Assembly: GCF_024362485.1 (NCBI RefSeq)
Contig: NZ_CP101456.1
Coordinates: 868,001 to 932,000, forward strand
Source: Natronobeatus ordinarius
GTDB taxonomy: Archaea > Halobacteriota > Halobacteria > Halobacteriales > Natrialbaceae
Reading direction: 5' to 3'
Length of the DNA: 64,000 nucleotides
Shown: one piece after another, positions 1 to 64,000 of the stretch
Numbering within the stretch: the stretch's first letter is position 1
How the letters are laid out: each line of letters starts with the position of its first letter
The notes under the pieces: model-generated
Told to the model about the DNA's origin: nothing
The model's input: only the letters and a program-made list of their open reading frames with translations
Database searches by the model: none
Position numbers and translations under genes: made by a program

Positions 1-867
1 GCCGGCGTCCCGACCGTCTGGCTCGGCGTCCTCGAGTACGTCCAGGAACACGACGTCGACATCAGCAGTCTCGAACGGATCATGGTCGGCGGCAGCGCGG
101 CGCCGAAGAGCCTCATCGAAACGTTCGACCAGGAGTACGACGTCACGATGCTCCACGGCTGGGGCATGACCGAGCTCTCGCCGGTCGGCACCATCTCCCA
201 CCTCAAACCCGAGATGCGCGAGTGGGACCGGGACAGCAAGTACGACCAGCGAGGCAAACAGGGGTTGATCCTCCCCGGACTCGAGTTCAGAGTGATCGAC
301 GACGACGGCGAGGAAGTTCCCTGGAACGGCGAAGACTTCGGTGAACTCCACATTCGTGGTCCGTGGGTGACCGACTCGTACTTCGGTCGGGACGACGCCA
401 ACGAGGCCGACTTCGACGGCTCCTGGTTGAAAACTGGAGACATCGTCACGGTCGACTCTGAGGGCTATCTGACCATCGTCGACCGCACGAAAGACGTCAT
501 CAAAAGCGGTGGCGAGTGGATCTCCTCCGTCGACCTCGAGAACGCGTTGATGGCCCACGAGGCGGTCGTGGAGGCGACGGTCATCGGCGTCTCTCACGAA
601 CGCTGGCAGGAACGACCGGTCGCCTTCGTAGTCCTCAGCGAGGCGGCACGCGACCGGGCCGAACCGGAGGCCGTCAAAGACGAACTGTTCGAACTCGTCC
701 GTGCGGACTACCCCAAGTGGTGGACGCCGGACGACGTCCTGTTCATCGACGAAGTCCCCAAGACGGCCACCGGAAAGTTCGACAAGAAAGTCCTTCGAGA
801 CCAGTACGACGACCCGGACCTCCTCGAGGACGCCGCGCCCGAAGACGCCGCGCCCGAGGACGCCTGA
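1..867 (+). CDS. Acyl-CoA synthetase (AMP-forming), C-terminal part; 5' end outside window
   Basis: The frame is open from base 1, so the true start lies upstream. The visible 288 residues are the C-terminal part of an ANL-superfamily AMP-dependent acyl-CoA ligase, which activates a carboxylic acid through an acyl-adenylate to an acyl-CoA. Visible signatures are the G-W-G-M-T-E motif that binds the adenylate, the hinge T-G-D followed by D-R-x-K-D-x-I-K, and the C-terminal P-K-T-A-T-G-K catalytic lysine motif. The tail carries a short E-D-A-A-P repeat that looks like an acidic extension. The family resembles medium/long-chain fatty acid ligases, but the substrate cannot be read from this fragment. 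Confidence 0.9.
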
Positions 868-1245
868 GCCGGAGAGCAGCCTCCCAAGCGGCGACTGCTG
901 GAGAAACTCGAGAGCGGTCCGGGTCGGCCATCGAATCGGGGGACGCTATCCCGTCATGAATCCGCCCGGCGGAACTCGACCTGCCGGTCGACGACCGTTC
1001 GGCTCCGATTGGGCTGTCGACAGATCAGGTGAGTGCTCGATCGTTCGCTTCAGCTTCGTGCTCGTCCGTCGGACGACCGCACCGAACTGGTGTGAACTAG
1101 TACTCATATCTGAGTAAATGGGGTACCCGGGTAAAAAGTATTTTCGAGACGAACGATCGTGCAGGTCTCGCGACGACTGTCGACGAGCCGGCACGCTGCC
1201 AATCGAATCAGCAACCCTTAGGAATCGCGGCTGTGACCTCCAGTC
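868..1245. other. Intergenic region between acyl-CoA synthetase and hmgA
   Basis: No convincing gene is seen in these 378 bases. They contain a 16-base perfect palindrome at 1101-1116 (6-base arms around TATC) followed by an AT-rich stretch near 1117-1145. A weak TATA-like stretch near 1214-1222 lies about 28 bases before the hmgA start. Confidence 0.5.
1101..1116. promoter_or_regulatory. Perfect inverted repeat, possible operator
   Basis: TACTCA-TATC-TGAGTA is a perfect 6-4-6 inverted repeat in an otherwise GC-rich intergenic region. Its size and symmetry suit a dimeric winged-helix regulator. It lies 130 bases before hmgA, so the controlled gene is uncertain. Confidence 0.35.
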
Positions 1246-2475
1246 ATGACCGACGCCGAGACCCTCGCCGACCGGGTGCGAGAGGGTGAGCTTCGCCTGC
1301 ACGAACTCGAGGAGCACGCAGACCACGAGACGGCCGTCGCGGCCCGTCGACTGTTGATCGAGGAAGAGACGAGGACGAGCCTCGAGACCGTCGGCGACTA
1401 CAGTTTCGCTGCCGCCGTCGCCACCGGGACAAACATCGAGAACATGATCGGCGCGGCGCAGGTTCCAATGGGGGTCGCCGGTCCCGTCCCCATCGACGGC
1501 GGCGCAGCCGACGGCGAGTACTACCTGCCGCTCGCGACGACCGAGGGGGCGCTGCTCGCCTCCGTCAACCGCGGCCTCTCCGTGATCCGCTCAGCTGGCG
1601 GGGCGACCGCTCGCGTGACGAAAAACGGCATGACCCGCGCGCCGGTGTTCCGCGTCGACGGCGTCGCCGAGGCCGCCGAGACCGTCGCGTGGGTCGAGGA
1701 GAACCTCGAGTCCCTTCGGGAGGCCGCCGAGTCGACGACGAACCACGGTGAACTGCTGGGCGTCGAACCCTACGTCGTCGGCGACTCCGTCTACCTGCGA
1801 TTCGCGTACGACACCAAAGACGCGATGGGGATGAACATGGTCACCATCGCGACCCGCGAGGTCTGTGCGGTCGTCGAAGCCGAGACGCCCGCCTCGCTCG
1901 TCGCCATCTCAGGGAACCTCTGTTCCGATAAGAAACCCGCCGCGATCAACGCCGTCGAGGGCCGCGGCCGCTCGGTGACGGCCGACGTCGTCATCCCCGG
2001 CGAGCTCGTCGAGGAACGCCTGCACACGACGGCCGACGCGATCGTCGAGGCCAACACCCGCAAGAACCTGATCGGGAGCGCCAAGGCCGGGAGTTTAGGA
2101 TTCAACGCCCACGCGGCGAACGTCGTCGGCGCGGCCTTCCTCGCGACCGGCCAGGACGAAGCCCAGGTCGTCGAGGGCGCCAACGCCATCACGACGATGG
2201 ACACGCGCGAGCGCGAGGATGGCACCGTCGACCTCTACGCCAGCGTCTCGCTCGCCTCACTCGAGGTCGGCACCGTCGGCGGCGGCACGAAACTCCCCAC
2301 GCAGTCAGAAGCGCTCGAGGTCATGGGCCTGCGCGGGGGCGGCGACCCGGCCGGTGCCAACGCCGACGCGCTGGCGGAAGTGATCGCCGTCGGCGCGCTC
2401 GCCGGCGAACTCTCCTTGCTCGCCGCGCTGGCCTCGAGACACCTCGCGAGCGCCCACGAGGAGCTCGGGCGCTAG
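1246..2475 (+). CDS. hmgA: 3-hydroxy-3-methylglutaryl-CoA reductase (class I, NADPH)
   Basis: It reduces HMG-CoA to mevalonate, the committed step to archaeal isoprenoid lipids, and is the target of statins in haloarchaea. The 409-residue length fits the soluble archaeal class I enzyme, with no membrane domain. The catalytic residues are visible: Glu100 in A-T-T-E-G-A, Lys229/230 in S-D-K-K-P-A, Asp304 in G-Q-D-E-A-Q and His404 near the C-terminus in S-A-H-E-E. The glycine-rich cofactor segment G-T-V-G-G-G-T is at 342-348. The gene stands alone and is convergent with the next gene, from which it is separated by a palindromic element. Confidence 0.97.
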   Translation: MTDAETLADRVREGELRLHELEEHADHETAVAARRLLIEEETRTSLETVGDYSFAAAVATGTNIENMIGAAQVPMGVAGPVPIDGGAADGEYYLPLATTEGALLASVNRGLSVIRSAGGATARVTKNGMTRAPVFRVDGVAEAAETVAWVEENLESLREAAESTTNHGELLGVEPYVVGDSVYLRFAYDTKDAMGMNMVTIATREVCAVVEAETPASLVAISGNLCSDKKPAAINAVEGRGRSVTADVVIPGELVEERLHTTADAIVEANTRKNLIGSAKAGSLGFNAHAANVVGAAFLATGQDEAQVVEGANAITTMDTREREDGTVDLYASVSLASLEVGTVGGGTKLPTQSEALEVMGLRGGGDPAGANADALAEVIAVGALAGELSLLAALASRHLASAHEELGR

Positions 2476-2578
2476 TCGTACTGGCCCGACGACGCGGCCT
2501 GGTCCGACGACGCGATATCGCCTGGCGGTCGACTGACGTACGGAGAACGAGCCGTGATCGGCGCGGAGCGCGATTCAT

Positions 2579-2654
2579 ACGGTCTGTTGTGATTCTGTAC
2601 CGGTGCTCGCTTCCCCGTTCGAGCGAGCACCGGTACCACGGTCCAACGATCCGT
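2579..2654. repeat. 76-base palindromic element after pitA
   Basis: This is an imperfect long palindrome with a perfect 15-base inner stem (GTACCGGTGCTCGCT and its complement) around a 10-base loop, and weaker outer arms that share GTTG/CAAC. It ends one base from the pitA stop codon and lies between two convergent genes, so it could act as a bidirectional terminator. Its architecture matches the two 86-base elements around ubaA (outer GTTG arm, spacer, CCGGTG stem, 10-base loop). Confidence 0.7.
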
Positions 2655-2655
2655 C

Positions 2656-4155
2656 TCAGGCGAGGAAGACGTGTCGCGGCCGGTCGGCGAGGACGTCGCG
2701 GCCGTACTGGACGGTCTCGGAGAAGGCGTCGCTGCGGAAGAACGCCATGGCGTCCTCGCGGGAGTCCCAGCGGCTGGCGATGAACATGTCGTTTTCGTCC
2801 TCGCGGTTGGCGAGCAGGTCCGACTTCCGGTGGCCGTCCATCTCGCCCAGGAGTCCGCCGACTTCCTCGAACGTGCTCACGAAGTCCTCGCGGTGCTCCG
2901 GCTTGACGGTGTAGAACATCCCCATCGTTCCCCACGAGTCATCGTCGTCGTCGCCGGCCTGCCTGACCACGTCGGGGAGGTCGGCGAGAAAGCCCGCAGC
3001 CGTGTTCGCGGCGCGATCGGTCTCCCAGAGGCTGACGACGGCCGTCTCGGCCTCGGGGTCCTCGGATTCGTAGACGGCGGTCTTCACGTGGCTGTCGTAG
3101 TGGTCGAAGTTCGTCCGCAGGCCGTCGACCTCCTCGAACAGCTCGTCGGCGTCGGCCCCAGAGTAGAGGACGACCGCGTGAACGTCCTCGCCGTGGGGTT
3201 TGCCGGCGTAGACGCCGAGTTCCTCGAGTTCGCTGCGCACCGCCTCGCCGTCGTCGCCGCGTGGTGGGCTGCCTGCACCCTCGTCCGCGTGGGGATGGTC
3301 AGCCGCGCTCTCGCCGGCGTCGTCGGCTGCGTGGGGGTGGCCACCTGCGCCAGCGTGGGCATCGCTCGCGGCCTCCTGCGGGACGGGTTCGCCTGCCAGG
3401 TACGCACCGAGGTTCTCCGGGGCGAAGCGCCGACCGACGTAGAAGCGGCCGAACTCGGCGTACCGGGAGGTCGAGGGGTCAAAGCGCATCTCGTAGAGGA
3501 GGTCCTTGATGTTCGTCGGATCGTCGGCGAACAGCGTGACGCCCCACTCGTGGTCGTCGAAGCCGATGCTGCTCGAGATGACCTGGGTGACCTTTCCGGC
3601 GTACTGCTTGCCGAGTTCGCCGTGGGAGGCGAGATGCTCGGCGCGCTCGTCGAACGGCAGGTCGTACCAGTTATCCTCTTCGCCGCGGCGTTTGTCCATC
3701 GGGTAGAAGTTGACGTACTCGGCGTCGGGGATCTCCGGGTGGAGTCGCATGTTGATGTACCGCTGGATACCCGGGTCGACCTCCTCGTCCTCGAAGTACG
3801 CACTCGAGACGTAGCCCGAGACCTCGGTCACCGAGACGAACGAGTCGGTCTGCTCGGTGAAGCCGGCGAGGGCGGTGTGTTCGAACCGGCGCTCGAGCAC
3901 CTCGAGGTCGGCCATCGTCGGCCGCAGGTGGACGATCAGGAGGTCGGCCTCGTGGCCGAGGATGGCGAACGTCGCCGAACTGCCCTCGTCGGCGTCGGTC
4001 ACGCGTTCGCAGTCGGCGAGGAAGGAAACTCCCTCCTCGATCGCCCGGCGGCGTTCGTGGTCGGGTGCGTCCCGCCAGGCGTCCCAGTCGACCGTTCGGA
4101 AGTCGTGTAAGACGAACCAGCCTTCGTCAGTCTGCGGCGGTGTGCGTCGCTCCAT
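2656..4155 (-). CDS. pitA: PitA-like chlorite dismutase-family / Abm fusion, probable coproheme decarboxylase
   Basis: This 499-residue protein has two domains. Residues 1-255 match the chlorite dismutase/HemQ family and include the Y-P-M-D-K-R-R segment (151-157) seen in coproheme decarboxylases and a candidate axial His178 in A-S-H-G-E. Residues 262-300 form a His/Asp/Ala-rich linker. Residues 310-499 are an antibiotic-biosynthesis-monooxygenase-like (Abm) domain. This is the layout described for Haloferax PitA. By family it should bind heme and probably decarboxylates coproheme III to heme b; that assignment is inferred from the motif. The start at 4155 is preferred to an upstream in-frame codon because the family begins M-E-R-R near the conserved domain. 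It diverges from a PadR regulator. Confidence 0.88.
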   Translation of the reverse strand: MERRTPPQTDEGWFVLHDFRTVDWDAWRDAPDHERRRAIEEGVSFLADCERVTDADEGSSATFAILGHEADLLIVHLRPTMADLEVLERRFEHTALAGFTEQTDSFVSVTEVSGYVSSAYFEDEEVDPGIQRYINMRLHPEIPDAEYVNFYPMDKRRGEEDNWYDLPFDERAEHLASHGELGKQYAGKVTQVISSSIGFDDHEWGVTLFADDPTNIKDLLYEMRFDPSTSRYAEFGRFYVGRRFAPENLGAYLAGEPVPQEAASDAHAGAGGHPHAADDAGESAADHPHADEGAGSPPRGDDGEAVRSELEELGVYAGKPHGEDVHAVVLYSGADADELFEEVDGLRTNFDHYDSHVKTAVYESEDPEAETAVVSLWETDRAANTAAGFLADLPDVVRQAGDDDDDSWGTMGMFYTVKPEHREDFVSTFEEVGGLLGEMDGHRKSDLLANREDENDMFIASRWDSREDAMAFFRSDAFSETVQYGRDVLADRPRHVFLA

Positions 4156-4285
4156 AGGCCAAGTTAGGACGGAGACGGTAAGAAAGGTCCTGTTTCTCAC
4201 CCGCCACGGCGCCGGGACCCCGGTGTCGACCGGAATTGCTGCCGACCGAAACCCTTTACGTCTACCCGTTTAAATCACGTGTCAT

Positions 4286-4807
4286 ATGCGGAAAAGTGGG
4301 CCGCCGAAGGGGCTGATCGCGTATCTCGTCCTCGAGTTACTCGAGGAGAAACCCCGGTACGGGTACGAAATCCTGAAAGAAATTCGCGAGATCAGCGGTG
4401 GCCACTGGGAACCGTCCTACGGCTCCGTCTACCCCATCCTCTATAAGTTCGAGGAGAAGGGGTGGGCCCAGCGGATCGAACGCGAGGACGAACCCGATCG
4501 GAAGTACTTCGAGCTCACTGAGTCGGGCTACGAGGAACTCGAGGAGCGACGCGAGAGCGGTGCGGAGAAGGCGAAAGACTTCGCCGACGTGATCCTCGGC
4601 TTCTTCCACGTCTACGCCGCGTTCGCGACCGACGAGCGGTTCGAACTCCCCGAGCGCGAGAACGAGTGGCGGTTCGACGAGGCGTTCAGCGAGTGGATCG
4701 TCGAACAAGTGGTCCGCCACCACGAACACTACTTCGAGACGGACTTCGAACGGGTGCCGGACACGCCCGAGGAGTTCGACGAGCGACACGGCCTCGAGGA
4801 CGACTGA
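4286..4807 (+). CDS. PadR family transcriptional regulator
   Basis: A 173-residue PadR-type regulator. The N-terminal 85 residues are a winged helix (G-L-I-A-Y-L-V-L-E-L-L followed by G-Y-E-I-L and the wing L-T-E-S-G-Y), and a C-terminal helical region serves for dimerisation. The PadR hallmark P-S-Y-G-S-V-Y-P-I-L is present. It is transcribed away from pitA across 130 bases, so control of pitA and itself is plausible. TATA-like CCTTTACG lies about 28 bases before the ATG and TTTAAA is at 4270-4275. PadR proteins usually repress in response to small hydrophobic ligands; the ligand here is unknown. Confidence 0.9.
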   Translation: MRKSGPPKGLIAYLVLELLEEKPRYGYEILKEIREISGGHWEPSYGSVYPILYKFEEKGWAQRIEREDEPDRKYFELTESGYEELEERRESGAEKAKDFADVILGFFHVYAAFATDERFELPERENEWRFDEAFSEWIVEQVVRHHEHYFETDFERVPDTPEEFDERHGLEDD

Positions 4808-4929
4808 CAGAGGCCGCTGAAGTCACGTACCGCCGATCGCCGACACCAGAGCGACCGGCGGTACATTGTCACAACGTTTCCTGTGAACCCGGGACCGACG
4901 TCGGGTGGCCCGTCGTCACCCGCCCCGGC

Positions 4930-6777
4930 TCACCCGGCGAATAGCGTCGGCCCGAACAGCATCAACAGGAAGCTGACGAGCATCGTCAGGCCGACGGTCG
5001 TCGTCACGGTCCGAACCATCCCTCGGTTCGCCTCGATCGGGAGTCGCGAGAGGACAGCCTCGGTGCTCGTCCGCAGGATGTGACCGCCGTCCAGCGGGAA
5101 GGCAGGGATGCAGTTGAAAAAGCCGAGCTGGACGTTGATCCAGCCGGTCCAGAACAGCAGGTTCGCGAGCACGAAGACGGTCCCGTCGCCGAAGAGGGCG
5201 AACGAGCCCTGAGCCGTGTAGAAGTTCTCGACCCCGCCGGTGAAGCCAGCGAAGTTGAACGGGAGCATGCCGACGACGCCGACGATCGGCAAGAACAGCG
5301 CGAACACGATCTTCCCGAGGAACGAGTCGGTGAACGGATCGAGGATCGGATGGAACTCGGCTTCGGTGTTACCACCCAGGATCGCCAGGTACTGATCGGC
5401 AGGGTAGAGCTGGACGCCGAGGTCGCTCATCACGACGCCGGAGACGCCGCTTGCCCCATTGATTCCGAGGAACGCGCCGTTCCCCTGTGGGTGCTCGCCG
5501 AGCGTCACGGTGTACTCGACCCGCTCGCCGTCGAGGTAGCCGGCGACGACGACCTCGTCACCGGGCTCGAGTTCGCCGATCCGATTCTCGAAGCTCCGGT
5601 AGTCGTGGACCCGCTCGCCGTCGAACGTGGTGATGGTGAGTTCCTCACCGGCCGGTGCCCCGGCGTCGGCGAGCGGGCCGTCGGTGCCGACGACGACGAA
5701 CGCACCGATCGGCGTCTCGCGCTCGACCGTCTCGCCGTCAGCCCGCTCGACGGTGAGCGAAACCACCTCGTTGTCGCCGACGGCCTCGAAGAGGCCGGCC
5801 TGGGTTGCGACCGGCTCGCCGTCGACGGCCCGGATCGTGTCGCCGGTCTCGACGCTGGTCGGGCCGTTGGCGACCGCCACGGTCACGAGTAACGATCGCT
5901 CGACCGTGGTCTCTCGCTCGCCGTCGTCGAGTTCGACGGTCACCTCGTCGTCGGTCGTCTCCTCGAGGACCGCCGAGAGGTCGTCGTTCGTCTCGATGGG
6001 CGTGCCGTCGATCGCGGTGATGCGGTCGTTCGGTTCGATGTCGGCTTCGGCCGCCGAGGAGCCGGGAGCGACGCCGCCGACGGCCGCCCCTGGTGCGACG
6101 GCAATCGCGCCGGCGACGGGGCCGAACAGCAGGGCGAACGCGACGATCGTGACCGCGAAGTTGGCGGTGACGCCGGCGGCGAACATCCGGGTCTGACCGC
6201 CGCGGCTCGCCTCGTACTGGTCTTTCTCGTCGGGTTCGACGAACGCCCCGAGCGGGATGATCGCGAGCATGGCGACGCCCATCGACTTGATGTCGATGTC
6301 CTCGACGCGACAGAGCAGGCCGTGGGCCCCCTCGTGGACGACGAGGCCGACGAGCAGGCCGAAGACGATGCCCGGCGCGGCCGACAGCGGGAGGAAGTCG
6401 TTGACGCCCGGGATGACGAGGACGTTCTGTGGCTGCTGGACCTCCGTCGTCTCGGTCGTCTGCAGCGCGCCGAACGCCGACAGCAGCAAGACGGCGAACA
6501 TACTCACCATCACGACGAGGGAGATGCCGATGCCGAGGTTCGCCCAGGCACGCCAGAACCGTTTCGGCTTCGAGAGGCGATCTAGAAACTCACGGCCGCG
6601 TTTCGTGTGAATCGTCAGGATCGGTCCCTGGGTGCCGACGTAACTCGGCAACAGGTCCCGTTTGCGGAGCGCGACGATGGCGAGCCAGTAGGTGACGAGT
6701 CCGACGAGTACCCACGTCAGCGGACTCGACGGATCGAGGAACGCAAGAACGGCAGGCGGAGACGAACCGTAATCCAT
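4930..6777 (-). CDS. Site-2 protease family (M50) membrane metalloprotease with PDZ-like domains
   Basis: A 615-residue multi-pass membrane protein. It has N-terminal membrane segments, the zinc motif H-E-G-A-H (148-152), a long extramembrane insert (about 225-470) with repeated PDZ-like P-N-D-R-I-T-A-I-D-G segments, and the second active-site motif N-C-I-P-A-F-P-L-D-G-G with Asp563 as third zinc ligand. Site-2 proteases cleave transmembrane helices to release signalling domains; the substrate is not predictable. It is larger than the other M50 protein in this window (11022-12146) because of the PDZ insert. It lies 58 bases downstream of lysS on the same strand. Confidence 0.93.
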   Translation of the reverse strand: MDYGSSPPAVLAFLDPSSPLTWVLVGLVTYWLAIVALRKRDLLPSYVGTQGPILTIHTKRGREFLDRLSKPKRFWRAWANLGIGISLVVMVSMFAVLLLSAFGALQTTETTEVQQPQNVLVIPGVNDFLPLSAAPGIVFGLLVGLVVHEGAHGLLCRVEDIDIKSMGVAMLAIIPLGAFVEPDEKDQYEASRGGQTRMFAAGVTANFAVTIVAFALLFGPVAGAIAVAPGAAVGGVAPGSSAAEADIEPNDRITAIDGTPIETNDDLSAVLEETTDDEVTVELDDGERETTVERSLLVTVAVANGPTSVETGDTIRAVDGEPVATQAGLFEAVGDNEVVSLTVERADGETVERETPIGAFVVVGTDGPLADAGAPAGEELTITTFDGERVHDYRSFENRIGELEPGDEVVVAGYLDGERVEYTVTLGEHPQGNGAFLGINGASGVSGVVMSDLGVQLYPADQYLAILGGNTEAEFHPILDPFTDSFLGKIVFALFLPIVGVVGMLPFNFAGFTGGVENFYTAQGSFALFGDGTVFVLANLLFWTGWINVQLGFFNCIPAFPLDGGHILRTSTEAVLSRLPIEANRGMVRTVTTTVGLTMLVSFLLMLFGPTLFAG

Positions 6778-6834
6778 TGTCGTCTCTTTCGGGGACGCGC
6801 TCTCAAAGCGCTTTTGTCTCCTCGACCGGCGTCG

Positions 6835-8526
6835 TCATCGCTCCCGGCGGAGCCGGGAGACGACGAACTCCTGGTCGACCTTCGCGAGAAACGGCCCGAG
6901 CTGTGGCCCCTGGTCGTCGTCGAAAAAGAGTCGGTAGCCCGCGGCGAAGAAGTCACCGACCGGGACGTCGTGGCGCTTTGCCGTCTCGTAGATCTCACCC
7001 TGTAACTCCTCGGGGCCGGGATCCGCCTCGACGAAGTCGGCGAGTTCGGAGAGCGCCGCCTCGGTAGCCGCGTCGAAGTCGTGGTCGGGAATCTCGCTGC
7101 GCTTGAGCTCGTAGTCGAACTGGTTGCCGGTCCGACGCGCCCAGTTTCGGGCGCGTTCGACGCGAGCCAGGGCGCCGTCGACCGCCCACTCCGGCGCGTC
7201 CTCCGGGATGTGTCCCTCCCGCCGGGCGATCTCCTCGCGCAGGTCGGGATCGTCAGTCATGCCGAGCACCGCGGCGAAGGTGTAGGGCAGTCGAATGCGC
7301 GCTTCTCGCGGTTGTTCGACCACGAACGGGTAGACGCGCTCGGCGAACGCCTGCTCGTCCTCGCTCGCTTCGACCTCACCGAAGTAGATCGCCTCGAACC
7401 GGTCGAACTCGTCGACCAGCAGGTCGAGCCGTTCGATGCTGAAGTCCCGCGCCTTCGAGGGATCCTTCGCGAAGAAGTACCGGAGCACCTCGGGCTCGAG
7501 CACCTCGAGCACCTCGGAGACGAGGATCACGTTCCCTTCCGAAGACGAGAACGGCTCGCCATCGAGGGTGAACCACTCGTAGACCATCGGCACCGGTGGC
7601 TCGATTCCCAGCACGTTCCGGGCGACGTCCTCGCCGCTGGGCCAGGAGCCCTCGGCGTGGTCCTTGCCGAACGGTTCGAAGTCGACGCCGAGTACCTGCC
7701 ACTGGCCGGGCCACTCGAAGCGCCAGGGTAGCTTGCCCTCGCTAAAGCTCGCCTCGCCCTCGTGGCCACAGCCCTCGATCGTCCGGTCGCCGGCTTCCAT
7801 GTCCGTACAGCGGTACGCGACGGTTTCGGCCGCTAAATCGACAGCCGTCACCGTCTCGGTGACCTTTCCACACTCCTCGCAGATGGGGTTGAACGGGACG
7901 TACTCCTCGTCGACTTTGTCCTGGTAGTTCGCGAGCACCTCGCGTGCGCGATCCTGATTCTCGAGGACGTGGCGGACGACGGGCTCGAGTTCGCCGGACT
8001 CGTAGAGCTCGGTCGTCGAGATGAGTTCGATCGGGACGTCGAGGGCGTCGGCGCTGTCCTGGATGATCGTCGAGAAGTGCGCGCCGTAAGAGTCACAGCA
8101 GCCGAATGGGTCCGGGATGTCTGTGTACGGAACGCCGAGATTCCGACCGAGCGCCCCCGCGTCGACGTCGCCGAGGCCGACGAGCTCGCCCTCGAGGTCA
8201 CAGAGCGTCCGTGGCAGCTTTCGCAGGGGGTCGCGGTCGTCGGCAGTGAAGACCTGTTTCACCTCGTGGCCGCGGTCGCGCAGCACTTCGGCGACGTAGT
8301 AGCCGCGCATGATCTCGTTGACGTTGCCGAGGTGGGGAACGCCCGAGGGAGAGATCCCGCCTTTGATCACGATCGGTTCGTCGGGATCGCGCGCCTCGAT
8401 CTCGTCGGCGATCTCGTCGGCCCAGAAGGCGTGGTGAGCCTCACCGCCCTCGTGCTGGATCGTGTACGGACTCGAGGTCGTCGACCGTCGGTCGGCGCCC
8501 GTCTCGTCGGCGTCGTCAGTGCTCAT
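6835..8526 (-). CDS. lysS: Lysyl-tRNA synthetase, class I
   Basis: This 563-residue enzyme charges tRNA-Lys. It is the archaeal class I LysRS and not the class II bacterial/eukaryotic form. The HIGH-equivalent is P-H-L-G-N (64-68) and the KMSKS-equivalent is F-S-S-S-E-G-N (326-332). Cys pairs at C-E-E-C (216-219), C240 and C253 may form a zinc ribbon in the insertion domain. The start codon overlaps the end of pyrH by 11 bases, so the two genes are probably co-transcribed with pyrH first. Confidence 0.97.
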   Translation of the reverse strand: MSTDDADETGADRRSTTSSPYTIQHEGGEAHHAFWADEIADEIEARDPDEPIVIKGGISPSGVPHLGNVNEIMRGYYVAEVLRDRGHEVKQVFTADDRDPLRKLPRTLCDLEGELVGLGDVDAGALGRNLGVPYTDIPDPFGCCDSYGAHFSTIIQDSADALDVPIELISTTELYESGELEPVVRHVLENQDRAREVLANYQDKVDEEYVPFNPICEECGKVTETVTAVDLAAETVAYRCTDMEAGDRTIEGCGHEGEASFSEGKLPWRFEWPGQWQVLGVDFEPFGKDHAEGSWPSGEDVARNVLGIEPPVPMVYEWFTLDGEPFSSSEGNVILVSEVLEVLEPEVLRYFFAKDPSKARDFSIERLDLLVDEFDRFEAIYFGEVEASEDEQAFAERVYPFVVEQPREARIRLPYTFAAVLGMTDDPDLREEIARREGHIPEDAPEWAVDGALARVERARNWARRTGNQFDYELKRSEIPDHDFDAATEAALSELADFVEADPGPEELQGEIYETAKRHDVPVGDFFAAGYRLFFDDDQGPQLGPFLAKVDQEFVVSRLRRER

Positions 8527-9241
8527 CGTCCGCCCAGTACGTTGGTTCCTCGCCGACGCCCTCGGGGACGACGTCGGTGCCCTCGTGTTCGCCGTAGCGG
8601 GCCGCCCGAGCGATCCGGTCGGGGTCGGTGCCGTCGAGCACGATCGTCCGCATGCCCGATCGCTGGATGATCTTCGCCGCCAGCAGGTCGACCGGCGCGG
8701 AGGAGCCGGCGTTCATCTCGAGGTCGGCGATGACGTCGACCAGCTCGCGCGCGGTGAGTTCGTCGAACTTGACCGCGTCGGGGTTCTCGTTCGGATCGTC
8801 GTCGTAGACGCCCGGGACGCTCGTCGCGTAGACGAGCAGGTCGGCGTCGACGTACTCGGCGAGGGCGGCTCCGACGGCGTCGGTCGTCTGGGCCGGGGCA
8901 ACCCCGCCCATCACGCAGACGTCTCCCTGGCGGAGCGCGTTGCCCGCCTCGTCGTAGTCGTGGGCGGGCGCCGTCACCGTCCCCTCGCCCAGCGCGGCGA
9001 TGAGCAGCCGGGCGTTGAGCCTGGTGACGTCGATTCCCAGCTGATCCAGTTCGATCTCGTTCGCGCCGAGTTCGCGGGCAGCACCGATGTACTCGCGGGC
9101 GACGCCGCCACCCCCGACGACGGCACCGACCCGACAGCCATCCTCGACGAGGTCCTCGACGACGGCAGCGTGTGCCGCCACCCGGTCTGAGCCAGGTTCG
9201 GGCACGAGGACGCTTCCGCCGATGGAGACGACAACTTTCAT
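8516..9241 (-). CDS. pyrH: UMP kinase
   Basis: It phosphorylates UMP to UDP in pyrimidine nucleotide synthesis and belongs to the amino-acid-kinase fold. The 241 residues begin M-K-V-V-V-S-I-G-G-S-V, the archaeal-type phosphate-binding start; further signatures are the G-G-G-G-V-A-R-E loop and the A-T-S-V-P-G-V-Y-D-D-D-P segment typical of UMP kinase. A longer open frame upstream lacks homologous character, so the start at 9241 is chosen. It precedes and overlaps lysS. Confidence 0.95.
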   Translation of the reverse strand: MKVVVSIGGSVLVPEPGSDRVAAHAAVVEDLVEDGCRVGAVVGGGGVAREYIGAARELGANEIELDQLGIDVTRLNARLLIAALGEGTVTAPAHDYDEAGNALRQGDVCVMGGVAPAQTTDAVGAALAEYVDADLLVYATSVPGVYDDDPNENPDAVKFDELTARELVDVIADLEMNAGSSAPVDLLAAKIIQRSGMRTIVLDGTDPDRIARAARYGEHEGTDVVPEGVGEEPTYWADDEH

Positions 9242-9363
9242 GCTACCGCGGTGTAACCGGGAGCCGACCTTAAGCGTTCTCAACCCCGATTGGCGCCCCG
9301 GAGTCGACTTCGAGCGAGCGCAGTGGCGACACCTACAAGCCTCGAGCCGTCTTTCGTTCGACC

Positions 9364-10197
9364 ATGCACGTACTCGGAATCCTCGACCGCGGTGGAACGG
9401 ACGACGCACTCGAGCGAGTCGTCGACCGGGTCGTCGATCGACTCTCGCAGGACGGACGCGTCGGCGTCGTCTGGTACGATGCGACGATCGCCGACGGAAC
9501 GCCGGAACTTCGCGACTCGACGCTCTCCCCGGGCGGCGACGTCACCTACGACCTGGGTGCTGGCGGCGACTGGGTCGCCTCAGGAACCGACCTGACCGTG
9601 ACCGACGCGCTCGACGCACTCGCGCGCGACTGTGCGTACGGTCTCGTCGTCGGCGTCGAACCGCCTCGCCATCCGACGATCGCCGTCGGCGACGGCGGCG
9701 ACGTGCCCGAGTCGGCCATCGCGACCGTCTCGACGGCCGCCGACCTCGATCTCGAGTCGGTCGTCGAGGACCTCGAGGCAGCCGAACCGTACGAAACGCT
9801 CGAGACGCTCGTCGCCAGGATCAAGCGATCGCCCGACGCCGACCGCTCGGGTGCGATCGCGACGTTCACCGGGCGCGTCCGCGCGAAGGACGCCGCCGAT
9901 GACGCCCGGACGGAGTACCTCGAGTTCGAGAAGTACGAGGGCGTCGCCGAGCAACGACTCGAGACGATTCGGGACGAACTCGAGGCACGTGACGGGGTGT
10001 ACGCGGTGGAGCTGTTCCACCGGACTGGCGTCGTGCGCGACGGCGAGGACATCGTCTTCGTCGTCGTGCTCGCGGGTCACCGCGAGGAGGCGTTCCGGAC
10101 CGTCGAAGACGGCATCAACCGGCTGAAAGACGAGGTGCCGCTGTTCAAAAAAGAGGTCACCGTCGACGACGAATTCTGGGTTCACGAGCAGACCTGA
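9364..10197 (+). CDS. moaE: Molybdopterin synthase catalytic subunit MoaE with N-terminal MobB-like domain
   Basis: Residues 140-277 are MoaE, which with a thiocarboxylated small subunit inserts the dithiolene sulfurs into precursor Z to make molybdopterin. Signatures are G-A-I-A-T-F-T-G-R-V-R, E-Y-L-E-F-E-K-Y, H-R-T-G-V-V and the C-terminal P-L-F-K-K-E-V-T with catalytic lysines. The first 135 residues form an extra alpha/beta domain resembling MobB-like NTP-binding proteins but with no clear P-loop, a fusion usual in haloarchaea. In Haloferax the sulfur carrier SAMP1 acts as the MoaD partner and is activated by UbaA, which is encoded at 34872-35696. It is divergent from pyrH. Confidence 0.93.
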   Translation: MHVLGILDRGGTDDALERVVDRVVDRLSQDGRVGVVWYDATIADGTPELRDSTLSPGGDVTYDLGAGGDWVASGTDLTVTDALDALARDCAYGLVVGVEPPRHPTIAVGDGGDVPESAIATVSTAADLDLESVVEDLEAAEPYETLETLVARIKRSPDADRSGAIATFTGRVRAKDAADDARTEYLEFEKYEGVAEQRLETIRDELEARDGVYAVELFHRTGVVRDGEDIVFVVVLAGHREEAFRTVEDGINRLKDEVPLFKKEVTVDDEFWVHEQT

Positions 10198-10416
10198 TCG
10201 ATTTATCCGTGAAATCGGGAAGGAAACGAACGTCCGACGCCGGCTGCTCTCGTCGGTCGAACTGGATCGATCCACATTCTGCGATAATGTGTTAGATTGG
10301 ACTTTAAAACGTCTCGAGCGATCTCAGAGCTTCGTGAAACGTTCGCTGAACCGACGTAAAATTTCAGTTAGCCGCCGAGCGGCTGAACGCAATCGAAAAT
10401 TCGCTAACCATCCTCT

Positions 10417-10426
10417 CTTTATAACC
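10417..10426 (+). promoter_or_regulatory. TATA box of the 79-residue protein gene
   Basis: CTTTATAACC lies about 30 bases before the ATG at 10454, the normal spacing for an archaeal promoter with a very short or absent leader. This also supports the short start. Confidence 0.65.
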
Positions 10427-10453
10427 TTCCTCCTGCCAGAGGGGTTACTGTCG

Positions 10454-10693
10454 ATGAGCACGACAGCTACCCCCTCCACGGAAAGCAAGGAACGCCGCCT
10501 GAAACGCTACCTTCGCGACCGCGCCGCCGACGGTGAGCTGTACTTCAAAGGCAAGTTCATCGCCGACGACGTCGGCCTGTCCCCCAAAGAGATCGGCGCG
10601 CTCATGGTGAAGCTCTCTGAGTCCGCCACGGATCTCGAGATCGAGAAGTGGTCGTACACGGGCGCGACGACCTGGCGCGTCGAACCCGCCTGA
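10454..10693 (+). CDS. DUF7123-like small conserved haloarchaeal protein
   Basis: A 79-residue basic/acidic protein with a helical K-E-R-R-L-K-R-Y-L-R-D-R-A start and a small winged-helix-like body (residues 22-75: F-I-A-D-D-V-G-L-S-P-K-E-I-G-A-L-M). The body looks like the recognition part of an HTH fold, so DNA binding is possible but unproven. The family is known to me only as a conserved uncharacterised haloarchaeal protein (DUF7123). The start is set by the TATA box at 10417. Confidence 0.75.
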   Translation: MSTTATPSTESKERRLKRYLRDRAADGELYFKGKFIADDVGLSPKEIGALMVKLSESATDLEIEKWSYTGATTWRVEPA

Positions 10694-11021
10694 GCAGCCA
10701 CCGTCGACGCACGAACAGTTGACGAACTGCCCTGAATCGCCCCGGACCGCCCGAACCGTCCCCCACCATCCCCGAACCGCTCCCAACCACCCCCGAACCG
10801 CGTTCACACCGTGCCACACCACTGAACGCTTCGTGTTCGAACGCCATGCTTCACTCGGCGCCGCGAGTCGATCGTTATCGGTCACTGACCCGCGTCGCTC
10901 GTCCAGGTTTCGCTTTTCCAGTACCGGCGTGATCTCGCGCTCGCCGGTCGGCCACCGCCGTGGTCGACGATCGACGGCAACGATGGTCGTTTTATACTCG
11001 CGGGAGAGTACGTTCTAATCA
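10694..11021. other. Intergenic region with C-rich tract
   Basis: No gene is supported in these 328 bases. From about 10725 to 10812 the plus strand is very C-rich and G-poor with recurring CCCGAACCG units, a strand-asymmetric low-complexity tract. The segment 10860-11000 is ordinary and ends with the promoter of the next gene. Confidence 0.5.
10989..10996 (+). promoter_or_regulatory. TATA box of M50 protease gene
   Basis: GTTTTATA lies about 26-30 bases before the ATG at 11022, consistent with a leaderless transcript. Confidence 0.6.
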
Positions 11022-12146
11022 ATGGACGACGTGGACGAACCCGACTCGAGCCCTCCGCTCGAAGCGATCGAGTCGGTGTTCGTCGTCTACGAGACGCGAA
11101 CGGACGGCGAACAGTTACGATACTACGGCGAGCCACTGCTGGCGCCCGAGCCGACGGTGCGGGAGCTGTGGCCGGTCTTCCGTGAGGCAGGATACGAGGT
11201 GCAGCTAGCGGTCGAGTACGGCGAGTACGTCCTCGTCGCCGAGCCCACCGACGTCGGCGTCGACGGCATCCCCTGGACGAACGTCTTCCTGTTCGTCGCG
11301 ACGGTGTTCTCGACGCTGTTCGCCGGTGCACAGTGGTACTACGTCGACCCGATCTCGGACCCGGTCGGTGCGGTCCTCGCGGCCTGGCCGTTCACCGTCG
11401 CGATCATTGGCGTCCTCTTTTTCCACGAGATGGGCCACTACGTGATGAGCCGCTACCACGAGGTCGACGCCTCGTTGCCGTACTTCCTCCCGGTGCCGAC
11501 GCTCATCGGAACCATGGGCGCGGTGATCAAGATCAAAGGTCGGATGCCGGACCGGAAGGTCCTGTTCGACATCGGCGTCGCCGGGCCGCTCGCCGGGCTG
11601 GTCGCGACGGTCGTCGTCACGATCGTCGGCCTCCACCTCCCGCCGGTGACCGCGCCGTCCTCGCTGGTCAACGATCCCGACGCGATCCAGATCCAGCTGG
11701 GCTATCCACCGTTGCTCGAGTTACTCGCGAGCGCGTTCGACCAGCCGCTGTACCGTGATGACCCCACGACGGCCGTCAATCCCGTCGTCATCGGCGGCTG
11801 GGTCGGGATGTTCGTCACCTTCCTCAACCTCATCCCCGTCGGCCAGCTCGACGGCGGGCACATCCTCCGGGCGGTGCTCGGCGACCGACAGGAGACGATC
11901 GGCGCGCTCGTTCCGGGTGTCCTCTTCGCGCTCGCCGGCTACCTCTACTACGTCGGTGGCCACAGCGGCAACTCGGTGTTCATCTGGGTGTTCTGGGGGC
12001 TGTTCGCCACGCTCATCGCCGCCGTTGGCCCGGCACGACCGGTCAACGACGAGCGCCTCGGGACGGGGCGGATCGTCCTCGGCGTCGTCACGTTCGTCCT
12101 CGGGATCCTCTGTTTCATGCCGGTGCCGATCGCAATCGTCAGCTGA
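11022..12146 (+). CDS. Site-2 protease family (M50) metalloprotease, compact form
   Basis: A 374-residue membrane protease. A soluble N-terminal region (1-80) precedes about seven hydrophobic segments. The zinc motif is H-E-M-G-H (135-139) and the distal motif N-L-I-P-V-G-Q-L-D-G-G-H carries Asp277. Lacking the PDZ insert, it represents the smaller archaeal S2P group, whereas the protein at 4930-6777 is the PDZ-containing group. The substrate is unknown. The 3' end converges on the YgfZ-like gene, 40 bases away. Confidence 0.93.
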   Translation: MDDVDEPDSSPPLEAIESVFVVYETRTDGEQLRYYGEPLLAPEPTVRELWPVFREAGYEVQLAVEYGEYVLVAEPTDVGVDGIPWTNVFLFVATVFSTLFAGAQWYYVDPISDPVGAVLAAWPFTVAIIGVLFFHEMGHYVMSRYHEVDASLPYFLPVPTLIGTMGAVIKIKGRMPDRKVLFDIGVAGPLAGLVATVVVTIVGLHLPPVTAPSSLVNDPDAIQIQLGYPPLLELLASAFDQPLYRDDPTTAVNPVVIGGWVGMFVTFLNLIPVGQLDGGHILRAVLGDRQETIGALVPGVLFALAGYLYYVGGHSGNSVFIWVFWGLFATLIAAVGPARPVNDERLGTGRIVLGVVTFVLGILCFMPVPIAIVS

Positions 12147-12186
12147 TGTGACTCGCCTGACGCTATAGTACTCGCTTCAACGGTTG

Positions 12187-13278
12187 CTATTCGTACGCCG
12201 GGAGCCGGCCGGAACGCTCTGATCCCGCGACGAACGGGAGGTCGGCTCGTGTCGCCGGCACCTCCTCGCCGCCGACGCGCACCGATAGCTCGTCGGCCTC
12301 GAGGTCGAACGTGACGAGCGCGAGCGCGATCGGTCGCTCGAGCAGCGGGCTCTCCGCCGCGCGGGTCACCTCGCCGACGCTCGCGTCGCCCGCGAAGACG
12401 GCTGCACCTGCGTCGGGCACCGCGTCGGACTCGACGGTGAGGCCGACCAGCCGGCGGCTGGGCTGGCCGACGTTTTCCACCCGCGAGACGACCTCCTGAC
12501 CGACGTAGCAGCCCTTCTCGAAGTCGAGGGCGCTTCGCAGGCCGAAGACGTTCGGAATCGTTCCCTCGAGTTCGGTCGAAAAAAGCGGGGTGGCGGCCTC
12601 GAGGGTGAGCGTCTCCCAGGTGCGGTAGCCGAAGGGAGCGGCCGAGCTGCCCTGCGTCTCGAGGGCGCTGTAGACGGCTTCAGCGTCGGCGACTCCACAG
12701 ACGACCTCGTAGCTCTCCTCGCCGGCGAGGGCGTCGGTGCGGATCACGGTCACGCCCGCGTCGGCGATCGAGCCCCTGACGAAGGAGTGGTGGCGCTCTG
12801 GCGTCGCCGGGCCGGCGAGGACGCTCGCGACTTTCTCGGTGGCCGTCGGCCCGTGGACGCCGAAGATGGCGAACTCGTCGGTTGCGACACGGATCTCGAC
12901 GTCCTGAATGAACACTTTCTCCGACCAGTCGGCGGCCAGCTCCTCGGCCAGGTCGGGTGGGGTAAAGAGCAACAGCCGCTCGCCGGCGTTGTAGATCGCG
13001 AGTTCGACCTCGATCCCACCCTGGGGATCGAGCACGAGCGCGTAACAGCCCTCGCCCTCTGCGTCGGGAACGCGATTCGAGACCACGTTGTCGACGTACT
13101 CGACCCGGTCGTCACCCTCGACGACGACCACGCCGTAGGCCGGCTCGAACAGGCCGACGCCGTTTCTGACCGCGCGGTGGGCTCGCTCCGGTCGGCCGTA
13201 GTGTTCGACGACCCGCCGACCGCCGCGCTCGCCAAACGTCGCGCCGTGGGCGGCGTGGATCGACTCGATGACGCTCAT
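12187..13278 (-). CDS. YgfZ/GcvT-like folate-binding protein
   Basis: 363 residues with the GcvT (aminomethyltransferase) fold. The segment K-G-C-Y-V-G-Q-E at 255-262 is the YgfZ signature, which distinguishes it from true glycine-cleavage T protein. YgfZ/IBA57 proteins bind tetrahydrofolate and help repair or assemble certain Fe-S enzymes, with the motif cysteine essential in E. coli. No glycine-cleavage genes are adjacent, which supports the YgfZ reading. Automatic annotation would often call it aminomethyltransferase. Confidence 0.88.
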   Translation of the reverse strand: MSVIESIHAAHGATFGERGGRRVVEHYGRPERAHRAVRNGVGLFEPAYGVVVVEGDDRVEYVDNVVSNRVPDAEGEGCYALVLDPQGGIEVELAIYNAGERLLLFTPPDLAEELAADWSEKVFIQDVEIRVATDEFAIFGVHGPTATEKVASVLAGPATPERHHSFVRGSIADAGVTVIRTDALAGEESYEVVCGVADAEAVYSALETQGSSAAPFGYRTWETLTLEAATPLFSTELEGTIPNVFGLRSALDFEKGCYVGQEVVSRVENVGQPSRRLVGLTVESDAVPDAGAAVFAGDASVGEVTRAAESPLLERPIALALVTFDLEADELSVRVGGEEVPATRADLPFVAGSERSGRLPAYE

Positions 13279-13358
13279 GGCTCACTCGAGGGGCTTCGGA
13301 CGTATCAGGATTTCCGATCCGGTGGACGGTTCACGCCGGTGTCGAACGCCTGGAACGC

Positions 13359-13655
13359 TCAAAACGGAATGCGCCGTCGAATCCAGTCGGAGAGTGACTC
13401 GTCCTCGTCGTCGACCGGTTCGTCGGGGATCACGCGCTCGGCGGGCTTGATGACCGTCCGTCCGCCCGTCGAGTCGACGACGATCAGCTCGTCGTCTTTC
13501 AGCCGTGCGAGCGCATCCTCGAGGGCATCGATCTCGGCTGCGACCGCCGCCCGGAGTTCGAAGACGGTCATGCCGTCGTCGGCGCGGTTGACGAGCGCGT
13601 CGAGGACCGCCACTTCTGTCGACTCGCGGTCCCGAAACTCCCGCTTCGCTCTCAT
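13359..13655 (-). CDS. DUF6432-like winged-helix protein
   Basis: 98 residues, conserved in haloarchaea. Residues 14-65 form a winged-helix-like unit (E-V-A-V-L-D-A-L-V-N-R, then M-T-V-F-E-L-R and L-A-R-L-K-D-D-E-L-I-V-V), followed by an acidic hinge and the C-terminus W-I-R-R-R-I-P-F. A DNA- or protein-binding regulator is likely but the target is unknown. It lies 80 bases upstream of the YgfZ-like gene on the same strand. Confidence 0.75.
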   Translation of the reverse strand: MRAKREFRDRESTEVAVLDALVNRADDGMTVFELRAAVAAEIDALEDALARLKDDELIVVDSTGGRTVIKPAERVIPDEPVDDEDESLSDWIRRRIPF

Positions 13656-13722
13656 TCGTACGGCTATTCGACGAGCCAGGATTTGACGTTTGCCGTTTCT
13701 GGGGTGTTCGCCGCTCCAGTAC

Positions 13723-13731
13723 GTTTTTTAT
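13723..13731 (+). promoter_or_regulatory. TATA box of zinc-ribbon protein gene
   Basis: A GTTTTTTAT run lies about 28 bases before the ATG at 13756 and supports that start over an upstream in-frame ATG. Confidence 0.55.
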
Positions 13732-13755
13732 CCTCTCGCTCGGAACGGTGAGAGC

Positions 13756-14712
13756 ATGGTCCTTCGATGTTCGTTGCTCGGGCACGACTTCGGCGACACC
13801 GAAGTCGAACGCGAGCGCGAGGAACAGGGTAGTGAGGTCGTCGTCACCGTCAGGGAGTACCAGGAGTGCGCCCGGTGTGGCGAGGTGCGCGTAGTCAGTG
13901 AGAGTACCGAAGTGACGTCGGTCTCTCACGAGTCGAGCGCGGCCCCGGACGACCCTGCGCCGACGGTCGAGTCGGGTGACGACGACGTGACGCCAGCGGT
14001 CGTCGACGCCGACGACGACGGCGAGATTCTCGCCGACGAAGCCGGTGACGAAGCCGCCGTCGGCGCTCCCGAGTCGGCTGTTGGTGACGCCGACGGAGAC
14101 GACGAGACCGAGATTCTCGGCGAAACCGTCGACACATCGGCGGAGACGACCGAATCGCCAGCGCAACCCGTCGCCGGCGAACACGAGGACCCGATCACCG
14201 GCGAACACGAGGAGCCGATCGCCAACGAGCACGAGGAGCCGATCGCCAACGAACACGAGGGCCCGATCACCGACGACGGCGAGATTCTCGAGGCCGACGA
14301 CGAACCCAGACACGACCGTGCCCGCGGTGAGTGGCCGGAGTCGGACGACGTCGGCCCGCCGGTGGGAATCGCGACCGAACCGTCGTCGTGGCCCGAGGCA
14401 GAATCACCCGAGTCGGCCGAGTTGGCCGCCGACGAACCGGCCGACGACGTCGAGCCGGTCGACGACGCGGTCTTCGTCGACGCCGACAAGCGACCGGTCC
14501 CCGAGCCGGCGGCGACCGACTCCGGGACCGGCATCGCCAGCGCCCAGCCGGCTCCGGAACCTGGAAAGAGCCAGTCAACCGATCCCGTCGCCGCCGAGTA
14601 CTTCTGCCCTCGCTGTTCGTTCGTCGCCCCGGCGACCCACGGCTCGTTGCGCCCGGGCGATATCTGCCCCGAGTGTCGACGAGGCTACCTCGGCGAACGC
14701 GACCTCGAGTGA
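13756..14712 (+). CDS. Acidic low-complexity protein with two terminal zinc ribbons (DUF7093-like)
   Basis: 318 residues. The N-terminus M-V-L-R-C-S-L-L-G-H-D-F plus C-A-R-C and the C-terminus C-P-R-C...C-P-E-C form two putative zinc ribbons. Between them lies about 230 residues of disordered Asp/Glu/Ala/Pro sequence. That linker holds four copies of an 8-residue G/N-E-H-E-x-P-I-x unit. The zinc knuckles suggest a nucleic-acid or protein scaffold role; no enzyme motif is visible. It is a conserved haloarchaeal family of unknown function. Confidence 0.8.
   Translation: MVLRCSLLGHDFGDTEVEREREEQGSEVVVTVREYQECARCGEVRVVSESTEVTSVSHESSAAPDDPAPTVESGDDDVTPAVVDADDDGEILADEAGDEAAVGAPESAVGDADGDDETEILGETVDTSAETTESPAQPVAGEHEDPITGEHEEPIANEHEEPIANEHEGPITDDGEILEADDEPRHDRARGEWPESDDVGPPVGIATEPSSWPEAESPESAELAADEPADDVEPVDDAVFVDADKRPVPEPAATDSGTGIASAQPAPEPGKSQSTDPVAAEYFCPRCSFVAPATHGSLRPGDICPECRRGYLGERDLE
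14176..14271 (+). repeat. Four 24-base tandem repeats inside the acidic linker
   Basis: Four in-frame units of 24 bases (14176, 14200, 14224, 14248) encode G-E-H-E-D/E-P-I-T/A and N-E-H-E-E/G-P-I-A/T. The high identity suggests recent slippage or unequal exchange, and length variation between strains would be expected. Confidence 0.85.
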
Positions 14713-14858
14713 GTCGTAACCGGCTCGCCGACCTCCCTCGACGTTCGCCACGTCTGCGCAAAGCCGAGTTCGGCGTCGAGCGACGACGCCTCTCCCACGG
14801 TCTCGAAACCGGCCACTGATGAAAAGAGGTAAACGCTCCCCCGTATATGATCCAATTC

Positions 14859-15242
14859 ATGAAGGAGTACAAGATGCGTCGTGGTGAGTACCTCGAGGAG
14901 CGAATCCCCGACATGAAAGCCACCGTCGAGGAGTACTTCGGACCGATCACGGGCACCGAGGAGTACAAGGGGAGTGACCTCTACGTGATCGGAGAGCCCG
15001 ACAACCCCGTCTTCGAACGCATCGTCGTGGGTGCCGTCGAATACTCCGGCAAGAAGGACAAACTTGGCGTCGAGTTCCACGAGCGCGACCCCACCGAACT
15101 CGGCCCCGACGAACTCGAGGCGGCCGGCGATGCCGTCTCCGCAAAAAACGAGTTCTTACTTGAGGCGACCGCCCGGGACGCGAAGTCCCGTCGCGACTCG
15201 CTGAAACGGTCCGTCGAGGACGACCCGGAACCCGACGTCTAA
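14859..15242 (+). CDS. DUF5611-like conserved haloarchaeal protein
   Basis: 127 residues starting M-K-E-Y-K-M-R-R-G-E-Y-L-E-E-R. The fold looks like a small alpha/beta domain (V-E-E-Y-F-G-P-I-T-G, then strands L-Y-V-I-G and R-I-V-V-G-A-V-E-Y) with a charged helical tail. It matches the uncharacterised DUF5611 family as I know it. An ATG four codons upstream (14847) is also possible; the downstream one is chosen because it begins the conserved part. No function can be assigned. Confidence 0.78.
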   Translation: MKEYKMRRGEYLEERIPDMKATVEEYFGPITGTEEYKGSDLYVIGEPDNPVFERIVVGAVEYSGKKDKLGVEFHERDPTELGPDELEAAGDAVSAKNEFLLEATARDAKSRRDSLKRSVEDDPEPDV

Positions 15243-15330
15243 TCAGTAGTCATTTTCGGCCATAACTGGCGGTCACCGCGTGGAACCTGGCGGTCCAACG
15301 ACTCAAGTAGGCCGCGTGCTTCTCTCGAGT

Positions 15331-15609
15331 ATGTTCCTCGATCCGGACCGACTCGAGTCGCGCCTCCAGCGCGAGTTCGGCGGGACGGCCGGTGAGGCGC
15401 GCGTGGTCGTCCGACAGGCGGTCGACCTCGCCGACTCAGGTCGATACGCCGAGGACGTCGGGGCGACGCTGACAAACGACGTCGTGATCGACGAACTCGA
15501 GGACGCTCCCGACGGCACGCCCGCCGACCGGTGGAACTGGTGGATCGGCTCGCTCGAGCTCGCCTACGGTAGCTACGAACGGTTTGGTGTCCGGCGATAC
15601 CAGACGTGA
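15331..15609 (+). CDS. Small conserved haloarchaeal protein, unknown function
   Basis: 92 residues, helical, starting M-F-L-D-P-D-R-L-E-S-R-L-Q-R-E-F-G and containing A-R-V-V-V-R-Q-A-V-D-L-A-D-S-G-R-Y and a W-N-W-W-I-G-S-L-E-L-A-Y motif. Codon use and acidity are like its neighbours. I do not recognise a characterised family. It sits alone between DUF5611 and the TetR regulator. Confidence 0.68.
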   Translation: MFLDPDRLESRLQREFGGTAGEARVVVRQAVDLADSGRYAEDVGATLTNDVVIDELEDAPDGTPADRWNWWIGSLELAYGSYERFGVRRYQT

Positions 15610-15721
15610 AGTGGGTAGCCGATGTGGATTTTGTTTCTCTGGATCCACGTTCCGATCTCTGGATCCACGCGGCGAACTCGTCGCGGTCCGGTCGTTCGTC
15701 TCGTCACGACCTATCGAACCG

Positions 15722-15731
15722 AAATACATAT
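15722..15731 (+). promoter_or_regulatory. TATA box of the TetR gene
   Basis: AAATACATAT lies 27-36 bases before the GTG start of the TetR gene, and the operator palindrome follows directly downstream. Confidence 0.6.
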
Positions 15732-15737
15732 CTCGGT

Positions 15738-15755
15738 CCTGACTGACTAGTCAGG
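15738..15755. promoter_or_regulatory. Operator-like inverted repeat between TATA box and TetR start
   Basis: CCTGACT-GACT-AGTCAGG is a perfect 7-4-7 inverted repeat. It lies between the TATA box and the GTG start, over the expected transcription start, so a bound repressor would block initiation. This is the classic layout of TetR autoregulation. Confidence 0.7.
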
Positions 15756-15757
15756 CA

Positions 15758-16402
15758 GTGACCGACCCGGACGTTCGAGCCGAGATTATGACCGCGACGT
15801 ACGAGGCGCTGTGTGAGCACGGATACACCGATCTGACCGCACAGGCCATCGCCGACCGAACGGGAAAGAGCAAGTCGCTGCTGTTCTACCACTACGACTC
15901 CACCGACGAGCTCATGGTCGACTTCGTCGACTTCCTGCTCGAGCGCCTCGACGACCGCGTCGAGGAGACCCGCGAGCTGTCCGCCGTCGAGCGACTCGCG
16001 ACGTTCGTCGACTGGTTCCTCTACGGACCGAACGACGACGAGCAGGCGTCCTTTCATACCGCCATGCTCGAGCTACGAGCCCAGGCACCGTACAACGATC
16101 GCTTCCGCGAACAGCTGTGCCGAAGTGACGACCGAATTCGATCGGCGCTCGAGGAGATCCTCCGGGACGGGATCGAGTCGGGGGCGTTCCGCGAACACGA
16201 CCCGGTAACGACCGCGGCCTTCCTGATCGCAGCGTTCGACGGGGCACGGGTTCGCCAGCTCACCACCAGCCACGACGAGTACCTCGTGGCGGTTCGGTCG
16301 GCGACCGAGGAGTGGATCTTCGAGGAACTGCTCGCGGACGACCTCGAGTTCCCGACGCGCCGGATCGAGCCGACCGACGCCGCCGACGAACCGAACCGAT
16401 GA
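15758..16402 (+). CDS. TetR/AcrR family transcriptional regulator
   Basis: 214 residues. The N-terminal HTH (about 1-50) shows A-L-C-E-H-G-Y-T-D-L-T-A-Q-A-I-A-D-R-T-G and L-L-F-Y-H-Y, the TetR signature; the rest is an all-helical ligand and dimer domain. The start is GTG, supported by the TATA box and operator just upstream. No transporter or enzyme target adjoins it, so the regulon is unknown, though autoregulation is likely. In haloarchaea such regulators often control efflux or lipid genes. Confidence 0.9.
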   Translation: MTDPDVRAEIMTATYEALCEHGYTDLTAQAIADRTGKSKSLLFYHYDSTDELMVDFVDFLLERLDDRVEETRELSAVERLATFVDWFLYGPNDDEQASFHTAMLELRAQAPYNDRFREQLCRSDDRIRSALEEILRDGIESGAFREHDPVTTAAFLIAAFDGARVRQLTTSHDEYLVAVRSATEEWIFEELLADDLEFPTRRIEPTDAADEPNR

Positions 16403-16438
16403 CCCAGTCGATTCCTCCCTTGCCAGTCACCTGATCCA

Positions 16439-17278
16439 ATGTCAGACCTCCCCACCACGACGTACACCGCCGATCGAATCGACTCCTCGCTCGGAGCGCT
16501 TTCACCGACGACCCGCTCGGCCGTTCGCGAGAGCGTCCGTCGGCGAACTGATCTCCCGGCCGCCCTGGTTCGGACGGTCGGTTCGGCCGTCGGTGAGAGT
16601 CGGGACGGTTCCCTCCTCGAGGTCGCAACCGCTGTCTCCTTTCTCGGAGCGTACGCGGAGGTTCGTGCGGATTTACTCGGACCTGAATCCGAACGGTACG
16701 TCACGCCGCGCGAGCGAGACGGTGCCGTTCTGGCGAGCGACTACCTCCACGCGTCGGCCCACCAGGCGCTCGCGCGCGCCTCGCTTCCGGCCGGCCGCCA
16801 CCGCTCCTGTTACCGCCTGCTGACCGAGGGCTCGAAGTCACTCGTCGAGCGGCTGTTCGCCCAGACCGACGCCGCCGGGTCGAGCCGTCACCAGCTCTCA
16901 CCGAACGCGCGTCGACCCAGCCCGCGAGCCGTCCTCGTCGGCACGGGCGGCGCACTCGGCGCAGCGGCCGGCGGTGCGTCGGACGAGGTGATCGACGCGA
17001 TGCGACGCTACGGAGAGTCGCTGGCGACGGCTGCCGAGGCCGCTTCCGTGGATACGGCCGAGTCGTTCGAGAAGCTGTCTGCCGCTCTCGACGACCGTTC
17101 GCTGGTGGCCGTCGCCGAGCCACGGTCGCTCCCTCGAGACGGTGCCGTCGACCCCGTCGCCGACCCCCTCGAACGCGCCCGTCGGCTACTCCGGGAGCTC
17201 CCCGACTCGCCCGCCCGGGAGCGACTCGAGCGAGCGACTGATCTTTTGGTAATCGGGACCGAACGGTCGAACGAATGA
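16439..17278 (+). CDS. DUF7114-like protein, possible non-catalytic isoprenoid-synthase relative
   Basis: 279 residues, mostly helical. The segment A-S-D-Y-L-H-A-S-A-H (99-108) recalls the A-G-D-Y-L-L-A-x-A segment after the first Asp-rich motif of polyprenyl diphosphate synthases, but neither D-D-x-x-D motif is present, so catalysis as a prenyltransferase is unlikely. The family placement is from memory and tentative. Its stop overlaps the next start (ATGA), so translational coupling with a small membrane protein is likely. Confidence 0.7.
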   Translation: MSDLPTTTYTADRIDSSLGALSPTTRSAVRESVRRRTDLPAALVRTVGSAVGESRDGSLLEVATAVSFLGAYAEVRADLLGPESERYVTPRERDGAVLASDYLHASAHQALARASLPAGRHRSCYRLLTEGSKSLVERLFAQTDAAGSSRHQLSPNARRPSPRAVLVGTGGALGAAAGGASDEVIDAMRRYGESLATAAEAASVDTAESFEKLSAALDDRSLVAVAEPRSLPRDGAVDPVADPLERARRLLRELPDSPARERLERATDLLVIGTERSNE

Positions 17279-17580
17279 GTGAGCCCACCCGTCCGACGTG
17301 GCCGGCGTACCTCCTGACGCTCCTCGTCGCCGGTCTCGGCCACGTCTATCTCGGGAAGTGGCGACGCGGCGCGCTCTGGTTCGTCCTCTACGCGCTCGCG
17401 CTCGCGTTCCTGAGCGCGCGGACGCTCTCGGGTGCGCTCGATCCGGGAAGCCCGTTCTTCGTGACGGCGCTCCAGTTCGACGAGGTGAACTTCGCCGACG
17501 TCGCCGTTCCGCTCGCCGTTTTGCTCGTCTGTTTGCTCGACGTCTACCTGCTCGGGCTCACCACCAGAGGGCGAGACTGA
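17275..17580 (+). CDS. Small membrane protein coupled to the DUF7114-like gene
   Basis: 101 residues with about three transmembrane helices (11-28, 33-48, 75-94). A loop G-H-V-Y-L-G-K-W-R-R-G resembles the TM2-type motif in which a short positive turn joins two helices. The 4-base overlap with the preceding gene suggests a two-gene operon in which this protein may anchor its partner. No enzymatic residues are seen. Confidence 0.75.
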   Translation: MSEPTRPTWPAYLLTLLVAGLGHVYLGKWRRGALWFVLYALALAFLSARTLSGALDPGSPFFVTALQFDEVNFADVAVPLAVLLVCLLDVYLLGLTTRGRD

Positions 17581-17612
17581 GCCCCGAGCGGGCCGTCGAG
17601 CGTGACCGACGT

Positions 17613-18566
17613 TCAGCAGAGACAGAACGTCGACCCCTCGAGCCCGTCGTAGAGGCCGTCCGAGAGGTACTTCAGCCCGGTGTCACAGGCGACCGTCACG
17701 ACGGTCCCGTCGGGATCGTGCTCGGCCGCGGCTCGTCTGGCGGCGGCGAGGTTCATCCCCGTACTCGTCCCGACGAGCAACCCGTCTTCCCGTGCGACCT
17801 CGCGGAGGCACTCGACTCCCTCCTCGGTCGGGATCGTGTGAACCCGATCGTACAGCTCCTCGTCGACGAGCGGCGGAGAGCCGACGATCGCCGTCCCCTG
17901 GACGCTGTGTGAGCCGGCCGTGCCGTCCGTGAGCACCGGCGACTCTGCGGGCTCGACGAGCGAGACGGTGACGTTGGCGCCCCGTTCGCGGAACGCGCGC
18001 GAGGTGCCCATCGCACAGCCGCCCGTCCCGACGGTCATCACGAACTCGTCGACGTCGGGCCGTTCCTCGAGAATTTCCCGACCGAGCGCCCGGTAGCCCT
18101 CGAGCTGGTCGGGGTTGTCGAACTGGTCGGTGAAGTACGCGCCCGTCCGCTCCTGCACGGCCAGCGCCGCGTCACGGAGGTCGTCGAACAGCCCGTCGTA
18201 GGCCGTCCCGTCGGGCGTCTCGACCAACTCGAGTTCCGCCCCCAGCGCCCGCATCGACGCGATCTTCTCCTCGGCGACGCAGTCGGCGGTGACGACGGAA
18301 AAGGGGTGCTCGAGGACGGCACAGACGAACGCGAGACTCGAGCCCGTGCTCCCGCCGGTGAACTCGACGACCGGCTCGCCGGGTTCCAGCTCGCCCCGTC
18401 GTCTCGCCGCCTCGATCATCGCCAGCGCCATCCGGTCTTTCAGGCTCCCGGTCGGGTTCGCTCCCTCCCATTTCACGGCGATCGTCGCGCCGCCATCTGG
18501 TCGCATCGACGGAAGTTCGATCAGGGGCGTCTCACCGATCGCCTCGAGCGTGTTCTGGTGGTTCAT
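17613..18566 (-). CDS. Cysteine synthase-like PLP enzyme
   Basis: 317 residues of the fold-type II PLP family (cysteine synthase / cystathionine beta-synthase). Lys43 in G-S-L-K-D-R binds PLP, G-G-S-T-G-S-S (71-77) binds the substrate carboxylate, and a T-V-G-T-G-G loop binds the cofactor phosphate. The usual substrate loop T-S-G-N-T-G is replaced by T-G-G-S-T-G, so the substrate may not be O-acetylserine. The C-terminus ends F-C-L-C. It is monocistronic. Confidence 0.9.
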   Translation of the reverse strand: MNHQNTLEAIGETPLIELPSMRPDGGATIAVKWEGANPTGSLKDRMALAMIEAARRRGELEPGEPVVEFTGGSTGSSLAFVCAVLEHPFSVVTADCVAEEKIASMRALGAELELVETPDGTAYDGLFDDLRDAALAVQERTGAYFTDQFDNPDQLEGYRALGREILEERPDVDEFVMTVGTGGCAMGTSRAFRERGANVTVSLVEPAESPVLTDGTAGSHSVQGTAIVGSPPLVDEELYDRVHTIPTEEGVECLREVAREDGLLVGTSTGMNLAAARRAAAEHDPDGTVVTVACDTGLKYLSDGLYDGLEGSTFCLC

Positions 18567-18738
18567 GTCGATCGCTGTATGGCCGCAGTCGGCGTCCGCG
18601 GCCGATCACACGCACATGTCGTTCGAACGGACCCTCAACGTTTCCATCTCGAGACAACCGTGGCCCCTGTCTCGCTCGCGGTTCCCGGCGCGCGAGGGAT
18701 CAACAGACCCAAACGTCGCTCGCGAGTATCGGTTTCCG

Positions 18739-19998
18739 ATGGACCTCGAGTTCCTGGGCGGGGCGCGCGAGATCGGCCGGAGCGCGATGCTGATCGACGA
18801 CGCCCTGTTGCTCGACTTCGGGATGGACTCGGGCGACCCGCCGCGATACCCCGTGCGTGACGTCGACCCCGACGCCGTCGTCGTGAGCCACGGCCACCTC
18901 GATCACGTCGGCTCGATCCCTGCCCTGCTCTCGGGTGATTCGAGGCCACCGATCCACTGGACGCAGCCGACCTACGACCTCGCGATGCTCTTGGCCCGGG
19001 ACACGCTTTCCCTCCACGGCGGGACGTACGACTGTCCGTTCACCGAGGCCGAACTGGCCCGTCTCACGCAGGTCTCCGAGACTCACGGCTACCGCGAGCC
19101 GTTCACCGTCGACACCGACGCCGGCCGGTACGAGCTCACGTTCTTCGACGCCGGTCACGTCGTCGGCAGCGCCCACGTCCTGGTCAACGACGGAGACACC
19201 CGCCTGCTCTACACCGGCGACTTCCACACCGAAGACCAGCAGCTCGTTTCCGGCACGACCGCCCGCCCCGACGCCGACGTCGTACTCTGTGAGAGCACGT
19301 ACTCGGATACGACCCGGCCGCCCCGCGACGAACTCGAGCGCGCGTTCGCCGACAGCCTGAAGGCGACGATCTGGGAGGGCGGCACCGTCGTCGTCCCCGC
19401 GTTCGCCATCGGCCGCACTCAGGAGGTGCTCTGTATCTGTGAAGCACACGACCTCGAGTGTTACGTCGACGGGATGGGTAAACGCGTCACCGAACTGTTC
19501 TTGCGCCCGCGAAACCGCGACTTTCTGCGCGACCCCGACCTGCTCCGGCGGGCGAAGGGCAACGCCCGGTTCGTCGACGGCCGTGACGGCCAGCGCAAGC
19601 GGATCGCCACCCAGAACACCGTGATCGTCACCACCAGTGGGATGCTCCACGGCGGCCCCGCGATGACCTACGTCCCCGAGATCCGAACTCATCCAGCGAA
19701 CAAGATCGCGCTCACCGGCTACCAGGTCGAGGGAACGCCCGGCAGAGAGCTACTCGAGACCGGCAGCGCGCCGATCGACGGCCGCGTAATGCCCGTCAGC
19801 GCTCAGGTCGAGGGGTACGACTTCTCCGCGCACGCCGACCGCGAGGGCCTGCTCGCGTTCCTCGAGAGCTACCGCGACGCCACGGTGCTCGTGAACCACG
19901 GCGATCGTTGCGAGGCGTTCGCCGAGGAATTACGAGCCGAGGGGTTCGACGCGAGCGCGCCCGCCGTCGGGGACGTGCTGACGAACGTCGGCAGGTAA
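18739..19998 (+). CDS. Beta-CASP metallo-beta-lactamase ribonuclease (CPSF-like, without KH domains)
   Basis: 419 residues. The metallo-beta-lactamase core has H-G-H-L-D-H (51-56) and further zinc ligands (D-A-G-H-V-V-G-S, Y-T-G-D-F-H). The beta-CASP cap follows (F-A-I-G-R-T-Q-E) and the C-terminal S-A-H-A-D-R-E-G motif supplies the last His. Such enzymes are endo/5' exoribonucleases in RNA processing and decay. Lacking the N-terminal KH pair, it matches the short aCPSF2 type and not aCPSF1. The start at 18739 matches the conserved M-D-L-E-F-L-G-G-A-R-E-I-G; longer frames upstream are antisense to another gene. It is convergent with FAU-1. Confidence 0.92.
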   Translation: MDLEFLGGAREIGRSAMLIDDALLLDFGMDSGDPPRYPVRDVDPDAVVVSHGHLDHVGSIPALLSGDSRPPIHWTQPTYDLAMLLARDTLSLHGGTYDCPFTEAELARLTQVSETHGYREPFTVDTDAGRYELTFFDAGHVVGSAHVLVNDGDTRLLYTGDFHTEDQQLVSGTTARPDADVVLCESTYSDTTRPPRDELERAFADSLKATIWEGGTVVVPAFAIGRTQEVLCICEAHDLECYVDGMGKRVTELFLRPRNRDFLRDPDLLRRAKGNARFVDGRDGQRKRIATQNTVIVTTSGMLHGGPAMTYVPEIRTHPANKIALTGYQVEGTPGRELLETGSAPIDGRVMPVSAQVEGYDFSAHADREGLLAFLESYRDATVLVNHGDRCEAFAEELRAEGFDASAPAVGDVLTNVGR

Positions 19999-20019
19999 AG
20001 CTCCAGCAGCTGGGAACGA

Positions 20020-21447
20020 CTACTTCGAGAGCGCCCGTTCGACCGCCCCCGCGACGCTCCTCGCCTTCTTCGCCAGCGCCTCGGAGACGAGCCCGTCGTC
20101 GACGGCGGCCTCGAGTTCGGCCTCGTCGACGACCTCGACCGTCCCGTCGGCGTGGCGGATCACGTCGACGTAGAGGTCGACGTATCGGGCGCAGTCGGGG
20201 AAGAGTTCGACGGGCGTGCAGACGTTGACGTAGGTCCCCTTCGCCGTCCCCTCGGCGTCCCGGTAGGTTGTGGGGTACCACCACCGGCCCTCCCGGAGCT
20301 TCGTCACCGCGACGTCGCCGGCCTCTTTCGGGACGCCCAGCGCGTCGTAGGTGCCACCGCCCGAGAGCTGGCGCTCGAGCGTGATCGAGCCGTCGGGATC
20401 CCAGCCGGTGACCTTGCCCGTCCCGAGGCTGATGAGTCGGCCGTCGGGTTTGCCGTGGCCGAGTGTCAGTCGGTCGCCCGTCGTCGGGCCGAACTGGCGG
20501 GAGACGGCGTCGAAGGGGAACGCATCGTCCTCGTCGTCGCCAGCGGCGTCACAGACGGCCTCGACGAAGTCGACCGCCGCGCTCGCCGCCCGGTCGGCCG
20601 CCTTGGTCCGGTGGTGGCCGGGCATCGTGTTCTCGACCGCCCGTCGAGCCGCGTCCAGCGCGAACCGCGACTCGCGGCCGAACCAGACCCACGTCGTCGC
20701 CTCGGGGGCCGCGATCAGTGCCGGCTCGCCCGGGCCGTCGGCCGCCGCCTCGAGGTCGGCCTCGAGCGCCCGCGCCCGGTCGACGACGTGGGCGAGGCCG
20801 TTTCCCATCGCCTCGAGGTCGGCCTCGGCGGCGGCGTGTCGCCAGCGCAGCCCCCAGCCGTCGGGGACGTCGGTCGAGAGCAGGTCGGTCATCCCCACGA
20901 GTTCGTTCCCACGGGGGCCCCTGGCCGCCGCCGAGACGCCCGATTCGCCACGGGTGAGCCGACAGAGTCCGGTTCGAACCTCGATCTCCGGCCGGACGAG
21001 CGGGCGGTCGTCGTCCCACGGCGGCGTCGGCTCGTGGACCTGCACGCGGTAGCGATTCCCGACGTCCACGTAGCCGTCGACGTCGTCGTACTGCAGAAAG
21101 CCCCAGCGGCCGTCGCCGAGGTCGACGACGGCACCGCTGCCGATCGTCTCGATGATTTCGCCGTCGTAGACGGCTCCCCGGGGAGCCGCGGCGTCCCACC
21201 GGAACGCATCGACGGCGACCGACTCGAGTTCGGCGGCGACCGCGTCGACCGCCTCGGACGGTCCCGAGATCGAGACGCCCTGTCGGTCGCGCGTCGTCTC
21301 GATCGAGACGTCAGCGGGTGCGACCTGAAACTCGTCGTCGAACCGTTCCCGAATGGGTTCTGAGGCCTGGACGACATCGAGCCCGTTCTCCGAGAGGAGC
21401 TGCGTCACCGCCGTGGTGTAGATGCCACGGACGCGAACGGAGTGCAT
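20020..21447 (-). CDS. fau-1: RNA-binding protein AU-1 / ribonuclease FAU-1
   Basis: 475 residues starting M-H-S-V-R-V-R-G-I-Y. An N-terminal alpha/beta domain is followed by an S1-like RNA-binding strand set (about 85-160) and a C-terminal DUF402 domain (about 330-440, W-W-Y-P-T-T-Y-R and D-L-Y-V-D-V). FAU-1 of Pyrococcus binds AU-rich RNA and has RNase E/G-like activity toward rRNA precursors. The longer upstream frame is discarded because homology-like sequence begins at 21447. It is convergent with the beta-CASP nuclease, so two RNA-decay factors are neighbours. Confidence 0.9.
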   Translation of the reverse strand: MHSVRVRGIYTTAVTQLLSENGLDVVQASEPIRERFDDEFQVAPADVSIETTRDRQGVSISGPSEAVDAVAAELESVAVDAFRWDAAAPRGAVYDGEIIETIGSGAVVDLGDGRWGFLQYDDVDGYVDVGNRYRVQVHEPTPPWDDDRPLVRPEIEVRTGLCRLTRGESGVSAAARGPRGNELVGMTDLLSTDVPDGWGLRWRHAAAEADLEAMGNGLAHVVDRARALEADLEAAADGPGEPALIAAPEATTWVWFGRESRFALDAARRAVENTMPGHHRTKAADRAASAAVDFVEAVCDAAGDDEDDAFPFDAVSRQFGPTTGDRLTLGHGKPDGRLISLGTGKVTGWDPDGSITLERQLSGGGTYDALGVPKEAGDVAVTKLREGRWWYPTTYRDAEGTAKGTYVNVCTPVELFPDCARYVDLYVDVIRHADGTVEVVDEAELEAAVDDGLVSEALAKKARSVAGAVERALSK

Positions 21448-21570
21448 GGCGGGCGCTTCGCACGGGGGGTGCTTGTGGATTCCGGGTCGACAGACGGGTC
21501 GCTGTCCGAGGTAGAGCGTACCGGTCGAACGGCTCACGGGCGGGTCGGTAACTCGGTACCGCAGTCCGTC

Positions 21571-21756
21571 TCAGTCGTCGGCGGGTTCGGAAACGGGATG
21601 AGAAACAGCGTGAGCGGGGGCATCGGCGGACGGTTCCTCGAGCGTCGATTCGGCGTCGGCGGGCGGTACTCGAGATCGGGTTCGTGTCTCCTCGTTCTCG
21701 TCTTCGTCCGCCGAGGGGAGGTCGGCATACAGGATACCGCGGCTCGGGCTGTACAT
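21571..21756 (-). CDS. Short acidic protein (61 residues), hypothetical
   Basis: 61 residues, starting M-Y-S-P-S-R-G-I-L-Y-A-D-L-P and continuing as a very acidic, disordered tail rich in D, E, A and P. No domain is recognised. Support comes from a good TATA box (GCTTAAGCGG on the minus strand, 21778-21787) centred 26 bases before the ATG, and from haloarchaeal acidity. It could still be spurious, because the region is GC-rich and open in several frames. Confidence 0.5.
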   Translation of the reverse strand: MYSPSRGILYADLPSADEDENEETRTRSRVPPADAESTLEEPSADAPAHAVSHPVSEPADD

Positions 21757-21777
21757 TGAGTATCGGTGTGAACTCGA

Positions 21778-21787
21778 TCCGCTTAAG
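21778..21787 (-). promoter_or_regulatory. TATA box of the 61-residue protein gene
   Basis: Read on the minus strand, CTTAAGC lies 26 bases before the ATG at 21756, an ideal archaeal spacing for a leaderless mRNA. Confidence 0.5.
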
Positions 21788-21812
21788 CCATCTCCTAATA
21801 TGTGTCGTGATA

Positions 21813-21829
21813 CATTATATCATATAATG
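21813..21829. promoter_or_regulatory. AT-rich 17-base perfect palindrome
   Basis: CATTATAT-C-ATATAATG is a perfect palindrome of pure AT character in a GC-rich genome, located between a minus-strand gene (start 21756) and the plus-strand PrsW gene (start 21928). It could be an operator or a divergent promoter element. Confidence 0.45.
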
Positions 21830-21927
21830 GCCGGGATCGAATGGGGTGGCGCCGTCCACGTCCGGTGTTCGTGTGTTCGATACGACCCGTCCGATACTAT
21901 AGGGGGCCGGAGGTCGTATCGGCGCGC

Positions 21928-22974
21928 ATGACCCGCAGGCGCGACCCGGTCGAACGAGCCGACGGCGACGGGACGGACCTCTACGACGTCTCGACGTGGG
22001 AGCCACGGTCGACGGTCGACCGGCTCTCCTACGGCATCTACCAGGGGCTCAGCTACGGGCTTCAGTCGATCGTCTTGCTGACCGCGGTCGCGATCACGAT
22101 CTCGTTACTGGTCACGCCGGGGCTGCTCGTCGCCGAGGAGCCGATTATCGCCGTCTTCTTCGGCCTGTCGATCGTTCCGGCGCTCGCGCTCGCGGCGTAC
22201 ATCTGGTACGCCGACATCACGACGAAACAGCCGCTGTGGCTCCTCGTCGCCACGTTCGTGCTCGCCGTACTGTTCGCGACGTTCGCCGCCGTCGTCAACA
22301 CCGTCGGTGGCACTCGACTCCAGCCGATTCCGATCGTCGGCACGCTCCTCTTTTTCTTCCTGATCGTCGGGCCCGTTGAGGAGGCGGTGAAGCTGCTCGC
22401 CGTTCGCGTCCTGGCGTACCGGAGCGAACACTTCGACGCCGTCATCGACGGCGCGGTGTTCGGCGCCGTCGCCGGCCTCGGTTTCGCGGCCATCGAGAAC
22501 GCCATCTACATCAGCGGCACCCTCGTTCAGCTCGGCACCGGCACGGGTCTGATCACGGCTGCGACCGGAATCACGACCGTCCGCGCGCTCGTCGGCCCCG
22601 GCCACGTCATCTACTCAGCCATCGCCGGCTACTACCTCGGCCTCGCGAAGTTCAATCCCCAGTACGCCGGCCCGCTCGTGGTCAAAGGCCTGCTCGTCGC
22701 CGCGTTCGTTCACGCGACCTACAACGCCACCGTCGGCGTCGTTCCCGCACTCGTCGCGGCGATCCACCCCATCAGCGTCGAACTGGCGTTCGTCGCCTAC
22801 GTGATCGGCTTCAACCTCCTCATCGGCCTCTACCTCTACCGGAAGATCGCCCGCTACCGCCGCGCCTACCGGTCGGCCAGAGACGACGTCGACGGCGTCC
22901 CGACGCCCGAACTGACCGAGTTCGACCCCGACCGGCAGTCCCACACGGACGAGCCTGACTACTCCTCCCAGTAG
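21928..22974 (+). CDS. PrsW family intramembrane metalloprotease
   Basis: 348 residues with about eight membrane helices. The PrsW/CAAX-like motifs are all present: E-E-A-V-K (151-155), F-A-A-I-E-N (186-191), G-H-V-I-Y (225-229) and V-H-A-T-Y-N (261-266), giving two Glu and two His as active-site residues. Bacterial PrsW starts site-1 cleavage of anti-sigma factors, but archaea lack those substrates, so the target here is unknown. A TATA-like ACTATAGG at 21896-21903 fits the start. Its 3' end overlaps the end of the cupin gene by 16 bases on the opposite strand. Confidence 0.92.
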   Translation: MTRRRDPVERADGDGTDLYDVSTWEPRSTVDRLSYGIYQGLSYGLQSIVLLTAVAITISLLVTPGLLVAEEPIIAVFFGLSIVPALALAAYIWYADITTKQPLWLLVATFVLAVLFATFAAVVNTVGGTRLQPIPIVGTLLFFFLIVGPVEEAVKLLAVRVLAYRSEHFDAVIDGAVFGAVAGLGFAAIENAIYISGTLVQLGTGTGLITAATGITTVRALVGPGHVIYSAIAGYYLGLAKFNPQYAGPLVVKGLLVAAFVHATYNATVGVVPALVAAIHPISVELAFVAYVIGFNLLIGLYLYRKIARYRRAYRSARDDVDGVPTPELTEFDPDRQSHTDEPDYSSQ

Positions 22975-23435
22975 TCGACGTCTCCATCGATCGGGTAGTA
23001 GCCGTGAACGGAACGCTCGTCACGACCGCCCGGCGCCGAGCCGACGAAGACGCCGAGCTTCTCCATCTCCGGGTAGACGGTCACGTCCGGCTCGGCCATC
23101 GTCGACATGGCGAGGTACCGAAGCGGTTCGTCGCCATCGTTGACGACCTGGTGACCGCCGGACTCGTCGGCCGGCAGGGCGACGTAGTCGCCAACCTCGA
23201 GGGATTTCTCGCCGTCGTCGAGCCGGATCGTTCCCTCCCCACGCAGGACGAAGATGGCCTCCTCGTTGGCCGTGTGGTAGTGATACGGCCACGACCGCGT
23301 GCCGGGCTCGAGTTCGTACAGGCTACAGCCCAGCTGCTCGGCGTCGGTCGCGTTCGAGAGCTCCTTGCGGCGCATGGCGACCCCGTCCCGGTCGTAGCGC
23401 GTCCACTCGACGTCCTGCTCGTTACGCTTCGACAT
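22959..23435 (-). CDS. Cupin-domain protein
   Basis: 158 residues forming a single cupin barrel. Motif 1 is W-P-Y-H-Y-H-T-A-N-E-E-A-I-F-V-L-R-G-E-G with His-x-His and Glu metal ligands; motif 2 is L-P-A-D-E-S-G-G-H-Q-V-V-N. This composition is typical of metal-dependent sugar isomerases, small-molecule sensors or dioxygenases, and no specific role can be inferred. The C-terminus Y-Y-P-I-D-G-D-V-D-Y-W-E-E is conserved in cupins annotated as uncharacterised. It overlaps PrsW tail-to-tail. Confidence 0.85.
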   Translation of the reverse strand: MSKRNEQDVEWTRYDRDGVAMRRKELSNATDAEQLGCSLYELEPGTRSWPYHYHTANEEAIFVLRGEGTIRLDDGEKSLEVGDYVALPADESGGHQVVNDGDEPLRYLAMSTMAEPDVTVYPEMEKLGVFVGSAPGGRDERSVHGYYPIDGDVDYWEE

Positions 23436-23505
23436 ACTTCGACGTGGATCGCTCGACGGCTTAAAACCGAGCCTCCGACCGCGGTCGCCTCGAGTCTCGC
23501 CGACG

Positions 23506-24234
23506 TCAGCTGTCCCCGATCCGTTCGATGGCCTCGTCGAACCGTTCGGCAGGCTGGGCGCCGACGAGCGTCCCGGCCGTCTCGGTCCCCGGATCGAAGA
23601 CGACGAACGTCGGGGTACCGGAGATTCCGAACGACTGTGCCTGCGCCGCGTCGGCCTCAACCTGTGTTTCGAACGCTTCCCGACGCTCGTCGAGACACGT
23701 CTCGAGGGCGTCTGCATCGACGCTCGAGACCGAGCGAGTGTACTCGAGGAGGCTGTCGGCCGCGGCCCAGCCGGCGTTTCGCTCGCCCTGTTCGTCGAGG
23801 ACGGCGGCGTGCCAGTCCCAGTACGCCGACGACCCGGTATCGCGGACCTGCGACCAGACGCACCGCGAGGCGACCGCGGCGGTCATCGAATCCGGGCCGA
23901 AGTACGGCAGCGCGACGAACACGACGCGAACCCGACCCGGCTCGACGTGATCGCGAACGAGTTCGGGGAGCGTCTCCCGTTCGAACCGCGCGCAGAACGG
24001 ACACTGGAAGTCGGTCCAGTAGTAAAGCTCGAGCGGGGCGTCGGCCGACCCCATGATCGGTTTGCCTGCGAGGTCGACGCCGAACGCCGACGTCTCGTCG
24101 CTGGCGTGGAACGATACGGCTCGGTCGTGATCGGGCTCATCGTCAGCGCGCGTGAGAACGTACGCGCCGGCGGCACCGAGGCTTACGACCGAGGCGGCGA
24201 GAAAGGCACGACGGGACGGCTGATCGAACGTCAT
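23506..24234 (-). CDS. Exported DsbA-family thiol oxidoreductase
   Basis: 242 residues. The N-terminus S-R-R-A-F-L-A-A-S plus a hydrophobic helix is a Tat-type signal or membrane anchor. The thioredoxin fold with a DsbA helical insert shows the catalytic C-P-F-C at 78-81 and the cis-Pro loop G-T-P-T-F-V near 210. It should form or shuffle disulfides outside the membrane. It faces away from the gene pair at 24347-25380, whose membrane CxxC motifs make them plausible electron partners. Confidence 0.9.
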   Translation of the reverse strand: MTFDQPSRRAFLAASVVSLGAAGAYVLTRADDEPDHDRAVSFHASDETSAFGVDLAGKPIMGSADAPLELYYWTDFQCPFCARFERETLPELVRDHVEPGRVRVVFVALPYFGPDSMTAAVASRCVWSQVRDTGSSAYWDWHAAVLDEQGERNAGWAAADSLLEYTRSVSSVDADALETCLDERREAFETQVEADAAQAQSFGISGTPTFVVFDPGTETAGTLVGAQPAERFDEAIERIGDS

Positions 24235-24346
24235 TCGGTATCTTCGTGCTCACGATTTCACCAGTCGACGGTAAAGGAGTCGCCGATTCGCTGGGTCAGC
24301 AAATCGGAGTCGAACGTATCAACGCGACTGTCGTTCGTTCCGATCG

Positions 24347-24895
24347 ATGAGCACGCGCGACTCGATCGAACGGTTCCTGCGGAACCTCGCGGCGGCGGTT
24401 TCGTACCCGTTCGAGAGCTGGCGAGGCACGATCGGACTGGTCATCGTCTCGCTCGCCATCTACGTCCTTCTGATCCTGAGCACGATGCCGGCGTTCTCGT
24501 TGCAGCTGCTCGGCGATGGGCTCCACTGGCTCGACTACGCCCTCGTCTCGCTCACCGAGACGGTGTACCGGACCGACGGGCCGTCGGGGCTCGCACTCGT
24601 CGTCCTCTACGCGCTGCTCTCGGGGATCGCGATCGTCAACGCGGTCGCACAGCTGCGCGTCGTCGGCCTCTCGAGTCTCGCCGACGTCTCCGGCGTGCTC
24701 CCCGGTTTCCTTGCGTCGGGCTGTGCGAGCTGTGGCGCCGGACTCCTCGGCTTCCTGGGGTTCGCCGGCGGCGTGGCGGTCCTCCCGTTCGACGGTGCAC
24801 TCCTCCGTGTCGGCGGCCTCCTCCTGTTGCTCTTCTTCCTGGGACGGACGGGCCACCCCGAGCGGTGTTCGTTCGCGATGGAGGCGGCCGAATGA
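24347..24895 (+). CDS. Membrane protein with luminal CxxC, member of a coupled pair
   Basis: 182 residues with about four helices (29-50, 83-103, 115-140, 150-168). A membrane-embedded S-G-C-A-S-C-G-A-G motif has Cys126 and Cys129 at the end of a helix, like the redox cysteines of DsbD/CcdA and quinone-linked thiol oxidases, though overall it does not resemble those families. A third cysteine is near the C-terminus (E-R-C-S-F). Its stop overlaps the next start by four bases. I do not recognise a named family. Confidence 0.8.
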   Translation: MSTRDSIERFLRNLAAAVSYPFESWRGTIGLVIVSLAIYVLLILSTMPAFSLQLLGDGLHWLDYALVSLTETVYRTDGPSGLALVVLYALLSGIAIVNAVAQLRVVGLSSLADVSGVLPGFLASGCASCGAGLLGFLGFAGGVAVLPFDGALLRVGGLLLLLFFLGRTGHPERCSFAMEAAE

Positions 24896-25380
24896 CGGGA
24901 CGTGGCCTCGTCCGGACGGTCCGATCGAATCCGCGCGCGGTCGCGTGGGGCACGCTCACTGCGGTCGGCGTGTTCTCGCTGTTCGGTCTCGTCACCGGCC
25001 TGATTCCGAACCCACTCTACGTTCGGATGGTGTCACGGACGCCGACAGACTATCTGTTTCTCACGCTGACCGCGCTGCTGGCTGGCGTGTACGTCACCCA
25101 GCGGCTGACGACCGAGGTGGCCTGCACACAACCCGAGGACGCGGGTGGACGGTTCGATGGAGGGAGCACGGACCGCTGGGCGTTCGGGGGGCTGGTCGGC
25201 GGTTTCCTGGCGGTCGGCTGTCCGGTCTGTAACGCCGTCCTGCTCGCGCTGTTCAGTTCCTCGATGCTCATGACGTACTTCGACCCACTACGACCGCTCC
25301 TGGGGCTCCTCTCGGTCGCGCTCCTGGCGGGACTGATCTCCGTGCGCCACCGACGGACGTGTGGGGTGTGTAACCTATGA
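24892..25380 (+). CDS. Membrane protein with two CxxC motifs, second member of the pair
   Basis: 162 residues with about four helices. C-P-V-C at 110-113 sits at the start of a helix (F-L-A-V-G-C-P-V-C-N-A-V-L-L-A-L), and the C-terminus R-T-C-G-V-C-N-L gives a second CxxC at 157-160 in the cytoplasm or outside. With the preceding gene it forms a translationally coupled pair, reminiscent of a split DsbD-type thiol relay. The function is inferred only from the cysteines and the neighbours. Confidence 0.8.
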   Translation: MTGRGLVRTVRSNPRAVAWGTLTAVGVFSLFGLVTGLIPNPLYVRMVSRTPTDYLFLTLTALLAGVYVTQRLTTEVACTQPEDAGGRFDGGSTDRWAFGGLVGGFLAVGCPVCNAVLLALFSSSMLMTYFDPLRPLLGLLSVALLAGLISVRHRRTCGVCNL

Positions 25381-25430
25381 ACGCAGGCTCGAGTCCCGAC
25401 GTCGGAACCGCCCACTCTCGAGAACCGCCG

Positions 25431-25440
25431 GCTATTTGTG
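25431..25440 (+). promoter_or_regulatory. TATA-like element before the winged-helix regulator
   Basis: GCTATTTGTG lies 23-32 bases before the ATG at 25463 and fits a leaderless start. Confidence 0.45.
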
Positions 25441-25462
25441 ATCGTCCGGCGATGCCAGTGCC

Positions 25463-25822
25463 ATGAACCGGGCGGGGGACGTGACTCCGGCGGACGTCTT
25501 CGAGTTGCTGGCAGACGAGTACGCCCGGCGGATCCTCGTCGCCGCCGATCGGAGGCCGATGACCGCGAAAGCGCTGAGCGACGCCTGTGACGCCTCGCTC
25601 GCGACGGTCTACCGGCGCGCCTCGATGCTTGAAGAACACGGCCTCCTCGAGGAACGACGGACGATCGGGTCCGACGGCACTCACCGGCGCAAGTTCGAGA
25701 CGGTGCTCGAGGAGCTCCACGTCGACCTCTCGGAGGGAGAGCTGACCGTCAGCGTGGACACGCGGGACGAACTCGCGGACAACTTTACGTCGCTGTGGGA
25801 CGAGCTTCGGGGGAGCCGATGA
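25463..25822 (+). CDS. ArsR-like winged-helix regulator
   Basis: 119 residues with a winged helix (10-75): V-F-E-L-L-A-D-E-Y-A-R-R-I-L, the recognition helix region S-D-A-C-D-A-S-L-A-T-V-Y-R-R, then the wing L-L-E-E-R-R. No metal-binding Cys pair is seen, so it is not a classical metal sensor. It overlaps the next gene by four bases (ATGA), and this regulator plus small membrane protein pair recurs in haloarchaea. It may control the surrounding thiol/copper genes; that is inference from position. Confidence 0.85.
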   Translation: MNRAGDVTPADVFELLADEYARRILVAADRRPMTAKALSDACDASLATVYRRASMLEEHGLLEERRTIGSDGTHRRKFETVLEELHVDLSEGELTVSVDTRDELADNFTSLWDELRGSR

Positions 25823-26085
25823 CCGAAGCACCCTTTCTCGCCGCGAAGCTCGTCACGCTCGCGTTGAGTCTCGCGGTCGCGTATCTGGCCTACCATGGCT
25901 ACCGGCGAAACGGCCGCGAGCCGATGCTGTACGTCTCCGCCGGCTTCGTCCTCATCGGCGCCGGTGCGATCTGTGAGGGACTCATCTACCTGTTCTTTGG
26001 GACCTCGATCGTCTCTGCGGGCCTCATTCAGGCGGTGATCGTCTCGAGCGGCATGCTCTGTGTCCTCTTCTCGCTGACGAAGTGA
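25819..26085 (+). CDS. DUF7521-like small membrane protein
   Basis: 88 residues, three transmembrane helices (7-26, 36-55, 63-85). Coupled by a 4-base overlap to the winged-helix regulator, it belongs to a haloarchaeal family that is usually paired with such a regulator. It might be a membrane sensor or anchor for it. It has no catalytic residues. Confidence 0.78.
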   Translation: MTEAPFLAAKLVTLALSLAVAYLAYHGYRRNGREPMLYVSAGFVLIGAGAICEGLIYLFFGTSIVSAGLIQAVIVSSGMLCVLFSLTK

Positions 26086-26086
26086 C

Positions 26087-26320
26087 TCACGAGTCCGGCA
26101 CGCAGTCGGTCTCACAGCCCGCACACCCGGTCCGTCGCCGGAGCGCGAAGACGGCGATCACGAGCGCCAGCGCGAGGACGGCCGTCTCGACGAGTCCGGC
26201 GCCCATCCCACTGGCGGCGACGCCACCGGTCACGGCGGCGGTTCCGGGGCCGAGACAGCAGAGACTCGCGAGCCCCCCGACGCCGACGATCGACCGTCGT
26301 GCTGCCGTGTCGTCGTCCAT
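26087..26320 (-). CDS. Small cysteine-containing membrane protein
   Basis: 77 residues, two helices. A C-C-L-G-P-G motif starts the first helix region (21-26), and the C-terminus carries T-G-C-A-G-C-E-T-D-C. The vicinal Cys pair plus terminal cysteines resembles small mercury/copper membrane carriers (MerF/MerT-like), but homology cannot be confirmed by eye. A TATA element (CTATATCG region, 26345-26352 on the minus strand) gives a leaderless start. It lies within the thiol/copper island. Confidence 0.68.
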   Translation of the reverse strand: MDDDTAARRSIVGVGGLASLCCLGPGTAAVTGGVAASGMGAGLVETAVLALALVIAVFALRRRTGCAGCETDCVPDS

Positions 26321-26344
26321 CGGTCGTTCCTTCGCGACCGATCA

Positions 26345-26352
26345 CTATATCG
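26345..26352 (-). promoter_or_regulatory. TATA box of the small Cys membrane protein
   Basis: On the minus strand CGATATAG lies about 25-32 bases before the ATG at 26320. Confidence 0.5.
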
Positions 26353-26527
26353 ATTGGGGAACCACTCGCCGGCAGCGCAGCCGACGGCATCGCGCCGGCG
26401 GGACGCTCGAGTCGGCCCCGAACCGCTTCCGCCCTGGGCGCCGGCCCGGGCTCGAGTCGACCAGGCCGTACGGACGAACGCGTCGGCGACGGGCCCGATT
26501 TGCCGACCCGGAGAATCGGCGGATCCG

Positions 26528-26535
26528 GTTTATCT
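26528..26535 (+). promoter_or_regulatory. TATA-like box before the SCO1 gene
   Basis: A GTTTATCT-type element lies about 25 bases before the ATG at 26557, consistent with a leaderless transcript for the SCO1-TlpA-CcdA operon. Confidence 0.5.
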
Positions 26536-26556
26536 GCCTGTGCGAAAGTCAGACGT

Positions 26557-27240
26557 ATGGACCGTCGCCACTACCTGCAGGCGGTCGCGACGGCGGGCGT
26601 CACCGGCGTCGCCGGCTGTCTCGATGGGCTGTCGGAAACCGACGATGGGAAGACCGTACTCGAGCCGCCGGCACAGGATCTGAGCGCGGCGTCACACCCC
26701 AGTTACGGTGACGAACTGCCCGAACTCGAGCTCCCGGATCCGCTCACCGGCGAGCCGGTCTCGACGACGCAGTTCGAGGGCGAGCGAGCCGTCCTGTTGA
26801 CGTTCTTCTACACGAACTGTCCCGACGGAATGTGTCCCGCGTTGATCTTGCGGCTCCGGCGGTCACAGGAGGTCGCCGCCGCGGAGGGCTACGACGACGA
26901 CATCGCGTTCCTCGCAATGACCTTCGACCCCGAACGTGACACCGCAGTCGAACTCGAGAGCTACGGCGTCGAACGGGGTGTCGACCTCGAGGCCGGCAAC
27001 TGGCACTATCTGCGTCCGGACCGATACGAGGACGGAGCGACGGTCCTCACCGAACGGTTCGGGCTGCCACTCAAGAAGGTCGACGCCGAGGAGTACGACC
27101 ACCTCGAGTACGTCTTTCCGCACTACAACCTGCTCTTGCTGGTCAACGAACGGGGGATCGTCGAGCGCGCCTATCCCAACGGCGCAACCGTCGAGGTCGC
27201 TCGCGTCGTCGCGGACGTCGAAACGGTGGTGACCGCCTGA
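26557..27240 (+). CDS. SCO1/SenC family copper chaperone lipoprotein, CX4C variant
   Basis: 227 residues. A signal with lipobox (V-A-G-C, Cys21) should anchor it outside the membrane. The thioredoxin-like SCO domain spans about 55-227, with N-C-P-D-G-M-C (Cys88, Cys93) and the downstream His189 in F-P-H-Y-N. SCO1 proteins deliver copper to the CuA site of cytochrome oxidase or reduce it. Normal SCO has C-x3-C; here four residues separate the cysteines. It heads an operon with a TlpA-like protein (1-base gap) and CcdA (overlap), which is a cytochrome-biogenesis context. Confidence 0.87.
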   Translation: MDRRHYLQAVATAGVTGVAGCLDGLSETDDGKTVLEPPAQDLSAASHPSYGDELPELELPDPLTGEPVSTTQFEGERAVLLTFFYTNCPDGMCPALILRLRRSQEVAAAEGYDDDIAFLAMTFDPERDTAVELESYGVERGVDLEAGNWHYLRPDRYEDGATVLTERFGLPLKKVDAEEYDHLEYVFPHYNLLLLVNERGIVERAYPNGATVEVARVVADVETVVTA

Positions 27241-27241
27241 G

Positions 27242-27805
27242 ATGCGTCGACGAGACGTCCTCGCCGGCGTCGGCAGCGTCGGCGTGCTCGCAGGTGCCGG
27301 CCTCGTCGCGACGCGCGGCGTCCCGTCGTTCGACGACGGCAACGGGGATGGCGCCACCGTCGACGCGGGAGCCGACCCGATCACCGTCGAGACGCTCGAG
27401 GCGCCGGGAAGCAGCGCCGGCGAGGTGACGGTCCCCGCGGGCGATCGGGTGACGTTCGTCGACTTCTTCGGGACGTGGTGTCCGCCGTGTGTCGAACAGA
27501 TGCCGGCGCTCGGGGCGGCCCACGAGCGCGTCGGCGACTCGGTGCAGTTCATGTCGGTGACGACCGAACCGGTCGGCGACGCGGTCCCCGAGTCGACGGT
27601 CGTCGAGTGGTGGGACGAACACGACGGAAACTGGCTGCTCGGGATCGACCCAACCGCCGAACTCGCAGCCCGGTACCTCGCGGGCGGGTTTCCGTCCGCC
27701 GCAGCCATCGACGCGGCCGGACGCGTGCAGTGGTCGGACGCGGGCGTCAAGACGGCTGCCGAACTCGTCGCCGGGATCGGACGGGCACTCGAGGCCGATG
27801 AGTGA
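27242..27805 (+). CDS. TlpA/ResA-like exported thioredoxin
   Basis: 187 residues. The R-R-R-D-V-L-A-G-V start and hydrophobic stretch form a Tat signal or anchor. The thioredoxin fold carries W-C-P-P-C (79-83) and a cis-Pro loop G-F-P-S-A near 156. It should be a reductant of apocytochrome c or of SCO/CuA thiols. It lies between SCO1 and ccdA, and its last codons overlap ccdA by 8 bases, so it is very likely fed electrons by CcdA. Confidence 0.9.
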   Translation: MRRRDVLAGVGSVGVLAGAGLVATRGVPSFDDGNGDGATVDAGADPITVETLEAPGSSAGEVTVPAGDRVTFVDFFGTWCPPCVEQMPALGAAHERVGDSVQFMSVTTEPVGDAVPESTVVEWWDEHDGNWLLGIDPTAELAARYLAGGFPSAAAIDAAGRVQWSDAGVKTAAELVAGIGRALEADE

Positions 27806-28466
27806 CGCGGCGCTCGCCACGTCCCTCTCGTTCGCGCTCACGGCGGGCGTCGCGACGTTCTTCTCCCCCTGTGCGTACCCGCTGTTGCCGGGCTACGTCG
27901 GGTTCTACGTCAACCGGACGGACAGCGACGGAGTGACGCTTCGCGGTGCGGGGGCTCGTGGCATCGCCGCGGGACTCGGTGTACTCGCGACTTTCAGCGT
28001 CCTGTCGGGGGTGACGCTCGCGGCGGGTCACGCCGCGCTGTCGAACAGTACGTTTCTCGAGGTGCTCGTCGGGGCAGCACTGGTCGCGTTCGGCCTTCTC
28101 GTGGTGACGGGATCGGCACCGTCGATCACGCTGGCACTCCCGAAGCGACGGTCAGGGATCCTCGGCTTCGGCATCTTCGGCGCGGGGTACGCGCTGGCCG
28201 GGGCCGGCTGCGTGGCCCCGGTCTTCCTCGCCGTCGTGACTCACACGATCGTCCTCCCGCCCGGCAGCGCCGCCCTCGTCCTCGCGACGTACGCCGGCGT
28301 GGTTGCCGTCCTGATGGTCTCGGTGACGGTTGCGACCGGAATCGGGCTGCTCACGGGCGCGGGACTGTTCGCACCCCACGCGAAGACGATCGAGCGACTC
28401 GCCGGGGTGGTGATGATCCTCGCCGGCCTCGGCCAGCTCTCCCTCGCCCTCTTCGTCTACAGATAA
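27798..28466 (+). CDS. ccdA: Cytochrome c biogenesis protein CcdA
   Basis: 222 residues, six membrane helices. The two conserved redox cysteines are in F-F-S-P-C-A-Y-P (Cys25) and A-G-A-G-C-V-A-P (Cys138), the CcdA/DsbD signature. It moves electrons from cytoplasmic thioredoxin across the membrane to extracytoplasmic acceptors, here probably the TlpA-like protein encoded just upstream. Length is that of the minimal CcdA core. Confidence 0.93.
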   Translation: MSDAALATSLSFALTAGVATFFSPCAYPLLPGYVGFYVNRTDSDGVTLRGAGARGIAAGLGVLATFSVLSGVTLAAGHAALSNSTFLEVLVGAALVAFGLLVVTGSAPSITLALPKRRSGILGFGIFGAGYALAGAGCVAPVFLAVVTHTIVLPPGSAALVLATYAGVVAVLMVSVTVATGIGLLTGAGLFAPHAKTIERLAGVVMILAGLGQLSLALFVYR

Positions 28467-28503
28467 CCCAGGGCGAGTGCCTCGGGGTTGTCCCCGAGGT
28501 ACT

Positions 28504-29103
28504 TCACTCGACGTAGCCCTCGAGCAACCGTTCGACGTACTTCGCCAGCACGTCGACCTCGAGGTGGACCGGGTCGCCGGGCTCCTTTTCCGAGAGCGTC
28601 GTCAGTTCGTACGTCGTCGGGATGATCGCCACGGTCACGCGGTCCTCGGCGAGCGCGGCGACGGTGAGGCTGATTCCGTCGAGCGTGATCGAGCCCTTCT
28701 CGACGACGTAGCGATCGTAGCCCTCGGGCAGCCGGAACTCGAAGAACCAGTCCTCGCCCACCGACTCGACCCCCTCGACCGTCGCCACCGCGTCGACGTG
28801 GCCCTGGACCACGTGGCCGTCGAACCGGCCGTCGGCGGGCATCGCTCGCTCGAGATTGACCGACTCGCCTTCCTCGAGGTCGCCGAGGTAGGTCTTTGCG
28901 ACCGTCTCGGCGGCGAGAAAGACCTCGAACCACGCGCCGTCCTCGTACTGCTCGACCGTCAGGCACGCCCCGCTGACGCTGATGCTCTGGCCGTGGGCCA
29001 GCCCGTCGGCTACGTCGTCGGCGGCGATCCGAAGCCGGAGCCCCTCGTCCGTCGCCGTCCGCCCGACGATCTCGCCCGTCTCCTCGACGATCCCCGTAAA
29101 CAT
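28504..29103 (-). CDS. ribE: Riboflavin synthase, alpha-type
   Basis: 199 residues with two tandem lumazine-binding barrels: M-F-T-G-I-V-E-E-T-G at 1-10 and a second M-x-F-D-G-H-V-V-Q-G-H-V-D repeat near 95-107. It dismutates 6,7-dimethyl-8-ribityllumazine to riboflavin. Many archaea use a different riboflavin synthase (RibC), so this bacterial-type enzyme is typical of haloarchaea and presumably acquired. The start at 29103 matches the conserved N-terminus; longer frames do not. Confidence 0.95.
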   Translation of the reverse strand: MFTGIVEETGEIVGRTATDEGLRLRIAADDVADGLAHGQSISVSGACLTVEQYEDGAWFEVFLAAETVAKTYLGDLEEGESVNLERAMPADGRFDGHVVQGHVDAVATVEGVESVGEDWFFEFRLPEGYDRYVVEKGSITLDGISLTVAALAEDRVTVAIIPTTYELTTLSEKEPGDPVHLEVDVLAKYVERLLEGYVE

Positions 29104-29181
29104 ACTCGAGGGTGACAGCCGGCGGGCCAAAGCCGTTCCGGGTCGCCGCGCTTTTGAACGTTCCCGTTCTACCCCGGGTCG

Positions 29182-29433
29182 ATGGTCGGACTCTTCGACT
29201 CGATCAAACTCGTCGGCGTGCTCATCCTCGCGATCCCTGCCGCGCTCGCTGGCCTCGAGTTCCTGCTCGTCCGGGGCGAGCCGGTCATCGGCGCGGCCCT
29301 CCTCGTGCTCGCGACGGCGCTCGTCGTCGGTCAGCACTACCTCTCGTTGCCGACGAGCGTTCGTGGACTGCTTCTGAACGGCGTTCTCGGCTCGGGCTCG
29401 GCTGACTCGGAGTCGGAGTCGAGAGACGACTGA
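29182..29433 (+). CDS. DUF7533-like small membrane protein
   Basis: 83 residues, two helices (7-29, 35-55), then a Ser/Glu-rich disordered tail. The start M-V-G-L-F-D-S-I-K-L and the charged loop are conserved in haloarchaea. It is divergent from ribE. Function unknown. Confidence 0.72.
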   Translation: MVGLFDSIKLVGVLILAIPAALAGLEFLLVRGEPVIGAALLVLATALVVGQHYLSLPTSVRGLLLNGVLGSGSADSESESRDD

Positions 29434-29458
29434 CGACGGCGTTCGAGCGCGGCCTCGA

Positions 29459-30781
29459 TCAGGGAACGTACTCGTCGGCGATCTCGCCCGGCGTGATCAG
29501 CTCGAGCTCGCCCGCGGCGACGAGTTCGGCCAGGTGTGCGGCCGCCGCCTCGAGCGCCTCCGCATCGTCGCCGTCCATCTCGTAGAAGACGATCGTCGTG
29601 ATGCCGCCGCGTGCGGCCGTCCAGTCGAGTGCGTCGATCAGCTCCTCGGCGCTCAGGTTGCGCTGGCCAACGTCGCCCGAGATGCGCGTGATGGTGTAGG
29701 GGTTGCTCGCCCAGCCCTGTGAGCGGAACCGTCCCGCGTAGCCGAGGTCATAGTGTTCCGCGACGAGGTCGTACTGCGCCTGATCGTACCGGCCGCCGGG
29801 GAACGCGAAGTACCGGGCGTCGTCGTACCCGTGCTCGTCGAACCACTCGAGCGGCTCGAGGATGTGCATTTCGTTCTCGCCGGGTTCGATTCGGTGGAGC
29901 TGCTGGTGTCTCGCGCCGACGGTGCCGAGCGACCAGCCGGCGTCGACGAGTTCGGCCAGCTGATCGAGGGTCAGCCGGCTCCCGTCGGCCTCACCGCTCG
30001 GGCGAATCCGATCGGTCGCGACGAACGTCGATCCCGTCAGGTCGTACGACTCGAGGATCGGGAACGCGTGCGTGTAGTCGGTCTCGAATCCGCCCTGGAA
30101 CTGGAACATCACCCGGCCGGTTTCGACGCGGGGGACGAAGTGGAGGTCGTCGATCCAGACCTCTCCCTCGCCGTCGCCCGTCCAGTGGACGATCTGGATC
30201 TCGGTGATCTCGCTCGCGTCCGGCTCGCCGGAGACGGCCGTGTGTCCGAAGTTCTGCCGGAGGAACGGGTGACTCGCGTGGATCAACTGCTGGTACTGGA
30301 GGTAGTCGCCGTCCTCGTCGTGGAGCTGGATCACCACGTTCGCGGCGCTGCTGGTCGCGAAGGCCAGCCCGGGGACGACGTCTGTGACGTCGATGGGCTC
30401 GGACAGCTCTCGTGAGATCCTGACCTGCTCTTCGGCCTCCGAGGCCGTCAGGCGAGCCGACTGGGACCCCTCGAACGCGCGCTCTCCGTCGGCCTCGAGC
30501 GTGCCAACGACCGCTTCCCAGGCGTCCAGCTCCTCGAAGTCGTCGAACGTGCCGACCAGATCGGGCAACTCCTCGGTCGGCTCCTCCTCGTCCTCCGGTT
30601 CGTCGTCGGCTTCGGATTCGTCGCCCGAATCGTCGTCGTGGCCGTCAGTCTCGGGGTCGTCGTCGTTCGAGTCGTTGTCTGCAGTGTCGGGAGTGTCGTC
30701 ACCGTCGCCGCCGACACAACCCGCAATCGAGAGCCCGAGTGCCGTCACCGTCGCGCTCGTCAGATACGTGCGTCGTCTCAT
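29459..30781 (-). CDS. Polysaccharide-deacetylase-like lipoprotein with altered active site
   Basis: 440 residues. A lipobox (S-I-A-G-C, Cys22) follows an R-R-R-T-Y-L-T-S Tat-type start, then an Asp/Glu linker (25-75). Residues 80-220 look like a carbohydrate-binding jelly roll (L-x-A-F-A-T-S-S, W-I-D-D-L-H-F). A NodB-like deacetylase barrel spans 222-440. In it the motif F-D-D-G is replaced by F-Q-G-G (228-231), so the catalytic base Asp and metal Asp are missing, while H-Q-Q-L-H (292-296) retains the metal histidines. It may be a binding protein instead of an active esterase. An AT-rich promoter region lies at 30815-30830. Confidence 0.85.
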   Translation of the reverse strand: MRRRTYLTSATVTALGLSIAGCVGGDGDDTPDTADNDSNDDDPETDGHDDDSGDESEADDEPEDEEEPTEELPDLVGTFDDFEELDAWEAVVGTLEADGERAFEGSQSARLTASEAEEQVRISRELSEPIDVTDVVPGLAFATSSAANVVIQLHDEDGDYLQYQQLIHASHPFLRQNFGHTAVSGEPDASEITEIQIVHWTGDGEGEVWIDDLHFVPRVETGRVMFQFQGGFETDYTHAFPILESYDLTGSTFVATDRIRPSGEADGSRLTLDQLAELVDAGWSLGTVGARHQQLHRIEPGENEMHILEPLEWFDEHGYDDARYFAFPGGRYDQAQYDLVAEHYDLGYAGRFRSQGWASNPYTITRISGDVGQRNLSAEELIDALDWTAARGGITTIVFYEMDGDDAEALEAAAAHLAELVAAGELELITPGEIADEYVP

Positions 30782-31084
30782 ATGGCTCGGTCTGCACCGA
30801 CTCGTCCATCTCGAATTGTTAATTGCGAAGTAGCACTGATCGACCGCCCCTACGGCGAGTTGGCCGTCGGTAATCGGACCGAACGGACCCGCTCGAGGTC
30901 GTCGCCGACGGCCGCGTCACCGCCCGAACGCTGTACGATCGGGTTGAACGCCGATAGGGGCGGACAACACTGCTCGAGTCGGGGACGTCCGGCGACACCT
31001 CACAGCAGCTGCGCCCGACGGGGACGGTGACTGACGCGAACGGGTCGTGACGCGTTAGCTGGCGCCGTCGATCGGGTTCGACCG
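30782..31084. other. Intergenic region, nothing recognised
   Basis: 303 bases between two minus-strand genes. An AT-rich stretch at 30815-30830 probably serves the lipoprotein promoter. No credible ORF, tRNA or repeat is visible. Confidence 0.5.
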
Positions 31085-32167
31085 CTACTCCACGACCGCC
31101 GCTGGCGACAGCGACCGCGAGGGCGAAGCGAGCCACCGCGGCCCGTTCGCCTCGAGCGCGAGGAGGTCGGCGACCCTGACACAGCCAGCGTCGGCGTCGG
31201 TCACCGCAGCCTCGAGTCGGACCACGCTCCCCACGGCGATCTCGTCGCCGTGGCCCGGCCACTCTCGGGGCTCGAGCCCAACGCCGTGGACGGCGGCCTC
31301 GACGCCCTCGTCGAACCCGAACGATCGGACCTCGGCTTCGAGGTCCGCCTCGACGGCCTCGAGGGGCTGGTCACCTCCCACGAGCATCGCGCGAGCCGAG
31401 CGCAGCGCGCTCGTGACGGCGACGTGGGCGCGTCGCTCGGGGCCGCCCTCGCTCTCGACGACGAGCGTTCGGGCGAGACTCCCGTGATAGCCCGTCGGAC
31501 CGCGAGGAGTGGCCTCGAGAACGATCGGCTCGCCGGCGCGAAGTGGTTCGGCTGCCTCGCGGCGTTCCGATGTGACCCCTTCGTCGACGACGGTGTTCCC
31601 CGCCGGGAACGCACCCGCCTCGACGATCGCTCCGTCGACAGTCCGGCGCAGTCGCTCGGGGGTCACCGCCTCGCCCTCGGCTTCGAGCCGGCCGTCGACG
31701 ACCGTCGCGTCGGCGAGGACCGCAGCGGCCGCCCGGACGCCAGCGCTCGCCGCCGCGCTCGCGCGGTCGATCCGGTCGCGTTCGTCGCTCGTTTTCGTCG
31801 CCCGCGCCCGCTCGAGGACGTCGCTCGAGGCGAGGCTGAATCCTGCCTGCTCGAGGTAGAGTGCCGCGTCGTGTGGGACGTCCTGTGGGGTGAGCAGCGG
31901 GGTAGCGACGTCCCGTTCGCGGAGCTCGCGAGCGAGGCGGTCGGCGGGGTGGCCGTCGACGCTCGCCTCGTCGACGACGAGCCACGCGTCACCGTCGAAA
32001 GCGACCGCGACGGTCGCGTCGTTGGCGATGGCTCGCTCGTGTCCGTCGACCCCGCAGTACGCGACCGACGGCTCTTCCCCGGTCCCGACGTGGACGAACG
32101 CGCCGGCGTCCCGGGACTCGAGTTCCGCCCGGATCGCCGCCCGACGGTGTTCGTCCCGTTCGGTCAC
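31085..32167 (-). CDS. M24 (Xaa-Pro aminopeptidase-like) protein with degenerate metal site
   Basis: 360 residues in the M24/creatinase architecture: an N-terminal alpha/beta domain (1-130) and a pita-bread domain (140-350). Of the five expected metal ligands, His in A-V-H-G-V-G-L and a Glu in V-R-L-E-A are recognisable, but the first two Asp (V-D-x-G and S-D-x-T-R-T) are replaced by L-E-A-T and Y-H-G-S-L-A-R-T. Peptidase activity is doubtful. The start overlaps the helicase stop (ATGA), so it is the second gene of an operon with the UvrD-type helicase. Confidence 0.85.
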   Translation of the reverse strand: MTERDEHRRAAIRAELESRDAGAFVHVGTGEEPSVAYCGVDGHERAIANDATVAVAFDGDAWLVVDEASVDGHPADRLARELRERDVATPLLTPQDVPHDAALYLEQAGFSLASSDVLERARATKTSDERDRIDRASAAASAGVRAAAAVLADATVVDGRLEAEGEAVTPERLRRTVDGAIVEAGAFPAGNTVVDEGVTSERREAAEPLRAGEPIVLEATPRGPTGYHGSLARTLVVESEGGPERRAHVAVTSALRSARAMLVGGDQPLEAVEADLEAEVRSFGFDEGVEAAVHGVGLEPREWPGHGDEIAVGSVVRLEAAVTDADAGCVRVADLLALEANGPRWLASPSRSLSPAAVVE

Positions 32168-34065
32168 GGCGCTTCGGCTTCGACTTCGACGTCGATCGGC
32201 CGCTGGGCTTCCTCGATCAACGCCTCGAGGTCGGCCTCGGTCGGCTCGTTGTTGAGCAGGACGCCGATGGGCAGGGTCGGGGCGCCGTCGACGAGGTTCT
32301 CGAGGATGACGAGTCGCTCGCGGGCACGGGACATGCCGACGTAGAAGACGCGGCGCTCGTTGTCGGTGAGGATCGGGACGGGACTGGTCGTCTTCGTGAA
32401 CTCCTCACAGCCGGGGACGTTCTCGACTCCGCCGGCCGCACCGGCTTCGTCCGACGTCTCCGACGTCGCTCCCTCGACGGTGGCCGCCATCTGCTCGACG
32501 ACTTTCTCGGTGAGGTCGGTGGCCATGAAGACGTGGTCGGCCTCGCGACCCTTCGCGGAGTGGATCGTGCCGACGCGGACGCGGTCGGGGTCCATGTGCT
32601 CGTAGGTCCCGATCGCGAAGTACGCCCGGATGCTCTTTTTCTGGAAGTTCGTGACCTTCCGGACCATGTCGGCCGCCGAGGCGGGGCCGGGCATGAACGG
32701 CGCGTGGTCTTTGATGACCTCCTTCGGGACGGTCAGTTCCTCGAGGTCGTCGACGCCGGCGTCTTCTTTCAGCTCGTCGATAACGTCGAAGAGGTCGTCG
32801 CGCTCGTTGGTCCCGAACGCCGACTCCATCAGCATGTCTGCGAGCCGACGGGCCTGTAAACCGTCGACGTCTTCGCCGGCCTCGATGGCCTCGACGGCGC
32901 GGACGTACTGGGTGAGTCGGTCGGTCCACATCCGCTGGTCGGTGAGTGCGGTGAAGGGGACGCCTTCGGTGATGAACTCATCGATGAACTGGAACATCTG
33001 GTAGCGCGCCCGGAACAGCAACATGATGGTGCCGTCGCCCTCGACGAGCGTTCGTCGGACCATCCGGACGAGGTCGAGCATCGACTTGTTCTGGTAGGCC
33101 TCGACCGAGCCACCTTCCTTTCGCGGATTGAGGTCTTTCTCCTGGCGCTTGTCGATGTGACGGATCTCCCGATTGACCGCGTGGAGCACGTTCGAGGGGA
33201 GTCGGTAGGAGTTTGGCAGGATGACGTCCTCGTCGACCGCCTCGTCGAGCAGGAGGGCGGGATCGGCACCCTGCCAGGAGTAGACGACCTGGTCGTCGTC
33301 GCCCGCGATCAGAACTCGCTTTACGTGTGGTTTCCACTCCTGATAGACGTCGTACTGTAACGTCGTGATGTCCTGAAATTCGTCGATCACCAGGTAGTCG
33401 ACGTTCGGGACGAGCGAGCGCTGTTTGACCCGCTCGAGCATGTCCGCGAAACCGATCTTCCCCTCTCGGCCCTTGTAGGATCGCCAGGCACGGATCGCCT
33501 CGGGGACGTCGATACGGTCGTCGTCGCTCGGCCAGGTGGGAGTGTACTTGTTGCCTTCCTGGGCGTTCGGATCGATTTCCGGGGGCAAGCGAACCTCCTC
33601 GACGTCCCACTGGAAGGGAACGTCGTACCAGTCGGCGACCTCCCGGCGGGTGCGCTGGAGCCACTGGCTCGTCGCGATGACCTTGTTTCCGATGGTCGTC
33701 GATCGCGCCGTGCGCCGGCCGGCCCCGCTGTATTCGTCTTCGTACTCGATGCCGTACTCGTCACAGAACGCCTCTTTGTCCTTCTCGCCGATGACGTCGC
33801 CCCGGGAGAGGTCGAGTAAGTCGTAGGCCTTCGCGTGCATCGTGCAGACGTTCCCCTGCAGCGCTCGCGGACTCTCGTCGAGTCGCTCGGCCAGTCGTTC
33901 CCGAACCTCCTGGGCGGCCGCTCGAGTGTACGAAACGACGAGAATGTCCCGAAAGGTTACGTCGTCTTCGTCGAGTATCTCCTCAACGTGGTCGAGTAGC
34001 GCCGTCGTTTTACCGCTTCCCGGCCCACCGAACAGCCGAGTCACCTGCGTCTCCGAGGTAGCCAT
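32164..34065 (-). CDS. UvrD/PcrA-like SF1 ATP-dependent DNA helicase
   Basis: 633 residues. Walker A is G-G-P-G-S-G-K-T (13-20), motif II is D-E-F-Q-D, motif III G-D-D-D-Q-V-V-Y-S-W-Q-G-A, motif IV-V V-G-T-I-H-S-A-K-G-R-E and motif VI V-G-M-S-R-A-R-E. It should unwind DNA 3'-5' in repair or replication restart. Its length is shorter than UvrD (about 720), with reduced 2B content. A TATA element on the minus strand at 34089-34097 gives the start. It is coupled to the degenerate M24 gene, an unexpected partner. Confidence 0.93.
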   Translation of the reverse strand: MATSETQVTRLFGGPGSGKTTALLDHVEEILDEDDVTFRDILVVSYTRAAAQEVRERLAERLDESPRALQGNVCTMHAKAYDLLDLSRGDVIGEKDKEAFCDEYGIEYEDEYSGAGRRTARSTTIGNKVIATSQWLQRTRREVADWYDVPFQWDVEEVRLPPEIDPNAQEGNKYTPTWPSDDDRIDVPEAIRAWRSYKGREGKIGFADMLERVKQRSLVPNVDYLVIDEFQDITTLQYDVYQEWKPHVKRVLIAGDDDQVVYSWQGADPALLLDEAVDEDVILPNSYRLPSNVLHAVNREIRHIDKRQEKDLNPRKEGGSVEAYQNKSMLDLVRMVRRTLVEGDGTIMLLFRARYQMFQFIDEFITEGVPFTALTDQRMWTDRLTQYVRAVEAIEAGEDVDGLQARRLADMLMESAFGTNERDDLFDVIDELKEDAGVDDLEELTVPKEVIKDHAPFMPGPASAADMVRKVTNFQKKSIRAYFAIGTYEHMDPDRVRVGTIHSAKGREADHVFMATDLTEKVVEQMAATVEGATSETSDEAGAAGGVENVPGCEEFTKTTSPVPILTDNERRVFYVGMSRARERLVILENLVDGAPTLPIGVLLNNEPTEADLEALIEEAQRPIDVEVEAEAP

Positions 34066-34088
34066 TGTACACAGTCAAGCGCGCAATA

Positions 34089-34097
34089 CCTATAAGT
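34089..34097 (-). promoter_or_regulatory. TATA box of the helicase operon
   Basis: On the minus strand ACTTATAGG lies about 24-32 bases before the ATG at 34065. Confidence 0.6.
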
Positions 34098-34148
34098 CAC
34101 GTGGGTTTCATTCGACGAGAACTCCACTGATTCGGCGGTGTGACCGGA

Positions 34149-34307
34149 TCAGTTGTTTCGCGGCGATCGCGCCGTCCGTACCTCGGCACCGTCGCGAATC
34201 AGGTCTTCACACTCGGGGCAGACGCGAGGATTGTCGACTCCTGGAGGGGTGAACACGCGAGCGTAGGCAACCGTCACGAAGGAGCCGCAGTTTTGACATT
34301 CCGGCAT
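34149..34307 (-). CDS. DUF7563-like zinc-ribbon miniprotein
   Basis: 52 residues, M-P-E-C-Q-N-C-G...C-P-E-C, a single four-cysteine zinc ribbon followed by a basic tail. The start at 34307 begins the conserved part and has a GGAG about ten bases upstream; a GTG at 34343 is also possible, given the TATA-like element near 34370. Such one-domain zinc proteins are abundant in haloarchaea and are mostly unstudied. Confidence 0.72.
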   Translation of the reverse strand: MPECQNCGSFVTVAYARVFTPPGVDNPRVCPECEDLIRDGAEVRTARSPRNN

Positions 34308-34484
34308 AGTCTCTCTCCACTTGACCAGTGAGAAATAGTCCACTATAATTGTATCGACCGTTCGAGTATAAAAATACCCGGGGGCGGGGAAAAGTGAATT
34401 ACCCGAAATAATCAGATGGAACGACGATATGAGCGAGACGATCGCTCGAGGCCGTCGACGCTCGACTACTCTCGCCGCGAGGCG

Positions 34485-34670
34485 CTACTCTCGCGGATCC
34501 CACCCACAGACGGTACAGGACGTAGCGGATGGATCGTGAAGTCCACCACACTCCGGACACTGTTTCTTGTTATAGTCTCGCTCCCACCCTACTCGTTCGA
34601 CTGTGTGGCCGCGATCCGCCAGGAATTGGTCGAACACCTCGTCGCCGGCACCATTGGGTGAGGATGCCAT
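34485..34670 (-). CDS. HVO_0416-like zinc finger miniprotein
   Basis: 61 residues. An N-terminal helix (D-E-V-F-D-Q-F-L-A-D-R-G-H) is followed by C-P-E-C...C-T-V-C, a zinc ribbon, and W-D-P-R-E. The family name is from memory of the Haloferax locus. A GTAATAAATC TATA-like element (34693-34702, minus strand) supports the start. Confidence 0.75.
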   Translation of the reverse strand: MASSPNGAGDEVFDQFLADRGHTVERVGWERDYNKKQCPECGGLHDPSATSCTVCGWDPRE

Positions 34671-34789
34671 AGGTGTGCTATGGCAAACCAGGGTAATAAA
34701 TCGATCGGGTGTGGCAATAAGTACCATGACTTCGACTGGCGGTGTGCCGTGGTCCGGAACGCGATCGCTCGAGCACCGGTGGTCGACGA

Positions 34790-34875
34790 CTGATAACGAT
34801 GGTTGTCGTCTCTTGTCGGTGATCGCCCCACCGGGACGGCGATCACCGGAAAATAGTTACAACCGTCATTATCAG
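34790..34875. repeat. 86-base palindromic element, left copy flanking ubaA
   Basis: A long imperfect palindrome. The outer arms CTGATAACGATGGTTGT and the complement of ACAACCGTCATTATCAG match at 15 of 17 positions. The inner stem CGGTGATCGCC pairs perfectly with GGCGATCACCG across a 10-base loop. The ubaA stop codon (34872-34874) lies inside its right end. It is an inverted near-identical copy of 35734-35819 over about 58 bases. Confidence 0.85.
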
Positions 34876-35696
34876 TCCGCGGCGATCGAACAGACACCCT
34901 CGTACTCGACGTCGTGAATCGATTCGATCGCCGGGTCGCCACCACAGACTGGACACGTGGGGTTGGGCTTGATCTCGACAGTGTCGAACGTCATGTCCAT
35001 CGCGTCGTACATCAGCAAGCGGCCCTCGAGCAGCTCGCCGTTCCCGAGGAAGTACTTGACGGCCTCGGTCGCCTGGATACAGCCGACGGTGCCAGGGAGG
35101 ACGCCGAGGACGCCGGTCGTTGCACAGTCGGGAACCGTTCCGGGCTCGGGTGCTTCGGGGAAGATGCATCGATAACAGGGACCGTCGCCGTCGTTCGTGA
35201 ACGTCGTCACCTGCCCCTCGAACCGGTAGATCGCGCCGTGACAGAGCGGGACGTTCTCGAGGACGCAGTGGTCGTTGAGCAGGTAGCGGGTGGCGAAGTT
35301 GTCGCTGGCGTCGAGGACGAGGTCGTAGCCGTCGACGAGCGCCCTGACGTTCTCCGGCGTGAGCCGCGTCTCGTACGGTTCGACGTCGACGTCGGGGTTC
35401 AGCCCGCGGACGAAGTCGGCGGCACTCTCGGCTTTCGGCTTGCCCACGTCCTCGTCGCGGTGGACGATCTGGCGTTGTAAGTTCGACCGTTCGACGACGT
35501 CGTCGTCGACGATCCCCAGTCGGCCGACGCCAGCGGCGGCGAGGTACTGGATGGCCGGCGAACCCAGTCCGCCCGCTCCGACGACCAGCACGCTCCCGTC
35601 GAGCAGCCGTTTCTGTCCCTCTGGACCCACCTCGTCCATGATGACGTGTCTCGAGTACCGGTCGAGCTGGGTCGCGTCCAGGCGAAGGTCGCTCAT
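34872..35696 (-). CDS. ubaA: Ubiquitin-like/SAMP-activating E1 enzyme UbaA (ThiF/MoeB family)
   Basis: 274 residues. The ATP-binding G-A-G-G-L-G-S-P (40-47) and D-x-D-V-V (64-68) motifs are followed by the catalytic Cys191 in P-D-C-A-T-T-G and two zinc pairs, C-Y-R-C (174-177) and C-P-V-C (248-251). In Haloferax UbaA adenylates the SAMP proteins for sampylation, tRNA thiolation and molybdopterin sulfur transfer, which links it to moaE at 9364. The start at 35696 is the conserved M-S-D-L-R-L; more upstream codons are not conserved. Both sides carry a palindromic element. Confidence 0.93.
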   Translation of the reverse strand: MSDLRLDATQLDRYSRHVIMDEVGPEGQKRLLDGSVLVVGAGGLGSPAIQYLAAAGVGRLGIVDDDVVERSNLQRQIVHRDEDVGKPKAESAADFVRGLNPDVDVEPYETRLTPENVRALVDGYDLVLDASDNFATRYLLNDHCVLENVPLCHGAIYRFEGQVTTFTNDGDGPCYRCIFPEAPEPGTVPDCATTGVLGVLPGTVGCIQATEAVKYFLGNGELLEGRLLMYDAMDMTFDTVEIKPNPTCPVCGGDPAIESIHDVEYEGVCSIAAD

Positions 35697-35733
35697 AGGA
35701 CGACCTTGGCGCGAGAAGGGAAAAAGTGGATGG

Positions 35734-35819
35734 GTCATAACGACAGTTGGAACCGGTTACCGGTGATCACCGTCCCGGTGGGGCGATCACCGACAAGAGA
35801 CGACAACCATCGTTATGAC
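35734..35819. repeat. 86-base palindromic element, right copy flanking ubaA
   Basis: A palindrome with outer arms GTCATAACGACAGTTG and the complement of CAACCATCGTTATGAC (14 of 16 match), an inner stem around a 10-base loop, and the same length as the left copy. The segment 35761-35819 is a near-exact reverse complement of 34791-34850, so the pair forms large inverted repeats around ubaA. Confidence 0.85.
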
Positions 35820-35875
35820 GTGCAGCCCGCGGGCACAAACGTCAATCGCTCGCCACCGATCGTCAATCGGCTGGC

Positions 35876-36058
35876 TCAACTCGAGTCGTCGGGGTCGTAA
35901 AAGAGGTAGCCCGCGACGCCCGCCAGACCGAACGCGAGCGTCAGCAACGGCCACCGTCCGAGCTCACGGCCGGTCACGTAGCCGTGGACGGTCACGCAGG
36001 CTGTGAACCCGACGTGGGCAGCGACCGTCGCCACGAGAAACGTCACCAGCTCCATCAC
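35876..36058 (-). CDS. Small membrane protein, hypothetical
   Basis: 60 residues (59 if the second Met at 36055 is used), two helices (3-24 and 37-51), ending Y-D-P-D-D-S-S. Codon use is typical. No family recognised. It is divergent from the lipoprotein at 36144. Confidence 0.6.
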   Translation of the reverse strand: MMELVTFLVATVAAHVGFTACVTVHGYVTGRELGRWPLLTLAFGLAGVAGYLFYDPDDSS

Positions 36059-36143
36059 TCGAGTCGAGTGCCGACGCGCTCATAGCGATTTCGAACTACG
36101 GTGGGGAAAAAGTACTCGAGGCTCGCTTCCCGACTGTGACGTA

Positions 36144-36614
36144 GTGAACCGACGGACGTTCCTCGCATCGCTGCCGACTATCGCCTTCGCGGGATGTGCT
36201 GCGCGACTCGGCCTCGTCGACCGCGTCGTGGTCGTCGAGAAGTACGTCGAAACGGTCGACCGGGACGACCTCGAACGCGAGCACGAACTCGCCAGGAGAC
36301 GCTACCGGGCCGACGACGAGGAGCCGACCTACGAGGGGGCGATCCACGCGTTACTCGCGGACGACGTCGACGAGACGACCCCACTCGTGCTCTCTGCGTC
36401 GACGGGCGACGAACTCGAGCGCGAGTTCCTCGAGGTCCGCTACGGGGTCGTGGCGTGTGAGTCACCCGACGACGACCGCCGGGGTTGTCGAGACCTGCGG
36501 CTCTTTCTCGACGACTTCAACGAGGTCGAAGTCGGTGACGTCGTCGACCTCCGGGTGAGCGACGACGGAGCGGGGCTCGTCTCCGTCCACCAGCGCCGCG
36601 ACGAGCGAGGGTAA
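36144..36614 (+). CDS. Exported or lipid-anchored hypothetical protein
   Basis: 156 residues from a GTG start: V-N-R-R-T-F-L-A-S-L-P-T-I-A-F-A-G-C, a twin-arginine signal with lipobox (Cys18). The mature part is a small acidic beta-rich domain with a C...C pair (V-A-C-E and R-G-C-R) and no known motif. Longer frames upstream overlap the promoter, so the GTG is preferred; an A-rich TATA-like element lies near 36105-36114. Unknown function. Confidence 0.68.
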   Translation: MNRRTFLASLPTIAFAGCAARLGLVDRVVVVEKYVETVDRDDLEREHELARRRYRADDEEPTYEGAIHALLADDVDETTPLVLSASTGDELEREFLEVRYGVVACESPDDDRRGCRDLRLFLDDFNEVEVGDVVDLRVSDDGAGLVSVHQRRDERG

Positions 36615-36661
36615 TCGGCACGAACGGAGCCGTCCGACCGGTACACGACGGGTCGATCGAC

Positions 36662-36669
36662 GTATTTTT
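36662..36669 (+). promoter_or_regulatory. TATA box of the eS6 cluster
   Basis: GTATTTTT lies 26-33 bases before the ATG of the eS6 gene (36695). Confidence 0.6.
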
Positions 36670-36694
36670 GACCGCAGGCCGTTTTCCGTCGGTC

Positions 36695-37090
36695 ATGGCA
36701 AGTTTCACTGTCGTCGTCGGCGACCCCGAGTCGGGGGCGTCGTACCAGCTCGAAGCGGACGGACAGGACGCAAACCGGTTCCTCGGCAAGTCCATCGGCG
36801 ACGAGGTCGACGGAAGCGCCGTCTCCCTCGACGGCTACACGCTCGAGATCACGGGTGGCTCGGACGAGGCGGGTCGCCCGCTGAACGAGAGCGTCGCCGG
36901 TCCGGACTTAGACGAAGTGCTGATGAAAGAGCGCCAGACGGGCTACAAGCCCCAGCGCGACGGCGAGCGCCGACGCATCACGGTTCGCGGCCGCGAGCTC
37001 TCCGACGCGGTCGCCCAGGTGAACGCCACCGTCACCGAACGTGGCAACGCCTCGATCGCGGACCTGCTCGGCGAGGGCGACGACGAGTAA
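36695..37090 (+). CDS. rps6e: Small ribosomal subunit protein eS6
   Basis: 131 residues, M-A-S-F-T-V-V-V-G-D-P with the L-G-K-x-I-G-D-E-V-D-G core of eS6. It is a structural protein of the archaeal and eukaryotic 30S/40S subunit. The start is set by the TATA box and conserved N-terminus. It heads a cluster with two small conserved proteins and a membrane protein. Confidence 0.95.
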   Translation: MASFTVVVGDPESGASYQLEADGQDANRFLGKSIGDEVDGSAVSLDGYTLEITGGSDEAGRPLNESVAGPDLDEVLMKERQTGYKPQRDGERRRITVRGRELSDAVAQVNATVTERGNASIADLLGEGDDE

Positions 37091-37096
37091 CCCTCG

Positions 37097-37534
37097 ATGG
37101 CTGACCGCATCTCGAGCGATCACCCGTCGGTCGACACCGTGCGGGCGACGCTCGCGGAGACGGCGACCGGCGTTCGACTCGAGATCCCAGCCGACGAGCG
37201 TGAGGCGTTCCCGATCGACGAAGTCGTTCGGATCGTTCTCGGCGGCGACGAGCGATTCGCCCGAATCGAGCGAGCGCTCACGGGCGACGACCTGACGGTC
37301 TCCGGCGTCTACGACTCGCCGACGTTCGCTCGCGACCCGCGGGAGGGAACGGACCGCCTCGCCAAGTGGGTCACAGATAACGACGTCAGGACGGGCGGCT
37401 CCGTCCTCGTCGACGTCGTCGAACCGGCGTTTCTCTACGGGCTTCGCGCCCCCGGCGAAACCGCGGTCTACGAGGCCCGAGAGCCACCGAAAGACAGCCT
37501 CGCCTCGATCGCCGAGGAGCTCGAGGACGGCTGA
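37097..37534 (+). CDS. DUF7112-like conserved haloarchaeal protein
   Basis: 145 residues, alpha/beta, beginning M-A-D-R-I-S-S-D-H-P-S-V and including G-V-R-L-E-I-P-A-D and T-G-G-S-V-L-V-D-V-V-E-P. It follows eS6 by 6 bases, so co-transcription is expected, and this pairing is frequent in haloarchaea in my recollection. No catalytic motif is apparent. Confidence 0.78.
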   Translation: MADRISSDHPSVDTVRATLAETATGVRLEIPADEREAFPIDEVVRIVLGGDERFARIERALTGDDLTVSGVYDSPTFARDPREGTDRLAKWVTDNDVRTGGSVLVDVVEPAFLYGLRAPGETAVYEAREPPKDSLASIAEELEDG

Positions 37535-37582
37535 TCGGTCGCTGTCGCGTCCTTTTTCCCCTTCCGGAGAGAAGCCCGGGCC

Positions 37583-38011
37583 ATGAGTGACGCACGCGAG
37601 GAGTTTCTCGCCGGCGAGCGACCCGAGGACGTCGCCCTCTTTCTCGCCGACTCGTTCGTCGAGGACGACCGACTCGAGCGCTTTGGCGACCGGGTCGACG
37701 GCGGCTACCTGCTCGTCGTCGACGGCGAGCGCGGCCGCAACGCGTTCCAGGCGGCGACGGGCGTCGGCGCGATGGAGTTCGCCGGCGCAGCGATGGGACT
37801 CGAGGGGATCGTCGACGGCGATCTGACGGGTGGGACCTGTCCCAACGAACTCGAGGGCGGAGACCACGAGGTCCAGTTCGTCTTCGCGTTCGCCGAGGAA
37901 CAGAACGAGGAGGTTGGCGGCATCTACGCCGAGGGGGACGTGATCCACGCCTACGCGCAGTGTCGGTGCGGGACGGCGTACTCGGATCGGTGGACCGTCG
38001 TCGACGAGTGA
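37583..38011 (+). CDS. DUF5807-like conserved haloarchaeal protein
   Basis: 142 residues. Start M-S-D-A-R-E-E-F-L-A-G-E-R-P-E-D-V-A; the C-terminal half contains a C-P-N-E...C-R-C cluster and Q-F-V-F-A-F-A-E-E-Q. No enzyme signature. Placed in the DUF5807 family from memory. It follows DUF7112 by 48 bases in the eS6 cluster. Confidence 0.75.
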   Translation: MSDAREEFLAGERPEDVALFLADSFVEDDRLERFGDRVDGGYLLVVDGERGRNAFQAATGVGAMEFAGAAMGLEGIVDGDLTGGTCPNELEGGDHEVQFVFAFAEEQNEEVGGIYAEGDVIHAYAQCRCGTAYSDRWTVVDE

Positions 38012-38066
38012 CGGCGCTGTCGCCAAGCCGCAGGCTTTTCCCCCTGTCACGCGAATTGGAAGGAAT

Positions 38067-38762
38067 ATGAGTTCGTTCGAGACGCCACACGAGACTCGAC
38101 GCGGTGTCCTCCTCTCGGGTCGTGAGTGGCGCGTCGTCGGCGGTGCCAGTGCGTTGATGGCGATCAACGTGGTCCTGATGTACCTCCTCGCCGTGTCGCC
38201 ACTCGCGGTGATCAACGAGTTTCTCTTCGCGGTTCCGATCGTCGGCGTGCTCGTCTACGGGGCGGCGATCGTCGCCGGCGAGTGGGTCGCCGAACGCGGC
38301 GTGGAGGGTGGGGACTTCGGCGTCGCGTTTGTCGGCCTGGTGATCTTACAGCTCGCGTTTGGCATCTTCGGTGCGGGGGTGCTCGCGTTCGTTCCCCCGG
38401 ACGTCCGTGTGACCGCCTTGGGGCTGACGGCGATCGTCGTTGCGGTACTGACGGGACTGATCGCAACCTACGTCTACGCGCGCTCACAGACGTTCGAGCA
38501 CTGGGGACGGTACGCCAATTTCTCGTTCATCGGCGGCGTCGTGGCGATCCTGATCGGGACGTTCGTCTCGCCCGTCCTGCTCGTCGGCTTCCTCCTGATC
38601 TTCCTCGGCTTCCTCCTCCGACTGGGCTGGGAGATCTGGCGCGTGCGCGACCACCGGACCGGGTCGGTCGCGCTCCAGACGATCGGCGTCTACATCGCCG
38701 TCGCCGGCGTCTTCGTCCACGTGTTGCAACTCGTGCTCCGGTACCTCGCCTCGCGCGAGTGA
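38067..38762 (+). CDS. Seven-helix membrane protein, unknown function
   Basis: 231 residues with about seven hydrophobic helices between residues 24 and 225 and short loops; no catalytic or transport motif is obvious. The N-terminus S-S-F-E-T-P-H-E-T-R-R-G is soluble. It ends the eS6 cluster, and the vapC remnant begins six bases later on the opposite strand. Confidence 0.78.
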   Translation: MSSFETPHETRRGVLLSGREWRVVGGASALMAINVVLMYLLAVSPLAVINEFLFAVPIVGVLVYGAAIVAGEWVAERGVEGGDFGVAFVGLVILQLAFGIFGAGVLAFVPPDVRVTALGLTAIVVAVLTGLIATYVYARSQTFEHWGRYANFSFIGGVVAILIGTFVSPVLLVGFLLIFLGFLLRLGWEIWRVRDHRTGSVALQTIGVYIAVAGVFVHVLQLVLRYLASRE

Positions 38763-38767
38763 TCGCG

Positions 38768-39457
38768 TTAGTACGTCTCGACCGAAACGTCCTCGAGTCG
38801 CTCGAAGTCCGTGACGTTTCTCGTCAGCTACCCACGACTAACGTCGTGGGCTTGCGCGTGGCCTCCCACTCTGGCCGTCAGACGACGGCAGGAGAGCGGA
38901 GCTACCGTTCGTGGTCATCGGCCCGCGCTTCGGGGCTGGCTGACGGACAGCCCAACCCACGGGGAACGGATACCGCTCGGCGGTATCCGCAACCGCGTTC
39001 GGCTCGTTGGCCCCGTGGTACAGTCTGGTCGCCCACCACGGTATCTCGCAAAAGCACCGATACTGCGTCTCGCCGTGGACAGTTCCACTCTGAGCCACGC
39101 GCCCGGCCACGGCAAGGCCGGGCGCTCGCTCCACGAAGCGGTTTTCTCGCGGGTCACACGCCGGCCACCGCGAGTGCCTTTGTGGGGGGAGCGTCCCGTG
39201 GACAGGGCGCGTCATGTGGCTATCGGATGTACGGGCGGAACGACGAAAAACGTTGAGGAGGCAGCCTGCCGACATCGTTCAGTTGGCTCCCACCAGGTCG
39301 GCTTCCTCCCACGGCTGAAGCCGTGGGCTTCCGCCTCGAAATCATTTCATGTGAGAACCGGTTCGTCGACCACGTCGGCCGTCGCTCCAATGATCGCGTC
39401 GCTGTCCCCAACTGGACGTCCGTCCGCAGATAGTTCTTGACAGCTGTCAGTGAGGTT
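38768..39457 (-). pseudogene. VapC-like PIN-domain toxin remnant, interrupted by the insertion element
   Basis: On the minus strand 39353-39457 encodes G-R-P-V-G-D-S-D-A-I-I-G-A-T-A then D-E-P-V-L, and 38768-38824 encodes T-R-N-V-T-D-F-E-R-L-E-D-V-S-V-E-T-Y-stop. Joined across the element in frame they give the standard end of a VapC toxin (V-L-T-R-N-V-x-D-F), with two of the PIN acidic residues. The N-terminal half is missing: stop codons lie just upstream of 39457. It is therefore a decayed type II toxin, truncated and then split, or split and then decayed. Confidence 0.82.
38825..39352 (+). mobile_element. 528-base transposase-less IS200/IS605-like element
   Basis: The ends carry the hairpins typical of haloarchaeal IS200/IS605 elements: CCCACGAC-TAAC-GTCGTGGG at 38831-38850 and CCCACGGCT-GA-AGCCGTGGG at 39308-39327. 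Removal of 38825-39352 rejoins the vapC frame exactly, with no target duplication beyond an ambiguous GT, as expected for this family. No TnpA or TnpB reading frame is visible. The interior folds into several hairpins (38933-38953, 38967-38989, 39099-39125), suggesting conserved RNA or DNA structure. Confidence 0.8.
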
Positions 39458-39591
39458 CTATTACCAGTTTGACCTGTACTGACCAAAACTGGTACTGGCC
39501 AATTCGATAGTTTGCACAACGAGTGCACGAGAACCGTTCTATAGTGTTCTTCAACAGACGTACGGGGTGTTGATGCGCGTCCCGAAGGCGT

Positions 39592-41310
39592 TCAGTCCCG
39601 CTTCACGGCGGGGTTCGTCACCGCGCCGTTGGCCGCCGAGTCGAACGCCTCCCCGTACTTCGCGAGCACGCCACTGTCGTAGTTCGGCTCAGGGTCGAAG
39701 CCTTCGAGTCGTTCTTCGAGCTCCTCCTCGCTGAGGTCGACCGACAGCTCGAGGTCGTCGATGTCGATGGTTACGGTGTCGCCGTCCGCTAAGGCGGCGA
39801 TCGGGCCGCCGACGTAGGCCTCGGGTGCGACGTGGCCGATGGAAAAGCCTCGCGTCGCCCCGGAGAACCGACCGTCCGTAAAGAGCGCGACGTCCTCGGC
39901 GTGGCCCTGGCCGGCGACGGCGCTCGTGACGCCGAGCATCTCGCGCATGCCGGGGCCGCCCCGTGGCCCTTCGTTGCGGATACAGAGCACGTCACCCTCT
40001 TCGACGTGCCCTTCCTGGACGTAGGCCATGGCGTTCTCTTCGTTCTCGAACACCCGGACCGGCCCCTCGTGGTGGAGGTGGTCCTCGCCGGTGATCTTGA
40101 TGACAGCGCCGTCGGGCGCGAGGTTGCCCGTCAGGATGCGGATGGCGCCGCGCTCGTGGATCGGGTCGGCCACGGTGTGGAGGAAGTCGGCGTCGAGCTC
40201 GGCGACCTGCGGCGGGTCGACCCGCTCGAGTGCCTCGGCCATCGTCTCGCCTGTCACCGTGAGCGCGTCGCCGTGGAGGAGGTCCGCCTCGAGCAGTTCA
40301 CGGAGAACGACCGGCACGCCGCCGATCTCGTGGAGGTCGTTCATCACCTTCTGTCCGCCGGGCTGGAGATCGGCGATCTTCGGCGTCCGCCGACTGATCT
40401 CGTTGAAGTCCTCGACCTCGAGATCGATGCCCGCCTCGGCGGCCAGTGCGAGCAGGTGGAGGACGGCGTTGGTCGAGCCGCCGACGGCGACCTGCAGGGC
40501 GATGGCGTTCTCGAACGACTCACGGGAGAGGAAGTCCGAAGGTCGGCGGCCGGCCTCGACGGCCTCGACGGCGAGTTCGCCGCTCTCGCGGGCGACGTCG
40601 TACCGACTGTCGTCCTCGGCGGGCGGGGAGGCCGACCCCAGCGGCGCGAAGCCGAGCGCCTCGGAGATCGACGACATCGTGTTCGCGGTGAACATCCCGC
40701 CACAGGAGCCCGCCCCGGGGCAGGCGTGGCGCTCGAGTTCGTCGAGTTCCTCCGGGGCCATCTCCCCGTCGGCGACGGCACCGACGCCCTCGAAGACGTT
40801 CTGGATGGTGACGTCTCGACCGTCGTGTTCGCCGGGCATGATCGAGCCGCCGTAGAGGAACACCGAGGGGAGGTCCGTCCGGATGGCGGCCATCATCATT
40901 CCGGGCATGTTCTTGTCACAGCCGCCGACGGTCACGAGCCCGTCGATGCGCTCGCCGAAGGCGACGAGTTCGACGGAGTCGGTGATCACCTCCCGGGAAA
41001 TCAGCGACGCCTTCATCCCCTCCGTCCCCATCGAGATCGCGTCGGAGATCGTGATCGTCCCGAACTCGATCGGCATGCCGCCGGCCGTCTCGACGCCCTC
41101 GATCGCCGAGGCGGCCACGTCGTCTAAGTGGACGTTACACGGCGTGATGTCCGCCGCCGGGTTCGCCACGCCGATCATCGGCGAGGACAGGTCCTCGTCG
41201 TCGAAACCCATCGCCCGAAACATCGCGCGGTGCGGGGCGCGTTCTGCCCCCTGGGTCACCTCGCGGCTCGGGAGGTCGTCTTTGCCGTAGTCGAATGGTT
41301 CGTCGCTCAT
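39592..41310 (-). CDS. ilvD: Dihydroxy-acid dehydratase
   Basis: 572 residues. It dehydrates dihydroxy acids in valine, leucine and isoleucine synthesis using an Fe-S cluster. Cluster cysteines are in [20 protein letters not shown] and the N-terminal T-P-C-N region. The [10 protein letters not shown] start at 41310 is preferred; eleven extra codons upstream are not conserved. It is near but not part of a visible ilv operon. Confidence 0.95.
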
Positions 41311-41386
41311 GATGGAGTGTTCACTCGAGTCGAACCCACTCACCCGAAGGGGTCAAAGGTTGCGGTCGACACGGGAATAGCCGGTT

Positions 41387-42424
41387 TCAGTCCATCCGGA
41401 AGACCAGCACGTTCTGATGGACCATCGACGGCACGAACGAGAACGGATAGCCGTAGACGTGAAGGTCCTTCAGGGGATCGTACCAGATCAGGTTCGCCTT
41501 GAGCGTCACCGGCGCGGCCCCTTCGATCGCCCGCGCGAGGTCCGCCGAGAGGAACTCGTAGCGCTGCTCGCGGTACATGTCCCCGATGAAGACGACGACG
41601 TATCCCTCCGGCGTCACCGTCCGGGTGAATCGCTCGAACTTCTCGGCCATGTCCGCGAGCCACTCGTCTTTCGTCGCCATCGGTTCGTCGTCGAATCCGT
41701 CCGTACCCGAGTCGTCTCCCTCGTCTCCGTCGAACGCCCCCAGCTTGCTCTTTCGCGTTGCGCGCTCGTTTCGCGTCTGCTCGAGTTCGTCCATGTGCCA
41801 GTACGGGACGTCCGTCAGCAGGAGGTCGACCGAGTCGTCGGGGAGCTCCTCGACGAGGTCGGCGCAGTCGCCGTGACGAACGTCCTGTTCGGCGAGCGGC
41901 GGCTCTCCGCGAGCCCGGCGCTCGGCGTTCTCGCGCTCGAGGACGTCCTCGTAGAGCTCGATCCACCGCCGGTTCCGCTCGAAGCCGGTCGCCTCGCGCA
42001 GGCCGGTCCCCTCGTGTTCGCAGAAACTGGCCCCCAGCAAGGTGCCGCCGACGCCGGCGAACGGGTCGAGGACGGTGTCGCCGGCCTTGCTGAACCGGCC
42101 GATCAGCTCCGCGCAGAGTCGTGGGGGTTTCTGCCCACCGTGTTCACTGCGCAGGTCGTGCTGGACGTCCGGCGGGTACCGCTGTGCGATGACGGACTTC
42201 GTCGCGTACTTCCACTCCTTGCCCGTGAGGTCGTTGACCCGGTTGCGCTCGTCGTAGATCCCCCGGCCCTCGAGGTAGGTCTGGTGGGCTTCGAGCTCGT
42301 CGACGTCGACCACCTCGCCGTCGTCGATCGGGAGCGAGTCGGCTCGAGCGCGCTCGGCGTCGAACCCGCCGTCGTCGGTCGTGAACAGGCGACTCTGTCG
42401 GTGGCGCTCCCCGTCGTCGGCCAT
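41387..42424 (-). CDS. Class I DNA/RNA methyltransferase of the N4/N6 type
   Basis: 345 residues. SAM motif I is L-D-P-F-A-G-V-G-G-T-L-L-G-A and motif IV is T-D-V-P-Y-W-H-M, a variant of the (D/S)-P-P-Y motif of amino-methyltransferases in which the first Pro is Val. The order IV after I with a recognition insert between fits the N4/N6 group, but the D-V-P-Y variant could also mean an RNA (Trm11-like) enzyme. No restriction gene is adjacent, so any DNA methylation would be orphan. The 5' end is at the conserved M-A-D-D-G. Confidence 0.85.
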   Translation of the reverse strand: MADDGERHRQSRLFTTDDGGFDAERARADSLPIDDGEVVDVDELEAHQTYLEGRGIYDERNRVNDLTGKEWKYATKSVIAQRYPPDVQHDLRSEHGGQKPPRLCAELIGRFSKAGDTVLDPFAGVGGTLLGASFCEHEGTGLREATGFERNRRWIELYEDVLERENAERRARGEPPLAEQDVRHGDCADLVEELPDDSVDLLLTDVPYWHMDELEQTRNERATRKSKLGAFDGDEGDDSGTDGFDDEPMATKDEWLADMAEKFERFTRTVTPEGYVVVFIGDMYREQRYEFLSADLARAIEGAAPVTLKANLIWYDPLKDLHVYGYPFSFVPSMVHQNVLVFRMD

Positions 42425-42562
42425 GGTCGGTGTGCTCGTTCCGGCGGCATAAGCGCTCGCCATCGCCCTTCGGCCCGTCGCCACACCCCGTCTGCCCGCG
42501 GAACGCCAGCAGGTGCAACCCGTATCGAGGTGTTTTTCAGTCGTTCGAACCAATATCGGTCC

Positions 42563-43249
42563 GTGCTGTCGGTCGAACTCCACGTCCACTCGGCGCTCTC
42601 CTACGACGGTCGGGACCCCGTCGAACTCATTCTGGAACAGGCCCGGGCCGTCGGCCTCGACGCGGTCGCGGTGACCGACCACGACGAGATCGACGCGAGC
42701 CTCGAGGCCGTCGACCTCGCGCCGGAGTACGGCCTGGTCGCCATCCCGGGCATCGAGATTTCGAGCAAGGCGGGCCACGTCCTCGGACTCGGCGTCGAGG
42801 AGGCCGTCCCACCCGGCTTGCCCTTCGAGGAGACCCTCGAGCGGATCCGCGAGCAGGGTGGTCTCGCCGTCGTTCCACACCCGTTCCAGGAGTCGCGCCA
42901 CGGCGTGATGGCGCGGATCACGCGCGAACAACTCGGGATGGCCGACGCGATCGAGGTGTACAACTCGCGGCTGCTCACCGGCCGGGCGAACCGCCAGGCC
43001 GAACGGTTCGCTCGCTCGCGCGGGCTCCCGATGACGGCCGGGAGCGACGCCCACATCAGCGAGATGGTCGGCCAGGCGGTGACCCGCGTCGGGGCCGACG
43101 AGCCCGACGTCGACGCGATCCTCGAGGCGATTCGTGCGGGCCGGACGTCGGTCGAGGGGAAGCGAACCCCCTGGCACATCAGCTTCCGGCAGGCCGCCGG
43201 CGGAGCGAAACGCCGGGTGAAGAGCCGCGTCTCGGAGCTGCTCGAATGA
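42563..43249 (+). CDS. PHP-domain metal-dependent phosphoesterase
   Basis: 228 residues from a GTG start (V-L-S-V-E-L-H-V-H-S). The PHP metal motifs are visible: H-V-H-S-A (7-11), D-H-D-E-I-D (40-45), a Glu in G-I-E-I-S, V-P-H-P-F, and G-S-D-A-H. PHP proteins hydrolyse phosphoesters of nucleotides, histidinol phosphate or nucleic acids; the substrate is not clear here. Its stop overlaps the next gene by four bases. Confidence 0.9.
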   Translation: MLSVELHVHSALSYDGRDPVELILEQARAVGLDAVAVTDHDEIDASLEAVDLAPEYGLVAIPGIEISSKAGHVLGLGVEEAVPPGLPFEETLERIREQGGLAVVPHPFQESRHGVMARITREQLGMADAIEVYNSRLLTGRANRQAERFARSRGLPMTAGSDAHISEMVGQAVTRVGADEPDVDAILEAIRAGRTSVEGKRTPWHISFRQAAGGAKRRVKSRVSELLE

Positions 43250-44346
43250 TCCGCGGAACCGACGCCGCAACGGTCCGCGACGCCCTCGAGCGCGCCGAGT
43301 CGCTCCCCGGCACGTTCGGGTTCGCCGGCGAACTCGACGGACGCCTCGTCCGGGACGTCCTGGGACGCGTTCCGCTGTTCGTCGAGCGCGAGGGTGTCGA
43401 TGGCTCGGTTCTCGGACGCGACTCCTGGGCGTTCTCGCCGACCGACCTCGCCGACCCCGTCCCGTTTCCCGCGGGCGCGGTCGCCGACGGGGTCGAGCGA
43501 ACGCAGGTGTGGGAGCTGCCAGAGCCGCCCGTGGAAGCCGACCACGACCGGGCGCTCGAGCGGGTCGATCGGGCGATTGGCCGGGCAGCCGAGGCCGTCG
43601 ACGCGACGGACGTCGCAGTCGCCTTCTCCGGCGGTGTCGACTCGGCACTCGTCGCCGAACTGCTCGACGCCCCGCTCTACGTCGCCGGCTTTCCCGGCAG
43701 TCACGACGTCGCGGCCGCCCGGACGGCCGCCGAGGCGATGGGGCGAGAGCTCGAGGTCGTCACGCTCGAGCCGGCCGACCTCGAGCGCGCCGTCCCGACC
43801 GTCGCGCGGGCCATCGGGCGGACGAACGCGATGGACGTCCAGATCGCGCTGCCGCTGTACCTGGTCGCCGAGCGAGTCGCCGCCGAGGGGTTCGACGCGC
43901 TCGCGGTCGGCCAGGGGGCGGACGAACTCTTCGGCGGCTACGAGAAGGTCGCCCGGCTGGACCACCGGGTCGACGCCGACACCGTCCGCGGGGCGGTTCG
44001 CGAGCAGATCCACACGCTCCCGGATCAGCTCCCGCGGGACGTCCTGGCGCTCGAGGCCGCTGGCGTCGAGCCCGTCGCGCCGCTGTTGCACGACGACGTC
44101 GTCGACGCGGCGCTTCGGCTGCCGACGGCGCTGCTGGTCGACGGCGAGATCCGCAAGCGCGGGCTGCGAATCGTGGCGGGCGAGTATCTGCCCGATTCGG
44201 TCGCGACCCGAGAGAAGAAGGCCGTCCAGTACGGCAGCCTCGTCGCCCGTGAACTCGACCGACTGGCCCGGCAGGCGGGCTACAAACGCCGGATGGACGA
44301 CCACGTCACGAAGTACGTCGAAGCGCTGCTCGAGGACGGCGTGTAA
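43246..44346 (+). CDS. Asparagine-synthase-like ATP-pyrophosphatase without a glutaminase domain
   Basis: 366 residues. PP-loop S-G-G-V-D-S (128-133) and the G-Q-G-A-D-E-L-F-G-G-Y segment identify the asparagine-synthase C-terminal domain, ending with R-E-K-K-A-V-Q-Y-G. The N-terminal 100 residues lack the Cys2 nucleophile of class II glutaminases although pieces such as V-P-L-F-V-E-R recall that fold. It probably amidates or adenylates some carboxylate using ammonia or another nucleophile. Coupling to the PHP gene is unexplained. Confidence 0.87.
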   Translation: MIRGTDAATVRDALERAESLPGTFGFAGELDGRLVRDVLGRVPLFVEREGVDGSVLGRDSWAFSPTDLADPVPFPAGAVADGVERTQVWELPEPPVEADHDRALERVDRAIGRAAEAVDATDVAVAFSGGVDSALVAELLDAPLYVAGFPGSHDVAAARTAAEAMGRELEVVTLEPADLERAVPTVARAIGRTNAMDVQIALPLYLVAERVAAEGFDALAVGQGADELFGGYEKVARLDHRVDADTVRGAVREQIHTLPDQLPRDVLALEAAGVEPVAPLLHDDVVDAALRLPTALLVDGEIRKRGLRIVAGEYLPDSVATREKKAVQYGSLVARELDRLARQAGYKRRMDDHVTKYVEALLEDGV

Positions 44347-44379
44347 AGGGAACCGCGGTGGGTGCGGGGACCGGATCGC

Positions 44380-44913
44380 TCACGGTGCCGGGTACACTTC
44401 GACGATCGTCCCGTCCCAGTCGTAGCCGCCCGGTCCGGAGACGACGACGTAGATGGGGAACGTGACGTACTGCTGGACCGGGTAGGTCTGGTAGCCGACG
44501 TCGACCTGTCCGGTCGATCGGCCGGGGACGCGAACCGCGGCCTGGTCCGTCAGCTGCGGGTCGTGGCCGACGACGAGCCAGACAGTCGCCTGCCGCGACA
44601 TATTGTTGCCGTTCCAGACGGTGCAAAACGCCTCGAGGCGGTGCCCACCGCGGACGGTCCAGGCGTCGTCGGACGTCATGTCGACCCGGATCGACCACCC
44701 GGTGTGTCGATGCGTGACCGCTTGCTGGTGAACGCCCGTGGGGACGTCCGCCGGCACGACGGCGGCGACGTCTGCAGGCAGCTCGTCCGGCACCTCGTCC
44801 TCGTCGGGCTGTCCCGCGACCGTGGTCGCAGCCCCGACGGTCAGGGAACCCCCCACGAGTGCGCCGGCGGCCTGTACCACCGTTCGTCGCGTCGGTTGGT
44901 CGTGGTCGGTCAT
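44380..44913 (-). CDS. Tat-exported beta-rich protein, hypothetical
   Basis: 177 residues. The N-terminus T-R-R-T-V-V-Q-A-A-G-A-L-V-G-G is a clear twin-arginine signal peptide. The mature domain (about 45-177) is beta-rich with aromatic pairs (W-S-I-R-V, W-N-G-N-N, G-Y-Q-T-Y-P-V), like an immunoglobulin-type surface domain. No family is recognised. Longer frames upstream lie in the intergenic region and are not used. Confidence 0.78.
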   Translation of the reverse strand: MTDHDQPTRRTVVQAAGALVGGSLTVGAATTVAGQPDEDEVPDELPADVAAVVPADVPTGVHQQAVTHRHTGWSIRVDMTSDDAWTVRGGHRLEAFCTVWNGNNMSRQATVWLVVGHDPQLTDQAAVRVPGRSTGQVDVGYQTYPVQQYVTFPIYVVVSGPGGYDWDGTIVEVYPAP

Positions 44914-45174
44914 GGCTCTACTGGCGTCGCTGGGTCGAGATCCGCCGATCTCAGCGCGGTTTGCCGCTCGCATCGCCGCCCACTCGACCCAGTTAATTGC
45001 TAACACACTACACTATATCGCTCTTTCACTCCTCGGGATTCCGAAGACTCCGCGAATCAACCCTTCTCGGACGACCGCCCTCACAACCGCACGTCGGAGC
45101 GTTGACCCACGGGGCCTGCGACGGGTCGGCACTCGACGGTCGGACCGTGCGAACCGACGCCCCACCTTCGCATG

Positions 45175-45182
45175 GTTTAAGG
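45175..45182 (+). promoter_or_regulatory. TATA box of proS
   Basis: GTTTAAGG lies 24-31 bases before the ATG at 45206, giving a leaderless mRNA. Confidence 0.65.
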
Positions 45183-45205
45183 CCGCCGTGACTGTCGTTC
45201 GAGGT

Positions 45206-46690
45206 ATGAGCGACCAGAGTCAGGAACTCGGCATCACCGAGTCCAAATCGCACCGACCCGGCGAGTGGTACGCCGAGGTCGTCCAGAAGGCTGGCCTCGC
45301 CGACTACGCACCCATGGGCGGCTTCATCGTCACGAAACCCCGCGGCTACGCGCTGTGGGAGTCCATCCAGGACGCCCTCGACGGCTGGTTCAAGGAGACC
45401 GGGGTCGACAACGTCTACTTCCCGATGTTCATCCCCGAGTCCTACCTCGAGCGCGAGAAGGACATCGTCGAGGGCTTCGACCCCGAGGTCGCCTGGGTGA
45501 CCCAGGGCGGCCACGAGGAACTCGAGGAGCGCCTCGCCGTCCGGCCGACGAGCGAGTCGATCATCGCGCCGTACATGGCCCAGTGGGTCCGCAGCCACCG
45601 TGACCTCCCCCTGCGGCTCAACCAGTGGTGTTCGGTCGTCCGCTGGGAGGCGACGGACACGAAGCCCTTTTTCCGCACGAAGGAGTTCATGTGGCAGGAG
45701 GGGCACACCGCCCACGCGACGAACGAAGGCGCCTGGGAGGAGGTCTGGACCCGGCTCTACCAGTACGAACGCGTCTACGAGGAGGTGCTCGCGATTCCCG
45801 TCCTCCGCGGGAAGAAGCCAGAACACGACAAGTTCCCCGGCGCGGACACCACGACGACGGTCGAGGCGCTGATGCCCGACGGCAAGTCGGTCCAGGGTGG
45901 GACCAGCCACCACCTCGGGCAAAGTTTCGCCGAGGCGTTCGACATCACCTTCGTCGACGAGGACGAGAAAGAGCAGACGGCCTACACCACCTCCTGGGGG
46001 CTCTCCTGGCGCGCGATCGGGGCGCTCATCATGACTCACTCCGACGACCAGGGACTCGTCTTACCCCCCACGATCGCCCCCACCCAGGTCGCGATCGTCC
46101 CCATCTGGCAAGAGGAGACCAGAGACGACGTGCTCGAGTACGCCGCCGGCGTCGCCGAGGAACTCGAGGAAGCGAACGTTCGCGTCGAACTCGACGACCG
46201 CGACGAGCGCAACCCCGGCTTCAAGTTCAACGAACACGAGCTCAACGGCGTTCCCCTTCGGATCGAGATCGGCCCCAACGAGGCGGCCGACGAAGAGGTC
46301 ACGCTGGTTCACCGTCCGGACAACGAGAAGGTCGTCGCAGAGCGCGACGACGTCGCCGAAACCGTCGAGGCGCACCTCGAGACGATCTACGACAAGCTGT
46401 ACGCGGCCGCGGAGGAGCGACTCGAGGAGAACGTTCGGACGGCCGACAGCCCAGAGGAGATCATGGGGACGATCGGTCGCCACGGCGGCTACGTGAAGGT
46501 GCCGTGGTGTGGCGACGAAGCCTGCGAAGAGGCGATCAAGGAGAAAGTTGCCGCGGAGATCGTCATGCAACCGCTGGCCGACGAGGGCGGATCGACACCC
46601 GGCGAGACAAAGCGACCCGACGAAGACGCGGTGTGTGCAGTCTGTGGCGAACCGGCCGACCAGATCGCGTACTTCGCGAAGTCCTACTGA
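45206..46690 (+). CDS. proS: Prolyl-tRNA synthetase (archaeal type)
   Basis: 494 residues, a class II synthetase charging tRNA-Pro. The class II motifs R-P-T-S-E-S, the proline-site F-R-T-K-E-F-M-W-Q-E-G-H-T and a C-terminal anticodon domain are seen. The C-terminal zinc-like domain has C-G-D-E-A-C and C-A-V-C and ends in F-A-K-S-Y, as in archaeal/eukaryotic ProRS. The start at 45206 is supported by the TATA box; longer frames are discarded. Confidence 0.96.
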   Translation: MSDQSQELGITESKSHRPGEWYAEVVQKAGLADYAPMGGFIVTKPRGYALWESIQDALDGWFKETGVDNVYFPMFIPESYLEREKDIVEGFDPEVAWVTQGGHEELEERLAVRPTSESIIAPYMAQWVRSHRDLPLRLNQWCSVVRWEATDTKPFFRTKEFMWQEGHTAHATNEGAWEEVWTRLYQYERVYEEVLAIPVLRGKKPEHDKFPGADTTTTVEALMPDGKSVQGGTSHHLGQSFAEAFDITFVDEDEKEQTAYTTSWGLSWRAIGALIMTHSDDQGLVLPPTIAPTQVAIVPIWQEETRDDVLEYAAGVAEELEEANVRVELDDRDERNPGFKFNEHELNGVPLRIEIGPNEAADEEVTLVHRPDNEKVVAERDDVAETVEAHLETIYDKLYAAAEERLEENVRTADSPEEIMGTIGRHGGYVKVPWCGDEACEEAIKEKVAAEIVMQPLADEGGSTPGETKRPDEDAVCAVCGEPADQIAYFAKSY

Positions 46691-46966
46691 CCAACTCCCC
46701 TGCCGATTTCGTACGCGTTAGGATCGACAGTGCCGAACTGAGCTCGTCGCTCGACGTGCGTTCGACGATCGAACCACCTAATCGTTTAGCCCCTCAGAAC
46801 TTGATGCTTCGGTGCTTACCGATGATCGTGGTGTCCCGAGGTCGGACGTGCCCAGTCCGGCGCAGTGACACTACGTGCCTCTGACTTTCCCGACGCTGAC
46901 TCGAGCAGGCAATCCTGTCGACTCACACGCCCCGCGTCAGCAGACGGTGTGGAACCGGTCGATCGA

Positions 46967-47896
46967 TCAGTTACCGTTGACTTCCTCACGCAGCGTCCCC
47001 ATCTCGACGATGCGTTCGGCGTGGGCGTTGTGCTGGTGGATCGACTCGTCGTTCGACTGGCTCATCGTGATCACCGCGTCATCCGGGAGGTGGTCGAACT
47101 GCTCGAGGACGCCCTCGGCCATCGAACGCACGCAGTCCTCGACGAACTTCGCGTCCGAATGCGCCTCGAACGTCATGTGATCTTCGTCCGGCCGCTTCGC
47201 GAGGTTGTAGGTCCGCGCGCTCATCGCATCGCGGGCGACGTCGATGACGTCGTTCAGGTCGACCTCCGGGTCGCCCGCGGCCTCGATCGTCAGGGTGGCG
47301 TGGCCGCGCTGGGAGTGACCCGGCTGGGGGATCTCGTTCAGGAATTCGGTGATCTTCGCCTCCGCAATCTCGAGATCTTCGAGTTTCTGCTTCGCCCGGG
47401 CGGCGGACATCCCCTGCGAACAGGGACAGACGGTCATCCCGACGACGTGGGCACCGATCTCCTCGCGGGTGCCCTCCTCGGTTGCCGTCGCCGAAGCGAC
47501 GATGTCGACGGTGTGCTGGGTCTCGCGGTCGGTCGCGGGCGTTTGCTCGCGGCGCATGAACTCCGCCTGCATCGAGACCTCCGCGCGTGAGGTGTAGTCG
47601 TGTTTCTCGAGCAGCCGTTCGGCGGCGTCGCCGCAGACGTCCTCGACGCGGTCGACCTCCTCGCGGGTCGCGGCCTCGAGCGTCTCGTCGATGACCTCCA
47701 TGTTGCGGCTCATGTCCGCGCCCTTGCGCCAGGAGGGCAGATCGACGAACACCTCGAACTCGGCCATCAGGATGAGGGGACGTTTGCCGTCGCGAGCGAT
47801 CTTCACGAGCTTCGTGACGTCGGTGACGCCGACCTGGCTCAACCCGACGGTGACCTCGGGTGCCGTCGCCTGCACGTCCGGCAACTGGTGACTCAT
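46967..47896 (-). CDS. mptA: GTP cyclohydrolase MptA (type IB)
   Basis: 309 residues. It opens GTP to the cyclic phosphate of dihydroneopterin for archaeal tetrahydromethanopterin/folate pterin synthesis and has also been tied to queuosine-like modification in haloarchaea. The fold-specific G-M-T-V-C-P-C-S-Q motif carries the metal cysteine and a C-terminal helical part carries further ligands. The TATA-like element CCCTAATCG (47923-47931, minus strand) suits the start. It is divergent from rpoeps, with three repeats in between. Confidence 0.93.
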
Positions 47897-47976
47897 TGAC
47901 GGCTAGTCGGGGCAGCAGGCGATTAGGGCTTTCGGAAGGTACACTCCCGGCCGGCGCTCGACGCCCGTCGGTCCGC

Positions 47977-48022
47977 CATTTACGTACCTCTCGTCACAAG
48001 GTGGTGATACAGAGGGGTTCTC
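47977..48022 (+). repeat. Promoter-like repeat, copy 1 (degenerate)
   Basis: 46 bases resembling copies 2 and 3, with TATA part CATTTACGTAC and the core CTCGTCACAAGG conserved. It has a two-base deletion and several changes, so it may be an inactive relic. Confidence 0.75.
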
Positions 48023-48093
48023 GAGGCACTATTGCCGGCGAGCCGCGGCGTTGAGCTGCATCCAGTGTCGACGCGGCGCGGCCATCGCGGCGT

Positions 48094-48141
48094 CCTTTAA
48101 GTACTTCTCGTCACAAGGTAGAGATACAGACGGGAATTCTC
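48094..48141 (+). repeat. Promoter-like repeat, copy 2
   Basis: 48 bases. It starts CCTTTAAGTACTTCT, in which TTTAAGTA is an ideal haloarchaeal TATA box, followed by GTCACAAGGTAGAGATA and CGGGAATTCTC. It differs from copy 3 at two positions only, 147 bases away. The predicted start site falls about 25 bases after the TATA within GAGATACAG. Confidence 0.85.
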
Positions 48142-48240
48142 GGCTTTCTCTCGACTGGTCGACGACCGACGAGCGACGTCGACGGATCCCTGGAGCACGT
48201 TCACCCAACGCGTCTATCGGCGTTCGTCCAACTCGATCGG

Positions 48241-48288
48241 CCTTTAAGTACTTCTGGTCACAAGGTAGAGATATAGACGGGAATTCTC
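48241..48288 (+). repeat. Promoter-like repeat, copy 3
   Basis: 48 bases, 46 of 48 identical to copy 2. It carries the same TATA-like CCTTTAAGTA and lies 106 bases before the rpoeps start. It may be an upstream promoter or the start of a small RNA. Confidence 0.85.
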
Positions 48289-48357
48289 TCGCGTTTTCGA
48301 GCCTCGAGGAGCGCCGCGTTCGCCTTTCCGTGCTGCCACGACACGCTTCGGGGTGAT

Positions 48358-48366
48358 GCCTTTATC
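48358..48366 (+). promoter_or_regulatory. Proximal TATA box of rpoeps
   Basis: GCCTTTATC lies 28-36 bases before the ATG at 48394, normal archaeal spacing. Confidence 0.6.
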
Positions 48367-48393
48367 CGTCTCCCTGTGTGACCTCCACCTTGT

Positions 48394-49113
48394 ATGAGTG
48401 GCTACGGCGCCCCGACCGGGACCGGCCTCGAGCATCCCGACGAGGAGCGGCGGCTCGAGACGCGTCCGGGTTCCGGGTCGCTTTCGCGGATGGAGGCCCG
48501 GCGCGACGCGACGGTCAGACGCTGGGGCGTCGTCACCCCGAGTGCGACGGTCATCGGGCGGGCGGAGTCGCCCGGGGACGAGCTGTCCGAGAGTATCCGT
48601 CGACTCCACGACGAACAGCACCCGGCGATGGCCGGCCACAGCACGCGGGCCCACCACCTCGATCGCCTGCGGACGACCCAGGCGCTGTGTAACGCCCTCG
48701 AGTTGACGCCGTGGCAGCGCGACCTCGCCCTCGGGATCATGGACGAGATCGATCTGACGGCCTTCGGCAGCCAGCGGTCGATCCCGAAAGTCGCGCTGGT
48801 AGTCATCCGCCACGTCGTCGACCTCGACCGACGGCGGTACTTCGGACTCGACGACGTCGACGTGAGCGCGCTCAGTCCCAAGCGAATGGACGAGCTGTTT
48901 GCCCGGTACCGGGCCCACGACGTCACCGACGAGCCCACGTTCGAACGGCTCGCCGCCCAGCACGGCCTCGACGTGACGAGCCTCAACCGGCTGCGCCGGG
49001 TGCTCCAGGAACAACTCGAGGACGACGCGCTCCCGGCGTTCGGGCGCACCCCCCACCGCGACCCGAACCTGCCCAATCTCATCGATCGGGGGGACGCCGC
49101 GAACGAAGAGTGA
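48394..49113 (+). CDS. rpoeps: RNA polymerase epsilon-like subunit (haloarchaeal)
   Basis: 239 residues. The central part (W-G-V-V-T-P-S-A-T-V-I-G, then a helical T-P-W-Q-R-D-L-A-L-G-I-M-D-E segment) matches the haloarchaeal protein annotated as RNA polymerase subunit epsilon and looks like a cyclin-like helical fold. A short acidic start and tail flank it. Whether it is a stable polymerase subunit is not settled. Three repeats with TATA boxes lie upstream, so its expression may be unusually complex. Confidence 0.75.
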   Translation: MSGYGAPTGTGLEHPDEERRLETRPGSGSLSRMEARRDATVRRWGVVTPSATVIGRAESPGDELSESIRRLHDEQHPAMAGHSTRAHHLDRLRTTQALCNALELTPWQRDLALGIMDEIDLTAFGSQRSIPKVALVVIRHVVDLDRRRYFGLDDVDVSALSPKRMDELFARYRAHDVTDEPTFERLAAQHGLDVTSLNRLRRVLQEQLEDDALPAFGRTPHRDPNLPNLIDRGDAANEE

Positions 49114-49202
49114 TCGACTCGAGCCCTCGATACCGTTTCGAGACCCCTCTCACCGGTCGCCCAGGACGGTCGACTTTTCCCGCGAGCCGCCGTAGCCGAG
49201 CC

Positions 49203-49829
49203 ATGGCCACCGACACCGACGACCGGATCGTCTGCTACGCAGACTACGTCTGTCCGTTCTGCTATCTCGGGCGGACCTCGCTCGAGCGCTATCGCGAGGA
49301 ACGCGAGGAGCCCCTCGCGGTCGAGTGGCACCCGTTCGACCTTCGGGCGGGCAAGCGAAACGCCGACGGCTCGATCGACCACGACGCCGACGACGGGAAA
49401 GACGAGGCGTACTACGAGCAAGCGAAGCGGAACGTCCGCCGCCTGCAGGAGGAGTACGACGTCGAGATGGGCCAGGAACTGGCGATCGAGGTCGATTCGC
49501 TTCCCGCCCAGCTCACCTCGTTCTTCGTCGCGCGTGAACACCCCGGAGTGTGGCCGGCGTTCGACGCGGCGATCTACGAGGCGCTGTGGGTCGACGGTCG
49601 AGATATCGGCGACCCCGACGTACTCGTCGACCTCGCCGGCGAGGTCGGGATTCCAGAAGCCGAGATTCGAGACGCCCTCGAGGACGAGGAGCTCCGCGAC
49701 CGGCTCGAGGAACGGTTCGACGACGCGAGACGGGCGGGGGTTACGGGCGTCCCGGCGTTCGTCTTCGAGGGACAGGTCGCCCGTGGAGCCGTTCCGCCGG
49801 AGCACCTGCGGCGGCTCGTCGACGGATAG
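49203..49829 (+). CDS. DsbA/FrnE-family dithiol oxidoreductase
   Basis: 208 residues with V-C-P-F-C-Y (active-site Cys17 and Cys20), thioredoxin fold with a long helical insert, and the cis-Pro loop T-G-V-P-A-F-V. FrnE-like proteins lack a signal peptide and act in the cytoplasm in polyketide or stress redox chemistry. It converges tail to tail with the NAD kinase gene, 5 bases apart. Confidence 0.9.
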   Translation: MATDTDDRIVCYADYVCPFCYLGRTSLERYREEREEPLAVEWHPFDLRAGKRNADGSIDHDADDGKDEAYYEQAKRNVRRLQEEYDVEMGQELAIEVDSLPAQLTSFFVAREHPGVWPAFDAAIYEALWVDGRDIGDPDVLVDLAGEVGIPEAEIRDALEDEELRDRLEERFDDARRAGVTGVPAFVFEGQVARGAVPPEHLRRLVDG

Positions 49830-49834
49830 AACGA

Positions 49835-50662
49835 CTACTCGAGTTTCTCGAGCGCGTCGAAGAAGTTCGTCCGCGGGCCGGCGATCGTCAGGGGATCGTC
49901 GGCGACGGTCACCGTGACGGTTTCGGGGGGCTCGAGCGGGCGTCTGTTGCGCCCGTCGCTGATCGCCCACGCCCGTTCCGTGCCGGAGACGTGGAGGGTA
50001 ACCTCACTGTCGGCGTCGACGACCAGCGGCGGCATCGACTCAGTCGCACACATCTGCGTGATCACGAGGGCGTCGACCGACTGGAGGAGCGGCCCGCCCT
50101 CGCTCAGGTTGTACGCCGTCGAACCGGTCGGTGTCGCGACCAGGACGCCGTCGGCGTGCCCACTGGTGTACGGCTCGCCGTCGACGCGGACCTCGATCTC
50201 GGCGCCGCCACCACGACCCCGTCGCGGTCCGTGGACGACGACCTCGTTGAGCGCGGGCTCGAGGTGCCAGCCCTCACCGCTCGCGCGCAGGCGGGAGACG
50301 CGGGTTCCGTCGACGCGTCCCTCGGTTCGCAGGGTGGCGACGAGTTCCGACACCGCCTCGACGGCCGCTTCGGGCGGGACGGCGTTGAGGAAGCCGACCT
50401 CGCCGAGGTTGACCCCGACGAGCGGCGCGCCGGCGGCCTCGCGCGCGACGAAGAGGAACGTGCCGTCGCCGCCGATGCTCACGACGAGGTCACACGACCC
50501 CATCGCGGAGACCGGCGCACTCGGGGCGTCGATCGCGGTGCCCGTCTCGTCGTCGACCGTGACGGTCACGTCGTCGGCTGCGAGCGTCTCGCGGAGGGTC
50601 GCTGCGAGTGCCTGCGCCCGCTCGTTGTCGCGCTGAGCGACGAGTCCTACGTCCACGTCCAT
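49835..50662 (-). CDS. ppnK: NAD kinase
   Basis: 275 residues. The family motif G-G-D-G (64-67) binds ATP/NAD, followed by N-E-V-V-V-H and T-P-T-G-S-T-A-Y-N-L-S-E-G-G-P. It converts NAD to NADP. The start M-D-V-D-V-G-L is chosen at 50662; further upstream sequence is not conserved. Confidence 0.94.
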   Translation of the reverse strand: MDVDVGLVAQRDNERAQALAATLRETLAADDVTVTVDDETGTAIDAPSAPVSAMGSCDLVVSIGGDGTFLFVAREAAGAPLVGVNLGEVGFLNAVPPEAAVEAVSELVATLRTEGRVDGTRVSRLRASGEGWHLEPALNEVVVHGPRRGRGGGAEIEVRVDGEPYTSGHADGVLVATPTGSTAYNLSEGGPLLQSVDALVITQMCATESMPPLVVDADSEVTLHVSGTERAWAISDGRNRRPLEPPETVTVTVADDPLTIAGPRTNFFDALEKLE

Positions 50663-50856
50663 CGTCGCTCGATAGCGCTTCTGAGAGCAAAAAGCCCCGT
50701 GTCGCGATTGAAGCGGCCGGCGTAGATCGAGGGCGAGACGGCCAGAACGCGAACCGAAGCGAAACGTCGTCTTTCGGCACCCGAAACGCGAGTAAGACGT
50801 TGTTAGCGACCTGTTCGCTGTCCATACTTTTCCGCCAGACGACCTTCCGTGGAGGC

Positions 50857-51096
50857 ATGGCCGATCGGACGCAATCGACACGGACGATGGAGCGTTCGGA
50901 GCTGGCGACGTACCTGGCGAGTCTCGCCGAGGAGTTCGACCGCGGCGGCGAGGAGATCGAGGTCGCCGTCGGGAACAAGACGGTGACGCTCAGTCCGCCG
51001 GAGACCGTCGAGTGCGACGTCGAAATCGTCGAGCGCTCGTCGGTCCTCCGGGGCAACCGGGAGACGGTCGAGATCGAACTCAGCTGGAAACCCTGA
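50857..51096 (+). CDS. Amphi-Trp domain protein
   Basis: 79 residues with the pattern of the amphi-Trp family: an amphipathic helix (M-E-R-S-E-L-A-T-Y-L-A-S-L-A-E-E-F-D-R-G-G) then a small beta sheet ending E-L-S-W. The name is from the conserved Trp and amphipathic profile. Function unknown. The stop overlaps the next gene's start (TGATG). Confidence 0.8.
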   Translation: MADRTQSTRTMERSELATYLASLAEEFDRGGEEIEVAVGNKTVTLSPPETVECDVEIVERSSVLRGNRETVEIELSWKP

Positions 51097-51476
51097 TGGT
51101 CCTCGCCGACGCCGTCGCGATCTTCGTCGTGAGTCTGGTCGTCGGCACCGCTGCCATCCTCGTCGGTGTACGGCTACTCGTCGACAGCGACGCGGGCGTC
51201 CCGAACGCCCTGTTCACCGCGCTCGTCGGAGCGGCCGTCTGGGCGGCCTCGAGCTACGCCAGGACGATGGCGGCCGACGCCGTCGACTGGAGCCCGATGC
51301 TCGGCGCCGTTTTGATGCTCGTCCTCTGGATCGGCGTCGTCAACTGGCGCTATCCGGGTGGGTGGGGAACGGCGGCCGCGATCGGCGGCGTCGCCTGGAT
51401 CGTCGCCGTCTCCGTCGTGTACGGGCTGTCGCTCGCCGGCGTCGTGACCCCCGACGCGCTGCTTCCCGGCGGCTGA
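51096..51476 (+). CDS. Small membrane protein coupled to the amphi-Trp gene
   Basis: 126 residues, four helices, no recognised family. Start and stop of the pair overlap by one base (TGATG), so translational coupling is likely. No charged catalytic residues are present in the membrane part. Confidence 0.75.
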   Translation: MVLADAVAIFVVSLVVGTAAILVGVRLLVDSDAGVPNALFTALVGAAVWAASSYARTMAADAVDWSPMLGAVLMLVLWIGVVNWRYPGGWGTAAAIGGVAWIVAVSVVYGLSLAGVVTPDALLPGG

Positions 51477-51559
51477 CCGCGCCCGAACCGGAGCCGTTCC
51501 CACCGGCCGAGAACCGATCGCGAAGTACTTTTCCGCCGCCGCTCGAGTGTTCCGTATAG

Positions 51560-51988
51560 ATGTACGAGACGATCCTCTTTCCGACCGACGGGAGCGACCA
51601 CGCGAGTACGGTGGCCGAACACGCGATCGACGCCGCGAAGACGCGCGGCGCGACGCTGCACGTCCTCTCGGTGGTCGACGACCGCGCGTTCCTGGTGCTC
51701 GACGACGAACGCGTCGAGCAGGTCCGGAGCGAACTCGAGGAGAACGCGCTCGAGGCGATCGACGAGGCCGTCACCGTCGCGGAAGGCCACGGCGTCGAAA
51801 CGGTCACCGGCGTCGACGTCGGCAGCCCCGCCGAGTGCATCGTCGACTACGTCGAGGCGAACGACGTCGACCTCGTCGTGATGGGGACGAGCGGCGCCGA
51901 TTACGAACGCAACGTCGTCGGCAGCGTCTCCCAGCGGGTCGTCCAGACGTCGCCCGTGCCGGTCCTGACCGTCGGCCTCGACGCGTAA
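51560..51988 (+). CDS. Universal stress protein (UspA family)
   Basis: 142 residues, starting M-Y-E-T-I-L-F-P-T-D-G-S-D. The ATP-binding pattern G-T-S-G...G-S-V-S-Q-R-V near the C-terminus is conserved, so this is a nucleotide-binding UspA member. Haloarchaea encode many; a specific stress role is not visible. Confidence 0.92.
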   Translation: MYETILFPTDGSDHASTVAEHAIDAAKTRGATLHVLSVVDDRAFLVLDDERVEQVRSELEENALEAIDEAVTVAEGHGVETVTGVDVGSPAECIVDYVEANDVDLVVMGTSGADYERNVVGSVSQRVVQTSPVPVLTVGLDA

Positions 51989-52095
51989 CCGAGGAGCGTC
52001 CGCGAGACCGGGCGATCGGCTCGAGCGATTCTGTATCAGTGGTGTGAGTTTCGGGAACGCCTAGAGTAATGTGGCTGGCGCCGCTAGGGTGACCG

Positions 52096-53454
52096 ATGCG
52101 ACGTTCGATCGTCATCGCGGCCGTGCTGGTCGTTCTCGCCGTTCTGTTCGTCGGTGGTCCCTCGTTGCTCGTCTCGCCGTCGACGAGTGACATCGCGCCG
52201 GAAGAAGCCGACGCACCGGCACCGGAAATAGTCTCGCTCGAGGGTGCAGAGAGCGGCTTCTGGCCGTACCTCAACGCTCGAGAGGTACACGAAAAGCGGA
52301 GCCCGCTCAACGTCGTCGTCCGCGGGGATACCGACGAGATCGTCAGGGCACTGGGCGACGCGGGCGAGACCGACTGGGAAGAGACAGACCACGACCACTT
52401 CGAGGCCGAGGAGCTCGTCGATCCGATCCTCGGAAACGAGAGCGACGACGGCGTCCACGCCCACACGGAAGGTGAGGCGAACGCCTCACAGCTGCTCTCG
52501 CCGACCGACATCCCGTGGTCGCAGGCCGACGGGACGACCCGACTCGCCTACCTGGACCCTGGACCCGACGAGGAGGCCTACTGGACGACCGAGACACTCC
52601 AGCTCGAGGACGGCGAATACTACGGCTACCGCTACCACATTCGCCTCTACGAGAGTCCCAACCCGGACGACGAGTGGGTCGTCATGCAGACGCACTCCGA
52701 ACACTTCGACTGGTTCACCCTGCGCCACCGCGTCGACGGCGTCGAGGCCGCCCAGTCACGTGTCGAGGCCGACCTGATGGCCATCCCCGGCGTCGAGGTC
52801 CAGCAAGACGTCCACCGGACCTACCTCGGGAACGAGGGGCCGTCGGACGCCGACGGCTGGGCGACGAAGGCCGACCTCACCGCGGTGGCGAGTCTCGCGT
52901 TCGTCGTCGGCCTCGCCGCCCGGCGCGAGGGCGTCCTCGAGCGCGCTGGCACGGAGGTCGACGAGCACCTGACCGACGTCGACCGCGCGCGGCTTTCGGC
53001 CGCCGCCGACCGGATCGAAGCCCGACACCTGATCCTCGCGGGGACCGTCCTCACGGTGATCCTCGGGGTCCGCATCGCGGGAATCGCGCTGGATCGCCAC
53101 GCGGGCGTTCTCTCCGTGCACGCGATCGCCGCCCTGCTCTACCCAGTCATCGCCGTCGGGCTCCCGCTCGCGGCGTACGCCATCGCGAGCGGCCTCGAGC
53201 GCCGGCTCGACGCCGCCGTCGCCGCGTCGGGCTCGCTCGCGGTGGCGATCTGGATCGACTACGGACTGCTCGGCGTGGACTCGCTGGCGATCGACGTCGT
53301 GCTCCAGCGCATCCTCGTCGTCGTTGCGTTCGGCCTGATCGCCGGCGGGGCGGCGAAGCGGGCGACGCGCGAGTCGCGCCTGAACGACATGCTGCTCGCC
53401 GGCGTCGCGCTGTGGGTGATCGTACTCGTCGGGACGCTGTTCGGGTATCTGTGA
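52096..53454 (+). CDS. LssY-like membrane protein
   Basis: 452 residues. An N-terminal signal helix precedes a large extracytoplasmic domain (about 35-250) that contains the L-N-V-V-V-R-G-D pattern of the LssY C-terminal domain, with many His/Asp residues (H-D-H-F, H-A-H-T, H-S-E-H-F-D). About six helices follow (260-450). The role is unknown; LssY domains occur with phosphatase-like PAP2 proteins, but no PAP2 motif was noticed here. Confidence 0.75.
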   Translation: MRRSIVIAAVLVVLAVLFVGGPSLLVSPSTSDIAPEEADAPAPEIVSLEGAESGFWPYLNAREVHEKRSPLNVVVRGDTDEIVRALGDAGETDWEETDHDHFEAEELVDPILGNESDDGVHAHTEGEANASQLLSPTDIPWSQADGTTRLAYLDPGPDEEAYWTTETLQLEDGEYYGYRYHIRLYESPNPDDEWVVMQTHSEHFDWFTLRHRVDGVEAAQSRVEADLMAIPGVEVQQDVHRTYLGNEGPSDADGWATKADLTAVASLAFVVGLAARREGVLERAGTEVDEHLTDVDRARLSAAADRIEARHLILAGTVLTVILGVRIAGIALDRHAGVLSVHAIAALLYPVIAVGLPLAAYAIASGLERRLDAAVAASGSLAVAIWIDYGLLGVDSLAIDVVLQRILVVVAFGLIAGGAAKRATRESRLNDMLLAGVALWVIVLVGTLFGYL

Positions 53455-53503
53455 GCCCGGGAGCGGACTCGTCACTCGAGCCGCTATCAGGCTTGCCGAA
53501 CGC

Positions 53504-55327
53504 CTAGTCCCGCCCGTGGCGGGTCAGACACCGGGAGAGCCCGATCAACTCGACGGGCTCCGAATTATCGGGCGAGTAGACCACCATCTGCCCTTTCTCC
53601 ATGTAGGGCACCTTCGACTCGAGGTTGCTCGGGATGTTGACGCTCTTGATGGCGTCCTCGTCACCGAGATTGAGCACGACGGTGGTGTTGATCTGTTTGA
53701 AGACCGCGTCGTCGATGTCCTGAGGGTCCTGGGTGATGAGAAAGAGTCCGAGTCGCTCTTTTCGTCCCTGTTTGGCGGCCTCGGTGAACTTCGTGATGAC
53801 TTTGCGCGCTTGCACGCTGTCGGCGTCGGTGAGGAAGTTGTGCGCCTCGTCCATCCCGAGGACGAGCGGCGTCTCCTTGATCCGGTCGTAGGTCGGGTCG
53901 TTCGAGAGCTTCTCGTCGATCAGCAGACTCGAGAGCGCGAGCACGACGGCCTCGGTCGCCCGGCTGTCGTTGACGTGGTAGGTGGGGACGACCGACAGCC
54001 CACCAGGACGGACGAACTGGTGGACCAACTCGGTGATCGGGCGGGCGTCCTGGTCGAACACCGAGTCGAAGCCGAAGACGCGCCGGCGGACGGCGTCGTA
54101 GGTCGCCTCGTGGACGCGGCCGGACTCGTCGAGTTCCTCCCGGAGCGCGGGATCGTCGAGGAAGGATTTGAACTCGGCGTACGTGCCAGCGTTCCCGTAC
54201 TGTTTGAAAAAGCGGTCGATCAGGTAGGTGAGCGCGCCGTACTGGTTGTCGTTGAGCGAGCCACCGGAGACGAGCCACGGCCGACTCCGGCACATCGAGA
54301 ACGGAATCGTGAACTCGACCTGTTCGGCACGGTGGTGACCACCCGAGTAGGCGGCGTCCCCGACTTTGGGGACGAACGCCACCGTGTCGTCGTGGCCGCC
54401 GTAGGCGACCCCCTCACGCTCGAGGCGCCGAGCGTACTCGCCGTCCAGTTCGGGGTTGTCGTCGTGCATCTGGGCGTACTCGTCCTGCGGGTCGAACTGG
54501 ACGACCGCGGCCTGGACCTCCCGGCCGTCCTCCATGGGGTAGGTCCGCTCCTCGCTCAGGTACTGTCGGAGGACGTTCTTCGCGGCGTGGGTCTTCCCCG
54601 AGCCCGTCCCGCCGGCGATCAGGGAGTGTCGGAACACGAGCGGGTCGCCCGCCTCGTAGTCGTCTTTGAGCCGGTAGTCGATCGTCGGGGGCGAGGCCGC
54701 CGTCTTCACTTTTTCGCCGCCCACGGAAAGGTGACCCAGGAAGACGCCGTCCTCGGGGATCTTCAGCCCCGTCTTGATCTCCTCGACGTCGGTCGCCTGC
54801 CGGATCACCGTCGCCGGCTTCGGCACCCGGTCGGTCAGCCGCCGCCTGAGCTCGCCGTCGTCAGAGTACAGCACGGCGACAGGTTCCAGCGAGGCGACGA
54901 ACTTGTAGTCGGCCTCGTCGATCCCACTGGCGCGCATCGCTCGCCGGGCGTGGATCTCCGTCGCGTCGTCGGCGTGAAACTGCTGGGCGTACTCGAGCCC
55001 CGAGATACGACAGAACAGCGTCTCGCCGTCGGGGTACGGTGCGAGCAGGTACGCCCCGATACGGACCGACGAGCGGTTCCCTCGGGTGACGTACGCGCGC
55101 AACGTCGTCTCCGTCTCGTCCTCGGCGATCCGCAGCCCCTGGGAGACGCAGATCGTCCCGATGCCGGTGTCCTCCCCGCGGGGTTCGACCGACGTCGGCT
55201 CGAAGTCCTCGGTTGCCTCCGCGTTCCCGTCAGCGCCCGCGCTCGAGCCGGCGTCGTCCGGCTCGTCCCCACGCTCGTCGGAGTCGTCGTCACCGCCGAA
55301 GTCGCCGAAGTCGCCCAGCTCGGCCAT
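53504..55327 (-). CDS. HerA-like ATPase/helicase
   Basis: 607 residues. An acidic disordered N-terminus (1-50) precedes a HAS-like beta barrel and a RecA-type core with Walker A G-G-T-G-S-G-K-T (239-246) and a C-terminal D-E-A-H Walker B. HerA hexamers pump DNA with NurA nuclease in end resection. A possible NurA partner is at 59004-60284. The start at 55327 is an ATG two codons after an in-frame GTG. Confidence 0.9.
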   Translation of the reverse strand: MAELGDFGDFGGDDDSDERGDEPDDAGSSAGADGNAEATEDFEPTSVEPRGEDTGIGTICVSQGLRIAEDETETTLRAYVTRGNRSSVRIGAYLLAPYPDGETLFCRISGLEYAQQFHADDATEIHARRAMRASGIDEADYKFVASLEPVAVLYSDDGELRRRLTDRVPKPATVIRQATDVEEIKTGLKIPEDGVFLGHLSVGGEKVKTAASPPTIDYRLKDDYEAGDPLVFRHSLIAGGTGSGKTHAAKNVLRQYLSEERTYPMEDGREVQAAVVQFDPQDEYAQMHDDNPELDGEYARRLEREGVAYGGHDDTVAFVPKVGDAAYSGGHHRAEQVEFTIPFSMCRSRPWLVSGGSLNDNQYGALTYLIDRFFKQYGNAGTYAEFKSFLDDPALREELDESGRVHEATYDAVRRRVFGFDSVFDQDARPITELVHQFVRPGGLSVVPTYHVNDSRATEAVVLALSSLLIDEKLSNDPTYDRIKETPLVLGMDEAHNFLTDADSVQARKVITKFTEAAKQGRKERLGLFLITQDPQDIDDAVFKQINTTVVLNLGDEDAIKSVNIPSNLESKVPYMEKGQMVVYSPDNSEPVELIGLSRCLTRHGRD

Positions 55328-55438
55328 GTACACGTCATCTGTCGCATCGGTAAAACACCTTTCCCATCGTGTCTGTCGCGATCCGGTGAACCTCCCCTCG
55401 ATCGAACGGGAGTGTGCCGACGGGCGGAAATAGCCGGT

Positions 55439-56224
55439 TCACCGACGAGCGAATCGATGTCCGGCGACGGCCGCACCGACGAGCAGTGCGACGACCGCGA
55501 TCCCGCCGGCGACGGCCGTGAACGCGGGGATCGGGTCGTCGTCGGTCTCGAGCGGTTCGTCAGTCCTGTCAGCTGACGCCTCGCCTTCGAGGTCGTCGAG
55601 TTCGCCGTAGTCGGACGACTCGCGGGGCTCGCCGCCGCCGTCGATCACCACGGTGACGGGTCGCTCGAGGATCGGCAAGGGCTGGTCGTCCGCGAGCTCG
55701 GCGCTCGTCTCGTCGAGGTCGATCGTCGCGTTCGACGGCGGGGCGTCCTCGGCGACGCGGACGGTGAGCGTCGCGAAGACGTCCTCGCCGGTCGCGCCAC
55801 CTGCGGGCGGCTCCTCGTACTGGCGGACCTCGGTCACGCCCCGGTCGTTCGCCACCGTGACCTCGGTTTCGACGTCGGCGTCCGCCCCGAACCACGTGCC
55901 GGCGTCGACGTCGGTCACCTCGAGGTGGTCGGGGTGGTACTGCGCCCGGAGGGTGACGTTCTCGACGCCGGCGCTGCCGTGGCCGCCCCAGCTACGCACG
56001 ACGACGTCGACCTCGAACACCTCGCCGGGCTCGACCTCGACCTGGTGGGGAACCGGATCGACGACGGCGAGCTGGTCACCCGCGACGGCGGTACCGATCG
56101 CCGGCCCGCCGAGTGCGAGCCCGACAGCGACGAAGACGATGGCAACGCCCCCGAGGACCCAGCGAGCGACCGCGCCGACTCGAGCGCCCGAGCGTCGGTC
56201 CTCCTCGAGCCGTCGACGACTCAT
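55439..56224 (-). CDS. Membrane-anchored cohesin-like surface protein
   Basis: 261 residues. An N-terminal hydrophobic helix (18-45) and a C-terminal one (237-256) flank a beta-sandwich (60-190) with the cohesin-like V-E-V-E-P-G-E-V-F-E-V-D-V-V-V and a Y-H-P-D-H-L-E-V-T motif. An acidic linker joins the last helix. It starts in a 4-base overlap with the histidine-rich lipoprotein, so they are co-expressed. The partner may dock to it. Confidence 0.8.
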   Translation of the reverse strand: MSRRRLEEDRRSGARVGAVARWVLGGVAIVFVAVGLALGGPAIGTAVAGDQLAVVDPVPHQVEVEPGEVFEVDVVVRSWGGHGSAGVENVTLRAQYHPDHLEVTDVDAGTWFGADADVETEVTVANDRGVTEVRQYEEPPAGGATGEDVFATLTVRVAEDAPPSNATIDLDETSAELADDQPLPILERPVTVVIDGGGEPRESSDYGELDDLEGEASADRTDEPLETDDDPIPAFTAVAGGIAVVALLVGAAVAGHRFARR

Positions 56225-57543
56225 GGTGAGAGCTCGAGGGTGACGTCAGGCATCTCGACGAAGGCGGTTTCGTACCCCTGGTGACGCGAGACCTGTGGCG
56301 GCGTCCGAACCGCGATCGTCAGCTCGTCGCCGTCCGAGGCGCTCGAGAGCGGCGCCCCGTAGTGATACTCGAGTTCGTGGTCGAGCGTCTCGACGAGGTC
56401 GACCGTCTCGGTTCCGTCCGCGCCCTCGAGCGTCGCCTCGAGGGCCATCAGGGGGAGCACACACCGGTTGTACGGCGTTCGCGGCGAGATGGCGAGGTAC
56501 CACTCGTCGCCGTCGACGAAGCGCGAGCCGGGCGCTATGAGCGTCGTCGCGAGGACGGCGTCACCGCTCTCGGGCGTCCCCTGGAGCGTGCCGGGGAGGG
56601 CTTGGGCTGGCGGCAGCGCGGAGTAGGAGACGTCGTGCTCGTCGTGGTGGCGGTGGTCGTCGTCGTGGTGGTCGTTGTGATTGTGCTCGTCGTGGTGGCG
56701 GTGGTCGTCGTCGTGGTGGTGATCGTGATGGTCGTGGTGGTGATCGTGATGGTCGTGGTGGTGATCGTGATGGTCGTGGTGGTGATCGTGATGGTCGTCG
56801 TGGTCTCCGTGTACGTGATCGCCGTGGCCCATCGGCTCGAGCGCGCCGGGTTCGCCCCACTCCTCCTCGGGGAAGTACTCGATCCCTTCGACGAGCGTGT
56901 GGAGGTCGTCCCGATCGAAGTCGAACTCGAACGCGAAGTCGACTGCCTCCTCGAACCGCCCCTCGAACGCGCCGATTCGGCGGACGTCGAGGGGGGCGAT
57001 GCGGCCCTCGACGCGGTAGGTCCCGTCGCCGTCGAGAGGAACGTTGTCCCCGAAGTGAAAGCCCATCTGCTGGGAGATCATCAGCCAGCCGGTGGTGGTG
57101 CTCACGAGGTCGTCGTCGCTGAACAGCTCGAGGGTGACGCTCGCGTCGATCGGAACGACGACGCCCGTCTCGCGGTCCCAGACGGTCACCATCAGGTGGA
57201 CGTCCTCCTCGGGCGTCGGCTCGTGGTGTTCGAGGTCGCCGGTGAAGATCCAGAACGGGTGGGGGTAGGTGTACATCGGCGCGACGACGTACTCGCCGGC
57301 GACGACGGGCTCGAGCATCACCATCTGCTCTCGGTGCGTCGGCCGGTAGACGGCCTCGGGCGGGTCCTCGATTTCGGGGAACGCGAGAAGGTCGTTCTCG
57401 AGGTCGTTACCGATTCCGTCGTCGGCGTCTGCCCCGTCGTCACCCCCGTTGCTCGTACAGCCGGCGACGGCGAGTCCCCCGGCGATCGTCGCCCCCTCGA
57501 GCAGCCGTCGGCGAGTGTAGCGCGGCTGTCGTGGCCCGGTCAT
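56221..57543 (-). CDS. Histidine-rich Tat lipoprotein (P19/Tp34-like iron-binding), DUF7350-like
   Basis: 440 residues. R-R-R-L-L-E with a lipobox (V-A-G-C, Cys29) gives a Tat lipoprotein. Residues 70-215 resemble the P19/Tp34 metal-binding fold (G-E-Y-V-V-A-P-M-Y, V-H-L-M-V-T, G-F-H-F-G-D). Residues 240-303 are a His/Asp run of H-H-D units that would bind several divalent metals. A conserved C-terminal domain (310-440) follows. It may capture iron, copper or zinc outside the cell; which one cannot be told from sequence. Confidence 0.82.
   Translation of the reverse strand: MTGPRQPRYTRRRLLEGATIAGGLAVAGCTSNGGDDGADADDGIGNDLENDLLAFPEIEDPPEAVYRPTHREQMVMLEPVVAGEYVVAPMYTYPHPFWIFTGDLEHHEPTPEEDVHLMVTVWDRETGVVVPIDASVTLELFSDDDLVSTTTGWLMISQQMGFHFGDNVPLDGDGTYRVEGRIAPLDVRRIGAFEGRFEEAVDFAFEFDFDRDDLHTLVEGIEYFPEEEWGEPGALEPMGHGDHVHGDHDDHHDHHHDHHDHHHDHHDHHHDHHDHHHDDDHRHHDEHNHNDHHDDDHRHHDEHDVSYSALPPAQALPGTLQGTPESGDAVLATTLIAPGSRFVDGDEWYLAISPRTPYNRCVLPLMALEATLEGADGTETVDLVETLDHELEYHYGAPLSSASDGDELTIAVRTPPQVSRHQGYETAFVEMPDVTLELSP
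56713..56796 (-). repeat. Four 21-base tandem repeats in the histidine-rich segment
   Basis: Four exact 21-base units, starting at 56713, 56734, 56755 and 56776, encode D-H-H-D-H-H-H-type heptads. Exact repetition implies recent expansion. Confidence 0.9.
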
Positions 57544-57663
57544 TCTCGCTCGTGAGTTGTCGTCGATCCCGTATGTACGTGCGCCCTCTGGCAGAACCTG
57601 TGGCTATCTCGGTTCGGCGGCAATGCGTTCACGGCCGCGCCGTCGGACGGCGCTCCAGTGAGG

Positions 57664-58338
57664 TTAGCGGCCGAGAAGCGCGGGATGGCCCCGGTACGTG
57701 ACGCGATCGCTCGAGTGATCGTAGTCGACGACGTCGAGGTCGGCCATCGCTGGCAGGTGAACGTGTCGGAGATCGATGTGTGCACGGGTCGCGTCGGATG
57801 GCGAAACTGCGTCGGTCGAGATTCCCGCTTCGATGGCGACGATGCGCGTCGCGAGTTCGTCGACCGCAACGGTGTCGCCGCGATCGAGCGCGACGAGCAC
57901 CGTCCGCCGACGGGGATGGGCGAGGAGTTCGAACAGTTCCCCCGACCGGTGGATGCCGAGCGGCTCGAGAAAGGCCTCGAGTCGGTCGACGTCAACGTCG
58001 GGATCGTCGGCGAGTGTGACGGTTTCCATCCGGCGATCCCAGGCGAGGAGACCGTGGGTGACCAGCATCGGCAGGTGACGATGGTACAGGTCCACGTGCA
58101 CGTCCCGGCGCTGTTCGGCCGACGGCATGGCGGTCGGATCGGTGTCCTCGAAAGTGAGGATCATGGAGACGAGTTCCGTCATCGACAGCGAGCCACCTCG
58201 TTCGAGCAGAAGCGAGCACACCATCGATCGTCGGGGGTGGGAGAGTATCTCGTAGAGATCACCGTCGCCGTCGGCGATCACATCGCGTTTCCGATCTCCC
58301 TCGCCGTACCGTACGTCGAGGCTCATACTCAGAGGCAT
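57664..58338 (-). CDS. Regulator with two DUF7344-type winged helices
   Basis: 224 residues containing two similar halves (about 25-100 and 130-215), each with Y/F-E-L/I-L-S/A-H-P-R-R and a following V-H/I-D-L-Y/R-H-x-H-L-P. This is a tandem DUF7344 wHTH arrangement. A TATA element (58365-58372, minus strand) supports the start at 58338, although an ATG at 58326 is also possible. Target unknown. Confidence 0.85.
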   Translation of the reverse strand: MPLSMSLDVRYGEGDRKRDVIADGDGDLYEILSHPRRSMVCSLLLERGGSLSMTELVSMILTFEDTDPTAMPSAEQRRDVHVDLYHRHLPMLVTHGLLAWDRRMETVTLADDPDVDVDRLEAFLEPLGIHRSGELFELLAHPRRRTVLVALDRGDTVAVDELATRIVAIEAGISTDAVSPSDATRAHIDLRHVHLPAMADLDVVDYDHSSDRVTYRGHPALLGR

Positions 58339-58364
58339 CAGCTACGGGGGAAAAAGGTCGTCCC

Positions 58365-58372
58365 CTATACGA
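58365..58372 (-). promoter_or_regulatory. TATA-like box before the DUF7344 regulator
   Basis: On the minus strand TCGTATAG lies about 27-34 bases upstream of the ATG at 58338. Confidence 0.5.
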
Positions 58373-58578
58373 TTTGGTCTCGGAAACCTGAACGTCAGGT
58401 GGCGAGCAGCCAAATGAGCCTGTCTCAGCCGTCCACTGCCGTTTCGGCGGTTCTCCAATCAGCGGCGACCGTCCCGGCTGGGACACACTGATCAGCAATG
58501 ACGCATTCGATCGGCTCGACCACCGCAACCGACAGGCGACGTCGGCAGGCGTCTCTACCTGATCCCTGGCCTCTGCTT

Positions 58579-58938
58579 TCATCCAACCTGATCGCCGGAT
58601 GGACGGCCCTCGTGTTCTTTTTCGACCGCCACCTCGACGTCATCGGGTTCGACGCCGATCCGGGCAAACTGGGTCCGGACGTGATCCTCGGCCGCCTCGA
58701 GCGCCTGATCTCTGGTGTCGAACCCGCGGGGCATCGGCGACTCGAACGCGATGTTGATCTCGCGGTCGGCGAGCTCCATGCTCGAGCCGCCGCTGTCGAC
58801 CTCGTAAAACTCGTCACAGACCCAGACGTAGGCGGCGTCTTCGTCGGGGGCGCCCCTGAATCGGGGCGACTCTTCGCCGCGCTCGTAGATCGTTCCGGTG
58901 AGTTCGGTTCCGCCGGCGCGGCCTCGGACGAGGAGCAT
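58579..58938 (-). CDS. DUF7113-like conserved protein
   Basis: 119 residues, M-L-L-V-R-G-R-A-G-G-T-E-L-T-G-T-I-Y-E-R-G. The conserved A-Y-V-W-V-C-D-E-F-Y-E-V segment suggests a small beta domain followed by a helical tail. The family name is from memory. It is encoded downstream of nurA on the same strand, 65 bases away. Confidence 0.75.
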   Translation of the reverse strand: MLLVRGRAGGTELTGTIYERGEESPRFRGAPDEDAAYVWVCDEFYEVDSGGSSMELADREINIAFESPMPRGFDTRDQALEAAEDHVRTQFARIGVEPDDVEVAVEKEHEGRPSGDQVG

Positions 58939-59003
58939 ACTGCTCACTTCGACGCCGACGCTTAAAAGCCGTGTGCGAGGCGACGAGTCCCACCGCGACC
59001 GCG

Positions 59004-60284
59004 TCACGCGAACTCGTCGTTCCAGCGGTGGTCGTCGTACGTCCGATCTTGCGTCGTGTCGAACGCCGTCTCGAGCGTCTCCCGGAGCGATCGTTTCTCG
59101 GTCGCCCCGATGCGGGCGAGTTCGTCCGCCTTCTCGACGACCGGCGGCGGGCCGCGGGAGACGGCGACGTCGGAGAGCAGTTGCAGCGTCAGCGCCTCGC
59201 GAACGTCGGGATCGCGCGTGAACGCGTAGGGCGCCTCGATACGGTAGACGAGGTCGGTTCGGGGATCGTAGACGACGAAGAAGGTGACCTCGTACGCCTC
59301 GGGCTCGAGTCCCCGGTCCACCCCGAGGGCGTCGCCGTCGACCGAGAGCGGCCGGTCGACGCCGCCGCGCGACCGGAACCAGCCGGTGTAAGTGAGCGCC
59401 GAGGTGTCCCGCTCCCACCGGCGGCCCTCGACGTCGTCGACGTACTCGCCGCGCTCTAAGACGCGCGTAAAAAAGGCCGAATCGTCGGCCCACGGGGCGT
59501 CGATCCCGGCCTCGCGCTTTCGCTTGAGCGTCCGACAGAGCACCCGCGTCGAGGGGTTCTTCACGAAGCCGACGAGCGGAATCCCGCGCTCGACGAAGTC
59601 CTCGACCAGCCGGAGGTAGTTCTCGAGGACCGTCGTCGGCCGCGGATCCTCGAGCAGGAAGTCCTCGAGGTCGGGGTGCTGGTCGGCCCAGCGGAGGAGC
59701 CCACGAGGGTAGAGCGGGCCGTCGAGGACGAGGAGGTCACTCACCGCCTCGGCGTGACGTCGGGCGTGTTCGCTCTCGGCCTGATAGAGCGCGAGCGCGT
59801 GGACGACTCCCTCGGCGAAGCGCGGCAGCGGCGGGACCTTCACTGCCCGGCTTCGGCTGTACCCTTCGTCGAACTTCCCCCAGCGGTCGTCGACGGTCGC
59901 CGTCTCGTCGTTCGAGTGGACCGTGGCGACGACGGTCCGCGAGCGGTGGAGCTCGAGGTCACTGGGTGTCGACGCCATCGCGGCCTGGGCGACGTCGATC
60001 ACCAGCCCGTTTCGGAACGTCGTCGGGTTGATCGTCCCGGCGTCGAGGCCGTGCTGGGTCGGGAACGGCCGTTCGGCGAGGGCGACGTCCTCGCAGTCGA
60101 CCACGTGCCGGGAGACCTCGGCGACCGGCTCGAGGACGGTCCGCCCCCGGTCGTCCGTCAACGGGTCGAGAAACGACTCCCAGACCGTCTCGGCGAACTC
60201 GCGGTGGTCGCGCTCGTCTGCACCGTGGTCGATCCGTCGCGCGAGCCGCGCGATGCCGTCGAAGTGAACCGGATCGAGCGTCAT
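59004..60284 (-). CDS. nurA: DNA double-strand break repair nuclease NurA
   Basis: 426 residues. N-terminal helices precede the RNase-H-like core: H-G-L-D-A-G-T-I-N near 85-93, V-L-D-G-P-L-Y-P near 184-191 and V-G-F-V-K-N-P near 240-246. Conserved Asp residues form the manganese site. NurA digests 5' ends with HerA for homologous recombination. HerA is on the same strand 3.7 kb downstream. The start at 60284 is the conserved M-T-L-D-P-V-H. Confidence 0.88.
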   Translation of the reverse strand: MTLDPVHFDGIARLARRIDHGADERDHREFAETVWESFLDPLTDDRGRTVLEPVAEVSRHVVDCEDVALAERPFPTQHGLDAGTINPTTFRNGLVIDVAQAAMASTPSDLELHRSRTVVATVHSNDETATVDDRWGKFDEGYSRSRAVKVPPLPRFAEGVVHALALYQAESEHARRHAEAVSDLLVLDGPLYPRGLLRWADQHPDLEDFLLEDPRPTTVLENYLRLVEDFVERGIPLVGFVKNPSTRVLCRTLKRKREAGIDAPWADDSAFFTRVLERGEYVDDVEGRRWERDTSALTYTGWFRSRGGVDRPLSVDGDALGVDRGLEPEAYEVTFFVVYDPRTDLVYRIEAPYAFTRDPDVREALTLQLLSDVAVSRGPPPVVEKADELARIGATEKRSLRETLETAFDTTQDRTYDDHRWNDEFA

Positions 60285-60382
60285 ACCAACGGCGACCCGG
60301 CCAGCCGTCAAAAGTCTCGTGATACGTCTCGCGATCCGACGGGTTCTCGGTCGAGCGTCAGAATTCACTCGCACTCGTGTAA

Positions 60383-60390
60383 GTTTATAT
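60383..60390 (+). promoter_or_regulatory. TATA box of zinc-ribbon gene
   Basis: GTTTATAT is centred about 26 bases before the predicted start site, so an ATG at 60401 would be too close and the ATG at 60434 is favoured. Confidence 0.55.
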
Positions 60391-60433
60391 CAGAAAGCGT
60401 ATGCCTGCCGGCTCTCGAGGGACGGCTATCTCG

Positions 60434-60697
60434 ATGTCCGAACGAGCGACCCGGGACGTGGCGTCCGAGGGGGAGGCAATCAACTGGCGGGGGACGAGCA
60501 CGGGGGTAACGATCTACGACGAGACGAACCCCGACGCGTGGGTTCGGATGGAGTTCACAGCGGGGGTAGCGCCCGAACACCGGCTCTTCATGATCTGTCC
60601 CGACTGTGGGGCAATTTTCGCCCAGCGGACGACCCCGGGTAACGGCTCGGTCTGTGGCGATTGCGGAGCGCGATTCGACCACGCTTCGCGGGAGTGA
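60434..60697 (+). CDS. Small zinc-ribbon protein
   Basis: 87 residues with C-P-D-C and C-G-D-C (a four-cysteine ribbon) at the C-terminal half and an N-terminal beta segment (W-R-G-T-S-T-G-V-T-I-Y-D). No known family recognised. The start is chosen by the TATA position. Its 3' end lies 2 bases from the end of the MaoC gene. Confidence 0.75.
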   Translation: MSERATRDVASEGEAINWRGTSTGVTIYDETNPDAWVRMEFTAGVAPEHRLFMICPDCGAIFAQRTTPGNGSVCGDCGARFDHASRE

Positions 60698-60699
60698 TT

Positions 60700-61086
60700 T
60701 CACGCTCCTTTCCAGACGATTCCCGAGAGCGAGCCGCTCATCACCGTCTCACCGTCGTCGCTCCGGCAATCGATCGCCACCGAGACCACGTACCGATCGT
60801 CGCGCTCCTCGACCTCCTCGTGCGTCCACGTGCAGGTGATCGGCTCGCCCGTGTAGACCGGTCGGTGGAACGTGAACGTCATCGTGTGCGCCAGCACCTC
60901 GAGGTCGCCGCCGATCTTCGTGGGCAGTGTCGCCGTCAGCAACCCGTGGACCATCAGCCGGCCGTCCCCGTCCGGTTCGACGTGCTGGGGCTGGGTGTCC
61001 CCCGACAGCGACGCAAAGCGCCGAACGTCCTCGGTCGTGAACGTCCGCTCGAAGACGTACTCCTCGCCCGCGTTCGGACTCGTCAT
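60700..61086 (-). CDS. MaoC-like hot-dog hydratase
   Basis: 128 residues in the (R)-hydratase/MaoC hot-dog fold: F-A-S-L-S-G-D-T-Q-P-Q-H-V-E carries the catalytic Asp and His, then H-G-L-L-T-A. These hydrate enoyl-CoA or act on polyketide/PHA intermediates. The substrate is unknown. Confidence 0.87.
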   Translation of the reverse strand: MTSPNAGEEYVFERTFTTEDVRRFASLSGDTQPQHVEPDGDGRLMVHGLLTATLPTKIGGDLEVLAHTMTFTFHRPVYTGEPITCTWTHEEVEERDDRYVVSVAIDCRSDDGETVMSGSLSGIVWKGA

Positions 61087-61153
61087 GGGTTGTCACACGA
61101 TACTCGAGCGATCACGTAAAGCTAGGTTTCGCGGGCGGACCGTTCCGTGATCG

Positions 61154-61549
61154 TTACTGCCGGTCGCCAGCACCTGCGGCCCGACTCGCCGCCTGGACGA
61201 CGGCCGTCGCGCGCTTGACCGCCGCGCCGCTCTCGACGAACACGATCGTCCGCGGGGGCGTCGTCGCCTTCGGCCGGACGCGCAGGTCCCGCTCGCGGGC
61301 CGCCTCGAGTCCCGCCTCCTGGCCCGCCTCGAGTTCGACGTGGGCCCGGTCGGGGTGGACGAAGACGCGAGCGAATCGCTCGCCGTCGCGCACGATGGTG
61401 TACGCTCGCGCCCCCTCGACGGTCGGCTCGACGTCCCGGTCGGCGTCCGTCACGGCGATGCGCTCGAGTTCGTCGTCCCGCCGGCCGTCGAGTTCAGAGG
61501 CGAGTAGCTCGGCGATCCGGCGACCGTCGGTGATCCGGTCTTCGACCAT
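61154..61549 (-). CDS. Conserved haloarchaeal protein, unknown function
   Basis: 131 residues, small alpha/beta (E-R-I-A-V-T-D-A, Y-T-I-V-R-D-G-E-R-F-A-R-V-F-V-H-P-D-R-A-H). Two helices flank the strands. Codon use is normal. No family assigned. It precedes DUF2240, pheT and pheS on the same strand. Confidence 0.7.
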   Translation of the reverse strand: MVEDRITDGRRIAELLASELDGRRDDELERIAVTDADRDVEPTVEGARAYTIVRDGERFARVFVHPDRAHVELEAGQEAGLEAARERDLRVRPKATTPPRTIVFVESGAAVKRATAVVQAASRAAGAGDRQ

Positions 61550-61572
61550 ACGTCTCCCTCTCGCTCGCGGGG

Positions 61573-62025
61573 TTAATCCGCTTCGAACAGCGCCGCTCGC
61601 GCTACGGGGACGAGCTCGGAGACGTCCAGTCCCTGGCGGCGGGCGTAGACCACCGCCGCGGTCTCGATCGTGACGCCGAGTTCGTGCTGGAGCGCGTTGA
61701 TCGCCCCCACTGCCTCGTGTTTCTCCACGCCCTCGGCGACGAGCGCGTCGAGCACGCGTTCGAACGCCGACCGCTCGCGAAGCAGGTCCTCGTCCGGGAC
61801 GAACGCCTCGGGGATCGTCACCGCTGCGGGGTCGAACGTGCAGGTGAGCTGGGCCTCCTCGCGCTCGAGCAGTCCTTCCTTGGTGGCCACGTCGACCAGC
61901 CGCTTGGCCTGGTCGGGCGAGAACCAGTCCCGGTCGAGCGAGAGCGCGACGACGAACTCGTTCTCCCGGAGCGACCGGGTCCCGTTCTGGGCGAACGGCG
62001 CGGCGACGGCGACGCGCAGACTCAT
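61573..62025 (-). CDS. DUF2240 family protein
   Basis: 150 residues. M-S-L-R-V-A-V-A-A-P-F-A-Q-N-G and E-F-V-V-A-L-S-L-D-R-D-W-F-S are the DUF2240 signature, and residues 30-60 look winged-helix-like. It ends a likely pheS-pheT cluster, 5 bases after pheT, hinting at a role in translation. Function unproven. Confidence 0.82.
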   Translation of the reverse strand: MSLRVAVAAPFAQNGTRSLRENEFVVALSLDRDWFSPDQAKRLVDVATKEGLLEREEAQLTCTFDPAAVTIPEAFVPDEDLLRERSAFERVLDALVAEGVEKHEAVGAINALQHELGVTIETAAVVYARRQGLDVSELVPVARAALFEAD

Positions 62026-62030
62026 ATCGA

Positions 62031-63764
62031 TCAGCGAAGCGCCTCGAGGTCGAACTCGAACGCCGCGACGGGCAACTCGAGGTCGTGTTCGACGAGCACT
62101 TTCGGGTGAACCTCGCCGATCACGCCGACCGCCTCGCCGTCGACGACGACGGCCGCGGTGCGACCCGGGATGAACGTCGGGTGCTCCGTCGGCGGCGTCT
62201 CGAGGTCGACGTCGAAGTTGCGCGCGAGCGCCTGGAGGCGCGCTTTCGCGTCCTCGTAGGCGGCGTCGTGGCGCGCGAGGACGGCGCCGACCGACCGACG
62301 TTCGCCCACGCCGGTGTTTTCGGACCCCTCGAGCTCGGCGGCGAAGCCGATCTCGGCCAAATCCTGCGGATAGGCGCGGTGGGTGTTTCGCTCGAGGACC
62401 ATCAGCAGCGATGGCAGGACCCACGTCCGGAGCATGGTGTAGTCCTCGCTGTAGGGCTCTTTGATCGTCGCCGGCTCGCCGGCGCCGTAGACGTCGTCCT
62501 CCGAACTGAGCCCGAGGCGGTCGTAGTTCTCCGCCTCGCTGATCATGTGGAAGTTCAGCATGTCCTCGAAGCCCAGGCCCACGAGGAGGTTTCGAGCGGC
62601 GTTCTCGAGGCGGCTGCGCTCGTGGCGGCCGCCGACGGTGCCCACGTCGGGGTACTTCGGCTCGAGTTCGTTGAAGCCGTAGGCGCGCCCGAGGTCGTCG
62701 ATCACGTCGACGGGATGGAGGACGTCGACGCGGTACGGCGGGATCGTCACCTCGTAGACGAGGCCCTCGTCGGTTTCCTCGCGCTCGGCCTCGAGGCCGG
62801 AGCGCTCGGCGAGGTCGATCACCTCGTCGGGATCGAGGTCGATACCGAGGACCGTCTCGATGCGATCGTGACTGACGGTCTTCGTCTTGGTCGAGAGGTC
62901 GGGTCGGACGAGTTCGGTGCCGACCGACTCGTACGCCGGGTCGTCGGGGTACTCGACGGTCACCTCCTCGATCCGAGCCCCGCGTGCGGCGAGGGCGTAG
63001 CAGACGATGGTGCACATCTTGTCGATCGTCCACTGGTCGGTGCCGGTCATCTCGACGAAGAGGTCCCGCGAGTCGGTGGTGACCTCCGTCCGGCGGCCGT
63101 TGATCACCGGCGGGAACGAGAACAACCCGATATCGTCGTAGATCGCCGGATACCGGTCGTACTCGCTCACGAGGTCGGCGTAGGTGCGCCCCGTCTGGTG
63201 CTCTTCGAGCACCTGTTCGGGCGTCATCTCCTCGTCGGCGTCGAGCGGAACGAATCGGTCGCCGTCGGGGGACACGCCGACGTAGCGGATGGTCGGGTTG
63301 CCATCCGTCGCCGGGCTTCCTTTCAGCATCGTCAGGTCGTGAATGCCGATTGCGCCCTTCGCGCGCTTTCGGCCCATCGTCGCGTGGAGCTTCTCCTGGA
63401 GCTGGATCAGCGACTCGAGGGCGTCCTCGTCTAAGTCGACGTTTCGGATCACGGCGCCCGTGACGTAGGGGCGCTCGTCGGGCACCGACTCCTCGACCTC
63501 GATGGCCCAGTCGGGCGAATTGGTCGACGGGACGGCGACCCCGCGAGCGTCGCCGTACTGGTAGCGAAGCGAGCGGGCGACGCCCTCGACCGAGAGCCGG
63601 TCGAGCCGGTCGGGGGCGAACTCGAGTTCGAACTCGCCCTCCTCCGTTTCGCCTTCGTACTCCAGGCCGAGCGCGAAGAGGTCCTCGATCAACTCGTCGT
63701 CTCCTTTCTCCTCGTGGCCGGTCAACTCGCGCAGTTCGTCGGGGTCGACGTCGACGGTTGGCAT
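62031..63764 (-). CDS. pheT: Phenylalanyl-tRNA synthetase beta subunit
   Basis: 577 residues, the archaeal/eukaryotic-length beta chain. It carries the B3/B4 editing domain, the B5 DNA-binding-like domain and a C-terminal catalytic-like fold. With PheS it charges tRNA-Phe and hydrolyses mischarged Tyr-tRNA. Its start overlaps the pheS stop (TGATG). Confidence 0.95.
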   Translation of the reverse strand: MPTVDVDPDELRELTGHEEKGDDELIEDLFALGLEYEGETEEGEFELEFAPDRLDRLSVEGVARSLRYQYGDARGVAVPSTNSPDWAIEVEESVPDERPYVTGAVIRNVDLDEDALESLIQLQEKLHATMGRKRAKGAIGIHDLTMLKGSPATDGNPTIRYVGVSPDGDRFVPLDADEEMTPEQVLEEHQTGRTYADLVSEYDRYPAIYDDIGLFSFPPVINGRRTEVTTDSRDLFVEMTGTDQWTIDKMCTIVCYALAARGARIEEVTVEYPDDPAYESVGTELVRPDLSTKTKTVSHDRIETVLGIDLDPDEVIDLAERSGLEAEREETDEGLVYEVTIPPYRVDVLHPVDVIDDLGRAYGFNELEPKYPDVGTVGGRHERSRLENAARNLLVGLGFEDMLNFHMISEAENYDRLGLSSEDDVYGAGEPATIKEPYSEDYTMLRTWVLPSLLMVLERNTHRAYPQDLAEIGFAAELEGSENTGVGERRSVGAVLARHDAAYEDAKARLQALARNFDVDLETPPTEHPTFIPGRTAAVVVDGEAVGVIGEVHPKVLVEHDLELPVAAFEFDLEALR

Positions 63765-64000
63765 CAGTAGGTCACCTCCGTTTCCCGCAGCAGTTCGAGG
63801 TCACAGAGCGTTCCGTGGATGTCGCGGATGTCCTCGAAGCCGTACATCAGCATGAGCAGTCGCTCGAGGGCGAGCCCCCAGGCCATCACGTCACAGTCGA
63901 CGCCCAGCGGTTCTAACATCTCCGGGCGGAAGATGCCGGAGTTGCCGATCTCGACGAGCTCGCCCGTCGTCGGGTGGGTACCGAACAGCTCGAAGGAGGG
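63764..64000 (-). CDS. pheS: Phenylalanyl-tRNA synthetase alpha subunit, C-terminal part; gene runs out of window
   Basis: The minus-strand frame is open to the window end and stops at 63764-63766. Its visible 78 residues end in the conserved class II motif 3 region (A-W-G-L-A-L-E-R-L-L-M-L-M-Y-G-F) and ...L-L-R-E-T-E-V-T-Y, matching the end of PheS. The N-terminal part is outside the window. It overlaps pheT, an operon order typical of archaea. Confidence 0.92.
   Translation of the reverse strand, partial: PSFELFGTHPTTGELVEIGNSGIFRPEMLEPLGVDCDVMAWGLALERLLMLMYGFEDIRDIHGTLCDLELLRETEVTY

Follow-up and report, generated by a model that had tools for sequence, protein, structure and literature searches.

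Two cysteine-bearing membrane proteins beside a DsbA-like protein in haloarchaea: a candidate transmembrane thiol relay with remote similarity to MerT

The locus described here raises the question of what two overlapping genes for small cysteine-bearing membrane proteins, here called memA and memB, do among genes for extracytoplasmic thiol and copper chemistry. It lies in a window of 64,000 nucleotides, the whole stretch analysed, from Natronobeatus ordinarius (contig NZ_CP101456.1, positions 868,001 to 932,000), and comprises nine genes (23506-28466 of the window). The original prediction had suggested that the two membrane proteins could be a split DsbB/DsbD-like unit that recharges DsbA. 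The genes it named are all present at the coordinates below, with boundaries corrected, as are the CASC, CPVC and CGVC motifs:

23506..24234, minus strand: DsbA-like exported thioredoxin-fold protein with a Tat-type signal and CPFC (C78/C81); Pfam Thioredoxin_4 (PF13462), E 6e-21
24347..24895, plus strand: memA, 182 aa, predicted 4-TM, with GCASCG (C126/C129) plus C174
24892..25380, plus strand: memB, 162 aa, predicted 4-TM, with CPVC (C110/C113) and CGVC (C157/C160)
25463..25822, plus strand: winged-helix regulator, HTH_20/IclR-like, from Pfam
25819..26085, plus strand: DUF7521 small membrane protein (PF24365, 1.6e-17)
26087..26320, minus strand: small CC membrane protein of two helices, with SLCC in helix 1 and a CAGC tail
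26557..27240, plus strand: SCO1-like Tat lipoprotein (PF02630, 9e-14)
27242..27805, plus strand: TlpA/ResA-like extracytoplasmic thiol reductase with WCPPC and a profile match
27798..28466, plus strand: CcdA-like transmembrane electron carrier, assigned from the motifs SPCAYPLLPGY ... GAGCVAPV only

The relatives recovered by sequence search are haloarchaeal, with Natrialbaceae giving the best matches. The memB start codon overlaps the memA stop codon as ATGA (24892-24895), and the winged-helix and DUF7521 genes share a four-base overlap. Profile matches support the DsbA-like, SCO1, TlpA/ResA-like and DUF7521 assignments; a Pfam scan of the CcdA-like protein gave no match. The SCO1-like protein carries CPDGMCP in place of CxxxCP, a motif retained among its relatives. 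The small CC protein resembles MerF by eye, and its comparison with the MerT profile was not significant (P 0.014).

memA, memB and their homologues were scanned against Pfam and NCBIfam and fell into no family, in agreement with the prediction that the two proteins are unassigned. A PDB sequence search gave no credible match, and a full-text literature search, its scope excluding subscription papers, found no description of the pair. Their cysteines are conserved, as the original prediction required. Among divergent haloarchaeal homologues (72 genome loci plus relatives), memA C126, C129 and C174 are retained in 83 of 84 sequences, while memB retains C110/C113 in 55/56 and C157/C160 in 54/56; judged from these alignments, retention exceeds chance. 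The C-terminal C174 of memA had been overlooked by the original prediction. Hydropathy and charge over the alignments predict four helices with both ends inside for each protein. The CxxC is predicted to fall within the third hydrophobic stretch, which is long, and the charge pattern puts the C-terminal cysteines on the cytoplasmic side. The CPVC of memB is predicted to lie mid-membrane and its CGVC in the cytoplasmic tail. AlphaFold2 models were weak (mean pLDDT 79.5 for memA and 67.8 for memB); that of memA places a helix break at CASC near mid-membrane, with low local confidence, and neither Foldseek, run with the memA model only, nor VIA-align returned a trustworthy PDB match.

The distribution of the two genes was analysed to ask whether they behave as halves of one unit. 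Searching with a memA profile showed that many haloarchaea encode a second and distant memA subfamily (GxLGAGCAACG ... GCPVD), in which all three cysteines recur, and memA of either subfamily occurs in 71 of the 145 genomes of the order. memB is present in 32 of 41 genomes with close memA and in 9 of 104 without it (Fisher 4e-16, kinship ignored), and lies within 3 kb of memA at 47 of 72 close-memA loci. No separate memB gene was found at distant memA loci, the single apparent match being the memA ORF itself. Besides haloarchaea, memB spans several bacterial phyla (Azospirillum, Thermomicrobium, Sinorhizobium, Gemmobacter, Streptomyces, Rhodococcus, Arthrobacter and others); bacterial memA was not found by BLAST of a plasmid collection, where memA matched haloarchaea only. 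In most bacterial memB proteins the tail has no second CxxC; a cytoplasmic-side cysteine pair is seen in haloarchaeal memB only, memA having a single cysteine there. These data do not support a split unit.

The predicted tie to a DsbA-like protein, on the other hand, is supported for memA. At 62 of 72 loci a DsbA-like gene is found no more than 1 kb from memA, and at 68 no more than 3 kb away; the distant subfamily has one within 1 kb at 17 of 19 loci. These counts are phylogenetically non-independent since the loci are related; all 38 genera sampled have such a gene within 1 kb. A tree was built from 106 DsbA domains. Those encoded next to memA make up exactly two well-supported clades, one per memA subfamily, and haloarchaeal DsbAs sampled away from memA form another, except for two long branches without a clear placement; the root is arbitrary, and the non-adjacent set, taken from a family search, over-represents proteins with the best Pfam scores. 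Thioredoxin-fold proteins associated with bacterial memB form a group of their own (87/80) next to the CPFC clade. The partner of close memA carries CPFC, or CPIC/CPYC, and never CPHC, the motif of oxidase-type DsbA. Its clade has an extra cysteine pair (C125 in 54/55, C180 in 53/55) that the other groups lack. The window protein, with CPFC and GTP at the cis-Pro site, scores as a DSBA/Thioredoxin_4 protein and falls outside the oxidase-type (CPHC) class. Sampled DsbA paralogues are mostly CPHC proteins, encoded elsewhere and not beside memA, and their clade is distinct from the CPFC clade; the other two full-length Thioredoxin_4 proteins of the same genome have CPAC and CGGC.

The near-constant DsbA linkage and the conserved CxxC are what would be expected if the pair were a split DsbB/DsbD-like unit that re-oxidizes a DsbA forming disulfides in secreted proteins. 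DsbA-DsbB and DsbA-VKOR systems likewise place a DsbA-like protein beside a small 4-TM CxxC protein. Here, however, no sequence similarity was detectable, the cysteines are placed differently, and the partner has CPFC rather than CPHC. Pfam scans of 55 memA and 40 memB members gave no match to DsbB, VKOR or DsbD, and hhalign comparisons were no better (VKOR, P 0.4 and 0.075; CcdA, P 0.23 and 0.015, within the range of other controls). Predicted topology puts the extra cysteines in the cytoplasm, each of the two genes is found without the other, and VKOR is encoded in the same genome; across the 145 genomes, no mutual exclusion of memA and VKOR was seen. Taken together, this makes recharging of an oxidizing DsbA very improbable.

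Profiles were also compared pairwise. memA matched memB with P 2.5e-6 for all memB and 6e-8 for bacterial memB. The CxxC motifs aligned with each other, as did the tail cysteines in the comparison with all memB; the controls (CcdA, VKOR, DUF7521 and the CC protein) gave P 0.0018 or worse. By these profile comparisons, memA and memB are homologues that belong to one unnamed family, a relationship that also speaks against two complementary halves. The one detectable relative outside the family is the mercury transporter MerT (PF02411). TM3-TM4 of bacterial memB match TM1-TM2 of MerT with P 1.8e-6, and those of all memB with P 6e-5, while reversed MerT gave P 0.08-0.17 (0.08 with bacterial memB) and CcdA, VKOR and DUF7521 gave P 0.014-0.5 against MerT. 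These P-values come from pairwise runs with a handful of controls, and the MerT alignment holds five sequences only. Single-sequence scans pick MerT weakly (best 9.5e-5). PF02411 picked up 4 of 40 haloarchaeal memB proteins (best E 0.019), and the best score overall, 17.3 bits for a bacterial memB, is far below the curated cut-off of 32.9. memA compared directly with MerT was not significant (P 0.14), so its link to MerT runs through memB.

The aligned region covers TM3-TM4 and the tail of memB against TM1-TM2 and the cytoplasmic cysteine region of MerT. Shared features are a membrane cysteine pair, a cytoplasmic cysteine pair in memB and a common 'G.SGA ... P.RP' region. In contrast to MerT, memA and memB have a CxxC where MerT has vicinal CC, carry two additional helices at the N-terminus, and have a DsbA-like partner in place of MerP. 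MerR, MerP and MerA were absent from the loci inspected. MerT is reported to move Hg(II) from Cys24/25 in TM1 to Cys76/82 at the cytoplasmic face (PMC5715351); the cysteines of memB follow this layout. A precedent for copper is the DsbA-like protein ScsC, which a membrane partner keeps reduced and whose affinity for Cu(I) is subpicomolar (PMC8900818). A DsbA-like partner outside the CPHC class, a membrane CxxC, cytoplasmic cysteines and a MerT-like hairpin would together fit a transmembrane thiol relay.

We therefore tentatively favour, at somewhat below even confidence, a model in which memA and memB form a MerT-like relay with a dedicated DsbA-like partner and Cu(I) as first-choice cargo. 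The exported CPFC protein would pass thiol-bound cargo to the mid-membrane CxxC, from which it would move to the cytoplasmic-tail cysteines, or the route may run in the opposite direction. The thiophilic metal Cu(I) would serve cytochrome oxidase or copper balance, with SCO1 acting alongside, and TlpA/CcdA together with thioredoxin might supply the reductant that keeps the relay cysteines usable. Cu(I) is placed first because of the MerT similarity, the local oxidase/copper setting and the ScsC precedent. The same genome has a second memB copy, flanked on one side by CoxA/III, a gene for cytochrome oxidase subunit I/III, and on the other by a copper-type P-ATPase gene. In bacteria, copper genes accompany several memB loci, among them genes for P-type ATPases, copper-binding proteins or a multicopper oxidase. 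Several observations count against a metal relay: memA has one cysteine beyond its CxxC and does not itself match MerT, most bacterial memB tails lack a second CxxC, distant memA loci show DsbA alone, and the structural models, themselves weak, have no match. Furthermore, thioredoxin, CoA-disulfide-reductase-like and sulfane-sulfur neighbours outnumber SCO1 near memA.

The island of SCO1, TlpA and CcdA in which the pair had been placed is present locally, but it does not define the family's context: within 8 kb of memA, SCO1 is found at 17, TlpA at 15 and CcdA at 21 of 72 loci (SCO1 16/72 and TlpA 12/72 within 6 kb of close memA). Within 5 kb of memA lie the winged helix (47/72), DUF7521 (46/72) and the small CC protein (31/72). 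Neither an absence of redox neighbours nor a loss of the cysteines, the two outcomes that would have counted against the original prediction, was seen for memA; some stand-alone memB loci have no evident redox neighbour.

It is also possible, however, that memA and memB carry electrons, passing reducing equivalents from cytosolic thioredoxin to the extracytoplasmic CPFC protein or, in the opposite direction, acting as an oxidase. CcdA and DsbD carry reducing equivalents to their partners. Consistent with such a role, the DsbA partner is near-obligate, thioredoxin (30/72) and a CoA-disulfide-reductase-like flavoprotein (25/72) are encoded within 6 kb of close memA, TrxR is nearby at 8/72 loci, and the CxxC is modelled at a helix break near mid-membrane. 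A CcdA-like gene lies directly 3' of memA in six haloarchaeal loci, and the gene string DsbA-memA-CcdA occurs. Bacterial memB often overlaps or adjoins a thioredoxin/DsbA-like gene plus CcdA (DsbA-CcdA-memB in Pseudonocardia, Trx-CcdA-memB in two Arthrobacter, memB-Trx-CcdA in Streptomyces; also memB-TlpA in Mycolicibacterium and DsbA-memB in Azospirillum). Yet the frequent presence of CcdA in the same operon would make a second electron carrier redundant, the cysteine number of memA is odd, and the profile comparisons point to MerT rather than CcdA or VKOR. We consider an electron relay somewhat doubtful.

Sulfane sulfur is a third candidate cargo; the cysteines would hand sulfur from persulfide or thiosulfate through the membrane, where rhodanese and persulfide-dioxygenase enzymes would receive it. 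Within 6 kb of close memA, rhodanese-MBL fusions (17/72), TauE/SafE (17/72), DsrE (14/72) and DUF302 (11/72) recur, with at least one of the four at 39 of 72 loci; for TauE, genome copy number predicts a presence in about 0.8% of such stretches. Sulfur and thioredoxin-system genes near memA come from 5 to 17 genera each, at loci that are non-independent, and rhodanese, MBL, TauE or DsrE genes also occur at bacterial memB loci. A precedent, as cited in PMC10451225, is the action of CcdA and an extracytoplasmic thioredoxin in sulfur oxidation as SoxV/SoxW. Against this, the thioredoxin, sulfur and SCO1 neighbours are all missing from distant memA loci, for which a shorter range was read, and the window pair has no sulfur genes beside it, its neighbours pointing to SCO1/oxidase. 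We consider a sulfur relay unlikely. The cargoes are ranked with a soft metal, Cu(I), first, electrons close behind and sulfane sulfur third.

The favoured relay would also differ from two further systems. By analogy, it would resemble the Scs (suppressor of copper sensitivity) proteins ScsB/ScsC/ScsD in pairing a DsbA-like protein that is not an oxidase with a membrane carrier that keeps it reduced, and in handling copper; the island genes, however, include no DsbD-type ScsB with alpha and gamma domains, and the membrane partner is an unrelated cysteine hairpin. SoxV-SoxW and TlpA-CcdA modules likewise set extracytoplasmic thioredoxin-fold proteins beside CcdA, in actinobacteria also with memB, but memA and memB are an additional membrane component that has no detectable CcdA similarity.

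With reserve, we suggest that this unnamed family, a remote relative of MerT found in haloarchaea and in several phyla of bacteria, might act together with a thioredoxin-fold protein dedicated to it as a transmembrane thiol relay of a new class. Such a relay would carry Cu(I) or reducing equivalents without relying on CcdA, DsbD, DsbB or VKOR. Extracytoplasmic disulfide and copper handling in archaea is poorly mapped, and the present analysis provides a gene pair, a DsbA-like partner and specific residues. A mercury-transport hairpin linked to thiol chemistry outside mer operons would make MerT a specialized member of a broader family. The gene pair and its DsbA-like partner point to an undescribed route by which thiol-bound cargo, whether copper, electrons or sulfur, may be moved across the membrane.

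Besides memB of the window (24892-25380), a predicted four-TM membrane protein with cysteine motifs and a homologue of its neighbour memA, the N. ordinarius genome carries a second, stand-alone memB. This gene and others of the same genome (G000:C1 numbering; bare coordinates are window positions) are:

L140 11395-11823 (G000:C1:2684400-2684816), stand-alone second memB
L121, G000:C1:2674038-2674406, VKOR gene
L141 6303-8005 (G000:C1:90302-92004), two tandem Thioredoxin_4 genes, lipoprotein-like
29182-29433, small membrane protein with DUF7533 (PF24377, E 6.5e-19), just beyond the island

The second memB has an extra loop cysteine pair, ECDGDACAY; a copper-type P-ATPase gene lies immediately downstream, CoxA/III are encoded nearby, and the VKOR gene is about 10 kb away. 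Elsewhere there are relatives that carry ECSGDRCAY, and some of these have no redox neighbours. In Natrinema gelatinilyticum, a single open frame spans memB and the winged-helix regulator (L010 8171-9223), possibly as a fusion or through a sequencing error.

Thioredoxin_4, the Pfam family matched by the DsbA-like partner of memA, recurs in the tandem genes at L141, whose sites are CGGC and CPAC, and, as a weak partial match (E 2.5e-4), at 49638-49823 in the window. By eye, the small CC protein (26087-26320) looks MerF-like, with CC in helix 1 and a Cys-rich tail; profile comparison with MerT, the mercuric ion transporter that the last two helices of memB resemble, gave no significant match (P 0.014).

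Whereas the usual SCO1 motif is CxxxCP, the SCO1-like protein (26557-27240) has CPDGMCP, in which four residues separate the cysteines, and CPDGxCP was found in 16 of 19 related ORFs.
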